DNA of 64,000 nucleotides from Lachnospiraceae bacterium (GTDB taxonomy: Bacteria; Bacillota; Clostridia; Lachnospirales; Lachnospiraceae), in contig JAFSGE010000035.1 of assembly GCA_017434885.1 (NCBI GenBank), positions 108,869-172,868 on the forward strand, in the 5' to 3' direction. Of this stretch, positions 1-64,000 are shown piece after piece. A program made the position numbers and the translations under genes. The notes beneath the pieces are model-generated. The model saw nothing but the letters and a program-made list of their open reading frames with translations. It was not told where the DNA came from and did not search any database. Each line of letters begins with the position of its first letter. Position 1 is the first letter of the stretch.

Positions 1-58
1 GTAAGTCAGACGCCCCGGCCTGCTTTGCGATTGTCAGCATCTCTTCAATTGTCGGCAT
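1..58 (-). CDS. PilT-like twitching motility ATPase, N-terminal fragment (partial)
   Basis: The gene runs off the window edge, so only 19 codons are visible. They read MPTIEEMLTIAKQAGASDL. The AGASDL stretch is typical of the N-terminus of PilT/PilB-type secretion ATPases, where it continues as ASDLH. A GGAGG lies seven bases before the ATG at 58; another in-frame ATG at 64 is too close to that ribosome site to be used. It lies just downstream of sigK on the same strand. The family call rests on very few residues and is tentative. Confidence 0.5.
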   Translation of the reverse strand, partial: MPTIEEMLTIAKQAGASDL

Positions 59-77
59 TGTCATTCCTCCGTACTTT

Positions 78-716
78 TTATTTTCGCCCTTCAAAGCCCT
101 CTTTCAGCTTTTGCAGAGCTTTCTTCTCTATTCTGGAGACGTAGCTTCGGGAAATATGAAGCATCTGTCCGATTTCACGTTGTGTCACTTCCTCACCTGT
201 CAAAAGGCCGTAGCGCAGACAAATAATCTCCCGCTCACGCTCATCCAGCACTTCTTTTAACAAGCGGGCCATTTTTCCTATATTTTCACTTAGTTCCAAA
301 CGCTCTGCTACATCAACCTGCTCCTGCTCTATAATATCAAGAAAATTGATTTCGTTCCCTTCTTTATCCGTTCCGATGGGTTCGAACAGGGAAACCTCCC
401 TCGCCGTTTTCTTTTTGGATCTAAGTAGCATCAAAAGTTCATTATCAATGCATCTTGATGCATAAGTACTCAGCTTCCCCTTCCCCGCATCAAAGGAAGA
501 TATTGCTTTGATAAGGCCTATGGTACCGATTGAAATCAAATCCTCCATATCCTCATCCACATTTTGGTATTTTCTGGCAATGTGGGCCACCAGGCGCAGG
601 TTTCTCTCTATGAGAATCTCTCTCGCCATTTCGGCTTCTTCGCCGCCTCCCTCTTTTAGTTTCTGCAAATAATAAGCTTCCTCCGTAGGAGAGAGCGGTT
701 GCATGAACGTTTTCAA
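78..716 (-). CDS. sigK: Sporulation sigma factor SigK (no pro-sequence)
   Basis: Late mother-cell sigma factor that directs transcription of coat, cortex and mother-cell lysis genes. The 212-residue protein has sigma region 2 (NLRLVAHIARKY, then EDLISIGTIGLIKAI and STYASRCIDNE, about residues 39-93) and region 4 with a helix-turn-helix (TQREIGQMLHISRSYVSRIE, about 178-197). The GTDKEGNEI segment is characteristic of SigK/SigE. The chosen start is TTG at 716, preceded by GGGGG six bases upstream; an ATG at 704 would give a protein four residues shorter. The N-terminus MKTFMQPLSPTEE aligns with the mature part of Bacillus pro-SigK (FPQPLSSSEE), so the roughly 20-residue inhibitory leader is missing. 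The gene is uninterrupted, with no skin element. Confidence 0.9.
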   Translation of the reverse strand: MKTFMQPLSPTEEAYYLQKLKEGGGEEAEMAREILIERNLRLVAHIARKYQNVDEDMEDLISIGTIGLIKAISSFDAGKGKLSTYASRCIDNELLMLLRSKKKTAREVSLFEPIGTDKEGNEINFLDIIEQEQVDVAERLELSENIGKMARLLKEVLDEREREIICLRYGLLTGEEVTQREIGQMLHISRSYVSRIEKKALQKLKEGFEGRK

Positions 717-785
717 AAGGCGCCCCCAAAGTCATTTTTATTATTCTATGACTTTGCAAGGCTCTAAGTGCCTTTCCACTTAATT

Positions 786-1970
786 TTATTCCGTAAGCAA
801 AAACTCCGCCATTACCACATTACTGACATCCAAACCGAAATCACTGAGTTTTATCCTGTTTCCGTTTTCATCCTCCGGTTCACAAATTATAAGTCCCTGC
901 TTTTTAAGCTTTGCAATCAATCCGGGATATACCTCATGTATACTCTTCTGAAATGTCTCAAAGAAATCTTTCTCACTGATTCCTTCCGTAAGTCGCAATC
1001 CCAAAAACATATACTCCTCCATCTGTTCTTCCACAGACAATGACTGTATATCTTCTTTCAGATGCAACTCCGGTAAAGATATTTCCTTGTATTTCTCTAA
1101 TTGACCCATGTACTCTTCTATATCCGCGATATTGTGAAACCGTACATTATCTACCAATGATGCTGCTCCGATTCCAAAGCCCACATAGTCTCCCCGCTTC
1201 CAATACACCTTGTTGTGAATACACTCATATCCCTCTTTGGCATAATTGGAAATTTCATAACGGTGATAACCGGAATCCTTTAACATTTCATCCGTTATTT
1301 TATACATTTCCCGATCTGTTTCTTCATCCGGAAGCTCCGGCGGATTATCGCCAAATGGCGTTCCTTCCTCTAAAATCAAGCTATACGCCGATATATGCGT
1401 CGGCGACGGATTTAAGGAAAGTACCGCTTTAAGAGTCTTCTGATAACTCTCCACAGTCTGCCCCGGAATTGCTGACATCAAGTCAATATTGATATTATTA
1501 AATCCTGTTTTAACTGCATTTTCATAGGTCTGTAAAAACTCTTCATAAGAATGAATTCGGCCAAGACACTGTAATTCCTTATTATCAGCAGACTGAAGGC
1601 CGATACTCAGCCTGTTAATTCCTGCCTCGTAATATCCCTCCAGTTTCCGCAAGTTTACAGTTCCCGGATTCACTTCCGCCGTAATCTCTGCATCCTCTGC
1701 CACATCATAGTTTAATTTCACACATTCAAGCAACTGCTTCATCTCATTACCTGAAAGCAAAGACGGTGTTCCGCCTCCCACAAATACAGTTCTCACTTTG
1801 TACGCACAATACTTGTGGGATTCTCTTTCTATTTCCGAACTCAGACACTTCAGATAACGCGTCCTCATCTCATCTGTTGCCGGCGCAGAAAGGAAATCAC
1901 AATACAGGCACTTTCTGATGCAGAAAGGAATATGAATATAAACACTTAACGCACGCTTATCAGTTTTCAT
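786..1970 (-). CDS. hemW: HemW, radical SAM heme chaperone (coproporphyrinogen oxidase-like)
   Basis: Radical SAM protein of the HemN/HemW family, 394 residues. The cluster-binding motif CIRKCLYC (Cys17, Cys21, Cys24) sits right after the typical YIHIPFC start, followed by the FVGGGTPS and EVNPGT SAM-binding segments and RLSIGLQS. The length and short N-terminus fit HemW, which binds and delivers heme, rather than true coproporphyrinogen III dehydrogenase HemN. Its ATG overlaps the lepA stop by 11 bases, so the two are translationally coupled, matching the common Firmicutes order lepA-hemW. In many relatives hrcA follows; here sigK does. Confidence 0.9.
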
Positions 1971-3774
1971 CCAGTTTCAGCACGCTCATGAAGGCTTTTT
2001 GCGGAATTTCCACATTACCTACCTGACGCATACGCTTCTTTCCTTCCTTTTGTTTCTCAAGCAGTTTCTTTTTACGGGTAATATCACCGCCGTAACATTT
2101 GGCAAGCACATCTTTTCTCATTGCTTTTACGGTTTCTCTGGCAATTACCTTGCCTCCCACCGCCGCCTGAATCGGGATTTCAAACAAATGTCTTGGAATT
2201 TCATCCTTCAATTTCTCACACATTCTGCGGCCTCTTTCATAGGCGCTTTCTTTGTGTACAATAAAGGAAAGAGCATCCACTTCTTCTTTATTTATTAAGA
2301 TATCCAGTTTCACCAGTTCTGACTGTTCATAGCCCTTTAACTCATAGTCAAAAGAAGCATATCCCCTGGAACGTGACTTTAACGCATCAAAAAAATCATA
2401 AATAATTTCATTTAATGGTAACTCATATTTTAAAAGTGCTCTGGAAGCTTCCATATATTCCATACCGAGATATTTGCCGCGTCTTTCCTGGCAAAGTTCC
2501 ATAATAGAACCGATAAATTCGGTTGTCACCATGATTTCTGCGGAAACCACAGGTTCTTCCATATATTCAATTTCTGCCGGGTCAGGCAAATTGGAAGGAT
2601 TGGTCAGCTCAATGACATCACCGTTTGTCTTGTGTACTTTATAAATAACACCCGGTGCGGTTGTCACTAAATCCAGATTATATTCTCTTTCCAGTCTTTC
2701 CTGAATAATTTCCAAATGGAGCAGTCCTAAAAAGCCGCATCTGAATCCAAATCCAAGTGCAATGGATGTTTCCGGCTCATAATGCAGGGAGGCATCATTT
2801 AATTGTAATTTTTCCAATGCATCCCTAAGGTCCGGATACTTGGCACCGTCTGCCGGATAAACACCGCAATATACCATGGAATTAACTTTTTTGTATCCGG
2901 GGAGCGGCTCTGCGCAAGGTCTCTTATTGTCGGTAACGGTATCACCTACCGCTGTATCTTTTACATTCTTGATAGATGCCGTAATATAGCCTACCATACC
3001 GGCAGAGAGTTCTTCACAGGGAATAAACTGTCCCGCACCGAAATAGCCTACTTCCACCACATCAGCGGTTGCGCCGGTTGCCATCATGCGGATGCTTGTC
3101 CCCTTAGACACTTTCCCTTCCACAATACGGCAGAAAATGATAACCCCTTTGTAAGAATCATATAAAGAGTCAAAAATAAGTGCCTGCAGCGGATTATCTG
3201 CGCTTCCGCCGGGGGCAGGTATTTTCTCTACTATGGACTCCAGAACTTCCTCAATTCCGATACCGTTTTTGGCGGATATCAGGGGAGCGTCCTGGGCTTC
3301 AATTCCGATGACATCTTCAATCTCGTTTTTTACCCTGTCAGGCTCTGCGCTGGGCAAATCAATTTTGTTGATTACAGGAAACACTTCCAAATCATGATCC
3401 AATGCCAGATAAACATTTGCAAGAGTCTGCGCTTCAATTCCCTGTGCTGCATCCACTACAAGAATTGCACCGTCACAAGCAGCAAGACTACGGCTTACCT
3501 CGTAATTAAAGTCTACATGTCCCGGTGTATCAATTAAATTGAAAATATATTCTTCTCCATCCTTGGCTTTGTATACGGTTCTGACCGTCTGTGCCTTGAT
3601 GGTAATACCTCGCTCACGTTCTAAGTCCATGTTATCAAGAACCTGTGCCTGCATTTCGCGGCTTGTCAAAAGTCCTGTATGTTCAATAATTCTGTCTGCC
3701 AATGTAGATTTACCGTGATCGATATGTGCTACAATGCAGAAATTTCTGATTTTGCTCTGATCCATCTGTGCCAT
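1960..3774 (-). CDS. lepA: Elongation factor 4 (LepA GTPase)
   Basis: Ribosomal back-translocase GTPase. The G1 loop AHIDHGKST lies near the N-terminus, followed by DTPGHVDF (G3) and NKIDLP (G4), elongation-factor domains II and III, and the LepA-specific C-terminal domain ([18 protein letters not shown]). With the ATG at 3774 the protein has 604 residues, normal for the family. A GTG at 3829-3831 in the same frame would add 19 residues, but that extension is encoded by the end of a duplicated intergenic repeat and has no ribosome site. It is followed by overlapping hemW and preceded by the repeat block and spoIIP. Confidence 0.93.
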
Positions 3775-3798
3775 TCTGTTCCGTGCCTTTCTAACTTT

Positions 3799-4126
3799 AA
3801 CAAATGCCGCTTCGCGTCGCTTGTTTTTCACATTTTCTTGTCCGGTGTTTTCACTCGCATGCCCGCACTCCGTGCTATCCTGCTGCTTCGCAGCTGCATG
3901 CTCTTCTCACCTTCGCTCTGCTCGGTGTTTTCACTCGCATGCCCGCACTCCGTGCTTCCCTGCTGCTTCGCAGCTGCATGCTCTTCTCACCTTCGCTCTG
4001 CTCGGTGTTTTCACTCGCATGCCCGCACTCCGTGCTATCCTGCTGCTTCGCAGCTGCATGCTCGTTAATGCTTGCGTGAAAAACAAATGCCGCTTCGCGT
4101 CGCTTGTTTTTCTACTGCAAGCATTA
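3799..4126. repeat. Composite intergenic repeat between spoIIP and lepA
   Basis: This gene-free stretch of about 350 bases is a layered repeat. An 80-base unit starting CGGTGTTTTCACTCGCATGC occurs at 3843-3922 and 3923-4002, with a partial copy at 4003-4063. An identical 31-base segment (containing ATGCCGCTTCGCGTCGC) flanks the array at 3799-3829 and 4082-4112. The promoter-distal copy is inside a hairpin whose outer arms are AATGCTTGC and GCAAGCATT (about 4068-4126). Each 80-base unit carries its own short hairpin (GCTGCGAAGCAGC on the minus strand). Because 80 is not a multiple of three, open frames crossing it are not genes. It may act as a transcript-processing or attenuating structure, or be a small non-autonomous repeat. 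Confidence 0.9.
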
Positions 4127-4128
4127 TA

Positions 4129-5520
4129 TCATACATCGCCGTTTAAAACAATGGAAATGATGTGGGCGAGAGGGTCGCAGGCATTCATAATCTCTTCTAC
4201 GGTATTGGTCTGGGCTCCCAGTTCAATCAGCATACTTTTAGGACACAAATGCAAGTTATACCGGTATGCCTTTAAATAAATTTTCCGGGCAATGCCGGGA
4301 TAATACTGATTGGCCGTCACCTGCGCCTGAAAGGAAAAAGCCAGATTTTCCTGTATGTACGGATTTTCCAAATAAGAGATATCGCCTTTATCTCTGATAT
4401 AACTCATTCCGTTAAAAAACATAAATCTTGCCGTAGGGCGCCCCTGTAAGTCAATTACCAGCTTTTTGCCTTCCTGCATTTCATCCCTGTGTAAATCAAT
4501 CACCACTTCTATGGTAGGATTCTCCTTAAGTATCGCTTCAATTTCGGGCAAAGAATTGGAATACGCATAATCCCTGTTTTCCACATCATATTTCCCTTTG
4601 TGGTGTAATACGCGAAAACCGTATTCTTCCGTTAATATTTCTGCCAGCCTGTCTCCAGCTCCCACAATGGTAGTCGATTCGTCTCCTTTCACCGAGTCAG
4701 CAAATGCTTCCTGGGAATGGGTATGATAAATCAAAATTTGCGGACCTTCCTGTTCCTTATCAACCGATAAATCCTCATACAAAAGTTTATCCAGCTTCAT
4801 ATATTCTTCCTTTAAGGACGTACTGGCATCTACCGCATAGAAGTTTGACAATAATTCTTCATATCCCCACTGTTCCTCCCAGTCATATGCATAAGAAGGA
4901 TATTTTGCAGGACTAAACTTATCTATATTAAGTGCCGCCTCAAGTTCCTGCATTCTCCTTTCATATTCAGCTTTATTCTCCGCCTCAGCTTCCTGTGTCA
5001 GTCCGATGCTTTCCCCTTCTGCTTCCCATCTGCCGTCAGACGCACCTGCTATCTGCTCCTTATAGCGACCGTTTTCCAATTCCAGTTCTGCAAGCGTACT
5101 GTTCTCTATATGCAATGCGTCTTCCCCATAATCAAGTTTCTCCTCATCAATATTTTTATCATCTTCATCACTCCCTTCTTTTTGCTGAAAAAACTCTTTC
5201 ATAATCTCGTCTTCCGTAATCTCTTCTTCCCGATTGTTTTCCATATATGCATAAACAGGAAGTATATTGTCAACAGAATGCTTCAAAAAAGCAGAAAGAC
5301 TATCCCCTTCTTTTTCTTCCTGCCAAAAAGAAGGCAATAAAAAAAAGGCATCTTCCATCTGACTGTTCAAAAAAGCCGTCAGTTCACCGGATAATCCGTT
5401 TGTTCCACTGTCTTTTGTTTGTGCCTTTTTCCATAAACCCGACAGAATATAACACGTGCAAGAAAATATAACTAGTGTTATTATTATAATTCTGATATTT
5501 TTTCTGCTTCTTTCTGACAT
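4129..5520 (-). CDS. spoIIP: Stage II sporulation protein P (SpoIIP)
   Basis: Peptidoglycan amidase/endopeptidase of the SpoIID-SpoIIM-SpoIIP engulfment machine. The 463-residue protein begins with a basic stretch and one membrane anchor (residues about 8-28), then a long acidic, Glu-rich linker, and a catalytic domain from about residue 260. The domain shows the family signatures ILIYHTHSQEAF, VVIDLHRDE and the C-terminal LIELGAQTNT. It lies 81 bases below gpr, and gpr-spoIIP is a conserved pair in spore formers. The acidic linker (EEKEGD, DEDDKNIDEEK) is longer than in Bacillus. Confidence 0.93.
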   Translation of the reverse strand: MSERSRKNIRIIIITLVIFSCTCYILSGLWKKAQTKDSGTNGLSGELTAFLNSQMEDAFFLLPSFWQEEKEGDSLSAFLKHSVDNILPVYAYMENNREEEITEDEIMKEFFQQKEGSDEDDKNIDEEKLDYGEDALHIENSTLAELELENGRYKEQIAGASDGRWEAEGESIGLTQEAEAENKAEYERRMQELEAALNIDKFSPAKYPSYAYDWEEQWGYEELLSNFYAVDASTSLKEEYMKLDKLLYEDLSVDKEQEGPQILIYHTHSQEAFADSVKGDESTTIVGAGDRLAEILTEEYGFRVLHHKGKYDVENRDYAYSNSLPEIEAILKENPTIEVVIDLHRDEMQEGKKLVIDLQGRPTARFMFFNGMSYIRDKGDISYLENPYIQENLAFSFQAQVTANQYYPGIARKIYLKAYRYNLHLCPKSMLIELGAQTNTVEEIMNACDPLAHIISIVLNGDV

Positions 5521-5601
5521 TCACTCACCCCGCCCGGAAATTGGACAAAACATAAATCGTAATAATATATGCTCCTTGGGGTATATTCATTCTCCGTCAG
5601 T

Positions 5602-6510
5602 CTACAGTTCAAAGGCACCATGAATAGCATCACATATAATATGGCTGATTTGTTTTATTTCATAATCCACGTCTTTCCCTGTTACATACATATTATAAAG
5701 TTCACCCATACTGTTTTGTATTTCTTCCTGCAGCTGCGCAAATTCACCTTCCGTTCCAACAAACATTTTTTGAAGAGCATCATTTACAATGGTAGCTGCA
5801 TCTACCACTGTCGGTACCCCCACTGCAATCACCGGCACCCCCAGACTTTCCTCTGTAATGGAATTACGATGATTACCCACGCCGGACCCCGGATGAATTC
5901 CTGTATTGGTAATCTGAATGGTACGGTTCAAACGCTTTGTCGACCTTGCTGCCAGCGCATCCACTACCAAAACCACATCAGGCCTGGTCTTTTCCACCAC
6001 GCCTTTTATAATCTCAGCTGACTCCATGCCTGTTTTTGCCATAACGCCGGGAATCAATGCACTAATCATAGGCATATGCTCCCGCCCGTAAGCCGCTTTG
6101 CCAAATTCCTTTACCATATGCCTTGTAATCAATAAATTATCCACAACATTAGGTCCTAAGGAGTCTGCGGTTACGTCCCTGTTCCCAAGTCCCACTATCA
6201 TCACCGATAATTCTTTCTCTATCTTGGGTATCACCGCCTTTAACTGCTTTGCCAACTCCGCTGATATTTCTTTATGATATTCTTCGTCCGGTTGTGCCAT
6301 GGCCGGAGCTTCCAAAGTCACATAGGTGCCGATTGGTTTTCCCAGGATTTTTGCACTGTTTTTGCTTTCAATAATAACCCTCGTCACCTTCACTTCACTT
6401 TCTTCATCATAAACTTCTTCAACCGATACGCCACGCAGTTCTTCACTTGCTTCTTCCGCACTTTCCCTGGCTTCCAATGCAAGGTCTGTTCTTATTTTAA
6501 ATCCGCTCAT
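5602..6510 (-). CDS. gpr: Germination protease (Gpr)
   Basis: Aspartic-type protease that degrades small acid-soluble spore proteins during germination. The N-terminus MSGFKIRTDLALEARE contains the known propeptide-type sequence resembling its SASP cleavage sites. Family signatures follow: IVGLGNRDVTADSLGP, MISALIPGVMAKTGME and VLVVDALAARS. The ATG at 6510 has GGAGG four to five bases ahead and gives 302 residues; an upstream frame extension to 6549 lacks a ribosome site. It is divergent from rpsT and followed by spoIIP. Expression in the forespore under sigma-G is expected for the family. Confidence 0.92.
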   Translation of the reverse strand: MSGFKIRTDLALEARESAEEASEELRGVSVEEVYDEESEVKVTRVIIESKNSAKILGKPIGTYVTLEAPAMAQPDEEYHKEISAELAKQLKAVIPKIEKELSVMIVGLGNRDVTADSLGPNVVDNLLITRHMVKEFGKAAYGREHMPMISALIPGVMAKTGMESAEIIKGVVEKTRPDVVLVVDALAARSTKRLNRTIQITNTGIHPGSGVGNHRNSITEESLGVPVIAVGVPTVVDAATIVNDALQKMFVGTEGEFAQLQEEIQNSMGELYNMYVTGKDVDYEIKQISHIICDAIHGAFEL

Positions 6511-6606
6511 AATTCCTCCGCATAGATGTTTTTCTACTACAGTATGCACTTTCCTTTCAGCAACTACTCTTTGAAAAATATTTTTTCAAATATTTCCAAA
6601 TACATA

Positions 6607-6635
6607 TTGACATATAAAGAAACTAAGGATAAAAT
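6607..6635 (+). promoter_or_regulatory. Sigma-A promoter of rpsT
   Basis: A perfect TTGACA (6607-6612) and TAAAAT (6630-6635) are separated by 17 bases. The roughly 85-base leader up to the gene holds an imperfect hairpin (TTAA-GAC arms around 6655-6683), which could take part in ribosomal-protein autoregulation; that part is inference. Confidence 0.8.
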
Positions 6636-6726
6636 AATATGCGTGTGTTTACATTAAGACGTCCGTGTCTCCGGCTTTAATGAAAACATCTCAAAGAACT
6701 GATGATTTTAATAGGAGGTGTACATC

Positions 6727-6990
6727 GTGGCTAATATTAAATCTGCAAAGAAAAGAATTTTAGTAAACAGAACAAAGGCTGAAAGAAATAAAGCTATCAA
6801 GTCCGGCGTTAAGACAGCAATGAAGAAAGTTCTTGCTGCTGTAGAAGCAGGCGATAAGGCAGTTGCTCAGGAAGCATTAATCGCTGCTACTGCTACTATT
6901 GATAAAGCTGCTACTAAGGGCGTTTATCATAAGAACACAGCTGCCAGAAAAATATCTCGTTTAGCACAGGCTGTTAACAAGATGGCTTAA
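6727..6990 (+). CDS. rpsT: 30S ribosomal protein S20
   Basis: Primary 16S rRNA-binding protein of the small subunit, 87 residues. The sequence MANIKSAKKRILVNRTKAERN and the Lys/Ala-rich helical remainder, ending KISRLAQAVNKMA, are typical. The start is the GTG at 6727, placed seven bases after AGGAGGTG; a GTG at 6718 lies inside that ribosome site and cannot be the start. It is the only plus-strand gene in the first 31 kb, has its own promoter and terminator, and sits next to gpr as in many Firmicutes. Confidence 0.97.
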   Translation: MANIKSAKKRILVNRTKAERNKAIKSGVKTAMKKVLAAVEAGDKAVAQEALIAATATIDKAATKGVYHKNTAARKISRLAQAVNKMA

Positions 6991-7019
6991 GTTTTAGCAT
7001 AATTATAGAATCAATAAAC

Positions 7020-7058
7020 AAACCAGTTCATACCGTCATGTGAACTGGTTTATTTTTT
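7020..7058 (+). terminator. rpsT intrinsic terminator
   Basis: An 11-base arm AAACCAGTTCA pairs with TGAACTGGTTT and is followed by ATTTTTTTA. It overlaps the stop of the convergent protease gene and could also stop transcription from that side, although the opposite strand lacks a long T run. Confidence 0.85.
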
Positions 7059-7769
7059 TATCTTCTCATATTCTTCTGCAATGACATCCGCAGGAACTGC
7101 CGCCACTTCCAGATACTGCGTTCCTCCTGAAAGCATTGCAATATAATTTCCGTATATATCAAACAGTCCGCAACCGGACATTCCCGGTTTGGTATAAGCA
7201 TCTCCGTAAAACATCTCTGCATCATAATCGGATAGGTACTTTCTGATTTCCACCACATTTCCGCTGTATTTTTGAGGATTTGCCGCATCAGATGCCATAT
7301 CAACCATAAAAAAAAAGTCGTTTTTTGTCAACTTATCATATTGTGAAATGTCTGTACGGACACTTTTATATTCGTAAAGAACCTCTTCCGGCAATTTCTC
7401 TATCGGAACCGAAAGAAATCCCACATCAAAACTTTCACTGTTTCCGAGCACTTCCGTCTCAACTTTTCTTCCGTCAAAAAAAGTCACATAACTGTTTTCA
7501 TCAAAATATTGAAGTACATGCCTGTTAGTGACAATAATAATATCTTCGTCCAAAAAATCATAAATACTTCCGCTTCCGTAATGATTGTTCCCTTGCACCC
7601 GCACACAGCTGCACAGTACATTTTGAAATGCCTGTTCCTCATCCGTCTGTGACGTTTCTCCTGCAATAACACTCGTTTTTAAATCATCCGTATCCTCTGT
7701 GCCGTAAGAAAATGCCGTCAGAAATGTCATACTGATGCATAACAGACACTGAATCATTCTTTTTTTCAT
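7050..7769 (-). CDS. Exported trypsin-like serine protease
   Basis: Secreted or envelope-associated S1-type protease, 239 residues. An N-terminal signal peptide (MKKRMIQCLLCISMTFLTAFS) is followed by a chymotrypsin-fold core. The likely triad is His in IIVTNRHVLQ, Asp in ESFDVGFL and Ser in KPGMSGCGLFD. The oxyanion motif reads GMSGCG instead of GDSGG, which is seen in the DegP/Glu-endopeptidase-like branch. The start at 7769 has GAGGAAAT before it; longer in-frame versions have no ribosome site. No PDZ domain is present. Target unknown. It is transcribed away from rnpB, whose terminator lies just upstream. Confidence 0.72.
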   Translation of the reverse strand: MKKRMIQCLLCISMTFLTAFSYGTEDTDDLKTSVIAGETSQTDEEQAFQNVLCSCVRVQGNNHYGSGSIYDFLDEDIIIVTNRHVLQYFDENSYVTFFDGRKVETEVLGNSESFDVGFLSVPIEKLPEEVLYEYKSVRTDISQYDKLTKNDFFFMVDMASDAANPQKYSGNVVEIRKYLSDYDAEMFYGDAYTKPGMSGCGLFDIYGNYIAMLSGGTQYLEVAAVPADVIAEEYEKIKK

Positions 7770-7784
7770 ATTTCCTCGCAAAAA

Positions 7785-8156
7785 AAGAAAATCAAGCAGA
7801 ACGATAAGCCGGGTTATGTCGTGAATGATCATCTATCTAGTACTGTCGTTACCGACAGCATCAAGCGACCTACCTGAAAGCTCACCGGGCCGGCTTAAAC
7901 GCTTTCTATTTGGTCTTGCTTCGAATGGGGTTTACATGTGCCCTGCCCGTTACCGTGCAGGCGGTAGTCTCTTACACTGCCTTTCCACCCTTACTACGGG
8001 AAATCGCTTTGCGATATCTCGTGAGCGGTTTATTTCTGTTGCACTAGCCTTGGAGTCGCCTCCACCGGACGTTATCCGGCATCCTGCCCTGCGAAGCCCG
8101 GACTTTCCTCACCTGCCTTACGGCAGCCGCGATCATTTATTCTACTTGATTTTCCT
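7785..8156 (-). ncRNA. rnpB: RNase P RNA
   Basis: Catalytic RNA of RNase P, which matures tRNA 5' ends. Read on the minus strand, it contains the universally conserved GAGGAAAGTCCGGGC, the AGACCAAATAGAAAGC-like internal segment, a TAGATAGATGATCA segment and the terminal ACCCGGCTTATCG. Helix P1 forms between GAAAATCAAGTAGAA (about 8155-8141) and TTCTGCTTGATTTTC (about 7801-7787). The U-run after P1 acts as terminator. The internal layout looks closer to the ancestral type A than to Bacillus type B, but this was judged by eye. Ends are accurate to a few bases. Confidence 0.95.
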
Positions 8157-8161
8157 TGAAT

Positions 8162-8190
8162 ATCATATCATTTTCTATACCGGGAAGCAA
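8162..8190 (-). promoter_or_regulatory. Promoter of rnpB inside the upstream kinase gene
   Basis: On the minus strand TTGCTT (8190-8185) and TATGAT (8167-8162) are 17 bases apart. The expected start point, about 8155, coincides with the 5' strand of RNase P helix P1. The -35 box lies in the last codons of the nucleoside kinase gene. Confidence 0.65.
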
Positions 8191-9827
8191 CTGCCTCCGA
8201 TAAATTCCCTGCAAATAGAGTTATTGGGAACATTGTGGCTGTCAATTCCCTGGAAATATTCCAAAAACTTGAGCAGTCTCTTTGCCTCATAAAACTCCGG
8301 CTCCTCTTCCTTGATGCCGAGCAACAGCGGTTCCGCATACTGCTTTATTACAGAAAGTTCATAAATTAAAACTGAATTAAACATTTCATCAGCGCTTTCC
8401 TGATAAGGGAAGATATACTGTTCTTCTCCTCTTCTTACGGAAGGCCACATTTCTATGGTTCGTCTTGCTGAAGACCCTCTGGTGCGTGCATCCCTGACCA
8501 TTCTGCGAAGCAATCTGCCGTCTGTTGTGGGAATTCTGTTATGCTCATCTACATTCAGACTGGTTAATGCGCTGATATAAATTTTGAATTTACTCTCATC
8601 CGGCATAGAATGAGTGGTTGCCGGATTTAACCCGTGAATTCCTTCAATCACCAGAATATCTTCCGGACCAAGCTGCTTAAAGTTACCGTTATATTCCCTC
8701 TTGCCTGTTTTAAAGTTAAACTTTGGCAGTTCAACTCTCTCTCCGTTAAGAAGGCGGTTCATATCTTCATTAAACTGCTCAATATCAATAGCTTCCAGAC
8801 ACTCAAAATTGTAATCGCCGTTTTCATCTCTGGGCGTTTTTTCCCTGTCTACAAAGTAATCATCCAATGCAATGGGATGCGGAATCATACCATAACTGCG
8901 AAGCTGAATGGACAATCTGTGTGAAAACGTAGTTTTTCCGGAGGAAGACGGACCTGCTATCAGGACAAATTTTACGTTTTTCCGCTCTACAATTTCCTTT
9001 GCGATTTCGCCTATTCTTCTCTCCTGCAGTGCTTCCTGCACAAGAATCATATCGCTGATACCGCCTTCACAAATCACATTATTCAAATCACCTACGGAAT
9101 CAATTCCCATCATTTCTCCCCACAAAGAAGAAGTTTTTAGTGTATGGAACAATTTCTCCCTGGGCTCAAAATACGCAATTTTATCGGGCTCACTTGAACT
9201 TGGTATCAAAAGCAGGATTCCGTTTTCGTACAGCATCAGGTCAAAATATTTTAAATAGCCTGTGCTCGGAAGCATAAATCCATAATAATAATCATAATAC
9301 CCGTCCAGACAATACACATTTACAAAAGAACTTCTTCTGTAACGGAACAATTTCTCTTTATCCTTCATGTTTTGTCTGCGGAAAATTGCCTTAGCTTCGT
9401 CAAGGGGATACGATTTCTTGGTAATGGGAATATCAGCTTCTACCAGTTCACACATTCTGCAATTAATCTGTTTTACAATATCATTTGTCAGTTTTTCCTC
9501 CATCTTTACGTCAAGATAATATCCCTGACCGATGGCAAATTCAACCTTCAGCTTTTGCAGCTTATCGCCCAGCACATCATGAGTTGCTTTAATCAAAGTC
9601 ATAAGTGCCGTTCTGACATAAGTTTTATGTCCGCTACTGTCCTTGTAAGTCAGAAATTTCAATTCACAGTCTTTATTCGCTGTTTTGAATAATTCCCTGA
9701 TTTTACCGTTTTCCAGCACCAACGCAATCATATCATCATATTGTGCCCCATATTCCTTCGCAATAGACTCATAGGTAGTCCCTTTGGGGTAGTTCTTGGC
9801 AATTCCGTCAATTGTAATTGTAACCAT
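8175..9827 (-). CDS. Nucleoside kinase with TGS and ThrRS-like N-terminal domains
   Basis: A 550-residue protein of a clostridial family joining a TGS domain (about residues 1-60), a region resembling the threonyl-tRNA synthetase second additional domain (about 65-190, with FAIGQGYYLD), and a C-terminal uridine-kinase-like P-loop kinase. The Walker A motif is GPSSSGKTT (about 292-300); ALDDYFVDREKTP and VIEGIHGLNP match uridine kinases. The editing-type histidine pair of ThrRS (HxxxH) is not kept, so tRNA editing is unlikely. It probably phosphorylates uridine/cytidine or a related nucleoside. It follows trmK on the same strand and carries the rnpB promoter in its 3' end. Confidence 0.85.
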   Translation of the reverse strand: MVTITIDGIAKNYPKGTTYESIAKEYGAQYDDMIALVLENGKIRELFKTANKDCELKFLTYKDSSGHKTYVRTALMTLIKATHDVLGDKLQKLKVEFAIGQGYYLDVKMEEKLTNDIVKQINCRMCELVEADIPITKKSYPLDEAKAIFRRQNMKDKEKLFRYRRSSFVNVYCLDGYYDYYYGFMLPSTGYLKYFDLMLYENGILLLIPSSSEPDKIAYFEPREKLFHTLKTSSLWGEMMGIDSVGDLNNVICEGGISDMILVQEALQERRIGEIAKEIVERKNVKFVLIAGPSSSGKTTFSHRLSIQLRSYGMIPHPIALDDYFVDREKTPRDENGDYNFECLEAIDIEQFNEDMNRLLNGERVELPKFNFKTGKREYNGNFKQLGPEDILVIEGIHGLNPATTHSMPDESKFKIYISALTSLNVDEHNRIPTTDGRLLRRMVRDARTRGSSARRTIEMWPSVRRGEEQYIFPYQESADEMFNSVLIYELSVIKQYAEPLLLGIKEEEPEFYEAKRLLKFLEYFQGIDSHNVPNNSICREFIGGSCFPV

Positions 9828-9839
9828 AGGCTTCTCCCT

Positions 9840-10625
9840 TCAATACCACATTCGAACCGCATCATTTAATAACACCAGTTCTTTTTCAATTTCCTGCTTT
9901 CTCAGCAAAAGCTTTTCTTTTTGCTCCTGCTTATTTAGTCCCTCCAAAATACCTTCTTTTACTGTAATTTCCTGTCTGATATAAGATAACAGTACCTGAT
10001 TTTTCTCTTGTAAGAGAAGCGGTCCGAGTAAATCCTCCATTTCCGTAATCTTCCGATTTTCTTCTCCGGACACCGAAGTATTTTTTCCGCATTCTTCCTT
10101 TCCCATGCTCTCCCCAACCTGAGCAAAGTCAGAAAATTTTCTCACCTTCATCATGGGATAATATTTTCCGTCTTCTAAAATCATAGTTTCTTTTTCCCAA
10201 AGATATCCCTTTTCCCTCAAATATTTACGGAAAAGTTTCAATTCTGACTGGGGTTGTAAAATAAGCTCCTTAAAATCCGCTGTTTTATCAGGTTCTCTCT
10301 CTAAAATTTTCATAAGCAGTCTTCCGCCCATACCGGCGCAGAGAAGTGTATCCGCTTCTCCCTTCCGGTATTCCAAAAGACCGTCTGAAAGACGTAACTG
10401 TATGTAATCCTCCATCCCGTACTGCTTCACATGCTCCGTTGCGCGAAGCAGAGGACCTTTATTGACGTCCATGGCAAGCACGCCGGGGGATATTCCTGCC
10501 TGTATCAGATAAATTGATACATAACCGTGGTCACACCCCACATCACAAACCCGGTTTCCCGGCGACACCATATCTGCCACAGCCTGCATGCGTGCAGATA
10601 ATTCCACCTGTCTGCTCATAGACAT
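9840..10625 (-). CDS. trmK: tRNA (adenine-22-N1)-methyltransferase TrmK
   Basis: SAM-dependent Rossmann methyltransferase making m1A22 in tRNA. The SAM-binding loop VCDVGCDHGYVSIYL is near residue 30, followed by AMDVNKGPL, AGMGGRLL and the family motif LILQPQSELKLFRKYL. The C-terminal coiled region (about residues 195-255, rich in Glu/Lys/Leu) is normal for TrmK. It starts five bases after the rpoD stop, and rpoD-trmK adjacency is conserved in Firmicutes. It has a somewhat extended linker around residues 165-195. Confidence 0.88.
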   Translation of the reverse strand: MSMSRQVELSARMQAVADMVSPGNRVCDVGCDHGYVSIYLIQAGISPGVLAMDVNKGPLLRATEHVKQYGMEDYIQLRLSDGLLEYRKGEADTLLCAGMGGRLLMKILEREPDKTADFKELILQPQSELKLFRKYLREKGYLWEKETMILEDGKYYPMMKVRKFSDFAQVGESMGKEECGKNTSVSGEENRKITEMEDLLGPLLLQEKNQVLLSYIRQEITVKEGILEGLNKQEQKEKLLLRKQEIEKELVLLNDAVRMWY

Positions 10626-10630
10626 CTTCC

Positions 10631-11740
10631 TTAATCCAAATAGTCTTTTAACTTGCGGCTTCTGCTGGGATGGCGTAATTTACGAAGTGCCTTTGCCTCA
10701 ATCTGTCTGATACGCTCTCTGGTAACATTAAATTCCTTACCAACCTCTTCCAGTGTTCTGGCTCTTCCGTCATCTAAGCCAAAACGAAGACGAAGCACCT
10801 TCTGTTCTCTCTCTGTCAGTGTTCCGAGAACCTCCACAAGCTGTTCCTTTAACAACGTAAATGCTGCTGCATCCGCAGGCACAGGTACATTGTCATCCTG
10901 AATAAAATCTCCCAAATGGGAATCTTCTTCTTCACCGATAGGGGTCTCCAGAGAAACAGGCTCTTGGGAAATTTTAAGAATTTCTCTTACTCTCTCTACC
11001 GGCAGATTCATCTCTTCCGCAATTTCTTCCGGGGTAGCTTCACGACCAAGCTCCTGAAGTAACTGTCTGCTGACACGAATCAGTTTGTTAATGGTTTCTA
11101 CCATATGCACGGGAATACGGATTGTTCTCGCCTGATCCGCAATGGCTCTTGTGATTGCCTGACGAATCCACCATGTTGCATAAGTGGAGAACTTGTATCC
11201 TTTACGGTAATCAAACTTTTCTACCGCCTTAATCAGACCCAAATTTCCTTCCTGAATCAGGTCAAGGAACAGCATACCTCTGCCCACATATCTCTTGGCA
11301 ATACTTACTACAAGACGAAGGTTTGCTTCTGCAAGACGCTTCTTTGCCTCCTGATCTCCCTCCTCCATCTTCTGTGCCAGTTCAATTTCCTCATCTGCAC
11401 TTAAAAGGGGTACTTTACCGATTTCCTTGAGGTACATTCTGACAGGGTCCTCAATACTGACGCCTTCCGGTATGGAAAGGTCAAGGTTTTCCATATCGAC
11501 TTCATCTTCATCGGTGAGGATGATTTCTTCATCATCCACATCCTCCTCCGTAATACGAAGTACATCTACGCCGCCCTGTTCCAAATACTCAACGACCTTC
11601 TCAATTTGTTCTTCTCCCAATGCCATGTCTGTAAAATAATCAGCAATTTCCTGATATTCCAGAACATTCTTTTTCTTCTTGGCAACTGCTAAAAGACTTT
11701 TTACTTTCTCGTCCAGCTTTGCCTGTACGTTTTCGTCCAT
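10631..11740 (-). CDS. rpoD: Primary sigma factor SigA (RpoD)
   Basis: Housekeeping sigma factor, 369 residues. An acidic N-terminal region 1.1 (residues 1-90) is followed by region 1.2 ([16 protein letters not shown]), region 2 ([20 protein letters not shown], then [18 protein letters not shown] for -10 recognition) and region 4 ([20 protein letters not shown]) for -35 recognition. It lies downstream of dnaG and upstream of trmK, the classic macromolecular-synthesis arrangement. Promoters in this window with TTGACA-17-TATAAT spacing fit its expected specificity. Confidence 0.97.
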
Positions 11741-11791
11741 TCTTAGGTTCCATCCTTCCTGCTTTATTACTAATTTAATTATAGTCTGACC

Positions 11792-13564
11792 TTAATCCAG
11801 TGAAATATGCGTTTTGCTAAGTTCTTCCAACGCTTTTTTTCCTGCAATTACCTGGTTCAATGCCGAAACATCGCTTCCAAGCTGCTGTGAAAAATACTCA
11901 TAACTGTTGCGCTTCACCGCCAAAACGATATCATGGAAGGCTTTTTCCTGCTCACCTCTGGTAGTCAGCTCATTTAATTTGGTGTTAAAGACACTCGCTG
12001 CTTCCCTTTGCTCCTCCTCATCAGAAAACAAACTGATGATGGCTGCGGGATTCATTGTATTCTGCTCCAGATCTGCAAAAAGCCTTTCAGCCACTTTTTT
12101 ATATAAATCCTCGGTAAAATCATCCGTGGAAATATATTTCTTAATTTTATGATACAAGGGCGGTTCTTCTACAAGCCATGTAAGCAGAAGTCTCTGAGAC
12201 TTCTTTCGGCTCTCCTCCGGGGTGTTTTTCTTTTGGATTCCTGATTTCGGCCGCTCTGCCGGTTTGGCAAATCCTGTCTGTGCCGCATAAGATAACACCA
12301 GTTTTTTTAAATTTTGTACGCCGATTGCGTACTTATCCGCCACTGCCTGTATATAATTGTCCCGCTCCACTTCTTCCGAAAAACCACATAGTTTCTTGGC
12401 AATTTCCCTGTAAAATTTGGTTTTTGATTCCGGGTCGTTTAAATCGTAATCTCTTTGTAACATTCGGATTTCAAAGAAGAAGCTGTTTTCTGCCGCTTTT
12501 ATCCGTTCCTCAAAGGCCTCTGTTCCTTTATTTTTGATAAATTCATCAGGGTCTTTATAAGGTTCTAAATTCAGCACCTTGCCGGTAAGTCCCGCCTCCT
12601 TTAATATGCCAATGGCTCTTAGAGCTGCGGTAGTTCCTGCACCATCGCTGTCATAAGCAAGAATTACTTCCTCGGTATAACGTTTCAGCAAGGAAGCCTG
12701 TCCCTCTGTGAATGCTGTTCCCAAGGATGCGACTGCCTGGGTAAATCCTGCCTGATGCATGGCTATTACATCCATATAACCCTCGCAAAGAATTATATTA
12801 TTCTTACGGGAGGTTCTGGCATAATTAAGTCCGTACAAATTACGGCTCTTATCAAAAACCATGGTCTCCGGTGAATTTAAATATTTCGGTTTGGCATCTC
12901 CCATTACTCTGCCGCCGAATCCGATTACCCTGTGGTTAATATCCTGTATGGGAAACATGACTCTGTTCCAAAACTTGTCATGCATACCGTACTTTTCATC
13001 AAAGCTTGCAAGTCCTGCTTCCTGAATCAGCTTGTCCTCATACCCTTTTGATTTCAAATACTTCACTAAATCGTCACTGCTTACATTGGCAAATCCGAGT
13101 CCGAATTTTTTGATGGTTTCATCGGAAAGCTGTCTCTTCCGCAAATATCCGTAACCGTCCTTCCCTTTATCACTCCTAAGCTGATAAAAGAAATATTTGG
13201 CCGCCTCCTTATTTACTTCCAAAAGCCTGCTTCGCTTGCTTTCCTTCTTCTTCATCTCCTCGGTGTATTCTGCTTCCGGCAGGGAAACTCCTGCTTTCTG
13301 TGCCAGATGCTTAATTGCTTCCGGAAAAGAATAGTTCTCATATTCCATTACAAAGGTAAATACATTTCCCCCTGCGCCGCACCCGAAGCAATAATACATC
13401 TGCCTGCTCGGCGACACGGAAAAGGAAGGAGATTTCTCGTTGTGAAACGGGCATAACCCAAAATAACTGCTTCCTTTTTTCTGGATTTTAACGTATCCGG
13501 AAACTACATCCACTATGTCATTTTTCATTCGTACTTCTTCTACCAGTTCATCCGGATAATACAT
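11792..13564 (-). CDS. dnaG: DNA primase
   Basis: Synthesises RNA primers at the replication fork. From the ATG at 13564 (GGAGG six bases ahead) the protein has 590 residues. The CHC2 zinc finger uses Cys38, His41, Cys59 and Cys62 (CPFHNEKSPSF and YYCFGCG). The TOPRIM catalytic part shows NIILCEGYMDVIAMHQAG and AYDSDGAG. The C-terminal helical region should bind DnaB helicase. Longer frame versions reach into dgt and have no ribosome site. The start lies 22 bases after the dgt stop. Confidence 0.95.
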   Translation of the reverse strand: MYYPDELVEEVRMKNDIVDVVSGYVKIQKKGSSYFGLCPFHNEKSPSFSVSPSRQMYYCFGCGAGGNVFTFVMEYENYSFPEAIKHLAQKAGVSLPEAEYTEEMKKKESKRSRLLEVNKEAAKYFFYQLRSDKGKDGYGYLRKRQLSDETIKKFGLGFANVSSDDLVKYLKSKGYEDKLIQEAGLASFDEKYGMHDKFWNRVMFPIQDINHRVIGFGGRVMGDAKPKYLNSPETMVFDKSRNLYGLNYARTSRKNNIILCEGYMDVIAMHQAGFTQAVASLGTAFTEGQASLLKRYTEEVILAYDSDGAGTTAALRAIGILKEAGLTGKVLNLEPYKDPDEFIKNKGTEAFEERIKAAENSFFFEIRMLQRDYDLNDPESKTKFYREIAKKLCGFSEEVERDNYIQAVADKYAIGVQNLKKLVLSYAAQTGFAKPAERPKSGIQKKNTPEESRKKSQRLLLTWLVEEPPLYHKIKKYISTDDFTEDLYKKVAERLFADLEQNTMNPAAIISLFSDEEEQREAASVFNTKLNELTTRGEQEKAFHDIVLAVKRNSYEYFSQQLGSDVSALNQVIAGKKALEELSKTHISLD

Positions 13565-13586
13565 ATCTTCCTCCAAAAAAATCACA

Positions 13587-14591
13587 CTACAGCTGCCACG
13601 ACTTGGGAATATAAATTTCCTCATATTTTGATATGGCAAACCGGTCTGTCATGGCTGCTATGTAGTCACATACAATCTTTTCTTCCGGCTCCCCTTTTTT
13701 TATCAGATTAATCCAGTCATCTGACAAAAGTTCCAGATGGTGGCGATAATAACTGAACAAGGTCTGTACCAGCATTTCTGCCTTACCTTCTTCACTTTTG
13801 GCTTCTTTATTCTGATAGACACGTTCAAACATGAACTGCCGCAGTTTCTTCATCGCGTCGGCAACAGGCGGCGACATCATAATGTCATCCTTGCCGTAGC
13901 TGGTACTTACAATATCATGAATAAAATGATCAAGTCTCTCACCTGTGGTATAGCCGATTACATCGCTGATTTCCTTCGGCACATCTGATTCCTTCAGAAT
14001 ACCGGCGCGGATGGCATCGTCCATATCATGATGCACGTAAGCAATTTTATCGGAAAATCTGACGATTTTCCCCTCCAAAGTAGCCGGCATTCCTTTGGTC
14101 TGGTGATTGCGGATACCGTCTCTGACTTCATAGGTAAGATTTAATCCCTGTCCGCTTTTTTCCAAAAGATCAACAATTCGTACGCTCTGGTCACTGTGGG
14201 TAAAGCCGTAAGGACAGACTGCATTCAGCGCCCTCTCTCCCGCATGTCCGAAGGGTGTATGACCCAAATCGTGCCCCAGGGCAATTGCCTCTACCAAATC
14301 TTCATTCATGCGAAGCGCCTTGGCAATGGTTCTGGCATTTTGGGAAACCTCAAGAGTATGAGTTAATCTGGTTCTGTAATGGTCACCCTCAGGAGTCAGA
14401 AACACCTGTGTCTTATCTTTTAAGCGGCGAAACGACTTTGAATGAAGGATTCTGTCTCTGTCTCTTTGATAAACAGGTCTGATATCACACTGTTCTTCGG
14501 GTCTGAGACGTCCTTTTGTATCTACACTGTGAGCCGCATAGGGACTTAAACTTTCTTTTTCCAAATTCTCAAGACTTTCGCGGATATTCAT
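13587..14591 (-). CDS. dgt: Deoxyguanosinetriphosphate triphosphohydrolase-like HD protein
   Basis: HD-domain dNTP triphosphohydrolase, 334 residues. Metal ligands are visible in RLTHTLEVSQ, GHDLGHTPFGHAGE and the later FSDKIAYVHHD. N-terminal sequences SKSFRRLKDKTQVF and DHYRTRL match the family. The ATG at 14591 has AGGAG six bases before it; the in-frame ATG at 14609 has none. Dgt-dnaG-rpoD is a conserved clostridial order, suggesting a link between nucleotide pool control and replication initiation. Confidence 0.9.
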   Translation of the reverse strand: MNIRESLENLEKESLSPYAAHSVDTKGRLRPEEQCDIRPVYQRDRDRILHSKSFRRLKDKTQVFLTPEGDHYRTRLTHTLEVSQNARTIAKALRMNEDLVEAIALGHDLGHTPFGHAGERALNAVCPYGFTHSDQSVRIVDLLEKSGQGLNLTYEVRDGIRNHQTKGMPATLEGKIVRFSDKIAYVHHDMDDAIRAGILKESDVPKEISDVIGYTTGERLDHFIHDIVSTSYGKDDIMMSPPVADAMKKLRQFMFERVYQNKEAKSEEGKAEMLVQTLFSYYRHHLELLSDDWINLIKKGEPEEKIVCDYIAAMTDRFAISKYEEIYIPKSWQL

Positions 14592-14708
14592 TGTTTTCTC
14601 CTGTGTCATGCAAATTTCTTACAAAGTTCCTAGTTATAATATTCTGCGTGCGGTATCGAAATCCTTTTTTTTACAAAAATTTTTTCTTCCCCGGATAATC
14701 TCTCTGAA

Positions 14709-14731
14709 AAGAAAAAGCCTTAGAGGCTTCT
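14709..14731 (-). terminator. Terminator of the fatty-acid operon
   Basis: On the minus strand AAGCCT-CTA(A)-AGGCTT is followed by TTTCTTTT and overlaps the fabT stop codon, closing the long acpP-to-fabT operon. Confidence 0.65.
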
Positions 14732-15154
14732 TAAATATTTCATAAGATCCTCTAAGGTTTTACCTAAAATTTCTCTCTCTTCTTCGCCGAGCTGTGCAAT
14801 TGCCCCGCGAATCATATTTCTGTGAAACATTGCATGGTGTTCAAACGCCTTTTCGCCCCTTTTAGTCAACGACAGGAGTACCACTCTTTTGTCCTGCGTG
14901 CTTCTTTCCCGATTTACATAACCACTGTCACTCAGTCCGTCAATGGCCTTTGTCAGCGTTCCCATGGTAATATCCAGTTTTCGCGCAATCACAGAACTTG
15001 GCTGCGGTTCTCCCATTCCGATTGCTTCTATTACATGCATATCTGTCACTGTAATATCACTGTATTCCTCTGTAATCAGAGATTTTTCTTCCAAATCCAT
15101 AATGTCATGAAACAGTGATACCAGTAACGTATTCAGCGTTTGATCCAAATCCAT
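14720..15154 (-). CDS. fabT: MarR-family regulator FabT
   Basis: Winged-helix repressor of fatty-acid synthesis, 144 residues from the ATG at 15154 (GAGAGGTG six bases upstream; a GTG at 15163 overlaps that site). Recognition helix region is SSVIARKLDITMGTLTKAID, followed by the wing RERSTQDKRVVLLSLTKRG. FabT homologues bind DNA with a long-chain acyl-ACP co-repressor. Unusually for a regulator it sits at the end, not the start, of the operon, after fabH. Its likely targets are the palindromes at 23649-23711 upstream of acpP. Confidence 0.88.
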   Translation of the reverse strand: MDLDQTLNTLLVSLFHDIMDLEEKSLITEEYSDITVTDMHVIEAIGMGEPQPSSVIARKLDITMGTLTKAIDGLSDSGYVNRERSTQDKRVVLLSLTKRGEKAFEHHAMFHRNMIRGAIAQLGEEEREILGKTLEDLMKYLRSL

Positions 15155-15167
15155 TTTTAACACCTCT

Positions 15168-16130
15168 CTACCAATTTATCAGTGCCGCGCCCCATGTCAG
15201 TCCTGCTCCGAAACCTGCAAGCACTATCTTATCTCCTTTTTCAAGCATTCCCTTTTTGTTAATCTCATCTAACAGTATCGGAACACTTGCCGCAGAAGTA
15301 TTACCGCACATATGAAGATTTGTGGGAAATTTATCCATAGGCTGGTTTAATCTCTTTGCCACAGATTCAATGATACGGACATTTGCCTGATGCAATACAA
15401 AATATTTTACTTCATCAGGATTTACATTCGCTTCACCAAGCACCTTTGTAATTGCTTCCGGTACCGTTCTGACTGCAAACTTAAACACTTCCTGCCCGTT
15501 CATGGATGTATAATCCAGTGCAGTATCATTTTTTACAAAAGGATTGTTTACGGGACGATTGTAACAGGAGAGCACGCCTCCTTTTGCCCCGTCAGAGCCT
15601 TGTGTCATGCTGATAATTCCATCCTCAGCCGCTTCCACGATGGCAGCTCCTGCACCGTCTCCGAAAAGAACACAGGTACTTCTGTCATCCCAGTTCATCA
15701 TCTTGGAAAGTGTTTCTGCACCGATAATCAGTGCCTTTTTAAAAGTGCCTGATGTAAAATATGCATTGGCAATTCCAAGTCCGAATAAAAAGCCGGAACA
15801 TGCTGCGTTGATATCAAAAGCAGTTGCGTTTACTGCCCCCAATGCACTCTGTATTTCACAGGCAGTTGAAGGGAAATGGCGATCTGCCGAAACCGTTCCC
15901 ACCACAATCAAATCAAGTTCATCGGCAGTAGTGTCTGCATCCGCAAGAGCCCGCTTTGCTGCTTCCACTGCCATGGAAGTCGTCGTCTCTTCAATAGCGA
16001 TATGTCTCTGTCCGATACCTGTACGGCTCTTAATCCATTCGTCCGTGGTATCCATTATTTTTTCAAGGTCATGATTCGTTACCACATTGGAAGGCAGATA
16101 GCTTCCGGTTCCGATAATTCTTGCTGTCAT
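15168..16130 (-). CDS. fabH: Beta-ketoacyl-ACP synthase III (FabH)
   Basis: Starts fatty-acid elongation by condensing an acyl-CoA primer with malonyl-ACP. The 320-residue thiolase-fold protein has the catalytic Cys in DINAACSGFLFGL, His in YFVLHQANVRI and Asn in CGNTSAASVP. Start and stop contexts are tight: its ATG overlaps the stop of the upstream FabK-like gene by four bases (ATGA), and fabT begins 13 bases downstream. Confidence 0.96.
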   Translation of the reverse strand: MTARIIGTGSYLPSNVVTNHDLEKIMDTTDEWIKSRTGIGQRHIAIEETTTSMAVEAAKRALADADTTADELDLIVVGTVSADRHFPSTACEIQSALGAVNATAFDINAACSGFLFGLGIANAYFTSGTFKKALIIGAETLSKMMNWDDRSTCVLFGDGAGAAIVEAAEDGIISMTQGSDGAKGGVLSCYNRPVNNPFVKNDTALDYTSMNGQEVFKFAVRTVPEAITKVLGEANVNPDEVKYFVLHQANVRIIESVAKRLNQPMDKFPTNLHMCGNTSAASVPILLDEINKKGMLEKGDKIVLAGFGAGLTWGAALINW

Positions 16131-17191
16131 GACAACTCCTCCTCAAATTCTTTCATAATGTCTGCAACATGCTCAAGCTTTGTAGCTTTATACGCGTTGG
16201 CGCCGCAGAACAATAATCCTTCTTCCGTATTTCCCTTTGCGGAATTCACCAGTGCATCGGTGATACAGTAAGGTATTTCTGCCGGATTGCATTTGGCAAT
16301 GCACTGATGGCACTTTCCTTTTACGATTTCACCTTTTGCCACCTTTTCAAGGAATTTATTGTAAATCGCTCTTCCGGGCATTCCCACAGGACTTTTTACA
16401 ATTCCGATGTCTTCCTTCCCGGCTGCAATATAAGCTTCCTTGTACTTAATATCCGCATCACATTCATAGGTTGTCACAAAACGGGTCGCTACCTGAACAC
16501 CGTCCGCACCCATCTCAATATAAGGACGCGCATCTTTTGCTTCGTATATACCCCCTGCAACAACAACGGGAATTTCCGTATCTTCCTGAGTATCGCGAAC
16601 CCGTCCGATAATCTTTTTTACTTCTTCTTCATAGCATAATGCTTCGATGTCTTCCAGTTCTTCTTTTTTGAATCCCAGATGACCGCCTGCAAGAGGTCCT
16701 TCAATTACTACCATATCGGGAAGTCTGTCATATTTCTTCTTCCAATATTTTGCAATCACATCAAAGGACTTTAAGGAAGATACTATTGGAGCAATTTTGG
16801 TCTTGGAATCCTTTACAAACTGAGGAAGTTCAACAGGAAGGCCCGCGCCTGATATAATCAGGTCAACTCCTGCTTCTACGGCTGCTTTTACATATCTTTC
16901 GTAGAATCTGGTTGCCACCATAATATTAACTGCCACAACGCCGCAGCCTTTGGCAATTTCTTTTGCTTTACCAATTTCTTCCTTTAACACCTGAAGATTT
17001 GTCTCAACAGGATTTTTATCCCATGCAGGATTACGGAATCCGATTTGCGCAGATGAAATCACTCCCACACCGCCGTTTAACGCCACATTTCCTGCCAAAG
17101 AAGAAAGGCTGATACCGACTCCCATTCCGCCCTGTACCACAGGGATTTTTGCTGTCAGTTCTCCGATTTTCAAGCCTGTTTCTCTTTTCAT
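16127..17191 (-). CDS. FabK-like / nitronate monooxygenase-family flavoprotein with Cys-rich tail
   Basis: FMN-dependent TIM-barrel protein of the NPD/FabK family, 354 residues. PVVQGGMGVG at the N-terminus, IISGAGLP, EGPLAGGHLGF and VVVAGGIYEAKDA form the flavin site. It is only distantly similar to the FabK at the operon start and has a C-terminal extension with KCHQCIAKCNPAEIPYC (Cys spaced 2, 3 and 7), which could bind metal or an iron-sulfur cluster. It may be a second enoyl-ACP reductase or an oxidoreductase with another lipid-related substrate. The coding overlap with fabH argues for a role in the same pathway. Confidence 0.75.
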   Translation of the reverse strand: MKRETGLKIGELTAKIPVVQGGMGVGISLSSLAGNVALNGGVGVISSAQIGFRNPAWDKNPVETNLQVLKEEIGKAKEIAKGCGVVAVNIMVATRFYERYVKAAVEAGVDLIISGAGLPVELPQFVKDSKTKIAPIVSSLKSFDVIAKYWKKKYDRLPDMVVIEGPLAGGHLGFKKEELEDIEALCYEEEVKKIIGRVRDTQEDTEIPVVVAGGIYEAKDARPYIEMGADGVQVATRFVTTYECDADIKYKEAYIAAGKEDIGIVKSPVGMPGRAIYNKFLEKVAKGEIVKGKCHQCIAKCNPAEIPYCITDALVNSAKGNTEEGLLFCGANAYKATKLEHVADIMKEFEEELS

Positions 17192-17226
17192 AATCTGTCT
17201 CCTGATACTTAAACTTCAAGTATTCA

Positions 17227-19020
17227 TTAATATTTTCTGAAGCGCAGGTATCGCTCCATGGCAATACTTTCGCCGTCCATATTGTCATATTTTCTTAAAA
17301 ATGCTGTCAGCTTTTCTCTCATATAGCCCGCGATATCCGCAACAGTTGATGCGTCTGCTCCGCCAAACTCAGGGATAATCTCTTCAATCACCTGTAAGGA
17401 TGCCAAATCATCTGCTGTGATACCCATAACGGACGCTGCTTCCTCTGCGCGCTTTCCGTCTTTCCAGAGAATGGATGCAAATCCTTCCGGTGACAAAATA
17501 GAGTAAGTGGAATTTTCAAGCATCCACACTTCATTGCCAACCGCAAGACCAAGGGCACCGCCGCTGCCGCCCTCTCCAATAATCACGGAAAGTACAGGAA
17601 CTTTCAGTCCTGACATTTCAAAAAGATTCTTTGCTATTGCTTCTCCCTGTCCGCGTTCTTCTGCTTCCATACCCGGATAGGCTCCGGATGTGTTCACAAA
17701 GCAAATAATGGGACGGTTAAACTTTTCTGCCTGCTTCATGAGACGAAGCGCCTTACGATAACCTTCAGGAGAAGTCATACCATAGTTTCTCAGTGCACAT
17801 TCGGACACATCATTGCCTTTCTGCACGCCGATTACGGTTACGGGCTGTCCGTAGAGCCATGCAATACCACCGATAATGGCTTTGTCATCGCCAAATGCCC
17901 TGTCACCGTGAAACTCAATAAAATCGTCAAACATTAAATCAATATAGGTAAGTGTTGCAGGTCTTTCCATGCTTCTTGCTTCTTTTACCTTCTGCCATGG
18001 TGTTTTTACCTTTGATTTCACCATACGCTCTTTGGAAATCTCAGAAGGCTTGAATGCCTCAGGTGCCTGTGTAAAACATGCATAGCCTTTATTCCCTATG
18101 GAAACTCTGTGGCTCTTGATAATCTGATGAAGCGTCTTCTTCAAATCATCTCTCTCCACAATTGCATCCACCATACCGTGTTCTACCAGAAATTCTGCTC
18201 TCTGGAATCCTTCGGGAAGTTTCTGTCCGATGGTCTGCTCAATGACTCTGGGTCCCGCAAAACCGATTAACGCACCGGGCTCTGCCAAGGTAATATCACC
18301 CAGCATGGCAAAGCTTGCGGTTACTCCGCCTGTCGTAGGGTCTGTCAGAACAGGAACATAAAGAAGTCCTGCCTGGGAATGTTTCTTAAGTGCTGCAGAT
18401 GTTTTTGCCATCTGCATCAGGGAAATAATTCCTTCCTGCATTCTGGCACCGCCGGAACAACAGAAAATCACAACCGGGAGACGTTCCTTGGTAGCGCGCT
18501 CAACCATAAGTGCAATTTTTTCGCCTACCACATGTCCCATACTTCCCATCAGGAATCTGGCATCACATACACCAAGACATACATCTTCTCCGTAAATTTT
18601 ACCTTTGCCGACTGTCACACCCTCATGAAGTCCTGTTTTTTCTTTTACGGCTGAAAGTTTATCTTCATATCCCGGAAAATCAAGAGGATTGCTGATATCC
18701 AGATCCTCAAACCAAGGCTCAAAGCTGTCTCTGTCGCATACCATACGGATTCTGTTTTTGGTTCTTACCCTGAAGTAACTTCCGCACTCTGTACAAATAT
18801 AAGCATTGGTAACAACTGCATCCCTGTCCAGTTCCCTGCCGCAATCGGGACAAACGATAACTTGTTTGTCTTCTGCCGCAGATTTTGCGAGGATTTTCTT
18901 TTTCTCTTCCTTCTTTTCCGCTTTTTTCTCTAATTTGTTGTCTGTTTTTCTGACTGACTCCGGCTTGCTATCATTTCCCATGATATTGATATACCGGTTT
19001 CTATGAAATAATCTTGCCAT
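17227..19020 (-). CDS. accDA: Acetyl-CoA carboxylase carboxyltransferase, fused beta and alpha subunits
   Basis: One 597-residue chain carries both carboxyltransferase subunits that are usually separate. After a Lys/Glu-rich leader (residues 15-50) comes the AccD zinc ribbon (Cys57, Cys60, Cys76, Cys79), the beta crotonase-like domain ([21 protein letters not shown]), and from about residue 338 the AccA domain ([20 protein letters not shown], then [19 protein letters not shown] and [10 protein letters not shown]). No stop or frameshift occurs at the junction. It makes malonyl-CoA with AccB/AccC, which are not in this operon. Confidence 0.95.
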
Positions 19021-19052
19021 ATATTAACCTTTCTCCACAACTTAGGACTTTC

Positions 19053-19481
19053 TTACGAAATTGCAAATGTAAGCTCTGCCTGTGCTGCCACTTTGCCGTT
19101 TACGGTTGCTGTGGCTTTGCCGACACCAATCGGACCTTTTACCTTTATAATCTCTGTCTCCAGCATCAGCACATCACCGGGAACTACCTTCTGCTTAAAC
19201 TTTGCAGAATTAATGGATGCGAAATATGCTGTTTTTCCTTTGTTTTCCTCAAGGCTTAAAATTGCCACTGCACCTGTCTGTGCCAGTGCCTCGATAATCA
19301 GCACACCGGGCATTACCGGCTCACCGGGGAAGTGTCCGTTAAAGAACGGTTCATTGTAGGAAACACATTTCTTTGCAACAGCTCTCACACCGGGTTCCAT
19401 TTCTTCAATAGTATCTATCAGCATAAAAGGCTGTCTGTGAGGAATAACCTCCATAATTTCTTTTGCACTCATTAATGACAT
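19053..19481 (-). CDS. fabZ: 3-hydroxyacyl-ACP dehydratase FabZ
   Basis: Hot-dog-fold dehydratase, 142 residues. Catalytic His50 and Glu64 lie in [21 protein letters not shown]-type sequence; [11 protein letters not shown] at the start is also diagnostic. It converts 3-hydroxyacyl-ACP to trans-2-enoyl-ACP. No FabM-type isomerase is visible in the operon, so unsaturated fatty-acid synthesis, if any, must depend on this enzyme or on a gene elsewhere. RBS GGAAGGAG precedes the ATG. Confidence 0.96.
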
Positions 19482-19497
19482 AAGTATGCTCCTTCCT

Positions 19498-20733
19498 TTA
19501 TGCCTCGTACTTCTTTAACAAAATACTTGCATTATGTCCGCCAAAACCTAAAGAATTGCTGAGTGCATAAGGCACTGCTTCTTCATAAGGTTCCTTACAG
19601 TAATCAAGGTCAATTTCTTCGTCGGGTGTTGTATAACCTACTGTCTTGTGAATGAATCCTTCTTCCATCTGCTTTACGCAGGCAACAAATTCTACCGCAC
19701 CTGCCGCACCTAAGAGATGTCCTACCATGGATTTGGTAGAATTGATACGAAGGTTCTTTGCATGCTCACCAAATGCCAGCTTGATAGCTCTTGTTTCAAA
19801 CAGGTCATTATGATGGGTTGCTGTTCCGTGGGCATTAACATAAGTAAGTTCTTCTGGAGCAACACCGCCATCCTTCATAGCTGCGAGCATTGCCTTTGCA
19901 GCGCCCTGTCCGTCTTCTGCGGGGGACGTGATATGGAATGCGTCATTGGAGCATCCGTATCCGATTACTTCTGCATAAATACGCGCGCCGCGCTTCTTTG
20001 CATGCTCTAATTCCTCAAGTACCACAACACCTGCACCTTCACCCATAACAAAACCGCTACGGTTCTTATCAAAAGGAAGGGAACACTTATCGGGGTCTTC
20101 TACAGTAGATAAAGCTGTCAGGGAACAGAAGCCTGCTACACCAATGGGTGTTACGGAGCTTTCCGCGCCGCCTGCCACCATCACATCCGCATCACCGTAC
20201 TGCACAGCACGGAATGCTTCACCGATAGAGTTTGTGCCGGATGCACATGCTGTTACTACATTAAGGCTCTTTCCTTTTAATCCGTACTGGATAGCAACGT
20301 TGCCTGCTGCCATATTGGAAATCATCATCGGAACCAGTAAAGGATTTACCTTGGAAGGACCTCTGTTTACCAGCTTGTCATATTCTCGTTCCATTGCCTG
20401 AAGGCTTCCGATACCGGAGCTTACTGCACAACCTACCATGTAAGGATCTTCCTGTTCCATATCGATACCGGCATCCTTGAGGGCTTCTCCTGCTGCCGCA
20501 ACCGCATACTGGGAGAAAAGCTCCATACGCTTTGCTGCCTTAAAATCCATGTAATCTTTTCCTTCAAAGCCCTTTACTTCTGCTGCCACATGGGCTTTGT
20601 ATTCCGTTGTATCAAACTTTGTAATGGTTGCAAATCCATGCTTTCCTTCCTTTAAGGACTGCCAGAATTCTTCTACACTTAATCCTACGGGAGTAATAGC
20701 TCCCATTCCTGTTACAACTACTCTTCTACTCAT
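19498..20733 (-). CDS. fabF: Beta-ketoacyl-ACP synthase II (FabF)
   Basis: Elongating condensing enzyme, 411 residues. Catalytic Cys163 in TACASGTNS, His in [13 protein letters not shown] and His in [11 protein letters not shown] are all present, and the C-terminus ends with [14 protein letters not shown]. It sits between fabG and fabZ. In many Firmicutes accB follows fabF; here fabZ follows directly after 16 bases. Confidence 0.97.
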
Positions 20734-20757
20734 ATTCTAAGCCTCTCTTTTGCTTTC

Positions 20758-21498
20758 CTAAAATACCATTCCGCCGTCTACCGCAATGGTCTGACCTGTT
20801 ACATAGGATGCTGCATCTGATGCAAGGAAGGCTACCACATTTGCGATATCATCGGGTGTACCGATGCGTCCCATGGTAATCTGCCCTTTGATGGCTTCCT
20901 TTGCACTATCAGGCATTGCATCTGTCATATCTGTTTCAATAAATCCTGGGGCTACCGCATTGACTCTGATGCCTCTGCTGCCAAGTTCCTTTGCGACGCT
21001 CTTGGTAAGACCGATTAAGCCTGCCTTGGCAGCACTGTAATTTGCCTGACCTGCGTTTCCGGAAACACCGGACACGGAAGATATATTGATAATACTTCCG
21101 CTTCTCTGTTTTAAGAAATAACGGGATGCATGGCGGATGGTATGAAAAGCACCTTTCAAATTGACATTGATTACCTTTTCAAAATCCTCTTCGCTCATTC
21201 TCATAATCAGTCCGTCTCTTGTGATTCCTGCATTGTTAACGAGAATATCAAGATGTCCGTATTTCTTAATAATTTCTCCAATCATATTGCCACAGCTCTC
21301 AAAGTCGGACACATCACAGCCATAGCTCTCTGCCTGACCGCCGTTTGCAAGAATGGTACTTACCACCTCTTCTGCCTTTTCCTTTGAGCCCTGATAATTT
21401 ACGATAACCGTTGCACCATAAGAAGCAAGTTTAATGGCAGTTGCTCTGCCGATTCCTCTGCTTGCTCCGGTGACTAATGCTACTTTATTCTCAAGCAT
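20758..21498 (-). CDS. fabG: 3-oxoacyl-ACP reductase FabG
   Basis: NADPH-dependent short-chain dehydrogenase, 246 residues. TGASRGIGRA binds the cofactor; the catalytic set is Asn in LVNNAGITRDGL, Ser in INISSVSGVSGN and YSAAK. The C-terminus YVTGQTIAVDGGMVF is standard for FabG. It starts one base after the fabD stop region and is preceded by GGAGG. Confidence 0.96.
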   Translation of the reverse strand: MLENKVALVTGASRGIGRATAIKLASYGATVIVNYQGSKEKAEEVVSTILANGGQAESYGCDVSDFESCGNMIGEIIKKYGHLDILVNNAGITRDGLIMRMSEEDFEKVINVNLKGAFHTIRHASRYFLKQRSGSIINISSVSGVSGNAGQANYSAAKAGLIGLTKSVAKELGSRGIRVNAVAPGFIETDMTDAMPDSAKEAIKGQITMGRIGTPDDIANVVAFLASDAASYVTGQTIAVDGGMVF

Positions 21499-21499
21499 C

Positions 21500-22417
21500 T
21501 TATAATTCCTCCAAACACTTTGCTAAATCTTCCCACTTATCTACATTGATAACCTTGCTTTCAGGACTGATTTTGCGAACAAATCCTGCAATGGTCTTTC
21601 CGGGTCCGATTTCAATAAAGGTGTCCACACCATCTGCTACCATACGCTCTACAGACTGTTGGAAACGTACCGGGGAGGAAACCTGTTTGATTAAAAGTTC
21701 CTTTACAGGTGCTGCTTCACGTACATAATCCGCTGTCAGATTTGCCACATAAGGAATGGTAAATTCTGATACCTCCACATCCTTAAGCACTTCTCCAAGC
21801 TTTTCACCTGCACCATTAAGAAGCCGACTATGGAAAGGACCACTTACTTTTAGGGGAAGTACACGTCTTGCTCCTGCATCCTTTAAAGGCTGCATTGCTT
21901 TTTCAATAGCATCCGCCCATCCGGTAATAACAATCTGTCCGGGACAGTTATAGTTTGCAATGGAAACCTCACCGTCAATTCCTGCAAGCACTTCTTCAAT
22001 CACCGGATAATCCAGTCCCAGAACTGCTGCCATTGCGCCGCCCTCGGGCACTGCTTCCTGCATAAAAGCACCTCTGTGAAGTACTGTCTTAAATGCATCC
22101 TCTGCCTTCATGGCACCGGATGCCACAATGGCGGAATATTCTCCGAGACTTAAGCCTGCAGTTACTTCAGGTCTGATTCCCTTTTCCTCCAGTACCTTTA
22201 AGATGGCAACCTCTGTTGTTACCATAGCAATCTGTGTGTATTTTGTCTGGTTAAGGTTTTCATTCTCTTCAAAGCAAAGAGCCGGAATATCCAGCCCTGT
22301 CACTTCACTTGCCTTTAGAAACACCGCTTTCGCAGTTTCCGAATTTTCATAGAAATCCTTACCCATTCCTGCGTACTGTGCGCCCTGTCCGGGAAACACA
22401 AATGCGATTTTACTCAT
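21500..22417 (-). CDS. fabD: Malonyl-CoA-ACP transacylase FabD
   Basis: Loads malonyl groups onto ACP. From the ATG at 22417 the protein has 305 residues, beginning MSKIAFVFPGQGAQY. The nucleophile motif is GLSLGEYSA (Ser90), with Leu where most relatives have His (GHSLGE). Active-site His is in KVSGPFHSRLL and Gln in GQGAQ. A TTG at 22438 would add seven residues but overlaps the ribosome site AAAGGAG. Confidence 0.95.
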   Translation of the reverse strand: MSKIAFVFPGQGAQYAGMGKDFYENSETAKAVFLKASEVTGLDIPALCFEENENLNQTKYTQIAMVTTEVAILKVLEEKGIRPEVTAGLSLGEYSAIVASGAMKAEDAFKTVLHRGAFMQEAVPEGGAMAAVLGLDYPVIEEVLAGIDGEVSIANYNCPGQIVITGWADAIEKAMQPLKDAGARRVLPLKVSGPFHSRLLNGAGEKLGEVLKDVEVSEFTIPYVANLTADYVREAAPVKELLIKQVSSPVRFQQSVERMVADGVDTFIEIGPGKTIAGFVRKISPESKVINVDKWEDLAKCLEEL

Positions 22418-22455
22418 GTAAGTAATTCTCCTTTCCAAAATGCTTCTGATATGTA

Positions 22456-23379
22456 CTATTTGTTCAAAAGCACCTTAGCCTGCGCCATAATTTCTTCAAT
22501 CATTTCCTGGCAAGTCATCTCTTTACTGATCAAGCCGGCAATCTGACCTGCCATTAATGTTCCGTTTACCACATCTCCGTCAATGACTGCTTTTCGGAGT
22601 GCGCCAAGTGTCAAATATTCAAGTTCTTCTAAAGAAGCCCCTTCCTTTTCCAGTTTAAGGTATTCCTTGGTCATCTGATTACGAATCTGACGAACCGGGT
22701 GTCCTGTACTGGTTCCCGTAATTACGGAATCAATATCTTTTGCTTTAATTACTTTTTCTTTATAATTTGCATGTACAATGGATTCCTTTGCCACTACAAA
22801 GCGTGTTCCCATCTGCACTGCCTCTGCGCCCAGCATCATCGCTGCCGCAAAGCCTCTTCCGTCAGCAATACCGCCCGCTGCAATAACAGGAATATTCACG
22901 GCATCCACTACCTGAGGTACCAATGTCATAGTGGTGGCAGAACCAATATGTCCGCCTGACTCTGTTCCTTCTGCAACAACAGCGTCTGCTCCTGCCTTTT
23001 CCATCATCTTCGCCATTGCCACACTGGCAACAACAGGAATTACCTTTACACCTGCTGCTTTCCACGCTTCCATAAATTTACCGGGATTACCTGCGCCTGT
23101 AGTTACCACCTTTACGCCTTCTTCAATTACCACCTTGGCAACCTCTTCAGCATTGGGATTCATCAACATAACATTCACGCCAAAAGGCTTATCTGTTAAT
23201 TCCTTTGTCTTACGGATTTGTTCTCTTACTACTTCAGCCGGTGCACTGGCCGCACCGATAATTCCAAGACCGCCTGCATTTGATACGGCAGCTGCCAGAT
23301 GATACTCCGCTACCCATGCCATACCGCCCTGAATGATAGGATACTTGATACCAAGCAGTTTTGTAATCTTTGTTTCCAT
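22456..23379 (-). CDS. fabK: Enoyl-ACP reductase II (FabK)
   Basis: FMN-dependent enoyl-ACP reductase, 307 residues, replacing FabI in this operon. Flavin-site segments are YPIIQGGMAWVA, EGTESGGHIG and PVIAAGGIADGRG; the His in ESGGHIG is the expected catalytic residue. Position right after acpP matches streptococcal and clostridial fab operons. Organisms using FabK are intrinsically insensitive to triclosan, a general family property. Confidence 0.93.
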   Translation of the reverse strand: METKITKLLGIKYPIIQGGMAWVAEYHLAAAVSNAGGLGIIGAASAPAEVVREQIRKTKELTDKPFGVNVMLMNPNAEEVAKVVIEEGVKVVTTGAGNPGKFMEAWKAAGVKVIPVVASVAMAKMMEKAGADAVVAEGTESGGHIGSATTMTLVPQVVDAVNIPVIAAGGIADGRGFAAAMMLGAEAVQMGTRFVVAKESIVHANYKEKVIKAKDIDSVITGTSTGHPVRQIRNQMTKEYLKLEKEGASLEELEYLTLGALRKAVIDGDVVNGTLMAGQIAGLISKEMTCQEMIEEIMAQAKVLLNK

Positions 23380-23385
23380 TAAGCT

Positions 23386-23619
23386 TTATGCCTCCACGCC
23401 TTTTGCTTTTAAATAATCCATAACTGCACCAACTGTAGTAATCTGCTCTAAATCGGAAGAGTCGATTTCTACTTCATATTCTTCTTCTAAAGCCATAACA
23501 AGTTCGAATAAATCTAAAGAGTCTGCCTCTAAATCTTCTTTAAATCTTGTTTCTGCTGTAATTTCTACATCTCCTGTGTTTAACTGGTCCTTAATGATTT
23601 CTGCTATTTTTTCTAACAT
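23386..23619 (-). CDS. acpP: Acyl carrier protein
   Basis: Acidic four-helix carrier, 77 residues. The phosphopantetheine attachment site is Ser34 in EADSLDLFELVM. It is the first gene of the fatty-acid operon, after a 90-base leader containing the FabT-type operators, with AAAGGAG eight bases before the ATG. Confidence 0.97.
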   Translation of the reverse strand: MLEKIAEIIKDQLNTGDVEITAETRFKEDLEADSLDLFELVMALEEEYEVEIDSSDLEQITTVGAVMDYLKAKGVEA

Positions 23620-23648
23620 TTTCTTTTCTCCTTTAAATGTTTTGTTTT

Positions 23649-23665
23649 GATTTGATAATCAAATC
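23649..23665. promoter_or_regulatory. FabT-type operator A
   Basis: A perfect 17-base palindrome GATTTGAT-A-ATCAAATC. It agrees with the FabT consensus built on TTTGA...TCAAA half sites and lies in the acpP leader, about 30 bases upstream of the start codon. Confidence 0.75.
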
Positions 23666-23682
23666 TTTTGATTGTGAAATTG

Positions 23683-23695
23683 TTTGACTATCAAA
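23683..23695. promoter_or_regulatory. FabT-type operator B
   Basis: TTTGA-CTA-TCAAA, a 13-base inverted repeat just downstream of the expected transcription start of acpP. It keeps the same half sites as operator A. Confidence 0.7.
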
Positions 23696-23698
23696 ACA

Positions 23699-23711
23699 TT
23701 TGCTAGTCAAA
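23699..23711. promoter_or_regulatory. FabT-type operator C overlapping the -10 edge
   Basis: TTTGCTAGTCAAA is an imperfect version of the same inverted repeat. It abuts the TATACT box, so a bound repressor would block RNA polymerase directly. Confidence 0.6.
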
Positions 23712-23739
23712 GTATATGACTACAGGTAATATTTGTCAA
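23711..23739 (-). promoter_or_regulatory. Sigma-A promoter of the fatty-acid operon
   Basis: On the minus strand TTGACA (23739-23734) and TATACT (23716-23711) are separated by 17 bases. The operator array lies immediately downstream. Confidence 0.85.
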
Positions 23740-23809
23740 CAGCTTTTTCCATGATTTAATTGTATTTTTTCGAATACATTTTTATACTCCTGTATTTTCA
23801 AACAATATA

Positions 23810-23847
23810 AAAGCGTCAAACCGCTCATTTTTCGCAGTTTGACGCCA
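23810..23847 (-). terminator. Terminator after the DUF885 gene
   Basis: On the minus strand GCGTCAAAC...GTTTGACGC, with further pairing CTGCG/CGCxG toward the loop, is followed by TTTTATATT. It isolates the signalling cluster from the fatty-acid operon promoter. Confidence 0.75.
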
Positions 23848-23860
23848 TTTTCACATTACA

Positions 23861-25708
23861 CTATTTTTGTTCCTTAAGCCAGTCTTTCATATAATCTTCT
23901 ATGATATAGAAAGGAGCCGGACCGATACTTAAAACAAAATCATGAAACTCTTTTGCATCAAAATCGTCCTTCAGATTTTTCTCTGCCATCTCACGAAGGT
24001 TCATCATCTCCAAGTATCCGATAAAATAATTCATGTAATTGGCAGGTTCCTCCACGATATAGTCAAACATCTCGTCCGCTGCCGCCTCATCCGCCACACC
24101 AAAGTCTGTCAGATATTCATAAACATCTTCTCTGTTCCATCCGTCATAATGAATTTTCATATCCAGATAAGCGCTGAGCGCAAGACTGGTGGCTTCATTA
24201 CCGGCATAAAGACTTGCAAGTATTTCATCCATACCGGCATACAGATATCCGTACTCATGCTCTACATAAGTAGCCCATCCTTCTGAATAACCTGTACAGG
24301 AAAACAAATTTCGCACTAAGGGCAAATCGCAGGATGCGGTATATACATTCTGATATAAATGTCCCGGATATCCCTCGTGAGCCAGTGTCGTATACAGATT
24401 CATGGTACCCGCACTGTCCCCCTCTGTATACTTCTTATTAATATAAATCAAATTTCCTTCAATATCATCAACCGGCGGTGTCAGGTAAAATGCCGGGCTC
24501 ATCTTCTCTTCCATGGAAGGATGCACATATTTTACGGTATAATCCACACTCGGCGGTTTCGGGAAATCCCCTTTAATCTGCTGCTGCAAATCATCCAGAA
24601 TTTCCTCCGGCTCAAGTTCCTCAAATTCATATCCCAACAGTTCATCCAAAATCGCCGGGTTCTCTAAATACGCCATCTGAAGTTCTCTGATATAATCATC
24701 AAGAAATTCTTCCGTCTGTCTCTCCAGTTTTTTGATAGATAAATCAGAACCCGTACCGGAACGCACCAGATATTCATAGTACTGCTGTCCGTTTTCATAA
24801 TAGTAAAGTCCCAGGTCATTTGTTCCCGTTCCTTTTAACTCTTCCAGCCCTTCTATCAGAATTTCATAAGCATCTACGATTTCGGTTGTGATAATCTCTT
24901 TATTTTTTTCACTGTATTCCTGCTTTTCCTCATCGGAAAGACCGTCAAAGGCTTCTATTTTATCATCAAAAACCTCTATCATATAATTTTCCTGCGGGTT
25001 TTCAATAAAACCTTCACACTGCTCAATAATGGAGTCCGCCGCATAATCAGACATGAACAATCCCGCATCAGACTTTTCCCGTTCGAATTCAATAATCTGT
25101 TCTGCAATATCATCCACCTGAGAAATCAGTTCCAGATAATCTTCGATATCCTGCTGTGTACGGAAGGTATATTCTGCAAGCAGCACGGGAAGCTGTGCCT
25201 GATATCCCGTGGTAGGCCCTAAAATTTCAGAATACAAAACAAATTCCTTTGCTCCAAGTTCCATTTCCAGATAATCAAGTACGATATCATACGTAACCTG
25301 CTGTTCCACGGAAAGTCTGTCTTTGTCGAAAGAAAGAATTCTGTCTCTCAGTTCTTCCATTTCCTTATATCCGCTCTCGTAATCATCCAGAGAATAATCA
25401 CCCAACGATACTTCGTATTCGGTAATTCCGTAATCTTCCGGATAAGCAAGCGTATAATGCAAATTGATGGTATTTAACACAATTTCCTCACGAAACAATT
25501 CATCCATACATTCATCAAAGGCTTCCGGTCCTGTTTTGTCATACCACACCTTATAACCGATACCGCAGCCGATTGCCACAATAAGCAGCAAGCAAACTAT
25601 TGCAATCCATATTCCCTTTTTCTTTTTGGGAGATTCCGGGTTATTTATCGTCTCCTGTACGTTCATTCCCTGTTCCGGTGTTTCCTGTTTTATTGCTTCC
25701 TGTTCCAT
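23861..25708 (-). CDS. Membrane-anchored DUF885 family putative metallopeptidase
   Basis: 615 residues: a cytoplasmic N-terminus (1-32), one transmembrane helix (about 33-52), then an extracellular helical DUF885 domain. The putative zinc site is AHEGYPGHLYQ (HExxxGH) with the downstream SEGWATYVEHEYGY glutamate motif. DUF885 proteins are related to dipeptidyl/oligopeptidase-type gluzincins, but substrates are mostly unknown. It is the last gene of a four-gene run, 29 bases after the GGDEF/EAL gene, so it may be an output of that signalling unit. The external acidic, Tyr-rich composition fits a surface location. Confidence 0.82.
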   Translation of the reverse strand: MEQEAIKQETPEQGMNVQETINNPESPKKKKGIWIAIVCLLLIVAIGCGIGYKVWYDKTGPEAFDECMDELFREEIVLNTINLHYTLAYPEDYGITEYEVSLGDYSLDDYESGYKEMEELRDRILSFDKDRLSVEQQVTYDIVLDYLEMELGAKEFVLYSEILGPTTGYQAQLPVLLAEYTFRTQQDIEDYLELISQVDDIAEQIIEFEREKSDAGLFMSDYAADSIIEQCEGFIENPQENYMIEVFDDKIEAFDGLSDEEKQEYSEKNKEIITTEIVDAYEILIEGLEELKGTGTNDLGLYYYENGQQYYEYLVRSGTGSDLSIKKLERQTEEFLDDYIRELQMAYLENPAILDELLGYEFEELEPEEILDDLQQQIKGDFPKPPSVDYTVKYVHPSMEEKMSPAFYLTPPVDDIEGNLIYINKKYTEGDSAGTMNLYTTLAHEGYPGHLYQNVYTASCDLPLVRNLFSCTGYSEGWATYVEHEYGYLYAGMDEILASLYAGNEATSLALSAYLDMKIHYDGWNREDVYEYLTDFGVADEAAADEMFDYIVEEPANYMNYFIGYLEMMNLREMAEKNLKDDFDAKEFHDFVLSIGPAPFYIIEDYMKDWLKEQK

Positions 25709-25737
25709 TTCTCCGTTTTATTCTCCTTTTCACACCG

Positions 25738-27414
25738 TTACTCAGTCAGTTCCTCTTCCTTATAATTTCCTGTACTGATTTTACGCTCGAACTGTTCCTT
25801 TGGCATGGGCTTGTCAAACAAAAATCCCTGAACTATCCGGCAGTTATTTTCCCGCAAATATTCAAGCTGTTGCATGGTTTCCACGCCCTCAACCACAACT
25901 TCCATTTGCAGTTCGGTTGCCATATTAATGATATTCGACAATACAATCCTGTCATTCTCTTCCAAATTGTCGATAAAGCTTTTGTCTATTTTCAGTACAT
26001 CTACAGGGAATGAGCGAAGCATATTCAGGGAAGAATAGCCTGTTCCAAAGTCATCGATGGACATACTTACATTATATCCCTTCATTTCTTCCATAAAAGC
26101 AACCAACATATCACTTTCAGCTTCATCCACAGTCTCTGTCAATTCCACTTCAATGTACTTACTCTCGGTCTCATACCTGTCAAGTATGCTCATAATCTCT
26201 TTGGCAAGATTGGGATTTGTCAGGTGCTTTCTTGAAAAATTAACGGAAACCCTGATAGGCTCTATTCCCTTTGCAAGCCATTCCCCAATATCCCCGCACA
26301 CCTGTTCCAATACATAAAAATCAAGGGCGCAAATCATGCTGTTCTGCTCAATTACCGGAATGAACTCTGCCGGACTGATTACCTTGCCATCCTGTATCCA
26401 TCTTGCCAGCGCTTCCGCGCCCACAATATTGTAATTCTCTGTATGTACCTTAGGCTGATAATACACACAAAACTCATGTTTTTTGAGTGCTTCCATAAAT
26501 CCCGAAACAATCTGCTTCTGTTTGTAACTGCGCATCCGTATTTCGTCCGTTACAAACACATAGGGCTTCTTCTCTACATGCTTGGCAATATTGAGTGCAG
26601 TATTGCAATCGTCGATAATCTGTCCCGACAACAGCATAGTCTCATCCAACTCTGAAACCCCTGCAACAGCAGAAACAATCACCGAAGTCTCTTCACCACC
26701 CTGCAGTCCGTATACCGACACGCCGGAAAGAAGTTTCAAAAAAGCATCTGTCTTTTCCTTATGTACCAAAGCAAAGAAATTATCTCCGCCCAGTCGTCCC
26801 AGACACTCGTCAGCCTCCAATTGCTCCTTTAGCGCCCTGCAATATCTGACAATAATCCGGTCTGTCTCCTTAGAGCCGAATTTTTTGTTTACCAGGCTAA
26901 ACCTGGAAAGATTAATGTAATATGCATTATAAGCAGCAAGTGTATTGCCCTCTATCATTTCCTTTATGCGCGCCCTCAGTCCGCGGGAATTAGGCAGTCC
27001 GGTCAAAATATCCGTCACTTCCACATACTTTGACAGATTAATCAGTCTCCATCTGCCACTATGGATTAAAATAATATCCAACAAAAGTTCCAAATCATTC
27101 TTCTCTTCGTCTGAAAAGCATTCCTTCTCCTTTGTCGGATAAACGCGAAAATTTGCGACACCGCTTTCCCCCGTCACGAAGTGCTTCTCATATCCGCAAA
27201 GCTCTGCAGGTTCTCCTTCCCCCTGATAAAGCATCACCTGCTTTTGCACTCCATCCCTGACAAGTCGTGTTTCACCCACGGAAAAATCAAGTTGCAAGCT
27301 TGCCACCTGATAAAGCCGGCCAAATTCGGCAAACGCCTTTGGCATCAAAGTAAACGAATCTTCTTCCTTTGCAAGACATTTGATAAAATTTTCAAGATAT
27401 TGATTACAAATCAT
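25738..27414 (-). CDS. Cyclic di-GMP phosphodiesterase with degenerate GGDEF domain
   Basis: 558 residues with an N-terminal sensory region (1-125), GGDEF domain (about 126-290) and EAL domain (about 300-545). The GGDEF active-site motif reads RLGGDNFF, with Asn for the catalytic Glu, so cyclase activity is doubtful; it may bind GTP as a regulator. The EAL part keeps EALARW, VNFS, ELTE, DDFGTGY, KIDKSF, EGVET and QGFLF, so hydrolysis of cyclic di-GMP is expected. There is no transmembrane segment. It lies between the chemoreceptor and DUF885 genes. Confidence 0.9.
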   Translation of the reverse strand: MICNQYLENFIKCLAKEEDSFTLMPKAFAEFGRLYQVASLQLDFSVGETRLVRDGVQKQVMLYQGEGEPAELCGYEKHFVTGESGVANFRVYPTKEKECFSDEEKNDLELLLDIILIHSGRWRLINLSKYVEVTDILTGLPNSRGLRARIKEMIEGNTLAAYNAYYINLSRFSLVNKKFGSKETDRIIVRYCRALKEQLEADECLGRLGGDNFFALVHKEKTDAFLKLLSGVSVYGLQGGEETSVIVSAVAGVSELDETMLLSGQIIDDCNTALNIAKHVEKKPYVFVTDEIRMRSYKQKQIVSGFMEALKKHEFCVYYQPKVHTENYNIVGAEALARWIQDGKVISPAEFIPVIEQNSMICALDFYVLEQVCGDIGEWLAKGIEPIRVSVNFSRKHLTNPNLAKEIMSILDRYETESKYIEVELTETVDEAESDMLVAFMEEMKGYNVSMSIDDFGTGYSSLNMLRSFPVDVLKIDKSFIDNLEENDRIVLSNIINMATELQMEVVVEGVETMQQLEYLRENNCRIVQGFLFDKPMPKEQFERKISTGNYKEEELTE

Positions 27415-27450
27415 GCTATCACCCTTATTCTGAATACATCCCCATTTTCA

Positions 27451-28809
27451 TTATATTGCTCTAAATTTGGCAATTTCGCTTTTTAACGTCTCGGATACTC
27501 TGTCATTTGCTGCTGTATATTCTGCAATCTGAGTCATATTACCGGACAATACACGGATAGATTCTGCCAAAGAACCAACGTTTTCATTTTCATTTAAGGC
27601 TTCCTGTGACACTTCATTTAACTTTGTATTCATCTGTTCCGTTGCTTTCGCAAAGTAGGATGCTTTCCGGTTAAATGCTATCATCATCTGTTCCACGTTA
27701 TCCGCATCTTTTAAATATTCTTCTGCTGCCGAAACAAATTCTTCATAATCTTTTGATACATCAGTAGCTACAAATGCAAGCAGCTTTTCAGACGCTTCCG
27801 CAAGGCTCTTTACCGATGCTGTCACCTGATTACTGATTTCCTGAATACTATTCGCAGTATTTCTGCTGTTATCTGCAAGTACTCTGATTTCATCCGCTAC
27901 TACCGCAAATCCTTTTCCTGCTTCGCCGGCTCTAGCCGCTTCAATGGAAGCATTCAGTGCAAGCAAATTAGTCTGGCTTGCAATCGAAAGAATTTCATCG
28001 GTAAGCTGCTGTATCGCGTCAACACTTTTACTATTTTCTACAGATACCTCTAAATCTCCACGCAGCTGTGTAGTAATCCTGTCAGACTCCTCCTTACTGC
28101 TGTCTGCAAGCACTCTGATATGGTCAGCGCGTTCCTTCATTTCTACAGAATAGTTCTTTCCTGAAATTGCATCATCAGACATAGATTTACTGTCTGTATT
28201 TAATACTCCCATATCAGTAATTACTTCACCAATGGATGTAACAATCTCCTGAATATCGGAATGTAACTGCTGCATTTGTCCTGACACTTCCTCCGTATCC
28301 TGCGTAGAATCGAAAACTTTCTCAGAAATATTCCGTGAAGACTCATCCAAAGAACCTGAATGCATTTTTATCTGCTTCATGATAGTCTGCAACTTATCCA
28401 TATATAAGTTGATTCCCACAACCATTCGTCCGATTTCATCTTTTTGTTTGGACTCGATACGTTCGCCCAAATCACCTTCATTATTTTCCAGCTTTGTAAT
28501 CATTTCATCTAACTGTTTTGTTACTTTTTTCAACGGTCTGGTTACGCACAAAAAAGCTACCACGATAGATACAACTACCATGAAAAGCTGAGCAGTTGAA
28601 ACAAGTCCGCTGGTTGCCAGTGCAGAGGAGATTTCCTCCATGGTTGCTTCTGCCATAGCTGCAACTGCCGCATCCTGCGACTGTGCCAATGTTTGCAGTT
28701 CTGCACGCACGCTCTGCATGCTCTTGGTCGTTGACATATTGACCGTAATTGTCAGAACAAAAATCACCAATAACGGCAATAACAGTTTAAATGCAATGTG
28801 TTTTCTCAT
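27451..28809 (-). CDS. Methyl-accepting chemotaxis protein
   Basis: 452 residues. Two transmembrane helices (about 8-25 and 70-90) enclose only about 45 external residues, too small for a usual ligand domain. A HAMP linker ([20 protein letters not shown]) follows, then the signalling coiled coil with the tip [20 protein letters not shown] and [16 protein letters not shown]. The tiny sensor part suggests it responds to another protein, to membrane state or through the adjacent histidine kinase. It lies 40 bases below the kinase gene. Confidence 0.9.
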
Positions 28810-28849
28810 AGCTTTTTACCCCGCTTCTTATGTTTTTATTTTTATGTAT

Positions 28850-31183
28850 TTACTGTAAATACTTTGCTATCATTTCCTCTAATTTAGCCGCTTCTACCGG
28901 CTTGGTCAGATAATCAGCAAATCCTTCCCTCAAATATTGCTCCTTCATACCTTCAATTGCATTTGCCGTAAGAACAATCACTTCTGTACTTTGGTTCAGA
29001 TTATCTTCATCGTCACGCATCATATGCAATGTCTGTATTCCGTCAGGCTCCGGCATCATATGATCCATCAGAATCAAATCATATTTCTTTTTCCGGGTTA
29101 CTTGCAGGCATTCCGTTCCGCTGGTTGCCATATCAAGCTGCATTTGTGTATTCTTTAAAAGTCCGCGAATTACCATCAGATTCATCTTATTGTCATCTAC
29201 TACAAGAATCTTGGCATCCGGTGCAACAAGATGAAATTTCTTTTCCTCTTTTTCTTTGTCCTGATTTGTATTCGCTCTTGGTGCTCCCATAGCAGCCCCG
29301 TTAACGATTTCCTGCGGAATCTGAACCGTAAAGCTGCTGCCTTCTCCGTGCTTACTTGTAACCTCTATGGTTCCGTTCATGATATTGACTAACTGCTTGG
29401 TAATATTCAGCCCAAGTCCTGTTCCCTGTATATAACGGTTTTTAGATAATTCCAAACGTTCAAAGCTACTGAACAATTTGTCCATATCTTCTTCATTAAT
29501 GCCAATCCCTGTATCCTTTACCACAAACTGCAAAACAAACTTATCCTCTACATAAATTCCTTTGACGGAAAATGTTACGCTTCCCTTCTCCGTATACTTC
29601 ACTGCATTGGACAGCAAATTATTCAGTACCTGCTTAATACGGATTTCATCCCCCTTTAATACAGAAGGCATACTCTCATCAATGTCCAGCTTCATCTCCA
29701 GTTTTTTCTGTTTTGCACGGACATCGGCCCCCAGTATCACATCATTCAGCATCGCCGCAAGAGAATACTCGTTTTCTACAATTTGCAATTTACCCGCTTC
29801 AATTTTGGAAAAGTCCAAAACATCATTAATCAGTCCAAGCAACATCCGGCTGGCACTGTCAATATTATTCGCGTACTCTTCAATTTCCTTGTCTTTGTTT
29901 TCTCTCAAAATCATTTCATTCATACCGATAACTACATTAATCGGTGTACGAATCTCATGAGACATATTTGCAAGGAATTTTGCTTTTGATTCACTTGCCG
30001 CAATCGCCATTTGCTTTTCTTTCTCTACATTCAAGGAATCACGTATGGTTTTTATCCCTGCCATAAGAAGAAGGGAAACAAGGCCGCCGCACAATGCCAT
30101 TCCGTTAATCTTGGTATCTACCATATACACAAGACTCATTTCACAAATGCCTGCTACGGCCAATATCACAAAACCGATTGCCACTTCTTTATAATCCTTA
30201 ACCGCACCGGTAACAGTATCTCTTACGATTGTAATAACCATAAGCAAAATCAACGCCACAATAATAACATGTGACCCTGCTACTGTTTCAAAAAAATCTT
30301 TCACATTCAATGCCTGAAGCACTATAATCACAAAAAAATTAACCACCGTACACACGGCAAGTATAAAATACCATTTCCGATAACGTCCTTTTTGCACACT
30401 GTTAATGTAGTATAAAAACGGATACGGCAATACCATAATCAGCAAAAATCCCATCCACATTGCCACGGTACTATTCGGAAAAATAAACTGCCTGATTTTT
30501 GACTCAACAATTAACCAGCCGGAAGCGACCAATATGGCATTTCCCAAATGAAGCAAATCTACTTCCCTCTTATTGAAAATACTAATTCCCAAACTACCTG
30601 CCACAACAATTAATCCGATAAGAAACATTAGTACTGCCACAATCATTCCGGGACCGTAATAGTAAATAAACTGCTCTCTTATATCAGCCTTATCCCCACA
30701 GACAATGCTACTGACATAATTCGCAAATGAAGATTTACTCATAAATTCAATCCGAAGTATCTCTCCTGCATCCTCGCTGTATATCGGTGCAAACACATAT
30801 GTCATAGTACTTGTTTTTCCGAATTTCTGCATTTCAATGGTAGAATACTCCTTACGCAGTTCATCTCCCACATAGATTTTGAAATCCTGTTGCATACTAC
30901 GAATGCATATCCATGTTTTTTGCTGATTTTCCGGTAGCTTTGTGGAAATTCTACCCCATTCTCCGTATTCCACGTCACAATTTCCGGGAATTTTTACCGG
31001 TACCTTCGTTCCGTCCGGCATCTCCTGTACCCACTCTGCCTGAAACACCTGATAGGTATTGTCTTCCCACTCATTTCCTGACGGAAATACCATTTGTGCT
31101 ATGATAAAAAATAAAAATACGGCTATTAATATGTATCCTAACATATGACATAAAATTTTCATGCCACGTTCCGTTTTTTCCAT
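28850..31183 (-). CDS. Membrane hybrid sensor histidine kinase
   Basis: 777 residues. Order: one N-terminal membrane helix (about 11-32), an extracellular beta-rich domain (35-170), seven further predicted membrane helices (about 175-380), HisKA with the phosphorylated His409 (FLANMSHEIRTPINVV), HATPase with NLLSNAVKYT and GTGLGLNI, and a C-terminal receiver (ILVVDDNKMN) with acceptor Asp707 (ILMDHMMPEPDG). The layout resembles 7TMR-DISM sensors. No separate response regulator gene is next to it; the output could be the downstream chemoreceptor and cyclic di-GMP enzyme. First gene of the run. Confidence 0.9.
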   Translation of the reverse strand: MEKTERGMKILCHMLGYILIAVFLFFIIAQMVFPSGNEWEDNTYQVFQAEWVQEMPDGTKVPVKIPGNCDVEYGEWGRISTKLPENQQKTWICIRSMQQDFKIYVGDELRKEYSTIEMQKFGKTSTMTYVFAPIYSEDAGEILRIEFMSKSSFANYVSSIVCGDKADIREQFIYYYGPGMIVAVLMFLIGLIVVAGSLGISIFNKREVDLLHLGNAILVASGWLIVESKIRQFIFPNSTVAMWMGFLLIMVLPYPFLYYINSVQKGRYRKWYFILAVCTVVNFFVIIVLQALNVKDFFETVAGSHVIIVALILLMVITIVRDTVTGAVKDYKEVAIGFVILAVAGICEMSLVYMVDTKINGMALCGGLVSLLLMAGIKTIRDSLNVEKEKQMAIAASESKAKFLANMSHEIRTPINVVIGMNEMILRENKDKEIEEYANNIDSASRMLLGLINDVLDFSKIEAGKLQIVENEYSLAAMLNDVILGADVRAKQKKLEMKLDIDESMPSVLKGDEIRIKQVLNNLLSNAVKYTEKGSVTFSVKGIYVEDKFVLQFVVKDTGIGINEEDMDKLFSSFERLELSKNRYIQGTGLGLNITKQLVNIMNGTIEVTSKHGEGSSFTVQIPQEIVNGAAMGAPRANTNQDKEKEEKKFHLVAPDAKILVVDDNKMNLMVIRGLLKNTQMQLDMATSGTECLQVTRKKKYDLILMDHMMPEPDGIQTLHMMRDDEDNLNQSTEVIVLTANAIEGMKEQYLREGFADYLTKPVEAAKLEEMIAKYLQ

Positions 31184-31231
31184 GTTTCCCTCACAAAAAA
31201 ATGTAATTATAAAATTTTCCCACTATTTTAC

Positions 31232-31260
31232 ATTGTAGTACAAAATTAATTTTTATACAA
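31232..31260 (-). promoter_or_regulatory. Promoter of the hybrid kinase cluster
   Basis: On the minus strand TTGTAT (31260-31255) and TACAAT (31237-31232) are 17 bases apart, about 45 bases ahead of the kinase start codon. Confidence 0.6.
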
Positions 31261-31282
31261 GCATCTGCATAAAGTGAAATTA

Positions 31283-31323
31283 AAAAAAAGATAAGTTTGC
31301 ATTTTCGCCTACTTATCTTTTTC
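31283..31323 (-). terminator. Terminator of the small XRE regulator gene
   Basis: On the minus strand AAAAAGATAAGT and ACTTATCTTTTTTTT form the stem and T run. The upstream arm overlaps the last codons of the gene. Confidence 0.75.
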
Positions 31324-31512
31324 AAATTTCACTATATCATTCGGAGTACATTCCAAAATGTTGCACAGCCTCTCCAAGGTATATATTGAAATACCTTCAT
31401 TATGTCGCAACGCATTAATCGTCTGACTGCTCATTTCATAATGATTAATCAGTTGATATTTAGTTATATTTTTCTTTTTCATGGTCTCCCATAGCGGCGC
31501 ATAACTAATCAT
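31309..31512 (-). CDS. Small XRE-type helix-turn-helix regulator
   Basis: 67 residues from the ATG at 31512, consisting almost only of a Cro/C1-type domain: LWETMKKKNITKYQLINHYE, then MSSQTINALRHNEGISIYTL and LERLCNILECTPNDIVKFE. It belongs to the YozG-like group common in Clostridia and mobile elements. AGGAG lies 11 bases upstream; a start at 31545 is possible. It is divergent from a small unknown gene, sharing an intergenic region with GGTTG-ACTTTC-CAACC (31565-31580), which may be its operator. Confidence 0.8.
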   Translation of the reverse strand: MISYAPLWETMKKKNITKYQLINHYEMSSQTINALRHNEGISIYTLERLCNILECTPNDIVKFEKDK

Positions 31513-31566
31513 AGAAACTTCATCTCCTGTTTCTATCATAACCATGTAATCAAGCTTTCAACATGG

Positions 31567-31596
31567 TTGACTTTCCAACCACACATCTATTACACT
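31567..31596 (+). promoter_or_regulatory. Candidate promoter of the small divergent gene
   Basis: TTGACT at 31567-31572 and TACACT at 31591-31596 are spaced 18 bases. The -35 lies inside the GGTTG...CAACC inverted repeat, so repression by the neighbouring XRE protein is plausible. Confidence 0.4.
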
Positions 31597-31618
31597 AAAA
31601 ACACGGAGGTGTACCATT

Positions 31619-31825
31619 ATGAACAATACCATTGAATGTACATGTATACTATCAGATAATCAGTTAGCACGCCTACAGGCAGTCACAGAAACAATTAAAA
31701 GAAACACAAAAAACAAATATTGGAGCAATCAGATGACAATGCAATTATGCATTGGTAACACTCATTTAACTGAAATGCTACTTACGATGTTGGAGAACTA
31801 TGTCGAAAACAATTTTTCAGAATAA
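31619..31825 (+). CDS. Small protein of unknown function
   Basis: 68 residues, starting MNNTIECTCILSDNQLARLQ and ending MLENYVENNFSE. I do not recognise the family. GGAGGTG lies seven bases before the ATG, so translation is likely. It has two Cys near the N-terminus (CTC) and looks helical and soluble. It is divergent from the XRE gene and convergent with the tRNA-Leu region, in a patch with signs of past integration, so it may be mobile-element cargo. Confidence 0.5.
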   Translation: MNNTIECTCILSDNQLARLQAVTETIKRNTKNKYWSNQMTMQLCIGNTHLTEMLLTMLENYVENNFSE

Positions 31826-31857
31826 AAAAACGCATTCACCGGAAAACCCGTCAATGC
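31823..31857 (-). terminator. Distal terminator beyond the duplicated tRNA end
   Basis: On the minus strand GCATT-GACGGGTTTTCCGGTG-AATGC is followed by GTTTTTTTATT. It follows the second copy of the tRNA-Leu 3' end just as the proximal terminator follows the intact tRNA. Confidence 0.7.
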
Positions 31858-31864
31858 AGCATTC

Positions 31865-31880
31865 TACTGCGGAAGATGGG
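31865..31880 (-). repeat. Direct repeat of the tRNA-Leu 3' end (att-like)
   Basis: The 16 bases CCCATCTTCCGCAGTA (minus strand) are identical to 32014-32029, which covers the 3' end of tRNA-Leu plus three flanking bases. The copies are 149 bases apart. Between them lie two strong hairpins (GGCGCAA...TTGCGCC at about 31881-31915, CCTTGAACC-TTG-GGTTCAAGG at about 31934-31954) and a terminator. The pattern resembles attL/attR remnants of an element integrated at the tRNA. Confidence 0.6.
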
Positions 31881-31970
31881 GCGCAAGATGTCCTGCGGAC
31901 GTCTGTTTTGCGCCGACCGAAGCGGAGCGGAAACCTTGAACCTTGGGTTCAAGGAACGCTTCGCTTTGAG

Positions 31971-32010
31971 AACAAAAAAAGAGTAAGTCTCGCACCTACT
32001 CTTTTTTGTT
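31971..32010 (-). terminator. Terminator after tRNA-Leu
   Basis: On the minus strand AACAAAAAAGAGTA pairs with TACTCTTTTTTTGTT around an 11-base loop, immediately below the tRNA. Confidence 0.8.
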
Positions 32011-32016
32011 CTTTAC

Positions 32017-32100
32017 TGCGGAAGATGGGACTTGAACCCACACGATGTAACCATCACAAGATCCTTAGTCTTGCTCGTCTGCCAGTTCCGACACTTCCGC
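32017..32100 (-). tRNA. tRNA-Leu (anticodon AAG)
   Basis: Class II tRNA of 84 bases. Acceptor arms GCGGAAG and CTTCCGC, anticodon stem CAAGA/TCTTG with loop CTAAGGA (anticodon AAG), long variable arm GATG-GTTA-CATC, T arm GTGGG-TTCAAGT-CCCAT and discriminator A. CCA is not encoded. It should read CUU (and CUC if A34 is deaminated to inosine). Confidence 0.95.
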
Positions 32101-32184
32101 GTTCAGTTGTTGTGACTCACGCCACGAATGATATCTTAACATTAATAAACCAAATAGTCAATACCCTTTTTTTATTTTTTTCAA

Positions 32185-33099
32185 CTATTTTTTCTTATAA
32201 TCTTCCACTGCTTTTTTCAGTTCTTCCAAAGCCTCATGGAATCTGGCAGAACTCATGCTGGGATTGGAATGAAAAAGATTTCTTTTGTAAAAATCCCTAA
32301 TTTTCGTAGAGCGCAGTCTGTATTCCTTTTCAGCCAGATATTTACTTTTCAATTCGGCAATTTCATCCCTTACATCATCAAGAAATTCACCGGGTTGGGT
32401 AAGCAGACGCTCTTTTACCCTGTCAAAACGTGCTTCAAGGCGGTTCATCAGTTCTTCTGCCCGCTCCTCACTCTCCTGTTTCCTGTTCTCTATCTCATCA
32501 CTGGCAACCGCAATAATGACATCCAAACGCTTTTGGATACGCTCCATCTCTTCCCTTGCCTTTTCCAGTCTGATAAGCACATCCCGCAAATCCATGGCTG
32601 CCTTGAATGATAATGTAAAGTCCATTAATATAATAACGGAAAGCACAACTGTTACAACCGATAAAACATTGTATGGCACGGAAAGCACTACCCTTTCCAC
32701 GCCTTTATGCAGAAGTTCTGTCATCAATATGGTCAAAAATCCCCATGCTATCGTAGATGAAAGACAGATATGTCCTTTAAAATTAAATTTTTGGTCGGAA
32801 TAATCCCAATACCTTACCTTAAACAAAGCTTCCATCGTCACTCCGGTAAACAATTCAAGTGCAGTTGCACCGATGCATCCGGCTATGTACGTCATGAAAA
32901 TATTATCCTGAAAGGGCATGGAAGCCACCAGCATCATAATGCCGCCGCTTCCGTAAATCGGAAGAAATGGCCCCCGCATAAATCCTCTGTTTACAAATTG
33001 CTTCTTTTTTAATGAAACATAGGTTGATTCAAACACCCAGCCAAAAAAGCAATAAAAATAGAAAAAGAACAACCACTGTATCAACGTATACTGATACAT
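32185..33099 (-). CDS. CmpB-family (ABC_trans_CmpB) membrane protein
   Basis: 304 residues from the ATG at 33099. About four to five membrane helices (residues 5-170) with family signatures FFGWVFESTYVSLK, NRGFMRGPFLPIYGSGG and ELFTGVTMEALFKVRYWDYS, followed by a long C-terminal coiled coil (about 185-304, Glu/Arg/Lys rich) facing the cytoplasm. The name 'putative ABC transporter permease' is inherited; no ATPase partner is nearby. It is probably cotranscribed with the two CobW-type GTPases above, starting 27 bases after the second. Confidence 0.8.
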   Translation of the reverse strand: MYQYTLIQWLFFFYFYCFFGWVFESTYVSLKKKQFVNRGFMRGPFLPIYGSGGIMMLVASMPFQDNIFMTYIAGCIGATALELFTGVTMEALFKVRYWDYSDQKFNFKGHICLSSTIAWGFLTILMTELLHKGVERVVLSVPYNVLSVVTVVLSVIILMDFTLSFKAAMDLRDVLIRLEKAREEMERIQKRLDVIIAVASDEIENRKQESEERAEELMNRLEARFDRVKERLLTQPGEFLDDVRDEIAELKSKYLAEKEYRLRSTKIRDFYKRNLFHSNPSMSSARFHEALEELKKAVEDYKKK

Positions 33100-33126
33100 T
33101 ACGAATTTCCCTTCTTTCAAACATCC

Positions 33127-34056
33127 TTAAACAAAACTGATAACTTCTTCCTTCGGTGCTTTGGTCTGCTCTACACTGACTGCCTTCAAAACAGGTCCTT
33201 CTCCGTTATAATTGGCAAAATATTCCCTTGCCACCTTTGCAGTTACTTTTACCCACTGTTTATTTGTCAGTTTGTCTTCTTTATCATATTCACAGGCAAA
33301 TCCAAGGAATGCCATATCATCTGCACAACAGGTCATCGCCATACGCCCCGGTACGAAATATCCCTTTGGAAATCCTTCCGGCTTCAAAACCATCGCTGTA
33401 AACTGAATGGTTTTGCCAATGTATCTCTCCAAATTGTCAAGAGAATCCAAATACCAGATGCCATATCCTTCATTATCAAGTGCTATAATCGGATCATTCA
33501 GATTATAAGGAAGGTCATCTTCAAAAATCTGATTTACTTCTCCTTCAGAGTCCTCAAAAATGATATCCGCCTGCTGATTAATTGCTTTTACATTTCTCTT
33601 ATAAGAGCTCAAATCCTCAATTCCGTCACAACGGTTAAAAATAATCATCTCCGACTTGCGAAGCATCTCTGCAAGCAAAGACTTCATATTGGTAAAATAC
33701 ATCGGGAAAGTGGATGCATCGATTGTGGTAATCTGCTGCTCAATCTTCCAGTTAAAAGGCAGCTTCATCTCCTTATAATTCCACATACCGTTATACTCGA
33801 TGATAATGCGCTCCGGTTTATGCTTTTTTTCAAGTTCCAAAAGCTGCGTCGGTGTAAAGTCTTCTTCCTCATCAATGACTTCCATTACAGTTCTGCTCTT
33901 TTTAAGGAGCACATCGTCATATTCTTCTTCTCCCTCTTCACAGACAATCAACAACGTTTTGCCTCTTACCTGAAAATAAGGTTGCGCTAATGTATAACGG
34001 ATAAACTCTGTTTTTCCGCTTTCCAAAAATCCATTTACAATAAAAACCGGTTTCAT
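33127..34056 (-). CDS. CobW/G3E-family GTPase fused to a DUF1980-like C-terminal domain
   Basis: 309 residues. The N-terminal G3E P-loop is VNGFLESGKTEF, with IIEYNGMWN and IFNRCDGIEDL in the switch and specificity regions. The family's CxCC metal motif is replaced by an acidic patch (CEEGEEEYDD). From about residue 200 the sequence resembles the soluble end of YcgQ/TIGR03943 proteins, with IQFTAMVLKPEGFP and FVPGRMAMTCCADDMAF. In other Firmicutes CobW, YcgR and YcgQ are neighbours and linked to metal stress; here GTPase and YcgQ-like tail are in one chain without the membrane part. Lies 74 bases after the His-rich GTPase. Confidence 0.72.
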   Translation of the reverse strand: MKPVFIVNGFLESGKTEFIRYTLAQPYFQVRGKTLLIVCEEGEEEYDDVLLKKSRTVMEVIDEEEDFTPTQLLELEKKHKPERIIIEYNGMWNYKEMKLPFNWKIEQQITTIDASTFPMYFTNMKSLLAEMLRKSEMIIFNRCDGIEDLSSYKRNVKAINQQADIIFEDSEGEVNQIFEDDLPYNLNDPIIALDNEGYGIWYLDSLDNLERYIGKTIQFTAMVLKPEGFPKGYFVPGRMAMTCCADDMAFLGFACEYDKEDKLTNKQWVKVTAKVAREYFANYNGEGPVLKAVSVEQTKAPKEEVISFV

Positions 34057-34130
34057 GTTATTCCTCTTTTCTTGTGAGTTTCATTTACTGCTTCAAGCTG
34101 ATACTTTATCTTCCGATTCGACAAGTCACC

Positions 34131-35339
34131 TTACGCCTTTACCGCAAAAAGTTCTGCCAATTTTTCTTCTTTCAGCTTAGAACCGATAACGCAGAATTTA
34201 CCTGTCACATCAGGCTTACCGGGACGCACATTGCTCTCGCCGGGTACATAATCAAAGTAAATCCATCCACCGTCTTTATCGGGTACCATACCCTTTGCAC
34301 GCAAAACAAACCCATAAACGGACTCCTGCTCCAATTCTTCCAGAATTGCTTCAATTTCCTGCTTACTGTAAGCCGCAGGAGTTTCCACTCCCCAGCTTCC
34401 GAATACATCATCTGCATGGTGATGTCCGTGATGGTCATGGTCGTGGCAACCGCAGGTACAGTTTTCCCCATGTTCATGATGGTGATGATGTTCATGCTCC
34501 TCATGCTCATGGTGGTGGTATTCATGCTCGTGGTCATGGTCGTGACAGCCGCAGGTGCAGTCTTCCCCATGTTCATGATGATGGTGATGCTCATGCTCCT
34601 CATGCTCATGGTGGTGGTGTTCATGCTCGTGGTCATGGTCGTGACAACCGCAGGTGCAGTCTTCCCCATGTTCATGATGGTGATGATGTTCATGCTCGTG
34701 ATGATGATGTTTTAGTTCTTCCATCATCTGGGATTCCAAATCTTTTGCACCTTCAATGGTATCAAGAATATCTTTTCCTTCCAAATCATCCCAAGGTGTT
34801 GTGATAATGGTTGCCTTGTCATTATGCTCTCTGATTAATTCAATACATTTGTTTAATTTATCTTCTTTGATATTGCCGGTTCTGCTCAAAATAATTGTTC
34901 CTGCATGGGCAATCTGATTGATGAAAAACTCACCAAAGTTCTTCATATACATTTTGCATTTGGAAGCATCCACAACTGCAACCGCACTGTTTAACACAAC
35001 TTCCTGTTCGTCAATCACATCGGATACTGCTTTCATGACATCGGAAAGCTTACCCACTCCCGAAGGCTCAATCAAAATCCTCTCCGGTGTATAAGTCTTT
35101 AATACTTCCTTTAAAGAAGTACCGAAATCACCTACCAGCGAACAGCAAATACAGCCGGAATTCATTTCTTTGATTTCGATTCCCGCTTCTTTTAAGAAAC
35201 CGCCGTCAATGCCGATTTCACCAAATTCATTTTCAATCAGAACAACCTTAGTATCAGCAAATGCTTCCTTCAAAAGCTTTTTAATCAATGTGGTTTTTCC
35301 TGCGCCCAAAAAACCTGAAACAATATCAATCTTTGTCAT
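34131..35339 (-). CDS. CobW/G3E-family GTPase with His/Cys-rich metal-binding repeats
   Basis: 402 residues. Walker A GFLGAGKTT (9-17), metal motif GCICC (62-66), IEPSGVG and a CobW C-terminal domain (about 325-402) mark a metallochaperone GTPase. Residues 211-308 form an insert with three near-identical 33-residue units rich in His and containing CTCGCHDHDH, flanked by runs of four to five His. Such inserts usually buffer zinc or nickel. The insert falls where COG0523 proteins carry shorter His loops. First gene of the GTPase-GTPase-CmpB group. Confidence 0.88.
   Translation of the reverse strand: MTKIDIVSGFLGAGKTTLIKKLLKEAFADTKVVLIENEFGEIGIDGGFLKEAGIEIKEMNSGCICCSLVGDFGTSLKEVLKTYTPERILIEPSGVGKLSDVMKAVSDVIDEQEVVLNSAVAVVDASKCKMYMKNFGEFFINQIAHAGTIILSRTGNIKEDKLNKCIELIREHNDKATIITTPWDDLEGKDILDTIEGAKDLESQMMEELKHHHHEHEHHHHHEHGEDCTCGCHDHDHEHEHHHHEHEEHEHHHHHEHGEDCTCGCHDHDHEHEYHHHEHEEHEHHHHHEHGENCTCGCHDHDHHGHHHADDVFGSWGVETPAAYSKQEIEAILEELEQESVYGFVLRAKGMVPDKDGGWIYFDYVPGESNVRPGKPDVTGKFCVIGSKLKEEKLAELFAVKA
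34450..34700. repeat. 99-base tandem coding repeat
   Basis: Units begin with CCGCAGGT at 34450, 34549 and 34648, a strict 99-base (33-codon) period with only a few differences, encoding the His/Cys-rich insert of the CobW-type GTPase. High identity suggests recent expansion; copy number may vary between strains. Confidence 0.9.
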
Positions 35340-35382
35340 TTTTATAACCGTTCCTTTCCCTGCATCCGTTCATTAATTTTTA

Positions 35383-35411
35383 ATTATAGTCTTTCCTCAT
35401 TCTAAAGTCAA
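35383..35411 (-). promoter_or_regulatory. Promoter of the CobW-type GTPase cluster
   Basis: On the minus strand TTGACT (35411-35406) and TATAAT (35388-35383) have a 17-base spacer, about 45 bases upstream of the gene. I saw no clear Zur- or Fur-type palindrome in this region. Confidence 0.75.
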
Positions 35412-35459
35412 ATAAACGAAAACTTACCATTTATTAAATTATTGTAAACATCATACTAC

Positions 35460-36191
35460 TTACAAATATTCAAACATTTGCCCGGATTTTTCCACTTTTA
35501 CTATCTGTTCCTCATATTCCGGATGCTTCCTTAAAAACGCTTCTATGATGACACTTTTCCCCCAAAAGTGCATGGGAAATACTTTCTTAGTCTTCGTGTA
35601 TTCCAAAAAGCTCTCCATTCCTGCAAAGGCATCCTGCTCCTGTCTTGGGTCTAGAGGGACAAACGCCGCCTCTATTTCCATTCCTTTCAGCTTTTCCAGT
35701 TCCCTGAAATACTTGATACTCATATTGTCATTGTACTGCTTCGTTTCACCTGCCCAAATCCAGAGATTCAAGTCTCCCGCATGGTAATACTTCTTTCCGC
35801 CATATTCTAAAAGGTAAGCCACACCCTCATCAGTGGATTTTAAAGTAATGATTTTAAGCGGTTTTGCCTGCCCGTGAAGCATAAGCTCTGTCTCTGTATT
35901 TTTACGCACAACAAGTACTTTGTTTTCCAATGCAACATCTTGCGCAAGGTATTCCTGAATCTTCCATTTCACAGGCACATCCTTTGATACCACAAAATAA
36001 ATATACGGATATTTCTTTGCAAGTTCAAAAATTGCAGGATTATAATGATCTGCGTGCTTATGACTGACAAATACCACCAGAGGATATTCCCGGTTCATTT
36101 CAGGAATATCCCCTTCATAATAATCAAATAAAAAGTATGCATTTGAAGCTTCCAGCAAAAAACCGCTGTGTCCGATATATGTTACTTTCAT
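35460..36191 (-). CDS. Metallo-beta-lactamase-fold hydrolase (UlaG-like)
   Basis: 243 residues from the ATG at 36191, which follows GGGAGGTG by four bases. The sequence MKVTYIGHSGFLLE, the metal motif VSHKHADHYNP and YHAGDLNLW place it in the MBL superfamily close to UlaG/L-ascorbate-6-phosphate lactonase-like proteins. The C-terminus has FPMHFWGKS, a further His ligand. The substrate cannot be inferred. It begins 14 bases after the subtilase stop, so the two are probably cotranscribed. Confidence 0.82.
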   Translation of the reverse strand: MKVTYIGHSGFLLEASNAYFLFDYYEGDIPEMNREYPLVVFVSHKHADHYNPAIFELAKKYPYIYFVVSKDVPVKWKIQEYLAQDVALENKVLVVRKNTETELMLHGQAKPLKIITLKSTDEGVAYLLEYGGKKYYHAGDLNLWIWAGETKQYNDNMSIKYFRELEKLKGMEIEAAFVPLDPRQEQDAFAGMESFLEYTKTKKVFPMHFWGKSVIIEAFLRKHPEYEEQIVKVEKSGQMFEYL

Positions 36192-36204
36192 AATCACCTC
36201 CCGG

Positions 36205-38022
36205 CTACTGTCCTCTTGGTATACTATCCGCCACACACAATGCTCCATACCCCACCCGCTCATTGGGATACACACTTTCTCCTCTTATGGGCTTTGCTCC
36301 CCGTCTGAAATAAGCCTTTACCTTCTCCCCATAAAGATACGGATCATTTCCCCTGACAATGCCCCATTCCAACAAAAGTGCTGCCCCTCCGGTGGCAAAA
36401 GGCGCTGCAAAAGAAGTCCCTGACACCTGCACAAAAGCACCATCCGGTCCAATCGTATTAATCGCTACCCCGGGCGCCGCAATATCCGGCTTTATACTTC
36501 CCTGATTTACCCTCTCTCCCACAATACTCTGCAAAGGATATCCTCTTCCCGAAAAATCCGCATATGCCTCATAAGCGGCATCATAAGCACCTACCGTTAT
36601 AATTTTGGATGCAGTGGATGGTATGGTCAAAGTTTTTACCGGCACCGGTGAAAAAAAGCGGGTATCTGCATTTAAAACCGTACCGGACGGCAAATAAAAA
36701 TCATAATTCCCCGTCACAATCTCTATGGGAGTTAACTCAAATGTCCAAACGCCTTGGTTTACATAACTCCCAACAGGAAGGAAATCAAAATATATCTCCT
36801 GATTGACGGAATAGGGAGACGGTTCCCCTACATAAATAAGTACCTCCGTTTCTTCCATCATCAGCCTTTCTGTTCGGATTTGAAGAGAATCAAGCTCTCT
36901 GCGGATTCCCGACGGAGAGATAACCGCTATTTGAAAACGGTCCACATACTCTTTCCATAACTGCACATTGAATGAGGATTGATAATTCCCCACATTCAAC
37001 TCTACTCTTCGCGTTTCTCCTCTCTGCAGTCCCTGCTGTGCCCTGCCGGATACATGACCGCCTGCGGCGCCTTCATTCCCGCTTCCCACACAGATAACGG
37101 TTCTGCCGATTTCCGCCACATTGTCCAGAAAACGTTCCACCAGAGAAGTTCCGTCATGGGGGCCGTAAGTATTTCCAAAGCTTAAATTGATAGCAATCGG
37201 CTTTCCCAGTTCCACCGCTTTGTTTACCAAATAAGTGAGTGCACGCATCAGCTGCGTGGTGCGGGGAAAGGAATCCGGCTGCGTACTTCCCATTTTCACA
37301 ATCAGAAGTTCGCTTTCCGGTGCCATCCCCTGATATCGTCCGTCCTGTAAATTTCCGCTCGCTGCCGCAATTGCCGCAACTGCAGTTCCGTGTCCGGACG
37401 TATCAAAACTGGGAACCAGACTTGCAGGATTCTGAGACTGCAATGCTGCATCAATCCGATATTTTTCAAATTCTACACCCGTTGCAAATCCTTTTGGCGC
37501 AGAAGCCATTCCTGCAAACTCTCCCTCTTCTCCCACACGCTCATTCACCTGCTGTACAGTCAGTGTCTGATCCCAAAGTGCACGAATTCTGCTCTCGCCT
37601 GCACTATTAAAAAATTCAGGACTGTTATAATCAATCCCGGAATCAATAATTCCCACCAAAACACCTTCTCCTGTCAAAAAGGGGGTACGCTGTGAAATAG
37701 GAAAAACGCAGGATGCCTGTTTCCCCCGAAGCTGTGAAAAAAACAGCCTCTTAGGTTTTTCCACATACTCTACTTCTTCCAGATTGGCAAAGCTCTCTAT
37801 CAGATTTTCAGGAATCGTTACAATGGCATATCCCGCAATCAGCGGTTCTACCGTAATGAGAGAACTGTTCAGGCGTCCGATATCACCGTTGTATTTCACA
37901 ATCAATTCCCACAAACGACTCTCCGGCTTAAAGCCCACAGAAAGCTGGTCTGAACGTTCTCTTTCACTTTCACTTGCCGAAAGCGCAAGATTTAATAAAT
38001 TTTCTAATTTTTGACTCGGCAT
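36205..38022 (-). CDS. Csp-like subtilisin-family serine protease
   Basis: 605 residues of the S8 family with a jelly-roll insert, the architecture of clostridial Csp germination proteases. A short prodomain (about 1-95) is followed by the catalytic domain with Asp127 (GIIDSGIDYNS), His211 (DTSGHGTAVAAIAA) and Ser537 (VSGTSFAAPFATGG), so the triad is intact, unlike the pseudoproteases CspA/CspC. The insert (about 330-470) forms the beta-rich domain. No signal peptide. In Clostridioides and Clostridium, Csp proteins activate the cortex hydrolase SleC; no sleC is nearby, so the target here is inferred. Confidence 0.82.
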   Translation of the reverse strand: MPSQKLENLLNLALSASESERERSDQLSVGFKPESRLWELIVKYNGDIGRLNSSLITVEPLIAGYAIVTIPENLIESFANLEEVEYVEKPKRLFFSQLRGKQASCVFPISQRTPFLTGEGVLVGIIDSGIDYNSPEFFNSAGESRIRALWDQTLTVQQVNERVGEEGEFAGMASAPKGFATGVEFEKYRIDAALQSQNPASLVPSFDTSGHGTAVAAIAAASGNLQDGRYQGMAPESELLIVKMGSTQPDSFPRTTQLMRALTYLVNKAVELGKPIAINLSFGNTYGPHDGTSLVERFLDNVAEIGRTVICVGSGNEGAAGGHVSGRAQQGLQRGETRRVELNVGNYQSSFNVQLWKEYVDRFQIAVISPSGIRRELDSLQIRTERLMMEETEVLIYVGEPSPYSVNQEIYFDFLPVGSYVNQGVWTFELTPIEIVTGNYDFYLPSGTVLNADTRFFSPVPVKTLTIPSTASKIITVGAYDAAYEAYADFSGRGYPLQSIVGERVNQGSIKPDIAAPGVAINTIGPDGAFVQVSGTSFAAPFATGGAALLLEWGIVRGNDPYLYGEKVKAYFRRGAKPIRGESVYPNERVGYGALCVADSIPRGQ

Positions 38023-38086
38023 TTTTACCTCACATCTTTTCCCGTCACCCTTTTCTCACTCTCACCATAATTCTTTTCTTTTTGGG

Positions 38087-38115
38087 TTGAACATCCCTGC
38101 AAAGTACTTTAAAAT
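38087..38115 (+). promoter_or_regulatory. Promoter of the AraC-family gene
   Basis: TTGAAC (38087-38092) and TAAAAT (38110-38115) with a 17-base spacer, about 38 bases ahead of the start codon. Confidence 0.6.
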
Positions 38116-38152
38116 GTAAATATTCAAACAAAGCCGCAAAGGAGAAAATAAA

Positions 38153-39103
38153 ATGTCTGACAAACCCTATTTGGTAGAGGACAGTATCACCGGCAACGAG
38201 GAAATCGGATTCCCTGTTCATGTACATTATATAGAACTTGCCAAACAGTATATGCAAAGAATTCGTTGGAACTGGCATGCAGAACTTGAAATCATCATTA
38301 TCACCCACGGCGAAGCTGATTTTCTCAGCGATGACAAGCGTATTCGTCTCCATACCGGTGAAGGTATTTTGATTAACCAGAATGTAATGCATTCCATTCA
38401 GGCAATTGACAAGGATGCCAATTGCAGCATGTACAATATTGTTTTTCATCCATCTTTTTTGTTTGGATACGGCAACACGGTTATGTCCAGTAAATATCTG
38501 GTTCCGATTTTAAGTTCTCCCGCCATGCGCATTATCGAGCTCTCCGAGCATGATTCCTGGCAGAAAAAAATTTTGGATTTGTCTAACCGCGTCATCTCCG
38601 CAAACCTTACGAAAAAATATGGCTATGAACTGGTTATTAAATCTTACCTCTGCCAGCTTTGGACCGCTCTTTTGGAAAATGTAATTCCTCAGAATATTAA
38701 CAAGACAAAAGAAATTACCATTTCCATGGACGAAGCCCGTGTAAAAGACGCCATTCTTTATATTGAAACCCATTATAAAGAACAAATCACCCTAGAAGAA
38801 CTGGCAGCTTCCGTACATATCAGTAAAAGCGAATGTTGCCGCTGCTTTAAGAGAACCTTACAGGTTACTCCTATTGAATATTTGATGAAATACCGAATTT
38901 TCCGAGCCGCCAACATGCTGCAGCGGAACGATCCTGATGCCCACTCCATGTCTTCACTGGCATTCAGCGTAGGTTTTAACAATGCCAGCTATTTTAACAA
39001 AGTATTTAAACAATATTTAGAGTGTACCCCCAGTGAATACAAACGTAAACTCAAAAACGATCCCGCCAGTGCAACAGAACCGTTTCGTGAGTTTAAAATA
39101 TAA
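38153..39103 (+). CDS. AraC-family transcriptional regulator
   Basis: 316 residues. An N-terminal cupin-like effector domain (RWNWHAELEIIIITHGEADF, about 43-62) is followed by the double helix-turn-helix (about 190-300): ITLEELAASVHISKSECCRC, and AFSVGFNNASYFNKVFKQYL. AGGAG precedes the ATG. It is divergent from the Csp-like protease gene and convergent with the FMN enzyme gene; neither is an evident target. The effector may be a sugar or related metabolite. Confidence 0.88.
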   Translation: MSDKPYLVEDSITGNEEIGFPVHVHYIELAKQYMQRIRWNWHAELEIIIITHGEADFLSDDKRIRLHTGEGILINQNVMHSIQAIDKDANCSMYNIVFHPSFLFGYGNTVMSSKYLVPILSSPAMRIIELSEHDSWQKKILDLSNRVISANLTKKYGYELVIKSYLCQLWTALLENVIPQNINKTKEITISMDEARVKDAILYIETHYKEQITLEELAASVHISKSECCRCFKRTLQVTPIEYLMKYRIFRAANMLQRNDPDAHSMSSLAFSVGFNNASYFNKVFKQYLECTPSEYKRKLKNDPASATEPFREFKI

Positions 39104-39107
39104 TATT

Positions 39108-39995
39108 TTATGGTTTCCAAATTACAGAGGCATCTATGTGTGCAACGTCGGCATATCCGCAACGCGCCATGGTGCCTTTTAATTCTGCCGTCATACGGTT
39201 TACCGCCTCACAAACGCCCTCGGCTCCTTTTTCACCGAGAGGCCCCATAATCACTCTTCCTGCGCTGACCGCTGTTGCACCCAGTGCAAGTGCTTTAAAG
39301 GCATCCATACCGCTCATAATCATACAGTCCACAAAGACAGGAATCTGTCCTCCAATCACTTTACAGATAGAAGGTAATACCATAAGCGGCGGCACTGCAT
39401 AATCCATAATGCCGTGATGATGGGATACCACGATCCCTCGCACTCCTGCCTGCAGACATTTATAAGCATCCCTCTCACTGAGCACGCCTTTGATGACAAA
39501 CGGAAGCTTCGTTGATTCTGCAAATGTCCTGATTTCCTCCATGGTCTTCGGTCGCATGGAATATCCCAGAACATTGTCATACTCTCCTGCGCCGTTAAAA
39601 GCATGGTCCACATCAATTCCAACCGCCAAAACGCCACACTTTTCCGCGTGCTCTATCCGCTCAAAAATCATGTCATTGTCTTCGTAGGGTTTGATAATCT
39701 TAATGGTCTTTGCCCCTGTTGCGGTAATCCGCTCCAGTTCTTCCATGTCACCCATCCCAGCCCAGTTTACGGCACCTGCCATTTTCGCACCTTTCGCCAT
39801 TTCAACCATGCCGTCTTCATGTACATTATTCAAATGGGACAACGCCGCCATCATAATAGGCGTCTGAAAACTCTCCCCGTACAATTTAAAAGAAGCATCA
39901 GGTTTCTTATTATCAATATGCCTCATTTCAAGCAAAAGCGAATCCAAATATTCTCTCGTAATTCTGTCGGAATTTCCCGGATTTCTCTGTTCCAT
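39108..39995 (-). CDS. Alpha-hydroxy-acid-oxidising FMN-dependent dehydrogenase family protein
   Basis: 295-residue TIM-barrel flavoprotein, shorter than typical lactate oxidases (about 350-390) by loss of N-terminal sequence. Recognisable segments are YGESFQTPIMMAALSH, LPFVIKGVLSERDAYKCLQAG, and VFVDCMIMSGMDAFKALALGA followed by AVSAGRVIMG. The usual active-site NHGGRQLD is changed to SHHHGIMDY: the His is kept but the substrate-binding Arg is absent, so the substrate is probably not a simple 2-hydroxy acid. It ends four bases from the convergent AraC gene. Confidence 0.78.
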   Translation of the reverse strand: MEQRNPGNSDRITREYLDSLLLEMRHIDNKKPDASFKLYGESFQTPIMMAALSHLNNVHEDGMVEMAKGAKMAGAVNWAGMGDMEELERITATGAKTIKIIKPYEDNDMIFERIEHAEKCGVLAVGIDVDHAFNGAGEYDNVLGYSMRPKTMEEIRTFAESTKLPFVIKGVLSERDAYKCLQAGVRGIVVSHHHGIMDYAVPPLMVLPSICKVIGGQIPVFVDCMIMSGMDAFKALALGATAVSAGRVIMGPLGEKGAEGVCEAVNRMTAELKGTMARCGYADVAHIDASVIWKP

Positions 39996-40062
39996 AGCGC
40001 GTGTCCTTTCCTCTGTTTTTTCTTCATTTTATCACAGAATGCAGATAATGAAAACGGTATGC

Positions 40063-41442
40063 CTAAAATAATGCTGCTGCCTCTTCATCCTTTTTTTCAT
40101 AAAGCAAAACAATTTCGGAAAGCTGTTTTGCAAGTTTCTTTAAGCTTTTTCCTGTTTGCGCCACTTTCTGTTTTTCTGCTGCCAGCTTCCATTTAAAATC
40201 AAAATTTCCCCACAGGCATTTTGACAAACGGTCCGCTATTTCATCCATTTCTTTCTCCTCCTTTTGCAGTAACAGCGCCAAACCACTTAGCTCCGTCACT
40301 TGCTGCTGTAACAGTTCCGCTCTTAACATAAACTGCACCGTTCCCTGCATCTCTATAGAAAAGGAATCTTTTTCAAATGCAGCCCCCAGCAACTGACATC
40401 CTTCCGGCGTTGCCAAAAGACTTCCTTTTATCGTCGGAATCCCTGCCCATCCGAAATCGTCCACATCCAACAGACTTAGTTTTTCTCCGTTGATTCCCTC
40501 ACTGCTGCCTCTTGTTGCTTCCATCATCTGCATCATAAATGCCGCACATCCGTCTCTTCTTCCTTCCGGAAGCTGCATCATGGATGCAGAAAGCCGCGCC
40601 GCATAGTCTCCCAAAGCGCCTCTCCTTAATGCATAGTCATTACAATTACCGTTAAAGACCGTCTGCCATGTTCCGCTTTTTTCATCCCACCTTCTCTCCG
40701 AAAACATATACTTAATATCGTGGTATGCGGCAAAATCCGCTTTATCCACAGGTGTCCTTATATAGCACTCATTCTCTTTTGGCACAATAGAAATCCCCAG
40801 TACATTAACATAATCATTTTCTCCGTAAATCCCCATAATCTTCTGTCTCCGGTCGTGAAATTCCTGCTCTCCCAAAGCATCTGAAAACCCGTCAATGGCC
40901 TTTTGGGAAAAGCCCTGTCCGTCCACATTGTAGCAGACATCCAGAAGATTACCGTAGCGGGTAGTCATGGTGACATACTGTGCCTTATTTCCCCCTTTAG
41001 AATGTCCTGTTACTATCACTCTGTCTTCTAAGGTAATATCCGTGCATTCCACTACCTCTTCAAAGTAAGCAAGGGCTTTTTCCTGCTGGGGTGTGGCGCT
41101 TTCCGTCATCCCCACACCGTTATCCGGCCATTCCCCGTCTCCGGTACCACGATACACAATGTAAATACTTTCTCCCTCCGATGAGCGGAAGCTGCAGGCT
41201 GCCGTCCCGGTACCATACCCCATCAAATGACTTTGATTGTCAATTACCATGTTACCGATTTGCGGATTTGCGGCAGCCTTGGCAAGAACGGTATATTCTC
41301 CGTGATGAATGCCTCCCTCCCTGTAATCCGGCAAAGTCTCAAGCTCAGAAACAATCTCTCTGATGCTCATTCCGTCATCTGCCTCTTTATAGTCCAAATA
41401 CATATAGGTATTTAAAACAAGGCTGATTTCTTCTTCACTCAT
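40063..41442 (-). CDS. TslA-like type VII lipase: N-terminal DUF2974 lipase fold, C-terminal helical targeting tail
   Basis: 459 residues. The first ~345 residues are an alpha/beta hydrolase of the DUF2974 (Mbeg1-like) group with the nucleophile elbow VTGHSKGGNKAQY (Ser148) and candidate Asp210 (YGENDYVN) and His241 (AAYHDIKYM). The last ~95 residues (about 364-459) are two long amphipathic helices joined by a turn at CLWGNFDFKWKL, reminiscent of WXG100/LXG targeting modules. There is no Sec signal. It is the last gene of the type VII locus, directly after a lipoprotein gene. In Staphylococcus aureus, TslA has this same reversed order (lipase first, LXG-like end last). Function as a secreted antibacterial lipase is inferred. 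CGGAGGTG precedes the ATG. Confidence 0.75.
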   Translation of the reverse strand: MSEEEISLVLNTYMYLDYKEADDGMSIREIVSELETLPDYREGGIHHGEYTVLAKAAANPQIGNMVIDNQSHLMGYGTGTAACSFRSSEGESIYIVYRGTGDGEWPDNGVGMTESATPQQEKALAYFEEVVECTDITLEDRVIVTGHSKGGNKAQYVTMTTRYGNLLDVCYNVDGQGFSQKAIDGFSDALGEQEFHDRRQKIMGIYGENDYVNVLGISIVPKENECYIRTPVDKADFAAYHDIKYMFSERRWDEKSGTWQTVFNGNCNDYALRRGALGDYAARLSASMMQLPEGRRDGCAAFMMQMMEATRGSSEGINGEKLSLLDVDDFGWAGIPTIKGSLLATPEGCQLLGAAFEKDSFSIEMQGTVQFMLRAELLQQQVTELSGLALLLQKEEKEMDEIADRLSKCLWGNFDFKWKLAAEKQKVAQTGKSLKKLAKQLSEIVLLYEKKDEEAAALF

Positions 41443-41454
41443 GGCTCACCTCCG

Positions 41455-42096
41455 TTAATTAATCACCCATCTCATATATCGAATTTGATTTTCTTCATCC
41501 ATGGAAAAAATCAAATTTCTTTTTTTGTCCTCTTTGTTCAATACAAGAGCGCCCCGAATTCTGTAGCCTTTCCTTCCGCATTCTTTCAAAAAAGCCTCCG
41601 TTTTTTCCTCCCATTCCTTACAGGAAGTATCCGTCGCTTGCGGATAGAGATAAAACTGTGTCTTGGCATGTAAATTACATAAGAACTCTTTTGCAGTCAT
41701 TTCCGGCGTAAACTCATCTGTCAGCACAAACTGCGGTATTTTGTACCTCACACGGCACGCTCCCAGCGTCCTTTTTGCTACATCACCCATTTCTGCTTCC
41801 AATTCTTCCCGCAACAGATAAGCCACATAATTATCTTCGTAGTGCACCTGCTTTTGCCATGTTCTTTTCCTGACCAGAATTTCTTCTTCCGGGTATCTCT
41901 TTCCTTTTACCAATATGGCAATATAGTTTTTCCCCAGTTGTCCCCCATAGGCTTCTATGTACTGAAATTCTTCCCCGTATTTCTTTTCCATATAACTTAG
42001 CATGGTTCTGATTTCCATCGTCCTTTTCATATCACACCCCACAATCACTGCCAGAGCCAAAACTCCGATGAAAAATATTTTTCTTCGCACGGACAT
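41455..42096 (-). CDS. Lipoprotein, candidate immunity protein of the type VII lipase
   Basis: 213 residues. Basic start MSVRRK, hydrophobic stretch IFFIGVLALAVIVG and lipobox cysteine at Cys20 or so (VIVGCDMKR) predict a lipid-anchored protein outside the membrane. The rest is alpha/beta with a conserved-looking C-terminus (RNLIFSMDEENQIRYMRWVI). I do not recognise a named domain. It ends 12 bases before the lipase start and begins five bases after the last WXG100 stop with a poor ribosome site, implying translational coupling. The pairing parallels TilA, the membrane lipoprotein that protects S. aureus from TslA. Confidence 0.65.
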   Translation of the reverse strand: MSVRRKIFFIGVLALAVIVGCDMKRTMEIRTMLSYMEKKYGEEFQYIEAYGGQLGKNYIAILVKGKRYPEEEILVRKRTWQKQVHYEDNYVAYLLREELEAEMGDVAKRTLGACRVRYKIPQFVLTDEFTPEMTAKEFLCNLHAKTQFYLYPQATDTSCKEWEEKTEAFLKECGRKGYRIRGALVLNKEDKKRNLIFSMDEENQIRYMRWVIN

Positions 42097-42101
42097 GGTT
42101 T

Positions 42102-42416
42102 TTATACCACAACGCTGCTCTTTAAGCTGTTGCCGGCTCCCGTATTGCTGTTTTCCGCACTCTGATATTGTTTTGCCATTTCCTGCAAATCCTGCACATG
42201 CTCCTGTACCATCCGGTACAGTTTATCCATATCTGCAGAAAGTCCGTCAAATCTGTTTCCATAAGCAGTTGCCGCCTCTCCCTGCCATACACCGCTTAAG
42301 TTCTTTATCAGGGAAAGCATTTCCCCTGTCAGATTCTTCATCTGATTTCCTGTGGTTGCAAACTCACCGGATGTCTGTATCAGTTTTTCAGGTGTAACCT
42401 TTAATAATCCTTCCAT
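42102..42416 (-). CDS. WXG100-family protein 5
   Basis: 104 residues from the ATG at 42416 (GGAGG nine bases upstream). Helix-turn-helix hairpin with the turn LSGVWQGEAATAY (WQG) and the amphipathic flanks typical of EsxA/EsxB proteins; the start MEGLLKVTPEKLIQTSGEF is the classic WXG100 N-terminus. The tail is Ser/Val rich (NSLKSSVVV). It is the most canonical member of the set and the best candidate for an EsxA-like secreted substrate. Confidence 0.88.
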   Translation of the reverse strand: MEGLLKVTPEKLIQTSGEFATTGNQMKNLTGEMLSLIKNLSGVWQGEAATAYGNRFDGLSADMDKLYRMVQEHVQDLQEMAKQYQSAENSNTGAGNSLKSSVVV

Positions 42417-42470
42417 ATTTTCATTCCTCCGTTTTTCATTTTTCAACGTATCTTCTGTTTTCACGCAGTA

Positions 42471-42770
42471 TTAATAATTTCTGTTTCCGGCAATTTCCGC
42501 ATTTCTGGCCTCTGCCTGCTCATACCTCTGTGCAATTTCCAGAAGTGCCTGCACATACTGCTCTATGAGATTTTGAAAACTTTCCATCTGCCTTGTGTCT
42601 CTCTCAAACGCCGTATGAAATGTGTTCTTTGCCTGCCCTTCCCACATCTGACACAGACTTTGCTCCTTTGATGAAAGTTCCTGTGCTTTGCCTTTTAACT
42701 GACTGTTCAGATTGCGCAGATTATCTGCCGCATCCCGTAGCCTTTTTGATGTTACCTGAATCATTGCCAT
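42471..42770 (-). CDS. WXG100-family protein 4
   Basis: 99 residues. MIQVTSKRLRDAADNLRNLN forms helix 1, CQMWEGQAKNTFHTAF carries the WEG turn, and helix 2 ends with LLEIAQRYEQAEARNAEI, containing a YxxxE-like export signature (YEQAE) near the C-terminus. AGGAGG lies eight bases before the ATG. Likely a secreted T7 substrate or a partner of one of the neighbouring small helical proteins. Confidence 0.86.
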   Translation of the reverse strand: MAMIQVTSKRLRDAADNLRNLNSQLKGKAQELSSKEQSLCQMWEGQAKNTFHTAFERDTRQMESFQNLIEQYVQALLEIAQRYEQAEARNAEIAGNRNY

Positions 42771-42784
42771 ATCAAAATCCTCCT

Positions 42785-43096
42785 TTAAAAATAAGTTCTT
42801 ACTCCTGCCGTTGTTACATTCTGTTTTTCCAGCCCGTAAATCTGTTCTGCCTTCTCATTTACCTTGACGGAGAGTTCCTTCAAATTTACTGCGGTTTCCA
42901 AAAGCCCATCAATGGCCCTCACCTCCTTTGCCGCAAAATAATCCGCATTCTCACCAAACCATGCCTTTTTGGTATCACAGAGAATTTGTAAGCCCATACG
43001 CTCTGACATATCTTCCAGCCTTGCTGCCAATGCACTGATTTCTTCCGCAAGTGCCTTTATCTGTTCAAAGTCAACCGCCAGTTCCCAATGCCACAC
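42785..43096 (-). CDS. WXG100-like protein 3
   Basis: 103 residues from a GTG at 43096 that overlaps the previous gene's end, preceded by GGAG. Helix 1 is DFEQIKALAEEISALAARLED, the turn is KKAWFGENADYFAAK (WFG), and helix 2 spans LETAVNLKELSVKVNEKAEQ. Less canonical than proteins 4 and 5; it may be a dedicated chaperone-like partner, comparable to the small helical TlaA proteins that accompany TslA. Confidence 0.75.
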   Translation of the reverse strand: MWHWELAVDFEQIKALAEEISALAARLEDMSERMGLQILCDTKKAWFGENADYFAAKEVRAIDGLLETAVNLKELSVKVNEKAEQIYGLEKQNVTTAGVRTYF

Positions 43097-43391
43097 TTAT
43101 ATTCTCTCCTTCCGCCTTTGCGTATTCTTCTGCAATGATTTCCAACTCATCCGAGAGCTGATGCAGCCCTTCTATCACCTCATGCCACTGCTCACAGACT
43201 TCTGACATTTTACTGCGAAAAGCATCTCCTGCCGCTCCTTTCATGCAGGACAGCGTATCTTCTGCCAAGTCAGCCAGATGTCTCTGGGCTCTGCCTGCTT
43301 TTCCCGATGCAGCTTTTATCTCCTGCGCACTGTTCATTAGCGCTTCCGGTGTAACCAGAATTTCATCTGTTCCCGCCATTCCTAATCCCAC
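43071..43391 (-). CDS. WXG100-like protein 2 with degenerate motif
   Basis: 106 residues from a GTG at 43391, seven bases after GGAGG and overlapping the stop of the preceding gene. The N-terminus EILVTPEALMNSAQEIKAAS is WXG100-like, but the turn reads CMKGAAGDAFRSKM, with Met replacing Trp. The C-terminal helix ends IIAEEYAKAEGENIS. The Trp loss suggests a partner or adaptor role rather than a classical substrate. Confidence 0.75.
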   Translation of the reverse strand: MGLGMAGTDEILVTPEALMNSAQEIKAASGKAGRAQRHLADLAEDTLSCMKGAAGDAFRSKMSEVCEQWHEVIEGLHQLSDELEIIAEEYAKAEGENISVALGTGG

Positions 43392-43693
43392 AAAAATCCC
43401 TCCTTCATCACATCCGCTACCTGTGCTTCACATTCCGTAAAAATCTGTTCTGCCTGCAGCAAGTCAATTAACAGTATTTCGGTTTTATCGCCGCAGCTAT
43501 CCGCCCTCTCCAAAAGCGCTCTCTGTGCCTGAAAAAAAGAGTCTGCCGCTACACCTTTCCACTGCGCTGACAGATAACTGCACTCTGCCTCCAGTTCTTT
43601 TATTGCACGATACAAGTCACTGAGCGCGCCTGTCATTTCTTCCTGAAGCTTTTTTACCCGACTTGCCGTAAATTGCATACTCTGCTGTTCCAT
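43382..43693 (-). CDS. WXG100-like protein 1
   Basis: 103 residues from the ATG at 43693 (AAGGAG six bases upstream). A frame extension into the YukD-like gene has no ribosome site. Helix 1 FTASRVKKLQEEMTGALSDL, turn LSAQWKGVAADSFFQAQ (WKG), helix 2 with Cys residues (LIDLLQAEQIFTECEAQVAD). It is the first of five consecutive small helical genes after yukD. Confidence 0.8.
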   Translation of the reverse strand: MEQQSMQFTASRVKKLQEEMTGALSDLYRAIKELEAECSYLSAQWKGVAADSFFQAQRALLERADSCGDKTEILLIDLLQAEQIFTECEAQVADVMKEGFLWD

Positions 43694-43704
43694 GTCACTC
43701 TCCT

Positions 43705-43947
43705 TCAAAATAAAATCAGCCTCTCTCCGCTTCTGACTCCCTGCTCCTTCATGCTCATATTTTCCAGTAAAAAACATTCCCGGTACATGGCATAGAGATA
43801 GAATTTTTCATCCGAAAATGTTCTCTGCTCCTTCTCGCTTATCAGCTGCTTAATTTCTTTTAGCAAAATTTCCACCGCCTGATTTTCATCCAGTTCAAAA
43901 TCGTAAATTTCTCCTGTTGCCACCATCTGCACGTCAACTAAAATCAA
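43705..43947 (-). CDS. YukD/EsaB-like ubiquitin-fold type VII secretion protein
   Basis: 80 residues from a TTG at 43947 with GGAGG seven bases before it. Beta-grasp features: MILVDVQMVATGEIYDFEL for the first hairpin, a central helix AVEILLKEIKQLI, and the closing SMKEQGVRSGERLILF typical of YukD. In Firmicutes this cytoplasmic protein is a constant T7SSb component. It lies 12 bases below essC. Confidence 0.85.
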   Translation of the reverse strand: MILVDVQMVATGEIYDFELDENQAVEILLKEIKQLISEKEQRTFSDEKFYLYAMYRECFLLENMSMKEQGVRSGERLILF

Positions 43948-43959
43948 TCCTCTGCCTCC

Positions 43960-46900
43960 TTACTCCTTCTTTTCTATGGGAATCATAATGGTTTTCGTAT
44001 CTGTTCCGGCTTTTACTTTCAAATACCCGTAGCCATACGGCAGCGGCCGGTTCATCTGCTCATAGCCCAAATCCCGAAAAGAAAGGATTCTCTGATTTCC
44101 CGGACATCCGCCCATGCAAATTCCCACAGCACTTTTTGCCAACCACTCATACCACTGCGTTCCGATTAACTGTAGTTCCTCCTCGAATGACAAAACAACA
44201 ATTATCAATTTCTGCGGTTCACAGAAAGGCACCTTCTGTACAAACTCCTTAATATCACTAATGCCAAGCACCTCTGCTTCCTCATATGCTTTGCCATCCC
44301 CATATAACGCTCCTCCCTCGTATAACGCAGTTTTCTTTCCCATCCGCTCTATACTGTAAAGAAGCTGTCGCAGCACCTGCCCCTTTCCGCATCCCTGTGC
44401 GCCGGTAATTACAAAAGCATCCGTCTGCTTCAAATACAAAGACTGTGTCATCCCACTTTCTTTTACATATCCTATGGGAATTTCCACCCATGCCCGCTTC
44501 TGTCTCATCCGCCTTTTTTCATCCTGTTTTTGAACATTTTTTTCCTGCATAAACCGCTCCCAAAGCAGTTCTGCACCGCCATGCTCCGGCAAATAAGGAA
44601 AATACATATCCGCCATATCAGGATATTCCTTCCTAAGCGCTACTCCTTTTTGCTCTGCCCGTTCTATCCGCTCATAATCATCGCTGCTTTCCATAAGGGG
44701 CACCTGAAATTCCAAAATGCGTTCTTCCATGCGGCATAATCCTCTTCCTCTGATTCCTTCTTTAGGCAATACGTCAAACCGGTATCTGCGCAGCACATCA
44801 CCATATAGCACCCTGTCGCTCATTTCCAAAGTCATAGTGGTCTTTATCTTTTCAAACAGTCTCGCCGGAATTTCCCCACTGCCGCATCCGGCTGCCGTAA
44901 TAACAAGATAAATTCCGTAATTCACACCCTCCGCCGCTATTTTTTCAATAAATTCTTCATACACATCTTCCGTCATTTGCCTGAATGCCGCATAATTGTC
45001 AATTACAAGATACAAAGTGGATATTTCTTTTGATTGTTTTCTTTGATACTGGGCAAAACCAATGCCCCCAAGAAGTTCTTTTCTCCGAATAAAGAATTGT
45101 TTCAAATGATAAAAAAAGCATTCCGCTTCCTTCTTTTTTGTCATATAGCCAAGGCAGTGAGGCATCCCTGCAAAGCACCGGACTGCCGCCGCTTCCGTGC
45201 CTGCCAGTACAAACTGCGCCGTTCTTGGCGTATGCTTTTCACATAGCTGCCATAAAAAGCTCTGCAAAAATACGCTTTTCCCGGTAGCCGGCGCACCGCA
45301 AAGGCAAAGGTGACCTTCCCTTTCCTGTTGATACAGAACCGGAAATTGCCGCTGCCTTGCCGGGTCATCACAAATCCCAAGACAAATCCCCTTCCACGTC
45401 GTTCTCTCCCTGTGTTCTGCAACCCACATCCCGGGAAGTTCCGGCATCCAAAGTTCTCTCGCCTTAACATACCCAAGTCTCTCTGCCGTTTCACTGACAT
45501 ATTTGATTACACTTTCCAATTGTCTGGGCTTTTTTTCTTTCTCTCCGCTATTCAAAACCGACCTCTGCCCTGTCATGGAGAGCAATGCACTCTGTCCTCT
45601 GCACTCTTTTCCTTCTTCATAGACAGCTTTACTGTAGCCTGTCTGAAAAGGGACAAAAAGTTCATCATTACCTACCTGCAGATATCCTCTGCCCGCCGTT
45701 GTCAGATAAGCGGCATCCGGCCTGTGAAGCATGTCCGTACTGTCCTGTTTCTCCGCTACCCGAAGACACAGCCGAAATCGGGTGTTACTCCAAATTTTGT
45801 CATCCACACAGCCTGCCGGTTTTTGTGTTGCTAAAAGCAAATGAACGCCGAGACTTCTTCCCACCTGGGATAAACTGATAATTTCCTGCATAAATTCAGG
45901 TTCTTCCTTTTTCAGTTCGGCAAATTCATCTACCACCAAAAGTAAATGGGGCATCGGCTCTGTGCACTTTCCTTCTCTGTAAAGCTGCCGATATTCCTCC
46001 ACATGACTAAGCATCCGGTTTCCAAGCATCTGCTGCCGCCTGGTATTTTCGCTTTTAATTGACAAAAGAGCCCGCTTAATCTGCCCTCCCGACAGATTCG
46101 ATATCACTCCGCTGCAATGAGGCAACCCACGCAAGGCCTCTCCCATGCCGCCGCCCTTATAATCAATAACAAAAAAATTTACATCCTCAGGACTAAAGGA
46201 TACCGCAAGAGAAAGAAGATAGGTTTGCAGCAATTCACTTTTCCCTGCACCGGTAGTTCCTGCAATCAGTCCGTGAGGCCCATGGAACTTTTCGTGAATA
46301 TCAAGAAAAACCAACCTGCCTCCCTCACCTTTTCCGATTGGCACACGCATGCGCCGGGCTGTGTTGCTTTCCCGCCACACCACTTTACAATTTAATTCCT
46401 CTACCACGCTGCATCCGAATAATTCCAAAAAGGAAACTCTATCCGGCATTCCTGTCTGCCCGCGCTCACCGTCATCCGCAGCTGCCAGATGACGCATATA
46501 ATCCTCTGCATCTTTCACCTGACATCTGTCCCAGTTTATCCTTCGGCTTTCTGAAATTCCGTCACGATACCATACCATCTCATTCTGCTGCTCAAGCAAC
46601 ATACAGTCAGCCCATGCCGGAATCTCTTCTTTCCTTTTGCCTACATACAAAATACATTGCCTTCCGGCTTCTGCCTTTTCCAGATTAATCTGATTCTCTC
46701 CCTGAATCAGTTCTTCATTGGCGACCACAAATACATAGCGCATCTGCTCCTTTGTCCCGCCATCGTCCGTGAAAATCCCCTGCATCAAAGGCAGCAATTC
46801 ACCTGCCTCCTTCTCATCTCCTGCAATCAGCCTGTTTTTCTTATCTGCTGTCCAAACCTGAGGCGCCCACCGCAAACACTGTGCAAGTTCTAACTCTTTC

Positions 46901-48318
46901 GGATGCTCCTTGTGGTAAAAGTATATTATTCTTAACGTATGTTCATCAAATCCTGCCACAAGCTGTACCAAAAGCTGCGCAAGTATCTCATAAGCTTCAT
47001 CTCCCACGAAACCGATAAGAGTATGTTCTGCGGGAGAAATTCCTACAGGCACATTTTCCAACACGCCATAATCCTCCGCCAACTTATATGCCTCATCCGC
47101 CAATACATCACTACACAGTCCGTTGTTTTTACGGGAATATTTCAGCTTAACCGGAGACGGAATGTCCCCTGTCCCCAGCCTGAGCAGCCGACAATTCTCC
47201 TTTTCACCAAACCGGGTTCGAAGAACTTTGATTCTTCCGTTACTTTTCGGAAGAAACTCACTGTAATGGGGATATCTTTCCAACAAAAATTTTCGATTTT
47301 CTGCTATACACTGCTCCAAATACGTTCTGGCACTCTGCAGGTATGCACGGTAGTCCTCTCTCCGCCTTTTCTCCTGTTTTCGAAAAGTATGCTTTCTGTA
47401 ACAGTGCTGCATCATCCCCCAGAAAATACTCAGCACTGCCGAAGCAACCGTCATGGCAATGGTTGCTTTGTAGTAACCACCGCTTCCGTTACTGCTTGCT
47501 AAAAACGCCATAAGCAGAACCGGCAACACCATAGTTGCAGAAGGACCTACCGACAAGAAAAACGGTTGCCCGTTTTCTCTCTGCGGCGCCTGCGGAAGTT
47601 CCGGTTCCAGTTCTTCCTCCTGAAAGTTTCCCTCACTGACAGAAATCTCTTCTACGGTCTGCAGCTGCATATTCCTCTTCTCTTTTGGCAGTATCGGCGA
47701 TAAAAACCGGTTTCTCTCAGCAAGTCTTAAATCACCAAAAAAAGAATAACAAATCAGCACTTCCGGCAGTACAAGCACCGAAAGACCTAGAAAGGTAATG
47801 CTGTCTCCCACATTCAATACCACATCATTGCAAATTGCACGGTAATTGTGATATACCGGCAGACTCTGCTCGCCAAAGCAAGGGGTAAGTATCAGCTTTC
47901 CGTCCTGCTTCCTGCAAATTCGCAACCTCTCCTCTTCCACGAAGGATGCATATTCATAAAAAATAGCATTTCGAAATCTTGCACCGATTGCAGTTTCACA
48001 GTTACCCTCAAGTATTAATTTCCCACAGGCATTTATCTGCTCCTCTTCTTCGATAAGCACTACAAGTACCTTCTGTTGCTTTGGTCTGTCAGGGAAAAAG
48101 TAACCACCGCTTCTGATTTCCTTTTGATTTATCAGATAGCCTTCTTCCCGCTTAAAAACACGCAGGATAAGAGGTATGCCCTCCTCAAGCTGTTCTGCCG
48201 TTATCAGAAGCCTGACTTCTTCTCCTTCATAAAGGATTTTTCGCTTCACAAAACATACTTTGGATGTGAAGAACCAAAAACAGATTGTCTGCCCGTCTTT
48301 CTTCTTTGGGCCATTCAA
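43960..48318 (-). CDS. essC: EssC-type type VII secretion ATPase
   Basis: FtsK/SpoIIIE-type motor that recognises and exports WXG100 substrates, about 1,452 residues. Numbered from a GTG at 48330: N-terminal FHA-like region (1-220), two membrane helices (about 257-280 and 288-308), then three P-loop domains. Domain 1 has Walker A GTTGAGKS (691-698) and Walker B LLLVVDEFAEL, plus FVIDYKGGGM, as in S. aureus EssC. Domain 2 keeps GAPATGKS (1012-1019) but the Walker B acid is lost (YLVIDNYAAF). Domain 3 has GAQGCGKG (1310-1317) and no clear Walker B. TTG at 48318 is preferred because GGGAGGTG overlaps the GTG and lies 11 bases before it. Confidence 0.93.
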   Translation of the reverse strand: MNGPKKKDGQTICFWFFTSKVCFVKRKILYEGEEVRLLITAEQLEEGIPLILRVFKREEGYLINQKEIRSGGYFFPDRPKQQKVLVVLIEEEEQINACGKLILEGNCETAIGARFRNAIFYEYASFVEEERLRICRKQDGKLILTPCFGEQSLPVYHNYRAICNDVVLNVGDSITFLGLSVLVLPEVLICYSFFGDLRLAERNRFLSPILPKEKRNMQLQTVEEISVSEGNFQEEELEPELPQAPQRENGQPFFLSVGPSATMVLPVLLMAFLASSNGSGGYYKATIAMTVASAVLSIFWGMMQHCYRKHTFRKQEKRRREDYRAYLQSARTYLEQCIAENRKFLLERYPHYSEFLPKSNGRIKVLRTRFGEKENCRLLRLGTGDIPSPVKLKYSRKNNGLCSDVLADEAYKLAEDYGVLENVPVGISPAEHTLIGFVGDEAYEILAQLLVQLVAGFDEHTLRIIYFYHKEHPKELELAQCLRWAPQVWTADKKNRLIAGDEKEAGELLPLMQGIFTDDGGTKEQMRYVFVVANEELIQGENQINLEKAEAGRQCILYVGKRKEEIPAWADCMLLEQQNEMVWYRDGISESRRINWDRCQVKDAEDYMRHLAAADDGERGQTGMPDRVSFLELFGCSVVEELNCKVVWRESNTARRMRVPIGKGEGGRLVFLDIHEKFHGPHGLIAGTTGAGKSELLQTYLLSLAVSFSPEDVNFFVIDYKGGGMGEALRGLPHCSGVISNLSGGQIKRALLSIKSENTRRQQMLGNRMLSHVEEYRQLYREGKCTEPMPHLLLVVDEFAELKKEEPEFMQEIISLSQVGRSLGVHLLLATQKPAGCVDDKIWSNTRFRLCLRVAEKQDSTDMLHRPDAAYLTTAGRGYLQVGNDELFVPFQTGYSKAVYEEGKECRGQSALLSMTGQRSVLNSGEKEKKPRQLESVIKYVSETAERLGYVKARELWMPELPGMWVAEHRERTTWKGICLGICDDPARQRQFPVLYQQEREGHLCLCGAPATGKSVFLQSFLWQLCEKHTPRTAQFVLAGTEAAAVRCFAGMPHCLGYMTKKKEAECFFYHLKQFFIRRKELLGGIGFAQYQRKQSKEISTLYLVIDNYAAFRQMTEDVYEEFIEKIAAEGVNYGIYLVITAAGCGSGEIPARLFEKIKTTMTLEMSDRVLYGDVLRRYRFDVLPKEGIRGRGLCRMEERILEFQVPLMESSDDYERIERAEQKGVALRKEYPDMADMYFPYLPEHGGAELLWERFMQEKNVQKQDEKRRMRQKRAWVEIPIGYVKESGMTQSLYLKQTDAFVITGAQGCGKGQVLRQLLYSIERMGKKTALYEGGALYGDGKAYEEAEVLGISDIKEFVQKVPFCEPQKLIIVVLSFEEELQLIGTQWYEWLAKSAVGICMGGCPGNQRILSFRDLGYEQMNRPLPYGYGYLKVKAGTDTKTIMIPIEKKE

Positions 48319-48432
48319 ATAAAATCGCACCTCCCATTTGTACTTAGTTCATTCGGATAAATTACGGAATCTAAGATTCGTTATCAGAATTCAGATAAAA
48401 AGTATATTAAAAGAAATTTTTGAAGTGAACTC

Positions 48433-48461
48433 ATAGTATCAGATTTTCGTACACCTGTCAA
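48433..48461 (-). promoter_or_regulatory. Sigma-A promoter of the type VII operon
   Basis: On the minus strand a perfect TTGACA (48461-48456) and TACTAT (48438-48433) are 17 bases apart. The AT-rich region upstream could act as an UP element. A roughly 110-base leader follows. No strong internal promoter or terminator was seen down to 40063, so all nine genes may be one transcript. Confidence 0.8.
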
Positions 48462-48506
48462 CCATGATTTTTGAAATATTGATAAAAATTTTTTTAACCG
48501 GAAACT

Positions 48507-49364
48507 CTACCCCAATGCCACATCCAGCATCATCATAATCAGGAAACCTGCGAGAACCCCTGCTGTTCCCCAGTTTTTACATGCGTCAGCATCCGCTTCC
48601 TCACCGTTATCCGCGCAAACATTTTTGTCGTCTTCTCTTTTCTCTGCACCGCGCTGTGACTCCGGTATCAGTTCTTTCACCGACACATAAACCATGGTTC
48701 CCGCCGCAAAAGAAAGAAGCCACGGCATGGCATGTTGTATCTGTCTTGCAACCAAGGCAATCCCCATACCGAAGATAAATTCTACGGCGCCGGAAAGGCT
48801 GCCTATCAGAAATGATTTTCCCTTACTCATCCCGTCCTGTCTAAGAGGCAGGGAAACTGCCGCACCCTCCGGGAAATTCTGAATACCGATTCCGATTGCA
48901 AGTGCAAAAGCCTCTGCCAGTAAAACCATATCGGCCTCTTTTTGCATGGCAAGGGCAAAAGCTAGCCCCACCGCCATTCCCTCCGGAATATTGTGGAGTG
49001 TCACCGCCGTGACAAGCAGTATATTTCTGTGAAGGGATGCATACTGCCCGTCACGTTTCTTTTCCGTTTGGTAAATCTGCGGCAACTTATTATCCAGTAT
49101 CATTAAAAAGATACTCCCCGTCAAAAATCCTCCGGCAGCAGGCAAAAGTCCGCTTTCCCCTGCATTTTCTGCCTGTTCAATAGCCGGAAGCAACAGTGAC
49201 CATACAGAGGCGGCTATCATCACCCCTGCTGCAAAGCCGAGGAGTACTCTTTGCCTATGGCCTCCTGCGTCTTTTGTGAAGAAAAATACCATGGCAGCAC
49301 CAAGCGCCGTCATAAAAAATGTAAAGCCTGTTCCAAGCATTACCCAAAAAACCATCTGACTCAT
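48507..49364 (-). CDS. ZIP-family divalent metal transporter
   Basis: 285 residues, about eight membrane helices, of the ZIP (GufA-like) family. Metal-binding motifs are TLHNIPEGMAVGLAF in helix 4 and GIGIQNFPEGAAVSLPL in helix 5. An acidic, Cys-containing loop (EKREDDKNVCADNGEEADAD) precedes the last helix. It likely imports zinc or iron. The ATG at 49364 follows AGAGG; a start at 49385 has none. It is upstream of, and separate from, the type VII promoter. Confidence 0.88.
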   Translation of the reverse strand: MSQMVFWVMLGTGFTFFMTALGAAMVFFFTKDAGGHRQRVLLGFAAGVMIAASVWSLLLPAIEQAENAGESGLLPAAGGFLTGSIFLMILDNKLPQIYQTEKKRDGQYASLHRNILLVTAVTLHNIPEGMAVGLAFALAMQKEADMVLLAEAFALAIGIGIQNFPEGAAVSLPLRQDGMSKGKSFLIGSLSGAVEFIFGMGIALVARQIQHAMPWLLSFAAGTMVYVSVKELIPESQRGAEKREDDKNVCADNGEEADADACKNWGTAGVLAGFLIMMMLDVALG

Positions 49365-49427
49365 CACTGCCTCTTTCCCCTGCATACAAGGCGTTTTCCT
49401 CTATGGTATTATATTTCTTTTGGGTTA

Positions 49428-50234
49428 TTAATGTGCCTGAAAACCGCTTAAAAGCAAATCCTTTGTTGCTTCATCATCCTCATGTGTTATCGTAATGACT
49501 GTTGCACGGTCTTCTTTGATGTTCACATAGATATTCTGTGCAAAGGTTAATACATCATATTTCGTGATGCTTGTAATCTCCAAAAATTCGACATCCCCTA
49601 TCATCACGTAGTCATCACTGATTTCAATATCACAGTCCAAAGACTCCAAAGCTGTCAGATTTGCTACCGCTATCTGCGCATAGGTTTCTTCTGTCATTTC
49701 CATGGGAAGTTTTTCCACCGCTATAATTAAATTATCATCACTGCCGGATTTACTCGCTATCATTTCGTAAACAGAAGTCTCAAAAACCTGTTCCATCTCT
49801 TCCTCGGTAAAATCCTCTGAAAGAATCATTTCACCAAGTCCCATCGCAGTATTTATTTCCTCTTCGCTTGCCAATTCCACACCGTCAGGACAAACATATC
49901 TAAGACCAATCCATTCATTTTCCCATTCGTCCACACCGATACTTCCTCTGTGGTATTCTGCATCTATGTAATCATCACTTACGCTTTCTTCTGCGCTCTT
50001 AGTCTGCATCTCTTCGTATGCTTCCTGCAAGCTTACGATTTCATCCTGTAATGCGGAAGTTTCTTCCTGAAGTGCCTCAATTTCTTCATTCAATTTTTCA
50101 ATTTCTTCTTCTGCATCTTCCTGTATTTTCTCTATCTTTTCTTCCAGTTCAGCTTTTTCTGCTTCATTCATGCCACCGCAGGCTGTCATAAACATGGAAA
50201 AAATACATAATGCTGCTAAAAATCTTTTTTTCAC
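49428..50234 (-). CDS. Coiled-coil lipoprotein of unknown function
   Basis: 268 residues from a GTG at 50234 (AGGAG seven bases upstream). Signal peptide MKKRFLAALCIFSMFMTACG with lipobox Cys, then a long acidic coiled coil (about 25-85, EEKIEKIQEDAEEEIEKLNE pattern) and a C-terminal alpha/beta domain (about 105-268). The C-terminal part resembles uncharacterised clostridial lipoproteins; I cannot name it. It lies below kdgK, separated by a hairpin. Confidence 0.75.
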   Translation of the reverse strand: MKKRFLAALCIFSMFMTACGGMNEAEKAELEEKIEKIQEDAEEEIEKLNEEIEALQEETSALQDEIVSLQEAYEEMQTKSAEESVSDDYIDAEYHRGSIGVDEWENEWIGLRYVCPDGVELASEEEINTAMGLGEMILSEDFTEEEMEQVFETSVYEMIASKSGSDDNLIIAVEKLPMEMTEETYAQIAVANLTALESLDCDIEISDDYVMIGDVEFLEITSITKYDVLTFAQNIYVNIKEDRATVITITHEDDEATKDLLLSGFQAH

Positions 50235-50252
50235 TGCTTTTCTCCTATGCAA

Positions 50253-50282
50253 ATACCCCTCTGTCAAATGACAGAGAGGTAT
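50253..50282 (-). terminator. Hairpin between kdgK and the lipoprotein gene
   Basis: ATACCCCTCTGTCA and TGACAGAGAGGTAT form a 14-base near-perfect stem with a two-base loop. The T run is short, so it may only partly terminate the uronate operon or protect its 3' end. Confidence 0.55.
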
Positions 50283-50303
50283 CTCTTACACAATTAAATA
50301 TAA

Positions 50304-51335
50304 TTATCTCTGAACACGTCCGGAAGCATCGCCGCCTGCAAGTGTTTCAACTTCTTTTCTGGAAACTAAGTTGAAGTCACCGGGGATAGTATGCTTTAAT
50401 GCGGATGCAGCTACACCAAATTCAAGAGCAGCCTTGAAGTCCTTACCGTCTACTAATCCACAGATAACACCACCTGCGAAGGAGTCACCGCCACCTACAC
50501 GGTCAACGATAGGATGGATGCTGTATTCTTTGGAATGATAGAATTCCTTAGTATCTCTGCAGTAGATGCATGCAGACCAACCGTTGTCGGAAGCACTGCG
50601 GCTTACACGTAAGGAAGATACACAGTATTCAAAGTTGAACTTTTCTACCATCTGCTCGAAGATTGACTTGTAACCTGCAAGTTCAAGTTCACCGCTTGTT
50701 ACGTCTGTTTCACCGGGCTTAAATCCGAGAACAAGTTCTGCATCTTCTTCGTTACCGATACAAACATCAACGTACTTCATCAGGTTGGTCATAACCTTCT
50801 GTGCCTTTTCGGATGTCCATAATTTCTTACGGAAGTTTAAGTCTACGGAAACCTTAACGCCATGCTTCTTAGCTGCGATAAGAGCCTTTTCTGTAAGTTC
50901 TGCTGCTGCATCGGATACAGCGGGTGTGATTCCTGTAAAGTGGAACCAGTCAGCTCCTTCGAAGATTGCATCGAAATCGAAGTCTGCTTCTGTAGCTGTA
51001 GAGATGGAGGAATGTGCTCTATCGTAAACAACCTTGGAAGGTCTCATGGAAGAACCTGTCTCTAAGAAATAGATACCAAGTCTTTCACCGCATTTTGCAA
51101 TGTGCTTTGTTTCAACGCCATATTTGCGAAGTGCTGCAACTGCACATTCACCGATTTCATTGTCAGGAACTGCTGTTACGAATTCAGCGTCATGTCCGTA
51201 GTTAGCAAGTGATACTGCAACGTTTGCTTCACCACCGCCGTAGTTGATATCAAATTCATCAGCCTGAATAAACTTTTCGTTATTGGGTGTAGATAATCTG
51301 AGCATGATTTCGCCCATAGTAATTACTTTTGCCAT
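50304..51335 (-). CDS. kdgK: 2-keto-3-deoxygluconate kinase (PfkB family)
   Basis: Phosphorylates KDG to KDPG in uronate breakdown, 343 residues. N-terminal MGEIMLRLSTPNNEKF and INYGGGEANVAVSLANYG are typical for KDG kinases; the PfkB signature with the catalytic base is DRVGGGDSFAGGVICGL. It is separated from the aldolase gene by about 210 bases containing a large palindrome. All pathway steps from unsaturated uronate to KDPG are encoded in this operon. Confidence 0.9.
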   Translation of the reverse strand: MAKVITMGEIMLRLSTPNNEKFIQADEFDINYGGGEANVAVSLANYGHDAEFVTAVPDNEIGECAVAALRKYGVETKHIAKCGERLGIYFLETGSSMRPSKVVYDRAHSSISTATEADFDFDAIFEGADWFHFTGITPAVSDAAAELTEKALIAAKKHGVKVSVDLNFRKKLWTSEKAQKVMTNLMKYVDVCIGNEEDAELVLGFKPGETDVTSGELELAGYKSIFEQMVEKFNFEYCVSSLRVSRSASDNGWSACIYCRDTKEFYHSKEYSIHPIVDRVGGGDSFAGGVICGLVDGKDFKAALEFGVAASALKHTIPGDFNLVSRKEVETLAGGDASGRVQR

Positions 51336-51395
51336 TTTTCCAATTTCCTTTCTAATTAACTTTTTATATACTTTTAGATTTTAGTATGTCTTTCT

Positions 51396-51537
51396 ATGCT
51401 CTGTGTCAAATAACATTTCCCGAGAAGGTACTTTGACGCCGCCGGTACTTAGGTGCTGTCCTTTAGCACCTTATGTACCGCTGCTGGCGGCATGTAGCGA
51501 GAGCGTGCCTTCGTGGAAATGTTATTGCACAGAGCAT
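51396..51537. repeat. 142-base long palindromic element between aldolase and kdgK genes
   Basis: Outer arms ATGCTCTGTG and CACAGAGCAT, then AATAACATTTCC against GGAAATGTTATT and AAGG against CCTT, with inner arms CGGTAC/GTACCG and AGGTGCT/AGCACCT. Nearly the whole element folds into one nested hairpin. No coding capacity. It could be a MITE-like insertion or a transcript-stabilising structure that sets the ratio between the upstream genes and kdgK. Confidence 0.85.
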
Positions 51538-51546
51538 CTCATAATT

Positions 51547-52512
51547 CTACTTCTGCACTAAATGTACTGCAAATCCGCCGATTTCTTCCTTCAGATAAAT
51601 CGCCTTTAATGCACCCTTTGCATCTCTCTTTGCAGATTCTTCGTTGAACTCAACACCAAGAACTGTTGTAAGATAATTCACGGCTCTTTCAATGTAATTA
51701 GTTCTGATTGCAATGTGACCGTTCTTACCAAGGTAAGGAGTCTTCATTACTTCAAGTGCTGTTCCTGCAAAAATGGAGCTGTTTCCAACCTTAGCAGGCA
51801 TACCGAAGATAAATGCAAATCTGTTTGCTGCCTTTAACGCTTCTTCTTCGTTTTCAGCGTTTACGCCCACATGAGCAAGTTCAAATCCAAGCATGGTCTG
51901 TACTGCTTCTCTTGTAAGCTGTTCAATCTTGTCCCATTCCCCTGCATTGATAAGGTCACCGGGCACCATCCAGGAACCGCCGCATGCGATAATCTTAGGG
52001 AAGTCAAGATAAGAAGTTAAGTTCTTTGCACTGATTCCGCCTGTAGGCATGAACTTCATATTTACATAAGGAGCTGCCATTGCTTTAATCTTTGCAAGTC
52101 CGCCGGACTGCTCTGCAGGGAAGAACTTAACTACGTCAAGTCCAAGTTCAATCGCCACTTCGATATCACTGGGGCTTGATGTACCGGGAGTTACGGGAAC
52201 ACCCTTTTCGATACAATATTTAACAGTGTTAGGATTTAAGCCGGGACTTACAATAAACTTAGCACCTGCTTCTACTGCCGCATCAACCTGTGCTGCATTC
52301 AAAACAGTACCTGCACCTACACACATGTTAGGAAAGTTGTCTGTCATAATCTTGATAGCTTCTGCTGCTGCATCAGTACGGAAAGTAACTTCTGCACAGG
52401 GAAGTCCGCCTGCACAAAGAGCCTTCGCAAGAGGAAGTGCATCTTCTGCTCTGTCAATCTTTACAACCGGTACAATACCGATTTTGCTGATTTGTTCTAA
52501 AACTGCGTTCAT
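51547..52512 (-). CDS. KDPG/KHG aldolase with C-terminal VOC-like domain
   Basis: 321 residues. The first ~205 are a class I KDPG aldolase: Schiff-base Lys in LDVVKFFPAEQSGG, substrate motifs AEVTFRTDAAAEAI, GAGTVLNAAQ and MPTGGISAKN. The last ~110 residues (LGFELAHVGVNAENEEEA to the end) look like one vicinal-oxygen-chelate (glyoxalase-like) module with GNSSIFAGTALEVMKTPYLG and IAIRTNYIERAVNYL. Typical Eda is only ~210 residues. The extra domain might handle a related ketoacid or regulate the enzyme. Confidence 0.85.
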   Translation of the reverse strand: MNAVLEQISKIGIVPVVKIDRAEDALPLAKALCAGGLPCAEVTFRTDAAAEAIKIMTDNFPNMCVGAGTVLNAAQVDAAVEAGAKFIVSPGLNPNTVKYCIEKGVPVTPGTSSPSDIEVAIELGLDVVKFFPAEQSGGLAKIKAMAAPYVNMKFMPTGGISAKNLTSYLDFPKIIACGGSWMVPGDLINAGEWDKIEQLTREAVQTMLGFELAHVGVNAENEEEALKAANRFAFIFGMPAKVGNSSIFAGTALEVMKTPYLGKNGHIAIRTNYIERAVNYLTTVLGVEFNEESAKRDAKGALKAIYLKEEIGGFAVHLVQK

Positions 52513-52530
52513 GATATTCTCCTTTATTTT

Positions 52531-53169
52531 TTATGCAAGAATTTCTTTTACACAAGCAGCGATTTTCTCGCACTTGCAGTTATCAAAGAAGTATTCCTTC
52601 ACTCCGCCTACGGACAACGCACCTTTTACAAGGTCTCTGTCGAGGTTTTTCAGGATAGTTACAAGGTCTACGTGAGTTACTTCCTTTACCTGGTCGAGAA
52701 TCTTTTTGTTTCTCTGTTCGGGAACAACTCTCTCCTTAGGATATCCGCCGCCACCGGGCGCACAGAATAACTTTTCAAAAATATACTGTAAATTTAACTC
52801 TCCGCCCCATCCGAAGTTCTCAGCAAAGGGAAGTGCAATGGTGTTACCATCGTTTACCTGTGAGAACAGATAAGCATCTAAGGGGGAAGTAATGTGTCCG
52901 CAAAGTACCTTCGGGAAGGAGTTACATGCAAGCATGGCACCTTCACCTGTTCCGCAACCGGTAATAACATAATCAGCCGCACCGGAGTTGATAAGAACTG
53001 CTGTCAGAATACCAATCTGCACATAAGTAAGCTGATTTTCGTCCTCTGCAGAGTACATGCCATAGTTGTGTACGGTATGTCCCATAGGTTCTACTACACT
53101 CTTTAAGGTTTCACAAATCATGGCATTTTTTGCTGCCTGTGAATTTTCGTTAATTAATGCGATTTTCAT
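52531..53169 (-). CDS. RpiB/LacAB-family isomerase, DhuI-like
   Basis: 212 residues of the RpiB/LacA/LacB sugar isomerase family: MKIALINENSQAAKNAM, GAADYVITGCGTGEGAML and SPLDAYLFSQVNDGN. Length and context match DhuI, the streptococcal isomerase acting on 4-deoxy-L-threo-5-hexosulose uronate from glycosaminoglycans, which is longer than true RpiB (about 150). That reaction is also done by KduI, encoded in the same operon, so the exact substrate is uncertain. Confidence 0.7.
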   Translation of the reverse strand: MKIALINENSQAAKNAMICETLKSVVEPMGHTVHNYGMYSAEDENQLTYVQIGILTAVLINSGAADYVITGCGTGEGAMLACNSFPKVLCGHITSPLDAYLFSQVNDGNTIALPFAENFGWGGELNLQYIFEKLFCAPGGGGYPKERVVPEQRNKKILDQVKEVTHVDLVTILKNLDRDLVKGALSVGGVKEYFFDNCKCEKIAACVKEILA

Positions 53170-53193
53170 TTTTTATTCCTTCCTTATCACGTG

Positions 53194-53225
53194 ACGGGCA
53201 CGGCAATCTGCCCCGCCCATCCCGT
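53194..53225 (-). other. GC-rich intergenic hairpin
   Basis: ACGGG-CACGGCA and TGCCCCGCCC-CCCGT form an imperfect stem between the dehydrogenase and isomerase genes, without a T run. Possibly a stability or processing element within the uronate operon. Confidence 0.4.
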
Positions 53226-53243
53226 AAGATTCAATCATTATGA

Positions 53244-54047
53244 TTAGGGCTGCTTTCCGATGTAAGCAAGGATACCACCGTCTACGTAAAGAACATGTCC
53301 GTTTACGAAGTCAGATGCATCGGATGCAAGGAATACTGCAGGTCCCTGTAAGTCTTCTGCTTCACCCCAACGAGCTGCAGGAGTCTTAGCAATAATGAAC
53401 TGATCGAAAGGATGTCTGCTTCCGTCAGCCTGCTTTTCACGGAGAGGAGCTGTCTGAGGAGTTGCAATGTAGCCGGGTCCGATACCGTTACACTGAATGT
53501 TGAACTCACCGTATTCGGATGCAATGTTCTTTGTAAGCATCTTAAGACCACCCTTAGCTGCTGCGTATGCGGAAACTGTTTCACGTCCGAGTTCGCTCAT
53601 CATGGAACAGATGTTAATAATCTTTCCGTGACCCTTCTTAATCATGCCGGGGATAACTGCCTTAGCAACGATGAAAGGAGCATTTAAGTCAACGTCGATA
53701 ACCTGACGGAATTCTGCTGCGCTCATTTCGCACATAGGGATTCTCTTGATGATACCTGCGTTGTTTACAAGGATATCGATCACGCCAACTTCTTCTTCAA
53801 TCTTTGCTACCATAGCATTTACTGCTTCTTCGTTTGTTACGTCACAAACATAGCCGTGAGCCTTGATGCCTTTTTCTGCGTATGCAGCAAGACCCTTATC
53901 AACCAATTCCTGCTTGATATCGTTAAATACAATAGTTGCTCCTGCTTCTGCATATGCAGTTGCAATTGCAAAACCGATACCATAGGATGCTCCTGTTACC
54001 AATGCTACTTTTCCCTCTAAGGAAAACTTCTTCATTAAACCACTCAT
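53244..54047 (-). CDS. KduD/DhuD-like short-chain dehydrogenase of uronate catabolism
   Basis: 267 residues, SDR fold: TGASYGIGFA cofactor loop, LVNNAGIIKR, catalytic YAAAK and FVNGHVLYVDGG. It should interconvert 2,5-diketo-3-deoxygluconate and 2-keto-3-deoxygluconate; relatives are often annotated gluconate 5-dehydrogenase. KduD (enterobacterial) and DhuD (streptococcal) cannot be told apart by eye. It is the second gene after kduI. Confidence 0.82.
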   Translation of the reverse strand: MSGLMKKFSLEGKVALVTGASYGIGFAIATAYAEAGATIVFNDIKQELVDKGLAAYAEKGIKAHGYVCDVTNEEAVNAMVAKIEEEVGVIDILVNNAGIIKRIPMCEMSAAEFRQVIDVDLNAPFIVAKAVIPGMIKKGHGKIINICSMMSELGRETVSAYAAAKGGLKMLTKNIASEYGEFNIQCNGIGPGYIATPQTAPLREKQADGSRHPFDQFIIAKTPAARWGEAEDLQGPAVFLASDASDFVNGHVLYVDGGILAYIGKQP

Positions 54048-54107
54048 TTCTTTTACTCTCCTTTTTTGTTTTTATTGATTGCTGCTCTCATGGCAGCTTG
54101 TGTCCTG

Positions 54108-54968
54108 TTACATCAAATCTTTGTTTGCTACATGGTCCATATCGTCAAATGCCTGATTTTCTCCAACCATACCCCAAATAAAGGTGTATGCTCTGCTGCC
54201 GCATCCTGAGTGGATGGACCAGCTGGGAGAAATCACTGCTTCTTCATTTCTCATTACGATATGTCTTGTTTCTGTAGGTTCGCCCATATAGTGCATTACA
54301 AATGCATCCTCAGGCATTTCAAAATAAAGATAAACCTCCATACGTCTGTCATGTGTGTGGCAAGGCATGGTGTTCCATACACTTCCGGGTTCAAGCTTTG
54401 TCATACCCATTACAAGCTGACAGCTTTCTACCTGTCCGGGAAGAATATATTTGCAGATTACTCTGTGGTTTGCATCTTCCAGACATCCCAACTCTACCTT
54501 ATTTTCATCCTTTACGATAACAACGCCTTCTTCCGGTGTACCGTTCGGCTTAATAAGTACTGTGGGGTAAGTAGTATGTGCAGGTGCACTGTTAATGTAG
54601 AACTTCGCAGGTGCGGATGCATCCACACTGTCAAACACGATGTCCTTAGAACCCATTCCGATATACATACCTTCTTTGAATCCTACTTCATACTTCTTAC
54701 CGTCAATGGTAATGATGCCGGCACCGCCAATGTTGATAACACCCATCTCTCTTCTCTCTAAGAAGTAATCTGCACGAAGCTCATCTCCTGCTGTAAGTAC
54801 AATGGGAGAAGTGGGTACTGCAGCACCTGTAATAATTCTGTCAATGTGACTGTAAACCAGCTTAATTTCGCCGGGTACGAATAAGTTCTGAATCAGAAAT
54901 TCTTCTCTCAGTCTCTCTGTTGTATAGTGCTTCACGTCTCTGGGTGAAGCGGCTGTCCTTAACTCCAT
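54108..54968 (-). CDS. kduI: 5-keto-4-deoxyuronate isomerase KduI
   Basis: Double cupin, 286 residues. It isomerises the linear form of unsaturated uronate released from pectin or glycosaminoglycan oligosaccharides. The zinc-binding motif is MPCHTHDRRMEVYLYF, with a later His in PSWSIHSGCGSRAY. First gene of the operon, divergent from an AraC regulator. No polysaccharide lyase or transporter lies in the window, so substrate entry is encoded elsewhere. Confidence 0.93.
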   Translation of the reverse strand: MELRTAASPRDVKHYTTERLREEFLIQNLFVPGEIKLVYSHIDRIITGAAVPTSPIVLTAGDELRADYFLERREMGVINIGGAGIITIDGKKYEVGFKEGMYIGMGSKDIVFDSVDASAPAKFYINSAPAHTTYPTVLIKPNGTPEEGVVIVKDENKVELGCLEDANHRVICKYILPGQVESCQLVMGMTKLEPGSVWNTMPCHTHDRRMEVYLYFEMPEDAFVMHYMGEPTETRHIVMRNEEAVISPSWSIHSGCGSRAYTFIWGMVGENQAFDDMDHVANKDLM

Positions 54969-55049
54969 TTGTAACCCTTCCTTTCATTTTTATATAATTG
55001 ATTATACTATATAAAAATATCTATGTCCTTTCAAATTTGGGTAAAAACA

Positions 55050-55078
55050 TTGCAAATTTTGAACTTTTTGGCTATAAT
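55050..55078 (+). promoter_or_regulatory. Promoter of the AraC gene, divergent from kduI
   Basis: TTGCAA (55050-55055) and TATAAT (55073-55078) with 17 bases between. Transcription would start near 55085, which decides the AraC start codon in favour of 55136. The opposite strand has a TATAAT near 54999-55004 for kduI but no matching -35, as expected for an activator-dependent promoter. Confidence 0.7.
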
Positions 55079-55135
55079 TAAGCTAAATTTATGAAAGCGT
55101 TTACACAATCATGCCAAAAAGGAGATTTTGAAGTT

Positions 55136-55990
55136 ATGGAAGAACTTTACTCATGCCATCAGGCAATGGAAAATTGTGCCTCATCGCAGACCTTTGCCAT
55201 TGCCCATTTATATAAAGAAGAAAAAGCCATGGACATGCATATCCATGACTGCTATGAAATCTACTATTCTATTTCCGGCGGAAAACAGTTCCTGATTGAC
55301 AATAAGTTTTACAGCATTGAGCCCGGTGACCTTTTTATTATCAACCAGTATGAAAGTCACAAAATTACTCAAGTTGATAAAATGGTACATGAAAGGATTG
55401 TTCTTTCCATCCACCCTGATTACACAAAGCGTCTGTCCACGGCAGAGACTGATTTAGATGCCTGCTTTTCCGACAGGCCTGCAGATTTTAGCCATAAAAT
55501 TTCCTTAAACAAAGATCAGCAAAAGCGTTTCCTTTACTATATTAATAAAATCACCGGTGCCGAAGGATACGGTCATGATATTATGGAACAGACTGCTTTT
55601 ATGGAGCTGATGGTTCTGATTAACACCACTCTGCAGACCAATGAGGTCCACGAAACTGCTACTTTTGCCTACAATCATCAGGTAGATGATATTCTTGCTT
55701 ATATTAATCAGAATATCACCATGCCCATTAGCATCGAGCAGTTGGCAGGAGAATTTTTCTTAAGTGAATCCTACATTTGCAGAATTTTCAAATCTGCTAC
55801 CGGCACTACTATCAATAAGTATATTTGCGCCAGACGTATCAGTATTGCCAAATCTCTTTTAAACGACGGTTCCAGTGTTACGGAAGCCTATGAGAAAAGC
55901 GGTTTTTCTGACTACAGCAACTTCTTTAAATCATTTACCAAAGCTGTTGGAATGTCACCAAAAAAATATGCCCAGTGCAGTGTTATGTAA
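55136..55990 (+). CDS. AraC-family regulator of the uronate operon
   Basis: 284 residues. Cupin-like sensor (MDMHIHDCYEIYYSISGGKQ near the N-terminus) and a C-terminal AraC domain (ISIEQLAGEFFLSESYICRI, then AYEKSGFSDYSNFFKSFTKA). ATG at 55136 follows GGAG; an ATG at 55091 would be almost leaderless from the mapped promoter. Divergent arrangement suggests activation of kduI-kdgK in response to a uronate intermediate. Confidence 0.87.
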   Translation: MEELYSCHQAMENCASSQTFAIAHLYKEEKAMDMHIHDCYEIYYSISGGKQFLIDNKFYSIEPGDLFIINQYESHKITQVDKMVHERIVLSIHPDYTKRLSTAETDLDACFSDRPADFSHKISLNKDQQKRFLYYINKITGAEGYGHDIMEQTAFMELMVLINTTLQTNEVHETATFAYNHQVDDILAYINQNITMPISIEQLAGEFFLSESYICRIFKSATGTTINKYICARRISIAKSLLNDGSSVTEAYEKSGFSDYSNFFKSFTKAVGMSPKKYAQCSVM

Positions 55991-56010
55991 CTGCACCGGG
56001 CTTTCTTTTA
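55970..56010 (+). terminator. Terminator of the AraC gene
   Basis: GCCC-AGTGCAGT and ACTGCA-CCGGGC pair across the stop codon and are followed by TTTCTTTTA. It also separates the convergent FliD-like gene. Confidence 0.75.
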
Positions 56011-56808
56011 GAATAAGGTATCCATAATGCTTCCCATGGAGTAATTGTTACTGTAGGTTCCGTTTACTGTGTAAGTATTTGCCTTGCTGCTTTCATTCTC
56101 TGCGGCAAAATCAATTAAGGACGCCTGCGCAGAAGCTTTGTATGCATAGGAACCGGTATTGTTAAACAAGGATTTAACCGTTGTCATGTTTGCACTCTTA
56201 AAAGTTTTCTCATCTATAGATAGTGTATCATCTTCATTCAGCGTAATTCCTACTTTTCCAAGTAAGTTCTTATTTGCTGCTGTCTGATTTACAAGCGTCA
56301 ATGCTTTGTTTAATACATTGTTAGATGTCGAATCACTTGCATCATTAATCAACTTATTGTAATCGTTTACGAAATCAGACACCGCACCGTAGATTGCATC
56401 TACATCGTATCCTCTGGATGTTGTTTCCACTCCGTTTTCATCCTTGGTAGTAATATCCTTCTCACTAAAGAGAGAATCTTTTCCTTTTGCAATCAGTTTA
56501 TCTGCTGATTCCTTGAGTTCATCTGCTGACTTCTGAATCTTTGCCAGTGTCTCTGCTGAATCTGTTGCAGTAGATGTTGTCTTGGCATCTGTCTTATTTT
56601 CAGTCTTATCAGTGGTCGTTTTGGAAGAACTGTCCACCTTATCTTTCGCATAGTAAGCCTTTAGCAACTTACCATAGCTACCATTCTTAATCGATGCGTA
56701 ATCGGAAAGGAAATTCAGATTTCCCAAGCTGCTTCCCTTATTGCCGGAAAGACCCTGAAATAAATAAGAATAGTCCTGCTTCATATTTACGTTAAAATTG
56801 ATTCCCAT
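56008..56808 (-). CDS. FliD-like (flagellar cap-related) protein
   Basis: 266 residues from the ATG at 56808 (AAAGGAG). The C-terminal half resembles the conserved end of FliD: VSDFVNDYNKLINDA, then LLGKVGITLNEDDTLSIDEKTFKSA and MTTVKSLFNNTGSYAYKAS. The N-terminal half is Thr/Lys/Asp-rich low complexity. True FliD is usually over 450 residues, so this is a short relative, perhaps an accessory filament or adhesion protein. A sigma-28-type promoter upstream ties it to the motility regulon. Confidence 0.7.
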   Translation of the reverse strand: MGINFNVNMKQDYSYLFQGLSGNKGSSLGNLNFLSDYASIKNGSYGKLLKAYYAKDKVDSSSKTTTDKTENKTDAKTTSTATDSAETLAKIQKSADELKESADKLIAKGKDSLFSEKDITTKDENGVETTSRGYDVDAIYGAVSDFVNDYNKLINDASDSTSNNVLNKALTLVNQTAANKNLLGKVGITLNEDDTLSIDEKTFKSANMTTVKSLFNNTGSYAYKASAQASLIDFAAENESSKANTYTVNGTYSNNYSMGSIMDTLF

Positions 56809-56898
56809 ACTCTCACTCCTTTGAATTTCAAACGGAAAATGCTTTTCCGTCACTTTGAAAACGGAACCTCCGTGTTCCTTGGTCAATTGTCAATTATT

Positions 56899-56925
56899 AT
56901 ATCGGCAAACTTTCCCTTATAGTTA
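56899..56925 (-). promoter_or_regulatory. Sigma-28 (FliA/SigD) promoter of the FliD-like gene
   Basis: On the minus strand TAAC (56925-56922), 15 bases, then GCCGATAT (56906-56899). This differs from the flagellar consensus TAAA-N15-GCCGATAA at only two positions. The leader also contains a CGGAAAA-TGC-TTTTCCG hairpin (about 56830-56846). Confidence 0.75.
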
Positions 56926-56982
56926 ATTTTATTTTATCATCTTTTTTCACAAATAACAAGATGCTTTCCCCAATAAGAATTA

Positions 56983-57011
56983 TTGATTTTCCCGTTTTAT
57001 CGTGTTAATAT
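56983..57011 (+). promoter_or_regulatory. Promoter of the HD-GYP gene
   Basis: TTGATT (56983-56988) and TAATAT (57006-57011), spacer 17 bases, about 40 bases ahead of the start. Confidence 0.6.
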
Positions 57012-57050
57012 TTTAAAGGATAGATTTTTAAAACGACAGGAAGAATTTGC

Positions 57051-58142
57051 ATGATAAAAAGAACCTTTGTCAGAACCAGACAACTTCAGGCAGGCGCCAT
57101 TATCGACCAGGCTATCGTAGACAGAACCGGTCGTATTTTAATTGCGCGCGGAACAACTCTTGACGACTATCTGATAGAAGCTCTTTTAAAGATGGGAATT
57201 ACCAGTATCTATACCCGTGAAGGGGAAGAAGACCCCGAAGATGAAAACGTATCTATCGAGACCTTGGAAACCATTGAAAAGCTAAAGGTTCCCGACAGAG
57301 CAAAGGTTCAGCTTTCCGAAAGCGTTAAAGCCCGTGTTTCGGAAGGAATCCAATATCTGTATAGTAATACTTCTACTGATTCTTTTTCTGATACCGCCAA
57401 CAATATTGCAAATGACTTAATGAAAGCAATTACTGATAACGATGCGATTGCCATCGATATCAATACCCTCAAGGTCAGTGACGAATATACCTTTAAGCAC
57501 AGTGTGGATGTTGCAACCATGGCAATGGTAATTGCCCGGAAGCACGGCATGAAAGAAAAAGAAGTGTTTGAAATCGGAGTTTCCGGTCTTCTGCATGACC
57601 TTGGCAAATCCCAGATTCCTCTTGAAATTCTGAATAAGGCAGGGCGCCTTACCGAAGAAGAATTTGCCATTATGAAGCAGCATTCTGTTTTTGGCTACAG
57701 AATTTTGAACGAGAAAAACAATGTATCGCAAGCCATTAAACTCGGTGTTTTGCAACATCACGAAAAAATCAGCGGACAGGGATATCCTTTGGGGCTAAAT
57801 GAAAACCAGATTTGTCCCTACGCCAAAATTCTTTCCGTTGCAGATGTCTATGATGCGTTGGTAACGGAACGCCCTTATAAAAAAGCATTTTCACAGCAGG
57901 ATGCCATTGAGCTTATCATGTCTATGACACCAGATCTTGACATTGCAGTAATTGAAAGTTTCTTAAAAAGTATGATTCTCTATCCTGTGGGAACTACCGT
58001 ACAGCTTAGCAACGGAGAAAAAGCAAGGGTAGTTGAGAATGACTCCATTTATATTTTAAGACCCAAGGTGGTAGGGCTGAAATCCGGTAAGATTTATGAC
58101 TTGGGTAATGATGTTAATTGTGCAAATATTGTGATTCAATAA
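57051..58142 (+). CDS. HD-GYP domain phosphodiesterase
   Basis: 363 residues. An N-terminal domain (about 1-130) of the DUF3391-like type (RTRQLQAGAIIDQAIVDRTG) precedes the HD-GYP domain with VSGLLHDLGKSQIP, MKQHSVFGYRIL and LQHHEKISGQGYPLG, ending with SVADVYDALVTERPY. The metal ligands and GYP motif are intact, so cyclic di-GMP hydrolysis is expected. No membrane segment. Together with the EAL protein it gives two cyclic di-GMP phosphodiesterases and no intact cyclase in the window. Confidence 0.92.
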   Translation: MIKRTFVRTRQLQAGAIIDQAIVDRTGRILIARGTTLDDYLIEALLKMGITSIYTREGEEDPEDENVSIETLETIEKLKVPDRAKVQLSESVKARVSEGIQYLYSNTSTDSFSDTANNIANDLMKAITDNDAIAIDINTLKVSDEYTFKHSVDVATMAMVIARKHGMKEKEVFEIGVSGLLHDLGKSQIPLEILNKAGRLTEEEFAIMKQHSVFGYRILNEKNNVSQAIKLGVLQHHEKISGQGYPLGLNENQICPYAKILSVADVYDALVTERPYKKAFSQQDAIELIMSMTPDLDIAVIESFLKSMILYPVGTTVQLSNGEKARVVENDSIYILRPKVVGLKSGKIYDLGNDVNCANIVIQ

Positions 58143-58175
58143 TGGCTGCCGCACCGGCGACAGCCATTTTCATTT
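58142..58175 (+). terminator. Terminator of the HD-GYP gene
   Basis: ATGGCTG...CAGCCAT with a GC-rich loop, followed by TTTTCATTTAT; it begins at the stop codon. Confidence 0.75.
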
Positions 58176-59172
58176 ATACCTGAATACCGGCCTTGCTGAG
58201 TGCGGCTTTCAGTTTCTCAATTTCTGTTTCTTTCTCTGTAATCACATCTTTTAACGCGTTCATCTCTTCTGCATGCTGTTGCCTATTTTCATCAAGTTCA
58301 CGCTCCTTTTCACCGAGTTCACGCTCCTTTTCACCGAGTTCGCGCTCTTTTTCACCGAGTTCGCGCTCTTTTTCATCAATCTGCCGCTCCAGCATTTCAA
58401 ACTTCATTTCCAGAATATCAACATCAAGCATCAAGGATTCGTCAGTCATTTCGTTCAATGCCTCCATTTCTTTAAAGTGGGAATACATATGTTCATACAA
58501 CTTAAGGGTATAGCGCTTTAACTTCCTCGCATCCCATGTGGTGATATTCCCCAGTTCAAGGTTCTTACTGATACTTCCGATTATATCATCCTGTATCAGC
58601 GTTTTCAATAATTCCAAATTCTCCCGGCTGCGCTCCTTCTTTAGCAGTTCACGCACTCTCAGCAAAGTAAACGGTATCAGTATTACCATTTTTCTACGGT
58701 TGATTTCCTCTGTAGATATCTCCTGGAACTTACAGACACCCGCCTTATACAGAAAGCTTCCCTGCTCCCCAAAATCAATCTCCAGTTCATACTCATCCGG
58801 CACTTTCCCTGTGCTGTAAAGATAAATCACTTTTGGCTCCGGAAACGTCAGCCTGCACCTTCCTCTTTCCTCTGTGGCATTCCTTATGGCATGGGCATAT
58901 CCATAATCGAACACCCGCAGGATAATAGTTTCCTCCTTTTCCATCTGGGCTTCCATGTGGTAACTGTACCTGCCGTTAATGGTTAAAATCGTATCCGCCA
59001 GTATCTTCCGCAAATCCTCCCCTTCAAACTCCGTCCAGTTGTAGGTAATGGTACTGTCTGCCGGATAGTCAGTTCCAAACAGTCCGTTAATCAGGTTCAC
59101 CACCGCAGTGGAGGATAATGTCAAAATCTTCTTGAACAGCTTGTCATAAATTTGATAGATTGTGTTTCCCAT
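58174..59172 (-). CDS. Rpn/YhgA-like PD-(D/E)XK nuclease family protein
   Basis: 332 residues from the ATG at 59172. N-terminal Rpn-type domain (MGNTIYQIYDKLFKKILTLS, then WTEFEGEDLRKILADTILTI and YHMEAQMEKEETIILRVFDY, where Glu/Gln form the PD-(D/E)XK core). The C-terminal coiled coil contains four heptads of the type GEKEREL followed by a Glu-rich helix. Members promote recombination or cleave DNA and often vary in repeat number. It is not in an evident mobile element here. Confidence 0.82.
   Translation of the reverse strand: MGNTIYQIYDKLFKKILTLSSTAVVNLINGLFGTDYPADSTITYNWTEFEGEDLRKILADTILTINGRYSYHMEAQMEKEETIILRVFDYGYAHAIRNATEERGRCRLTFPEPKVIYLYSTGKVPDEYELEIDFGEQGSFLYKAGVCKFQEISTEEINRRKMVILIPFTLLRVRELLKKERSRENLELLKTLIQDDIIGSISKNLELGNITTWDARKLKRYTLKLYEHMYSHFKEMEALNEMTDESLMLDVDILEMKFEMLERQIDEKERELGEKERELGEKERELGEKERELDENRQQHAEEMNALKDVITEKETEIEKLKAALSKAGIQV
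58296..58379. repeat. 21-base tandem coding repeat
   Basis: Four units of 21 bases (starting GTTCACGCTCCTTTTCACCG at 58296, 58317, 58338 and 58359), each encoding one GEKEREL-type heptad of the Rpn protein. In-frame gain or loss would lengthen or shorten the coiled coil. Confidence 0.9.
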
Positions 59173-59434
59173 ATGTAGTTTACCTTCCTTCTCTTTGATT
59201 TTTTCATACGTCATTCATAACCGGTACTTCTCCCATAAATCAATTTTTCTGTAACCAAAAGAAATCACATAAACATCACCCCACTTAACATAAACTTTAA
59301 CGGAATTCGGCAGCGTATGCTGCGGTCGATACGACCAACGATAAAAAGATAAATAATTTGTTAAAAGATGTATTTGAATAATAACACAACAGGATTTGCT
59401 TTGCAAGTAGTTTTTCGTTTATTTTATAATATAA

Positions 59435-59476
59435 TAACAAAGACGGGCACAGACCTCTTGCTTGTCTAAACCCGTC
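59435..59476 (-). terminator. Terminator of the DUF4956 gene
   Basis: On the minus strand GACGGG...CCCGTC with inner AGAC/GTCT pairing, followed by TTTGTTATT. It closes the CotH-VTC-DUF4956 unit. The 215 bases from here to the Rpn gene show nothing else I can identify. Confidence 0.6.
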
Positions 59477-59490
59477 ATTTATTTATCACA

Positions 59491-60162
59491 TTATAAAATA
59501 TCTTCACTGTCATATTCTATTAAAGAAAATTTTTTTACAGTTTCTTCTGTTTTGATAATCTCCGAAAATGTTTCCGGGGATTTAATGGACAATTCTAATA
59601 CCATATCTAACCCTTTATCCGTGAAATTTCTGCTTTTTACCCTTAATTTTTTGGTCTGCCCATTTATTGTTTCAAGCACCCTGTTCTCATCCTCCGGTGA
59701 ACAGTTTAACACCAATACAAAAGGTTTTTTTCCTATGGAAATATGCTCATAAACAATCAGCATGACTGTTACCATCAAGGATGTTAACACTGCCACCTCA
59801 TAAAGCTGACAGCCGCAGGTTATCCCTATATGAACCGACCACAAAAGGTACATCATGTCCACCGGATCCTTTACTGCTGTCCTGAAACGAATGATTGCCA
59901 ATGCCCCTATTGTTCCCAACGTTATCACAATATTAGATTGTAAGCATAAAATAATTGTGGCAATAAAAAAAGGCAGAATTGCAATACATGTGTGAAACGC
60001 CCTGTTATAGAAAGCCCTGTGTGACACAAGCCTATAAACCAAAAATTCATATATGCTTAATAGTAGCACCATTAACAACACCGTAATAATCACCGATGTA
60101 TAGATCACAGAACTATGATAAGAATTAACTACATTTTCTAAAACCGTTTGTATTGTATGCAT
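59491..60162 (-). CDS. DUF4956 family membrane protein
   Basis: 223 residues from the ATG at 60162 (GAGGGAG six bases before). Four membrane helices (about 20-45, 55-80, 85-105 and 120-140) with the family signature TLGTIGALAIIRFRTAVKDP and a soluble C-terminal domain. It overlaps or abuts the VTC gene and completes a triad with CotH and VTC proteins that recurs across bacteria; the biochemical role is unknown. Confidence 0.85.
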   Translation of the reverse strand: MHTIQTVLENVVNSYHSSVIYTSVIITVLLMVLLLSIYEFLVYRLVSHRAFYNRAFHTCIAILPFFIATIILCLQSNIVITLGTIGALAIIRFRTAVKDPVDMMYLLWSVHIGITCGCQLYEVAVLTSLMVTVMLIVYEHISIGKKPFVLVLNCSPEDENRVLETINGQTKKLRVKSRNFTDKGLDMVLELSIKSPETFSEIIKTEETVKKFSLIEYDSEDIL

Positions 60163-60163
60163 T

Positions 60164-60892
60164 TTATCTCCCTCTATTTTGTAAATTTTTTCTTCCCACA
60201 CAATATTTTGAAAAAGCAGAAGGAATCATCCTTCGAATTGTAATCATATTTTTGATATAACCCGGCAAAATATCATCAAATTTTACTTCTAAAACTTTTT
60301 CTTCTTTCTCTTGAATCGGATACCGTATATAATCACCCTCCAAAAAACGGGAAAAGTCATCAGATACAGATATATTAGCGTCTAAAGTAACGCGGATGTT
60401 GGAAATCTCTTCAATATATGCAGTTCTTTCATAATCAATAATTGCTTTCGGCACAAAATGTCTTGTCATACAACAGATGCAAAACTGTTTTAACAAAAGT
60501 TCTTCTGTCTGCCATATTAGTTCATTTGCCTTCCCCTCCATAATCATCTGATATTCTGCCAAAGAAATCCTGCAACTTTGCTTATGGCAGTAACCGTTAA
60601 TTTTCTCTTTTCGTTCCAGTTTCATAGCACTATACTGATTTCCATAATACCTGATCCGGTACTTAACGCGCTTTGCCACACCTGCATCATTTTCCCTTAC
60701 ACAGGAATTTTTATAATCGTCAAAGTAAAGCGTATGCACTTGATAACTTCCGTTTTTATCACTATGTGCATCCTTATTCAGGATTGCTGACAAACGGTCG
60801 CTTATCCTGTCGGCCTCTCTGGCACTGCAACCATACTTCCATTCATTTCTGAGTTTTTTTATAATGATTCCTCCCTTATTACTGCACATCAT
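60164..60892 (-). CDS. VTC-domain protein (polyphosphate-polymerase-like)
   Basis: Up to 242 residues. The tunnel-type VTC fold is marked by LRNEWKY, VHTLYFDD, RVKYRIRYYG, MKLERKEKING, PKAIIDYERTAY and VLEVKFD; basic residues line the tunnel in the yeast polyphosphate polymerase Vtc4. The ATG pair at 60892 lies inside the cotH stop region and has no ribosome site, whereas GGGAGG sits just before ATC-ATT-ATA codons (about 60868-60860), so a non-standard start is possible. Overlaps cotH by 14 bases. Confidence 0.83.
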   Translation of the reverse strand: MMCSNKGGIIIKKLRNEWKYGCSAREADRISDRLSAILNKDAHSDKNGSYQVHTLYFDDYKNSCVRENDAGVAKRVKYRIRYYGNQYSAMKLERKEKINGYCHKQSCRISLAEYQMIMEGKANELIWQTEELLLKQFCICCMTRHFVPKAIIDYERTAYIEEISNIRVTLDANISVSDDFSRFLEGDYIRYPIQEKEEKVLEVKFDDILPGYIKNMITIRRMIPSAFSKYCVGRKNLQNRGR

Positions 60893-63335
60893 CCGAAAAG
60901 GATATCATATCTACTCTTTCATAAGACTCCGGATTTAATAATGCAATGCGGATATCCACATTTTGATTTTTATCCTGTGAACTGACAAAACATTCATTTC
61001 CATCCAGGTAAACTCCATATTCCCCCAATTCATTTTCAAAAACGCTGAAAGAGCCATATTGCGTATCACAGCTACTACCGGAAACATGAAAATCATCCAA
61101 TGCAAATGCTGTTTTTTCCAAACCATTCCACACAATAAAATCCGTGTCTGTGTGAATGTCTTCCTTTTTGATTCCCAGACTTTCAAATAGTGTACTATAA
61201 GCTTCATCCTGCCAAAGCTCAGGATTATTAATTTCTATTACGGCCCGGTAATTTGTCTTAGATAATGCTTCTATAAAAATGGTCAGTTCTTCAAAGCTAC
61301 TTTTCCATTTTTGCATGACATAACCCTTTGTAAAATTGTAGCGATATATCTTTGTATCCTTGATAATTGACATTGCGATTTCAGGCTTATCAAAAACCGT
61401 TGTCATATAGCACTCTACTCCATTTACTTTTACGTCATATACGCCTTCCCTCACTTCAGAAAAAGAAAGTCTTCCTATACAACTTATTCTCGGTTCGTTT
61501 TCTTCATATAATGACGGTAAATATTCAACCTTCTTTTCTACCGGATTAACCAGTATAAAGCGGACCTTTTCCGTTACCTTTGAAACATCCACTCCCATAT
61601 ACTCAAAAAAGCCGGAATAATCAGAGTCCTTCATCAAATCATGATTATTGATTTCTATTAAAAAACAACTTTCAAAAAAGTTCTTATACTGTATACTGCG
61701 CCTGATAAAAATATTAGAGGTTTCTTCGTATATTGCTTTTAAGCGGCTGTAATACAAATCTGTTTCCTGCAAACGATTCATTACGTGAGTCCGAAAAGCA
61801 TTTAACTGATCCGCAGCATTTCCATAGGTTCCATCCGGCCATCTCTCCATATCTCTCAGATAAGCACCAGAAGTAAAAATGTCAGCCTCATATTCATCCA
61901 GCAGCATATTAATATTGTTTTCAGACCATTTGCTTTCCCTTAATGTGCGGTACTTTTCAAAAATCATATCCCATATTGATGCATCCCCGTTTATGATTAA
62001 CTGACTTATGTATCCACTTTCAATAATACAATTAAAATCTGTCGGATTTGCATACGGTGCTGTATAATTATTCGAAAGGAGTCCAATATATTGGTTTCCC
62101 CACGTAAGGTCTAAATCCCATGGAGCATAAAGTGCTTTCGCGCCTTCCTTCTCATTCTGAAGCAAAATATAGAAATTTTTAACCATGTCGATATTATCAG
62201 CGCCCTGTATCAAATTAACAAATAAATAAAAATCAACGGCATTATCCGGGTCAATACCGGCACGTAGCCTTTCGTTATTATCTGCATTCGTATATAAATT
62301 GTAATAATAATTCTGCAACAAGGACTGTCTGCGCAAATTTTCATCAGTCGATTCCGCCAGATTATCAAATATTTTCCCTTCTTTTGTGAATTGAAGGTTT
62401 TCGCCTCCTTGCTTTTCCAGCAGTCCATGCTTATACAAAGCTGCTTCACTGCTGTTCATACCTATACATACCTGTTTTTCATCAATGGGATAACCCAAAG
62501 CATAAAGTCCCCAGTATTCTCCATTTACAAAAAGCTCCAAATACTTATATTCCATGCCAAAATCTATTTTCTGTTCATTATCCGTTGCACAGGTATACTT
62601 CCAAAGATTGGATGTGAAAACATTTCTCACTTTTTCCTGATCATTATAAGCTCCATACAATAACCAGTCATCATCCTGCCGCATACCTAACAGAGCGGTG
62701 TGGTTCGACCGTACATTACCTCCTAATGATTCTGTTGTTAACGAAAATCGAAAGCCCTTTTTCGGATACGCTTTTGCAGTAGCTCCTCTTAGCCGAATCT
62801 TTCCTTCTGAATGCACAAGTCTTCTCACAGAGCCTTCTCTGTTATCAAAAAGTGTCATTTCCATAGAAATAAGCTCATCAGGAATTTCCTCCTGACATTC
62901 TATATTCATCAATGGCAAGGTTGTACATTTTAAATAGTATTGGCAGTAAATTGTATCTGTATAAGCGAGGAATGCTATTGTTTCATTATTTTTTATTCCT
63001 TCTTCAGAAATTTTGTTCTCTAAAAACGCTAATTGCAAATATTCAGCTTTACCTTCCGCTCTAATACTAGGGTTATAGGCATTTGAATCTTCTTCTATAA
63101 GCGAGTAATAAAATGTTTTTGCAGAATCATCATAAAAAAGCTTCTCTTCACCCAAAAATAAATCATCTATTAAATATGCCACCTCTTCGCGCTCGGAAAT
63201 AACATCCTCTGCCTGTTCTTTACTAATAATACATTCAAAATATGTTACCCCTTTTTCCAGACCGCTCAGCAGGCAAATCCCTGTTATTAATGATACCATA
63301 AGCACTATAGCACTTATTATTTTTTTCATCTTCAT
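60879..63335 (-). CDS. CotH-family protein kinase, exported
   Basis: 818 residues. Signal/anchor helix at the N-terminus (MKMKKIISAIVLMVSLITG), then a CotH kinase domain: LRGATAKAYPKKGFRF, WLLYGAYNDQEKVRN, ELFVNGEYWGLYALG and the catalytic-type PWDLDLTWG. A long C-terminal region (about 600-818) has two similar blocks (IEINNHDLMKDSDYSGFFEY and IEINNPELWQDEAYSTLFES) that look like an internal duplication. CotH phosphorylates spore-coat proteins in Bacillus; here the neighbours are VTC and DUF4956, so a polyphosphate or surface-polymer role is as likely. Confidence 0.85.
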   Translation of the reverse strand: MKMKKIISAIVLMVSLITGICLLSGLEKGVTYFECIISKEQAEDVISEREEVAYLIDDLFLGEEKLFYDDSAKTFYYSLIEEDSNAYNPSIRAEGKAEYLQLAFLENKISEEGIKNNETIAFLAYTDTIYCQYYLKCTTLPLMNIECQEEIPDELISMEMTLFDNREGSVRRLVHSEGKIRLRGATAKAYPKKGFRFSLTTESLGGNVRSNHTALLGMRQDDDWLLYGAYNDQEKVRNVFTSNLWKYTCATDNEQKIDFGMEYKYLELFVNGEYWGLYALGYPIDEKQVCIGMNSSEAALYKHGLLEKQGGENLQFTKEGKIFDNLAESTDENLRRQSLLQNYYYNLYTNADNNERLRAGIDPDNAVDFYLFVNLIQGADNIDMVKNFYILLQNEKEGAKALYAPWDLDLTWGNQYIGLLSNNYTAPYANPTDFNCIIESGYISQLIINGDASIWDMIFEKYRTLRESKWSENNINMLLDEYEADIFTSGAYLRDMERWPDGTYGNAADQLNAFRTHVMNRLQETDLYYSRLKAIYEETSNIFIRRSIQYKNFFESCFLIEINNHDLMKDSDYSGFFEYMGVDVSKVTEKVRFILVNPVEKKVEYLPSLYEENEPRISCIGRLSFSEVREGVYDVKVNGVECYMTTVFDKPEIAMSIIKDTKIYRYNFTKGYVMQKWKSSFEELTIFIEALSKTNYRAVIEINNPELWQDEAYSTLFESLGIKKEDIHTDTDFIVWNGLEKTAFALDDFHVSGSSCDTQYGSFSVFENELGEYGVYLDGNECFVSSQDKNQNVDIRIALLNPESYERVDMISFSDDVQ

Positions 63336-63426
63336 TCCATTTCTCCGCTTGTAATTTTACTTTACAAACTATTGTTCCAACCTCTCCATTTCATCTTCTG
63401 TCATAAATTGATATTTTCCATTCCGT

Positions 63427-63455
63427 ATTATATCAGTTGTTTTACATTTTGTAAA
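63427..63455 (-). promoter_or_regulatory. Promoter of the CotH-VTC-DUF4956 operon
   Basis: On the minus strand TTTACA (63455-63450) and TATAAT (63432-63427) with a 17-base spacer; an 85-base leader follows. Confidence 0.75.
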
Positions 63456-63461
63456 GCATCT

Positions 63462-63528
63462 GTATTACTAATACGTATTACAGGTTATACTATCCTACAC
63501 ATTATGCATTGTATGCCATTCGTAATAC
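63462..63528. promoter_or_regulatory. Repeated GTATTAC motifs in the divergent region
   Basis: GTATTAC occurs at 63463 and again 12 bases later, with the perfect palindrome TAATACGTATTA (63469-63480) across them, and in inverted form GTAATAC at 63522-63528. Clustered short repeats like this are typical operators for ribbon-helix-helix proteins such as the gene just downstream. Confidence 0.45.
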
Positions 63529-63594
63529 TCATTGCAATACTTATAAACAATGCATTTTGTAATAATCTTGTATTATAAAGTAGGAGGTGGAAAA

Positions 63595-63777
63595 TTGGCT
63601 TTTCAAATCAAACCCGACCGTAAAGAAACAGAAATAAAATCAATTAGATTTCCATTAGCATTAATAGACGAAATAGAAGAAGCCATTAGAGGAAAAGATG
63701 TATCTTTTTCCGGCTTTATTCTTCAAGCTTGTAAATATGCTTTAGAAAACATGGATACTGACACAGACAATGGTTAA
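63595..63777 (+). CDS. Small ribbon-helix-helix protein (YlcI/YnfO-like)
   Basis: 60 residues from a TTG at 63595, six to seven bases after AGGAGGTGG; an ATG at 63550 has no ribosome site. The sequence ETEIKSIRFPLALIDEIEEA is a typical RHH beta strand and helix, and VSFSGFILQACKYALENM the second helix. Likely a DNA-binding regulator, possibly of plasmid or phage origin. The Asp-rich tail (DTDTDNG) is short. Divergent from cotH. Confidence 0.75.
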   Translation: MAFQIKPDRKETEIKSIRFPLALIDEIEEAIRGKDVSFSGFILQACKYALENMDTDTDNG

Positions 63778-63802
63778 TGAGAACGAGCGCCGCCAGATGC
63801 AC

Positions 63803-63834
63803 AAAAAAAACCCTTGAAAAATCAAGGGTTTTTT
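63803..63834 (+). terminator. Bidirectional terminator
   Basis: AAACCCTTGA and TCAAGGGTTT around an AAAA loop, with A and T runs on both sides, serving the RHH gene and the convergent DegV-like gene. Confidence 0.85.
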
Positions 63835-63836
63835 CG

Positions 63837-63897
63837 TGCAGGAAAAGAGACTTGAACTCTACTTTTCCGATTACATGTTTTTTACATAGAATCCTGC
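63837..63897 (-). pseudogene. Degenerate tRNA-like remnant
   Basis: On the minus strand GCAGGAT...TTCCTGC-A could form an acceptor stem (six pairs, one mismatch) and AGAG-TTCAAGT-CTCT a T arm, but only about 30 bases separate them, too few for D and anticodon arms. It follows the DegV-like stop. Either a deleted tRNA or an integrase target remnant; chance similarity is possible. Confidence 0.4.
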
Positions 63898-63905
63898 TAA
63901 AAACT

Positions 63906-64000
63906 CTAGTACTTCTCACAAAATATCAATCCGAATGTACCGGGACCACAGTTTGCCGCAACAGATGGAGAAGCTTTTTGAAAATAAATTTTCTCAAATC
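63906..64000 (-). CDS. DegV-family-like protein, C-terminal end (partial)
   Basis: The last 30 codons before a TAG at 63906-63908 read with a SPSVAANCGPGTFGLIF segment, like the closing strand of fatty-acid-binding DegV proteins. The gene starts beyond the window edge. The assignment depends on this short motif only. Confidence 0.45.
   Translation of the reverse strand, partial: FEKIYFQKASPSVAANCGPGTFGLIFCEKY

What the first reader, a model, noticed from the sequence alone, without database searches (positions are those of the whole stretch)
40063..42096. TslA/TilA-like type VII lipase toxin and lipoprotein immunity pair in a clostridial locus
Seen: a DUF2974-type alpha/beta hydrolase (GHSKG, candidate Ser148-Asp210-His241) whose last ~95 residues form a helical hairpin with a Trp-Gly turn, encoded right after a lipobox protein, at the end of an EssC/WXG100 operon. 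Known: S. aureus TslA has an N-terminal lipase and C-terminal LXG-like targeting end, and TilA is a lipoprotein antidote. Inferred: this is an independent, gut-clostridial version with the same reversed architecture.
Basis: partly seen in the sequence, partly recalled or inferred. Interest (0 to 1): 0.85.

Follow-up and report, generated by a model that had tools for sequence, protein, structure and literature searches.

The report
Gut-bacterial lipase with WXG100-like tail
A gut bacterium carries a lipase whose tail looks like the small WXG100 proteins exported by type VII secretion, beside a membrane-anchored partner that resembles an immunity protein but that its relatives have lost several times while keeping the lipase.

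Summary
Window 40063-41442(-) encodes a 459-aa DUF2974/Mbeg1-like hydrolase (triad S148/D210/H241, 34 of 34 aligned relatives), 12 bp after a 213-aa lipobox protein (LPP), at the end of an EssC-YukD-five-WXG100 operon. The tail is a WXG100-type domain (profile-profile E 3.7e-6 with the operon's second WXG protein over 31 loci) ending in YxxxD/E. TslA/TilA is the closest known system in function, but not the same architecture: the tail runs forward, lacks TslA's GxL, the WXG genes lie upstream, LPP gives no DUF576 match, and the catalytic domain is conserved rather than polymorphic. The lipase is in 37 of 37 genomes of the genus, LPP in 22 of 37; presence/absence needs five changes on the EssC tree, one a visible deletion between sister rows. 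In a class-wide sample all 10 LPP-bearing genomes (window's included) also carry such a lipase. Best reading: a T7-exported phospholipase; LPP is an ancestral membrane-anchored inhibitor that became dispensable as the lipase became a fixed core effector. Secretion, activity and inhibition are inferred; no structure model could be obtained. New variant of a known kind.

The parts
40063..41442 (-). Lipase-WXG100 fusion, 459 aa: Mbeg1-like (DUF2974) alpha/beta hydrolase domain (about residues 1-345) plus C-terminal WXG100-type domain (about 365-459)
   Evidence: Pfam PF11187 E 1.6e-12; tail-to-WXG B profile match E 3.7e-6, 87 columns, 31 loci
40999..41001 (-). Ser148 codon (GHSKG, predicted nucleophile)
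   Evidence: S in 34 of 34
40813..40815 (-). Asp210 codon (predicted catalytic acid)
   Evidence: D in 34 of 34
40720..40722 (-). His241 codon (predicted catalytic base)
   Evidence: H in 34 of 34
40066..40350 (-). C-terminal WXG100-type domain (residues 365-459)
   Evidence: TAIL HMM: 46 of 46 non-lipase hits among 2485 ORFs are WXG100 proteins; hhalign
40087..40101 (-). YEKKD = YxxxD/E-type signal (Tyr448-Asp452)
   Evidence: Y 33 of 34; +4 D 25, E 3, N 5, Q 1 of 34
41455..42096 (-). LPP: 213-aa partner with N-terminal hydrophobic stretch and lipobox-like IVGC (Cys21, 42034-42036)
   Evidence: family lipobox 8 of 23 by pattern; homologous to LPPs of other Clostridia, hhalign E 1.2e-39
42102..42464 (-). 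WXG100 protein E (104 aa if started at the internal ATG, as in relatives)
   Evidence: PF06013 E 5.4e-15
42471..42770 (-). WXG100 protein D
   Evidence: PF06013 E 4e-14
42785..43096 (-). WXG100-like protein C (divergent)
   Evidence: PF06013 E 0.0068, under cut-off; conserved position
43071..43391 (-). WXG100 protein B, the nearest relative of the lipase tail among the five
   Evidence: PF06013 E 4.7e-10; hhalign with tail
43382..43777 (-). WXG100-like protein A (start uncertain)
   Evidence: PF06013 E 1.1e-4, under cut-off
43705..43947 (-). YukD/EsaB ubiquitin-like protein, 80 aa
   Evidence: PF08817 27.5 bits, cut-off 27
43960..48330 (-). EssC-type T7SS ATPase, 1456 aa, possibly FHA-like N-terminus
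   Evidence: TIGR03928 E 7.1e-232, slightly under the curated cut-off; weak N-terminal matches (best E 0.014) to PDB chains known to me as FHA-domain proteins
48433..48461 (-). Candidate operon promoter: TTGACA-17-TACTAT with TG before the second hexamer, upstream of essC
   Evidence: consensus match only; the number of sites in the region is not above chance (17 against 14.7 +/- 3.6)

Best explanation
The 459-aa protein is most likely a substrate of its own operon's type VII secretion system: an Mbeg1-like Ser-Asp-His lipase/phospholipase carried out by a WXG100-type domain at its C-terminus. The tail probably pairs with one of the operon's WXG100 proteins (B-type weakly favoured) and is read by EssC through the terminal YxxxD/E signal. 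Outside the cytoplasm the enzyme cleaves phospholipids. LPP is most likely an extracytoplasmic, membrane-anchored inhibitor (immunity protein) that belongs to the lipase in other Clostridia too. In this gut genus the lipase has become a fixed, non-polymorphic core effector and LPP is dispensable and being lost. Shown here by sequence: domain make-up, triad conservation, WXG100 similarity of the tail, conserved operon, LPP-lipase linkage, patchy LPP. Inferred: secretion, substrate, inhibition by LPP, target, and that the patchiness is loss.
For: Operon order essC-yukD-WXG A-B-C-D-E-(LPP)-lipase in 33 loci with the whole region; three WXG genes before D found in 32, YukD recognised in 32. No N-terminal hydrophobic signal in the lipase (34 rows, maximum 15-residue hydropathy 1.04), so Sec export is unlikely. 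Tail = WXG100-type: TAIL HMM hits 46 non-lipase ORFs of 2485 at E<=1, all WXG100, none in five shuffles; WXG_B HMM hits 25 of 33 tails (best 7.2e-7) and 0 lipase domains; hhalign of tail with all B proteins of 31 loci 87%, E 3.7e-6, and with E 68%, E 4.8e-5. In six frames of 37 genomes, 12 non-lipase hits at E<=0.01, 10 of them in WXG arrays (5 confirmed, 5 by place). Final Tyr 33 of 34 in a region of 30% identity; YxxxD/E as a general ESX signal is from PMC10765036 (passages). Lipase in 37 of 37 genus genomes; lipase-domain dN/dS 0.06-0.10 in 8 of 9 close pairs. LPP in 10 of 391 class genomes (window's included), all 10 among the 30 with a lipase match; in the 10 LPP-bearing regions fetched an LPP lies directly before a lipase, 8 of them with WXG genes. 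LPP in 22 of 37 genus genomes; five label changes, all forced by starred branches; L047 keeps a 5' remnant of the LPP that its sister L059 has whole.
Against: No secretion, lipase or inhibition data. No structure model. Pfam does not recognise single tails clearly (WXG100 about 0.1 in 2 of 10). The tail profile matches designed antiparallel coiled coils and chemoreceptors in the PDB (best 4.8e-5) better than EsxB (0.29), so part of the signal is generic helical hairpin. Only B and E of the five WXG proteins match the tail by profile; A, C and D do not rise clearly above their shuffles. LPP distances do not follow lipase distances beyond the EssC background (partial r -0.02, p 0.61). An inhibitor that can be lost while an active-looking enzyme stays is odd for immunity.
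Confidence: 0.6

Rival explanations
1. Ordinary antibacterial T7 toxin with cognate immunity: as TslA/TilA, aimed at competitors; strains without LPP are protected by an unrelated immunity gene or by a resistant envelope.
For: Gene order partner-then-lipase as in tilA-tslA (PMC10730906, section 6); triad spacing 62/31 here against 60/27 in TslA (positions); lipobox in LPPs of other Clostridia, 12 of 14 by eye, 8 of 14 by script pattern; several LPP matches per genome in G314, G366 and G248. Some LPP-less loci do have a secreted-looking or membrane protein downstream (L049, L045).
Against: Catalytic domain is the conserved part of the lipase and under purifying selection; lipase in 37 of 37 genomes; no gene shared by the 12 LPP-less loci was seen to replace LPP (gap 9-176 bp, 263 in L063; 4.5 kb downstream looked at); no LPP match elsewhere in the 15 LPP-less genomes at E<=1e-3.
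Confidence: 0.22
2. LPP is a membrane-anchored helper (foldase, docking or release factor) of the lipase rather than an inhibitor.
For: LPP was found only in genomes with the lipase and gives no DUF576 match; it has a lipobox or an N-terminal hydrophobic stretch in most members.
Against: Patchy with at least five changes on the EssC tree while lipase and triad stay; lipase constraint about equal with and without LPP (distance ratio 0.453 against 0.465, p 0.06).
Confidence: 0.12
3. The lipase is a nutritional or host-lipid enzyme that only uses the T7 machine for export, comparable to PE-domain lipases of mycobacteria (comparison recalled, not tested).
For: Core gene with conserved catalytic domain, several relatives from gut samples; absence of LPP tolerated.
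Against: Homologues in other Clostridia carry LPP and hydrophobic segments, more toxin-like; substrate unknown.
Confidence: 0.15
4. The protein is not exported: the WXG100-type tail lets a cytoplasmic lipase dock on EssC or on WXG proteins to regulate the machine.
For: No export has been measured.
Against: LPP is predicted to be extracytoplasmic and linked to the lipase domain family.
Confidence: 0.06

Closest known systems
TslA/TilA with TlaA1/TlaA2 (Tsl1 family; PMC10730906: abstract, sections 6, 7, 9, 10, 12 read, other passages searched)
   Same: N-terminal Ser-Asp-His lipase domain followed by a C-terminal helical targeting-type domain; similar triad spacing; extracytoplasmic partner gene directly upstream; T7 link; small helical partner genes.
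   Different: Targeting domain runs forward and is WXG100-like with YxxxD/E, where TslA's is described as reversed with GxL (PMC10765036 passage); partner genes upstream, not downstream; LPP gives no DUF576 match and has a lipobox in 8 of 23; catalytic domain conserved instead of polymorphic; partner patchy. TslA itself was not aligned here.
'Reverse' lipases noted at T7SSe (Neobacillus) and T7SSg (Paenibacillus) loci (PMC11217815: section 6 parts 1-2 of 3, section 15 and passages read)
   Same: Lipase with C-terminal targeting domain encoded at a non-T7SSb type VII locus.
   Different: Named there by accession; a term search found no Lachnospir-, Mbeg1, hydrolase or lipoprotein in the main text; not compared by sequence here.
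WXG100 / EsxA-EsxB family
   Same: Tail matches the family in length, order and C-terminal YxxxD/E; closest to WXG protein B of the same operon, whose profile matches solved EsxB structures (E 1.5e-9).
   Different: It is the C-terminal domain of an enzyme, and its turn is mostly K-G or K-N, not W-x-G (0 of 31).
Mbeg1-like (DUF2974, PF11187) hydrolases
   Same: All 34 aligned orthologues match.
   Different: Members without LPP had no T7 genes recognised nearby (10 of 10 such regions fetched).

Membership tests
Tsl1 (TslA) family | N-terminal lipase domain with Ser-Asp-His triad | tested here: met
   S148/D210/H241 34 of 34; Mbeg1-like matched in 34 of 34, Lipase_3 weakly in 7 of 34. Activity not testable here.
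Tsl1 (TslA) family | C-terminal LXG-like domain with reversed GxL motif | tested here: not met
   GxL near the turn 1 of 31; tail aligns forward to WXG B, score 36.8 against 16.3 for the reversed profile.
Tsl1 (TslA) family | Two helical partner genes directly downstream | tested here: not met
   Downstream gene is an FMN-dependent dehydrogenase in 24 of 36 loci, otherwise other genes such as a divergent AraC-type regulator; WXG genes are upstream.
Tsl1 (TslA) family | Polymorphic catalytic domain | tested here: not met
   Lipase domain 66% against tail 30% mean identity in 31 loci. This is between species; strains of one species were not compared.
TilA / DUF576 immunity lipoproteins | DUF576 sequence match | tested here: not met
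   No DUF576 match in 22 members at E<=1 in Pfam-A, nor a telling NCBIfam match. That this Pfam copy holds DUF576 is assumed.
TilA / DUF576 immunity lipoproteins | Lipoprotein signal | tested here: inconclusive
   Window IVGC; 8 of 23 close relatives by pattern; 12 of 14 in other Clostridia by eye, 8 by pattern.
TilA / DUF576 immunity lipoproteins | Binds and inhibits the lipase | not testable with these tools
   needs purified proteins
WXG100 | About 100-residue domain homologous to WXG100 proteins | tested here: met
   (sequence profiles only; Pfam alone is weak; no structure model)
WXG100 | W-x-G at the turn | tested here: not met
   0 of 31 tails
T7SSb | EssB/YukC present | tested here: not met
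   no match in the window's genome (94.5% complete), B. subtilis control positive
T7SSb | EssC and EsaB/YukD present | tested here: met
T7SSb | EsaA and EssA present | not tested
T7SSc-j variants (PMC11217815) | kinase, PPM phosphatase, DUF6382 or Tad genes at the locus | tested here: inconclusive
   none among neighbours scanned in the window; not searched genome-wide; a DUF6382-like gene (under cut-off) follows essC in L084

The most novel reading that the evidence does not exclude
A domesticated type VII toxin: in this gut genus an ancestral antibacterial lipase with lipoprotein immunity lost its hydrophobic segment and its need for immunity, kept only a bare WXG100-type export tail, and became the fixed, perhaps dedicated, cargo of a pared-down type VII system (EssC, EsaB, five WXG100 proteins, no EssB found).
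Probability: 0.3. Interest if true: 0.72.

Novelty: new variant of a known kind. Interest (0 to 1): 0.56.

Why it matters
It would show that a plain, forward WXG100-type domain with the standard YxxxD/E signal works as a C-terminal export tag for an enzyme, a simpler case than TslA for asking how EssC reads signals at either end of a cargo. The patchy partner gene beside an intact lipase makes 'when does a secreted toxin stop needing immunity' testable with close relatives (L047 without LPP, L059 with it).

Tried and rejected
Structure prediction of the lipase and of LPP was tried and never completed, so no fold comparison was made. Covariation of tail and WXG proteins (partial Mantel, 31 loci, no correction for many tests) gave a weak lead to WXG B (r 0.27, p 0.002, the smallest value possible with 500 permutations), with smaller signals for the lipase domain (0.18), A (0.15) and E (0.19), and no LPP-lipase signal. 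Residues separating LPP-bearing from LPP-less lipases barely exceed the shuffled level (0.47 and 0.45 against a 95% level of 0.44) and relatedness was not controlled, so they are not used. Mobile-element origin: no phage match, one weak plasmid match to a DUF2974 protein (28% identity over 26%), and 19 viral stretches with no confirmed relative. Anti-phage defence: no PADLOC match. PHROGs: none. The C-terminal ends of the homologues in other Clostridia resemble WXG100 only weakly: scores up to 21.9 and 18.8 for the two groups, shuffled maxima 13-16, but unrelated profiles reach 14.5-17.7; homology of those ends is not claimed. A first profile of WXG B (A5) used 8 of the B proteins, two of them taken up after they had ranked high in the tail search; the rerun with all B proteins of 31 loci is weaker (E 3.7e-6 instead of 1.2e-7) and is the one to use. 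The tail alignment also matched the lipase-domain profile (76%, 18 columns) because the two alignments overlap by some residues; with the overlap removed the match is gone (0.27%). Positive selection: no dN/dS above 1 in the nine pairs (the A and B columns of pair L046/L053 are mis-assigned and C failed there). My notebook says 34 complete loci; the count is 33.
Full report
What is there. The window encodes, on the minus strand and in this order of transcription, an EssC-type ATPase (43960-48330), a YukD/EsaB protein (43705-43947), five WXG100-type proteins A to E (43777 down to 42102), a 213-aa protein with a lipobox-like signal (LPP, 41455-42096) and a 459-aa hydrolase (40063-41442); LPP and hydrolase are 12 bp apart. 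The hydrolase matches Mbeg1-like/DUF2974 (E 1.6e-12) and, weakly, DUF6792. The next gene is an FMN-dependent dehydrogenase.

Distribution and gene order. Four of the 37 matches hold one stop codon; in three that I could look at (G020, G017, G433) it lies at an end of the gene. In G432 the gene is in two frames and in G010 it is cut by a contig end. Of 16 genomes from other families of the order, one had a weak domain match; a phylum sample of 398 found none besides the window's genome at E<=1e-30. Named members include Parablautia intestinalis and P. muri (lineage). In the 33 loci with the whole region the order essC-yukD-WXG A-B-C-D-E-(LPP)-lipase holds; the script recognised YukD in 32 and all three WXG genes before D in 32.

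Catalytic domain. S148, D210 and H241 are identical in 34 of 34 rows. In 15 further homologous frames, some near-copies of each other and one (L082) the same gene as row L065, S-D-H is kept in 14; the exception is a truncated copy. TslA's reported S164, D224, H251 (PMC10730906, section 10) have spacing 60 and 27, here 62 and 31. No N-terminal hydrophobic signal was seen (34 rows).

The tail. Residues 365-459 average 30% identity between relatives, against 62-70% for residues 1-330. A profile of 33 tails, run over 2522 ORFs of the 36 loci, hits 35 lipases and 46 others at E<=1, and all 46 are WXG100 proteins as defined by the loci's own WXG profiles (168 among 2485 non-lipase ORFs). Five shuffles gave no hit; reversed ORFs gave five hits, all lipases (best 0.0025). 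The reverse search with WXG B hits 25 of 33 tails and no lipase domain; A and C hit none, D and E two each. In six frames of 37 genomes, 36 show the tail itself (not G010, whose tail is divergent) and there are 12 other hits at E<=0.01: ten lie in WXG arrays (G005 three times, G433 and the window confirmed, five by place) and two in unrelated longer frames. Profile-profile alignment of the tails with all B proteins of 31 loci gives 87%, E 3.7e-6, 87 columns, score 36.8, against 16.3 for the reversed profile and 12.9 for the best of 10 shuffles; with E it gives 68%, E 4.8e-5; with A, C, D and with the lipase domain nothing clear. Against this: Pfam alone is weak on single tails, and the tail profile matches designed antiparallel coiled coils and chemoreceptors better than EsxB in the PDB. 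The final Tyr is kept in 33 of 34 rows, with D/E at +4 in 28 and N/Q in 6. YxxxD/E is described as a general ESX signal in PMC10765036 (passages).

The partner. LPP has no telling Pfam or NCBIfam match and no PDB relative (best 0.087). A lipobox pattern is present in 8 of 23; the median N-terminal hydropathy peak is 2.46 (22 members, lowest 0.45). In the class sample (391 genomes, LPP at E<=1e-4, lipase at E<=1e-10) LPP occurs in 10, the window's included, all among the 30 with a lipase match. I fetched 20 regions with other lipase-domain homologues (three are paralogues within the genus, one is from the same order, 16 from a choice among the class hits). In the 10 with LPP, an LPP lies directly before a lipase, and 8 of these regions have WXG100 genes; L091 has only an FtsK-type match and L097 none; L089 also has a lone LPP fragment. 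In the 10 without LPP no WXG100 or EssC match was found. LPPs of the two sets are homologous (hhalign E 1.2e-39). Those of other Clostridia mostly have a lipobox (12 of 14 by eye, with near-copies among them; the script's stricter pattern found 8). In this genus LPP is missing from 15 of 37 genomes, one of them cut by a contig end, and from 12 of the 33 complete loci, where WXG E and lipase lie 9-176 bp apart (263 bp in L063, whose lipase is split). On the EssC tree presence/absence needs five changes, all forced by starred branches (shuffled mean 9.9); the lipase tree needs six, three forced. That these are losses is inferred from LPP in the clade that holds the window and in other Clostridia. 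L047 keeps the first part of LPP, recognisable against its sister row L059, with the rest deleted; in L056 anchor and body of LPP are in different frames, and that operon also holds an insertion. Both L047 and L059 are metagenome assemblies; the LPP-less set includes the isolates P. intestinalis, P. muri and 1xD8-48.

Selection. Between close pairs, lipase-domain dN/dS is 0.06-0.10 in eight pairs and 0.23 in one pair with poor sequence; the tail 0.06-0.26 (nine pairs); LPP 0.10-0.36 (five pairs). The ratio of lipase to EssC distance is about equal with and without LPP (0.453, n 15; 0.465, n 11; p 0.06). LPP distances do not follow lipase distances beyond the EssC background (partial r -0.02, p 0.61, 21 loci). 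This is not the pattern expected of a polymorphic toxin with a tightly matched immunity protein.

Relatives in other Clostridia differ in build. Ten of eleven full-length lipases next to LPP have a strongly hydrophobic segment after the lipase domain (19-residue mean at least 1.85; L089 1.35), whereas 0 of 33 genus members exceed 1.6; six of the eleven end in YxxxE and two in FxxxE. They are 446-954 aa long. Their ends resemble WXG100 only weakly.

The machine. The window's genome has one EssC-type gene plus a distant FtsK-like match, and no EssB/YukC, a YukD, and three WXG100 matches over the Pfam threshold, all in this operon. The EssC N-terminus may be FHA-like (best E 0.014). PMC11217815 (section 6 parts 1-2, section 15, term search) describes T7SSc-j and mentions reverse lipases in T7SSe and T7SSg. 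Whether this locus is a reduced form of one of those types was not settled.

Mechanism, with status. Shown by sequence: enzyme domain with triad, WXG100-type tail with YxxxD/E, T7 operon, LPP linkage and patchiness. Inferred: export by EssC with a WXG partner (likely), phospholipid hydrolysis outside the cell (likely), LPP as inhibitor (more likely than not), change from toxin to core effector in this genus (possible). A direct comparison with TslA and TilA sequences was left out (see referred step), so whether the two lipases share a recent common ancestor is open.

Literature. Ten searches were made. I saw no paper that describes a lipase with a C-terminal WXG100 domain: 'C-terminal WXG100 domain' found 0 papers, 'C-terminal WXG' with 'type VII secretion' 0, 'type VII secretion' with Lachnospiraceae and WXG100 0, DUF2974 with 'type VII secretion' 1, a review of type IV secretion. 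T7SS with Lachnospiraceae found 6 papers, seen as a listing only and not read. Passages only were seen of PMC12558993, PMC3482391, PMC6536674, PMC10765036 and PMC13355648. The library holds only open-licence papers, so this is weak evidence of novelty.

Noticed in passing
window 34131-35339 (-), repeats 34432-34697: CobW-family GTPase with a long His/Glu/Asp-rich insert built from about 2.7 copies of a 99-bp tandem repeat, possibly metal binding.
   Followed up: no
window 48507-49385 (-): ZIP-family metal transporter directly upstream of essC; a homologue is found in 26 of the 36 loci, some of which are cut by contig ends.
   Followed up: no
window 49428-50267 (-): Lipoprotein-like coiled-coil protein (TACG lipobox); homologues sit between the ZIP gene and essC in L042, L048, L063 and L067.
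   Followed up: partly
L087, L088, L089: Repeated LPP-lipase cassettes with large neighbours of 876-908 aa without Pfam match (those scanned), plus a truncated 345-aa lipase with GHLKG in place of GHSKG.
   Followed up: partly
L084:17664-18501: DUF6382-like protein (E 1.7e-4, under cut-off) after EssC-YukD-WXG, recalling the TsxJ component of T7SSe/f/j.
   Followed up: no
L056, T7 operon: An insertion lies inside the T7 operon of this isolate, whose LPP gene is damaged.
   Followed up: no
window 36205-38022 (-): Subtilase with CspB-type prodomain.
   Followed up: no
L068:2875-10028: Tandem array of DUF2974-domain proteins (560 and 561 aa, one of 393 aa cut by the contig end) alternating with single-anchor 267-280 aa proteins, next to two 97-aa proteins; no WXG100 or EssC match in this 10-kb contig: possibly another lipase-partner pair.
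   Followed up: no
window 3843-4063: 80-bp tandem repeat, 2.8 copies, 97% matches.
   Followed up: no
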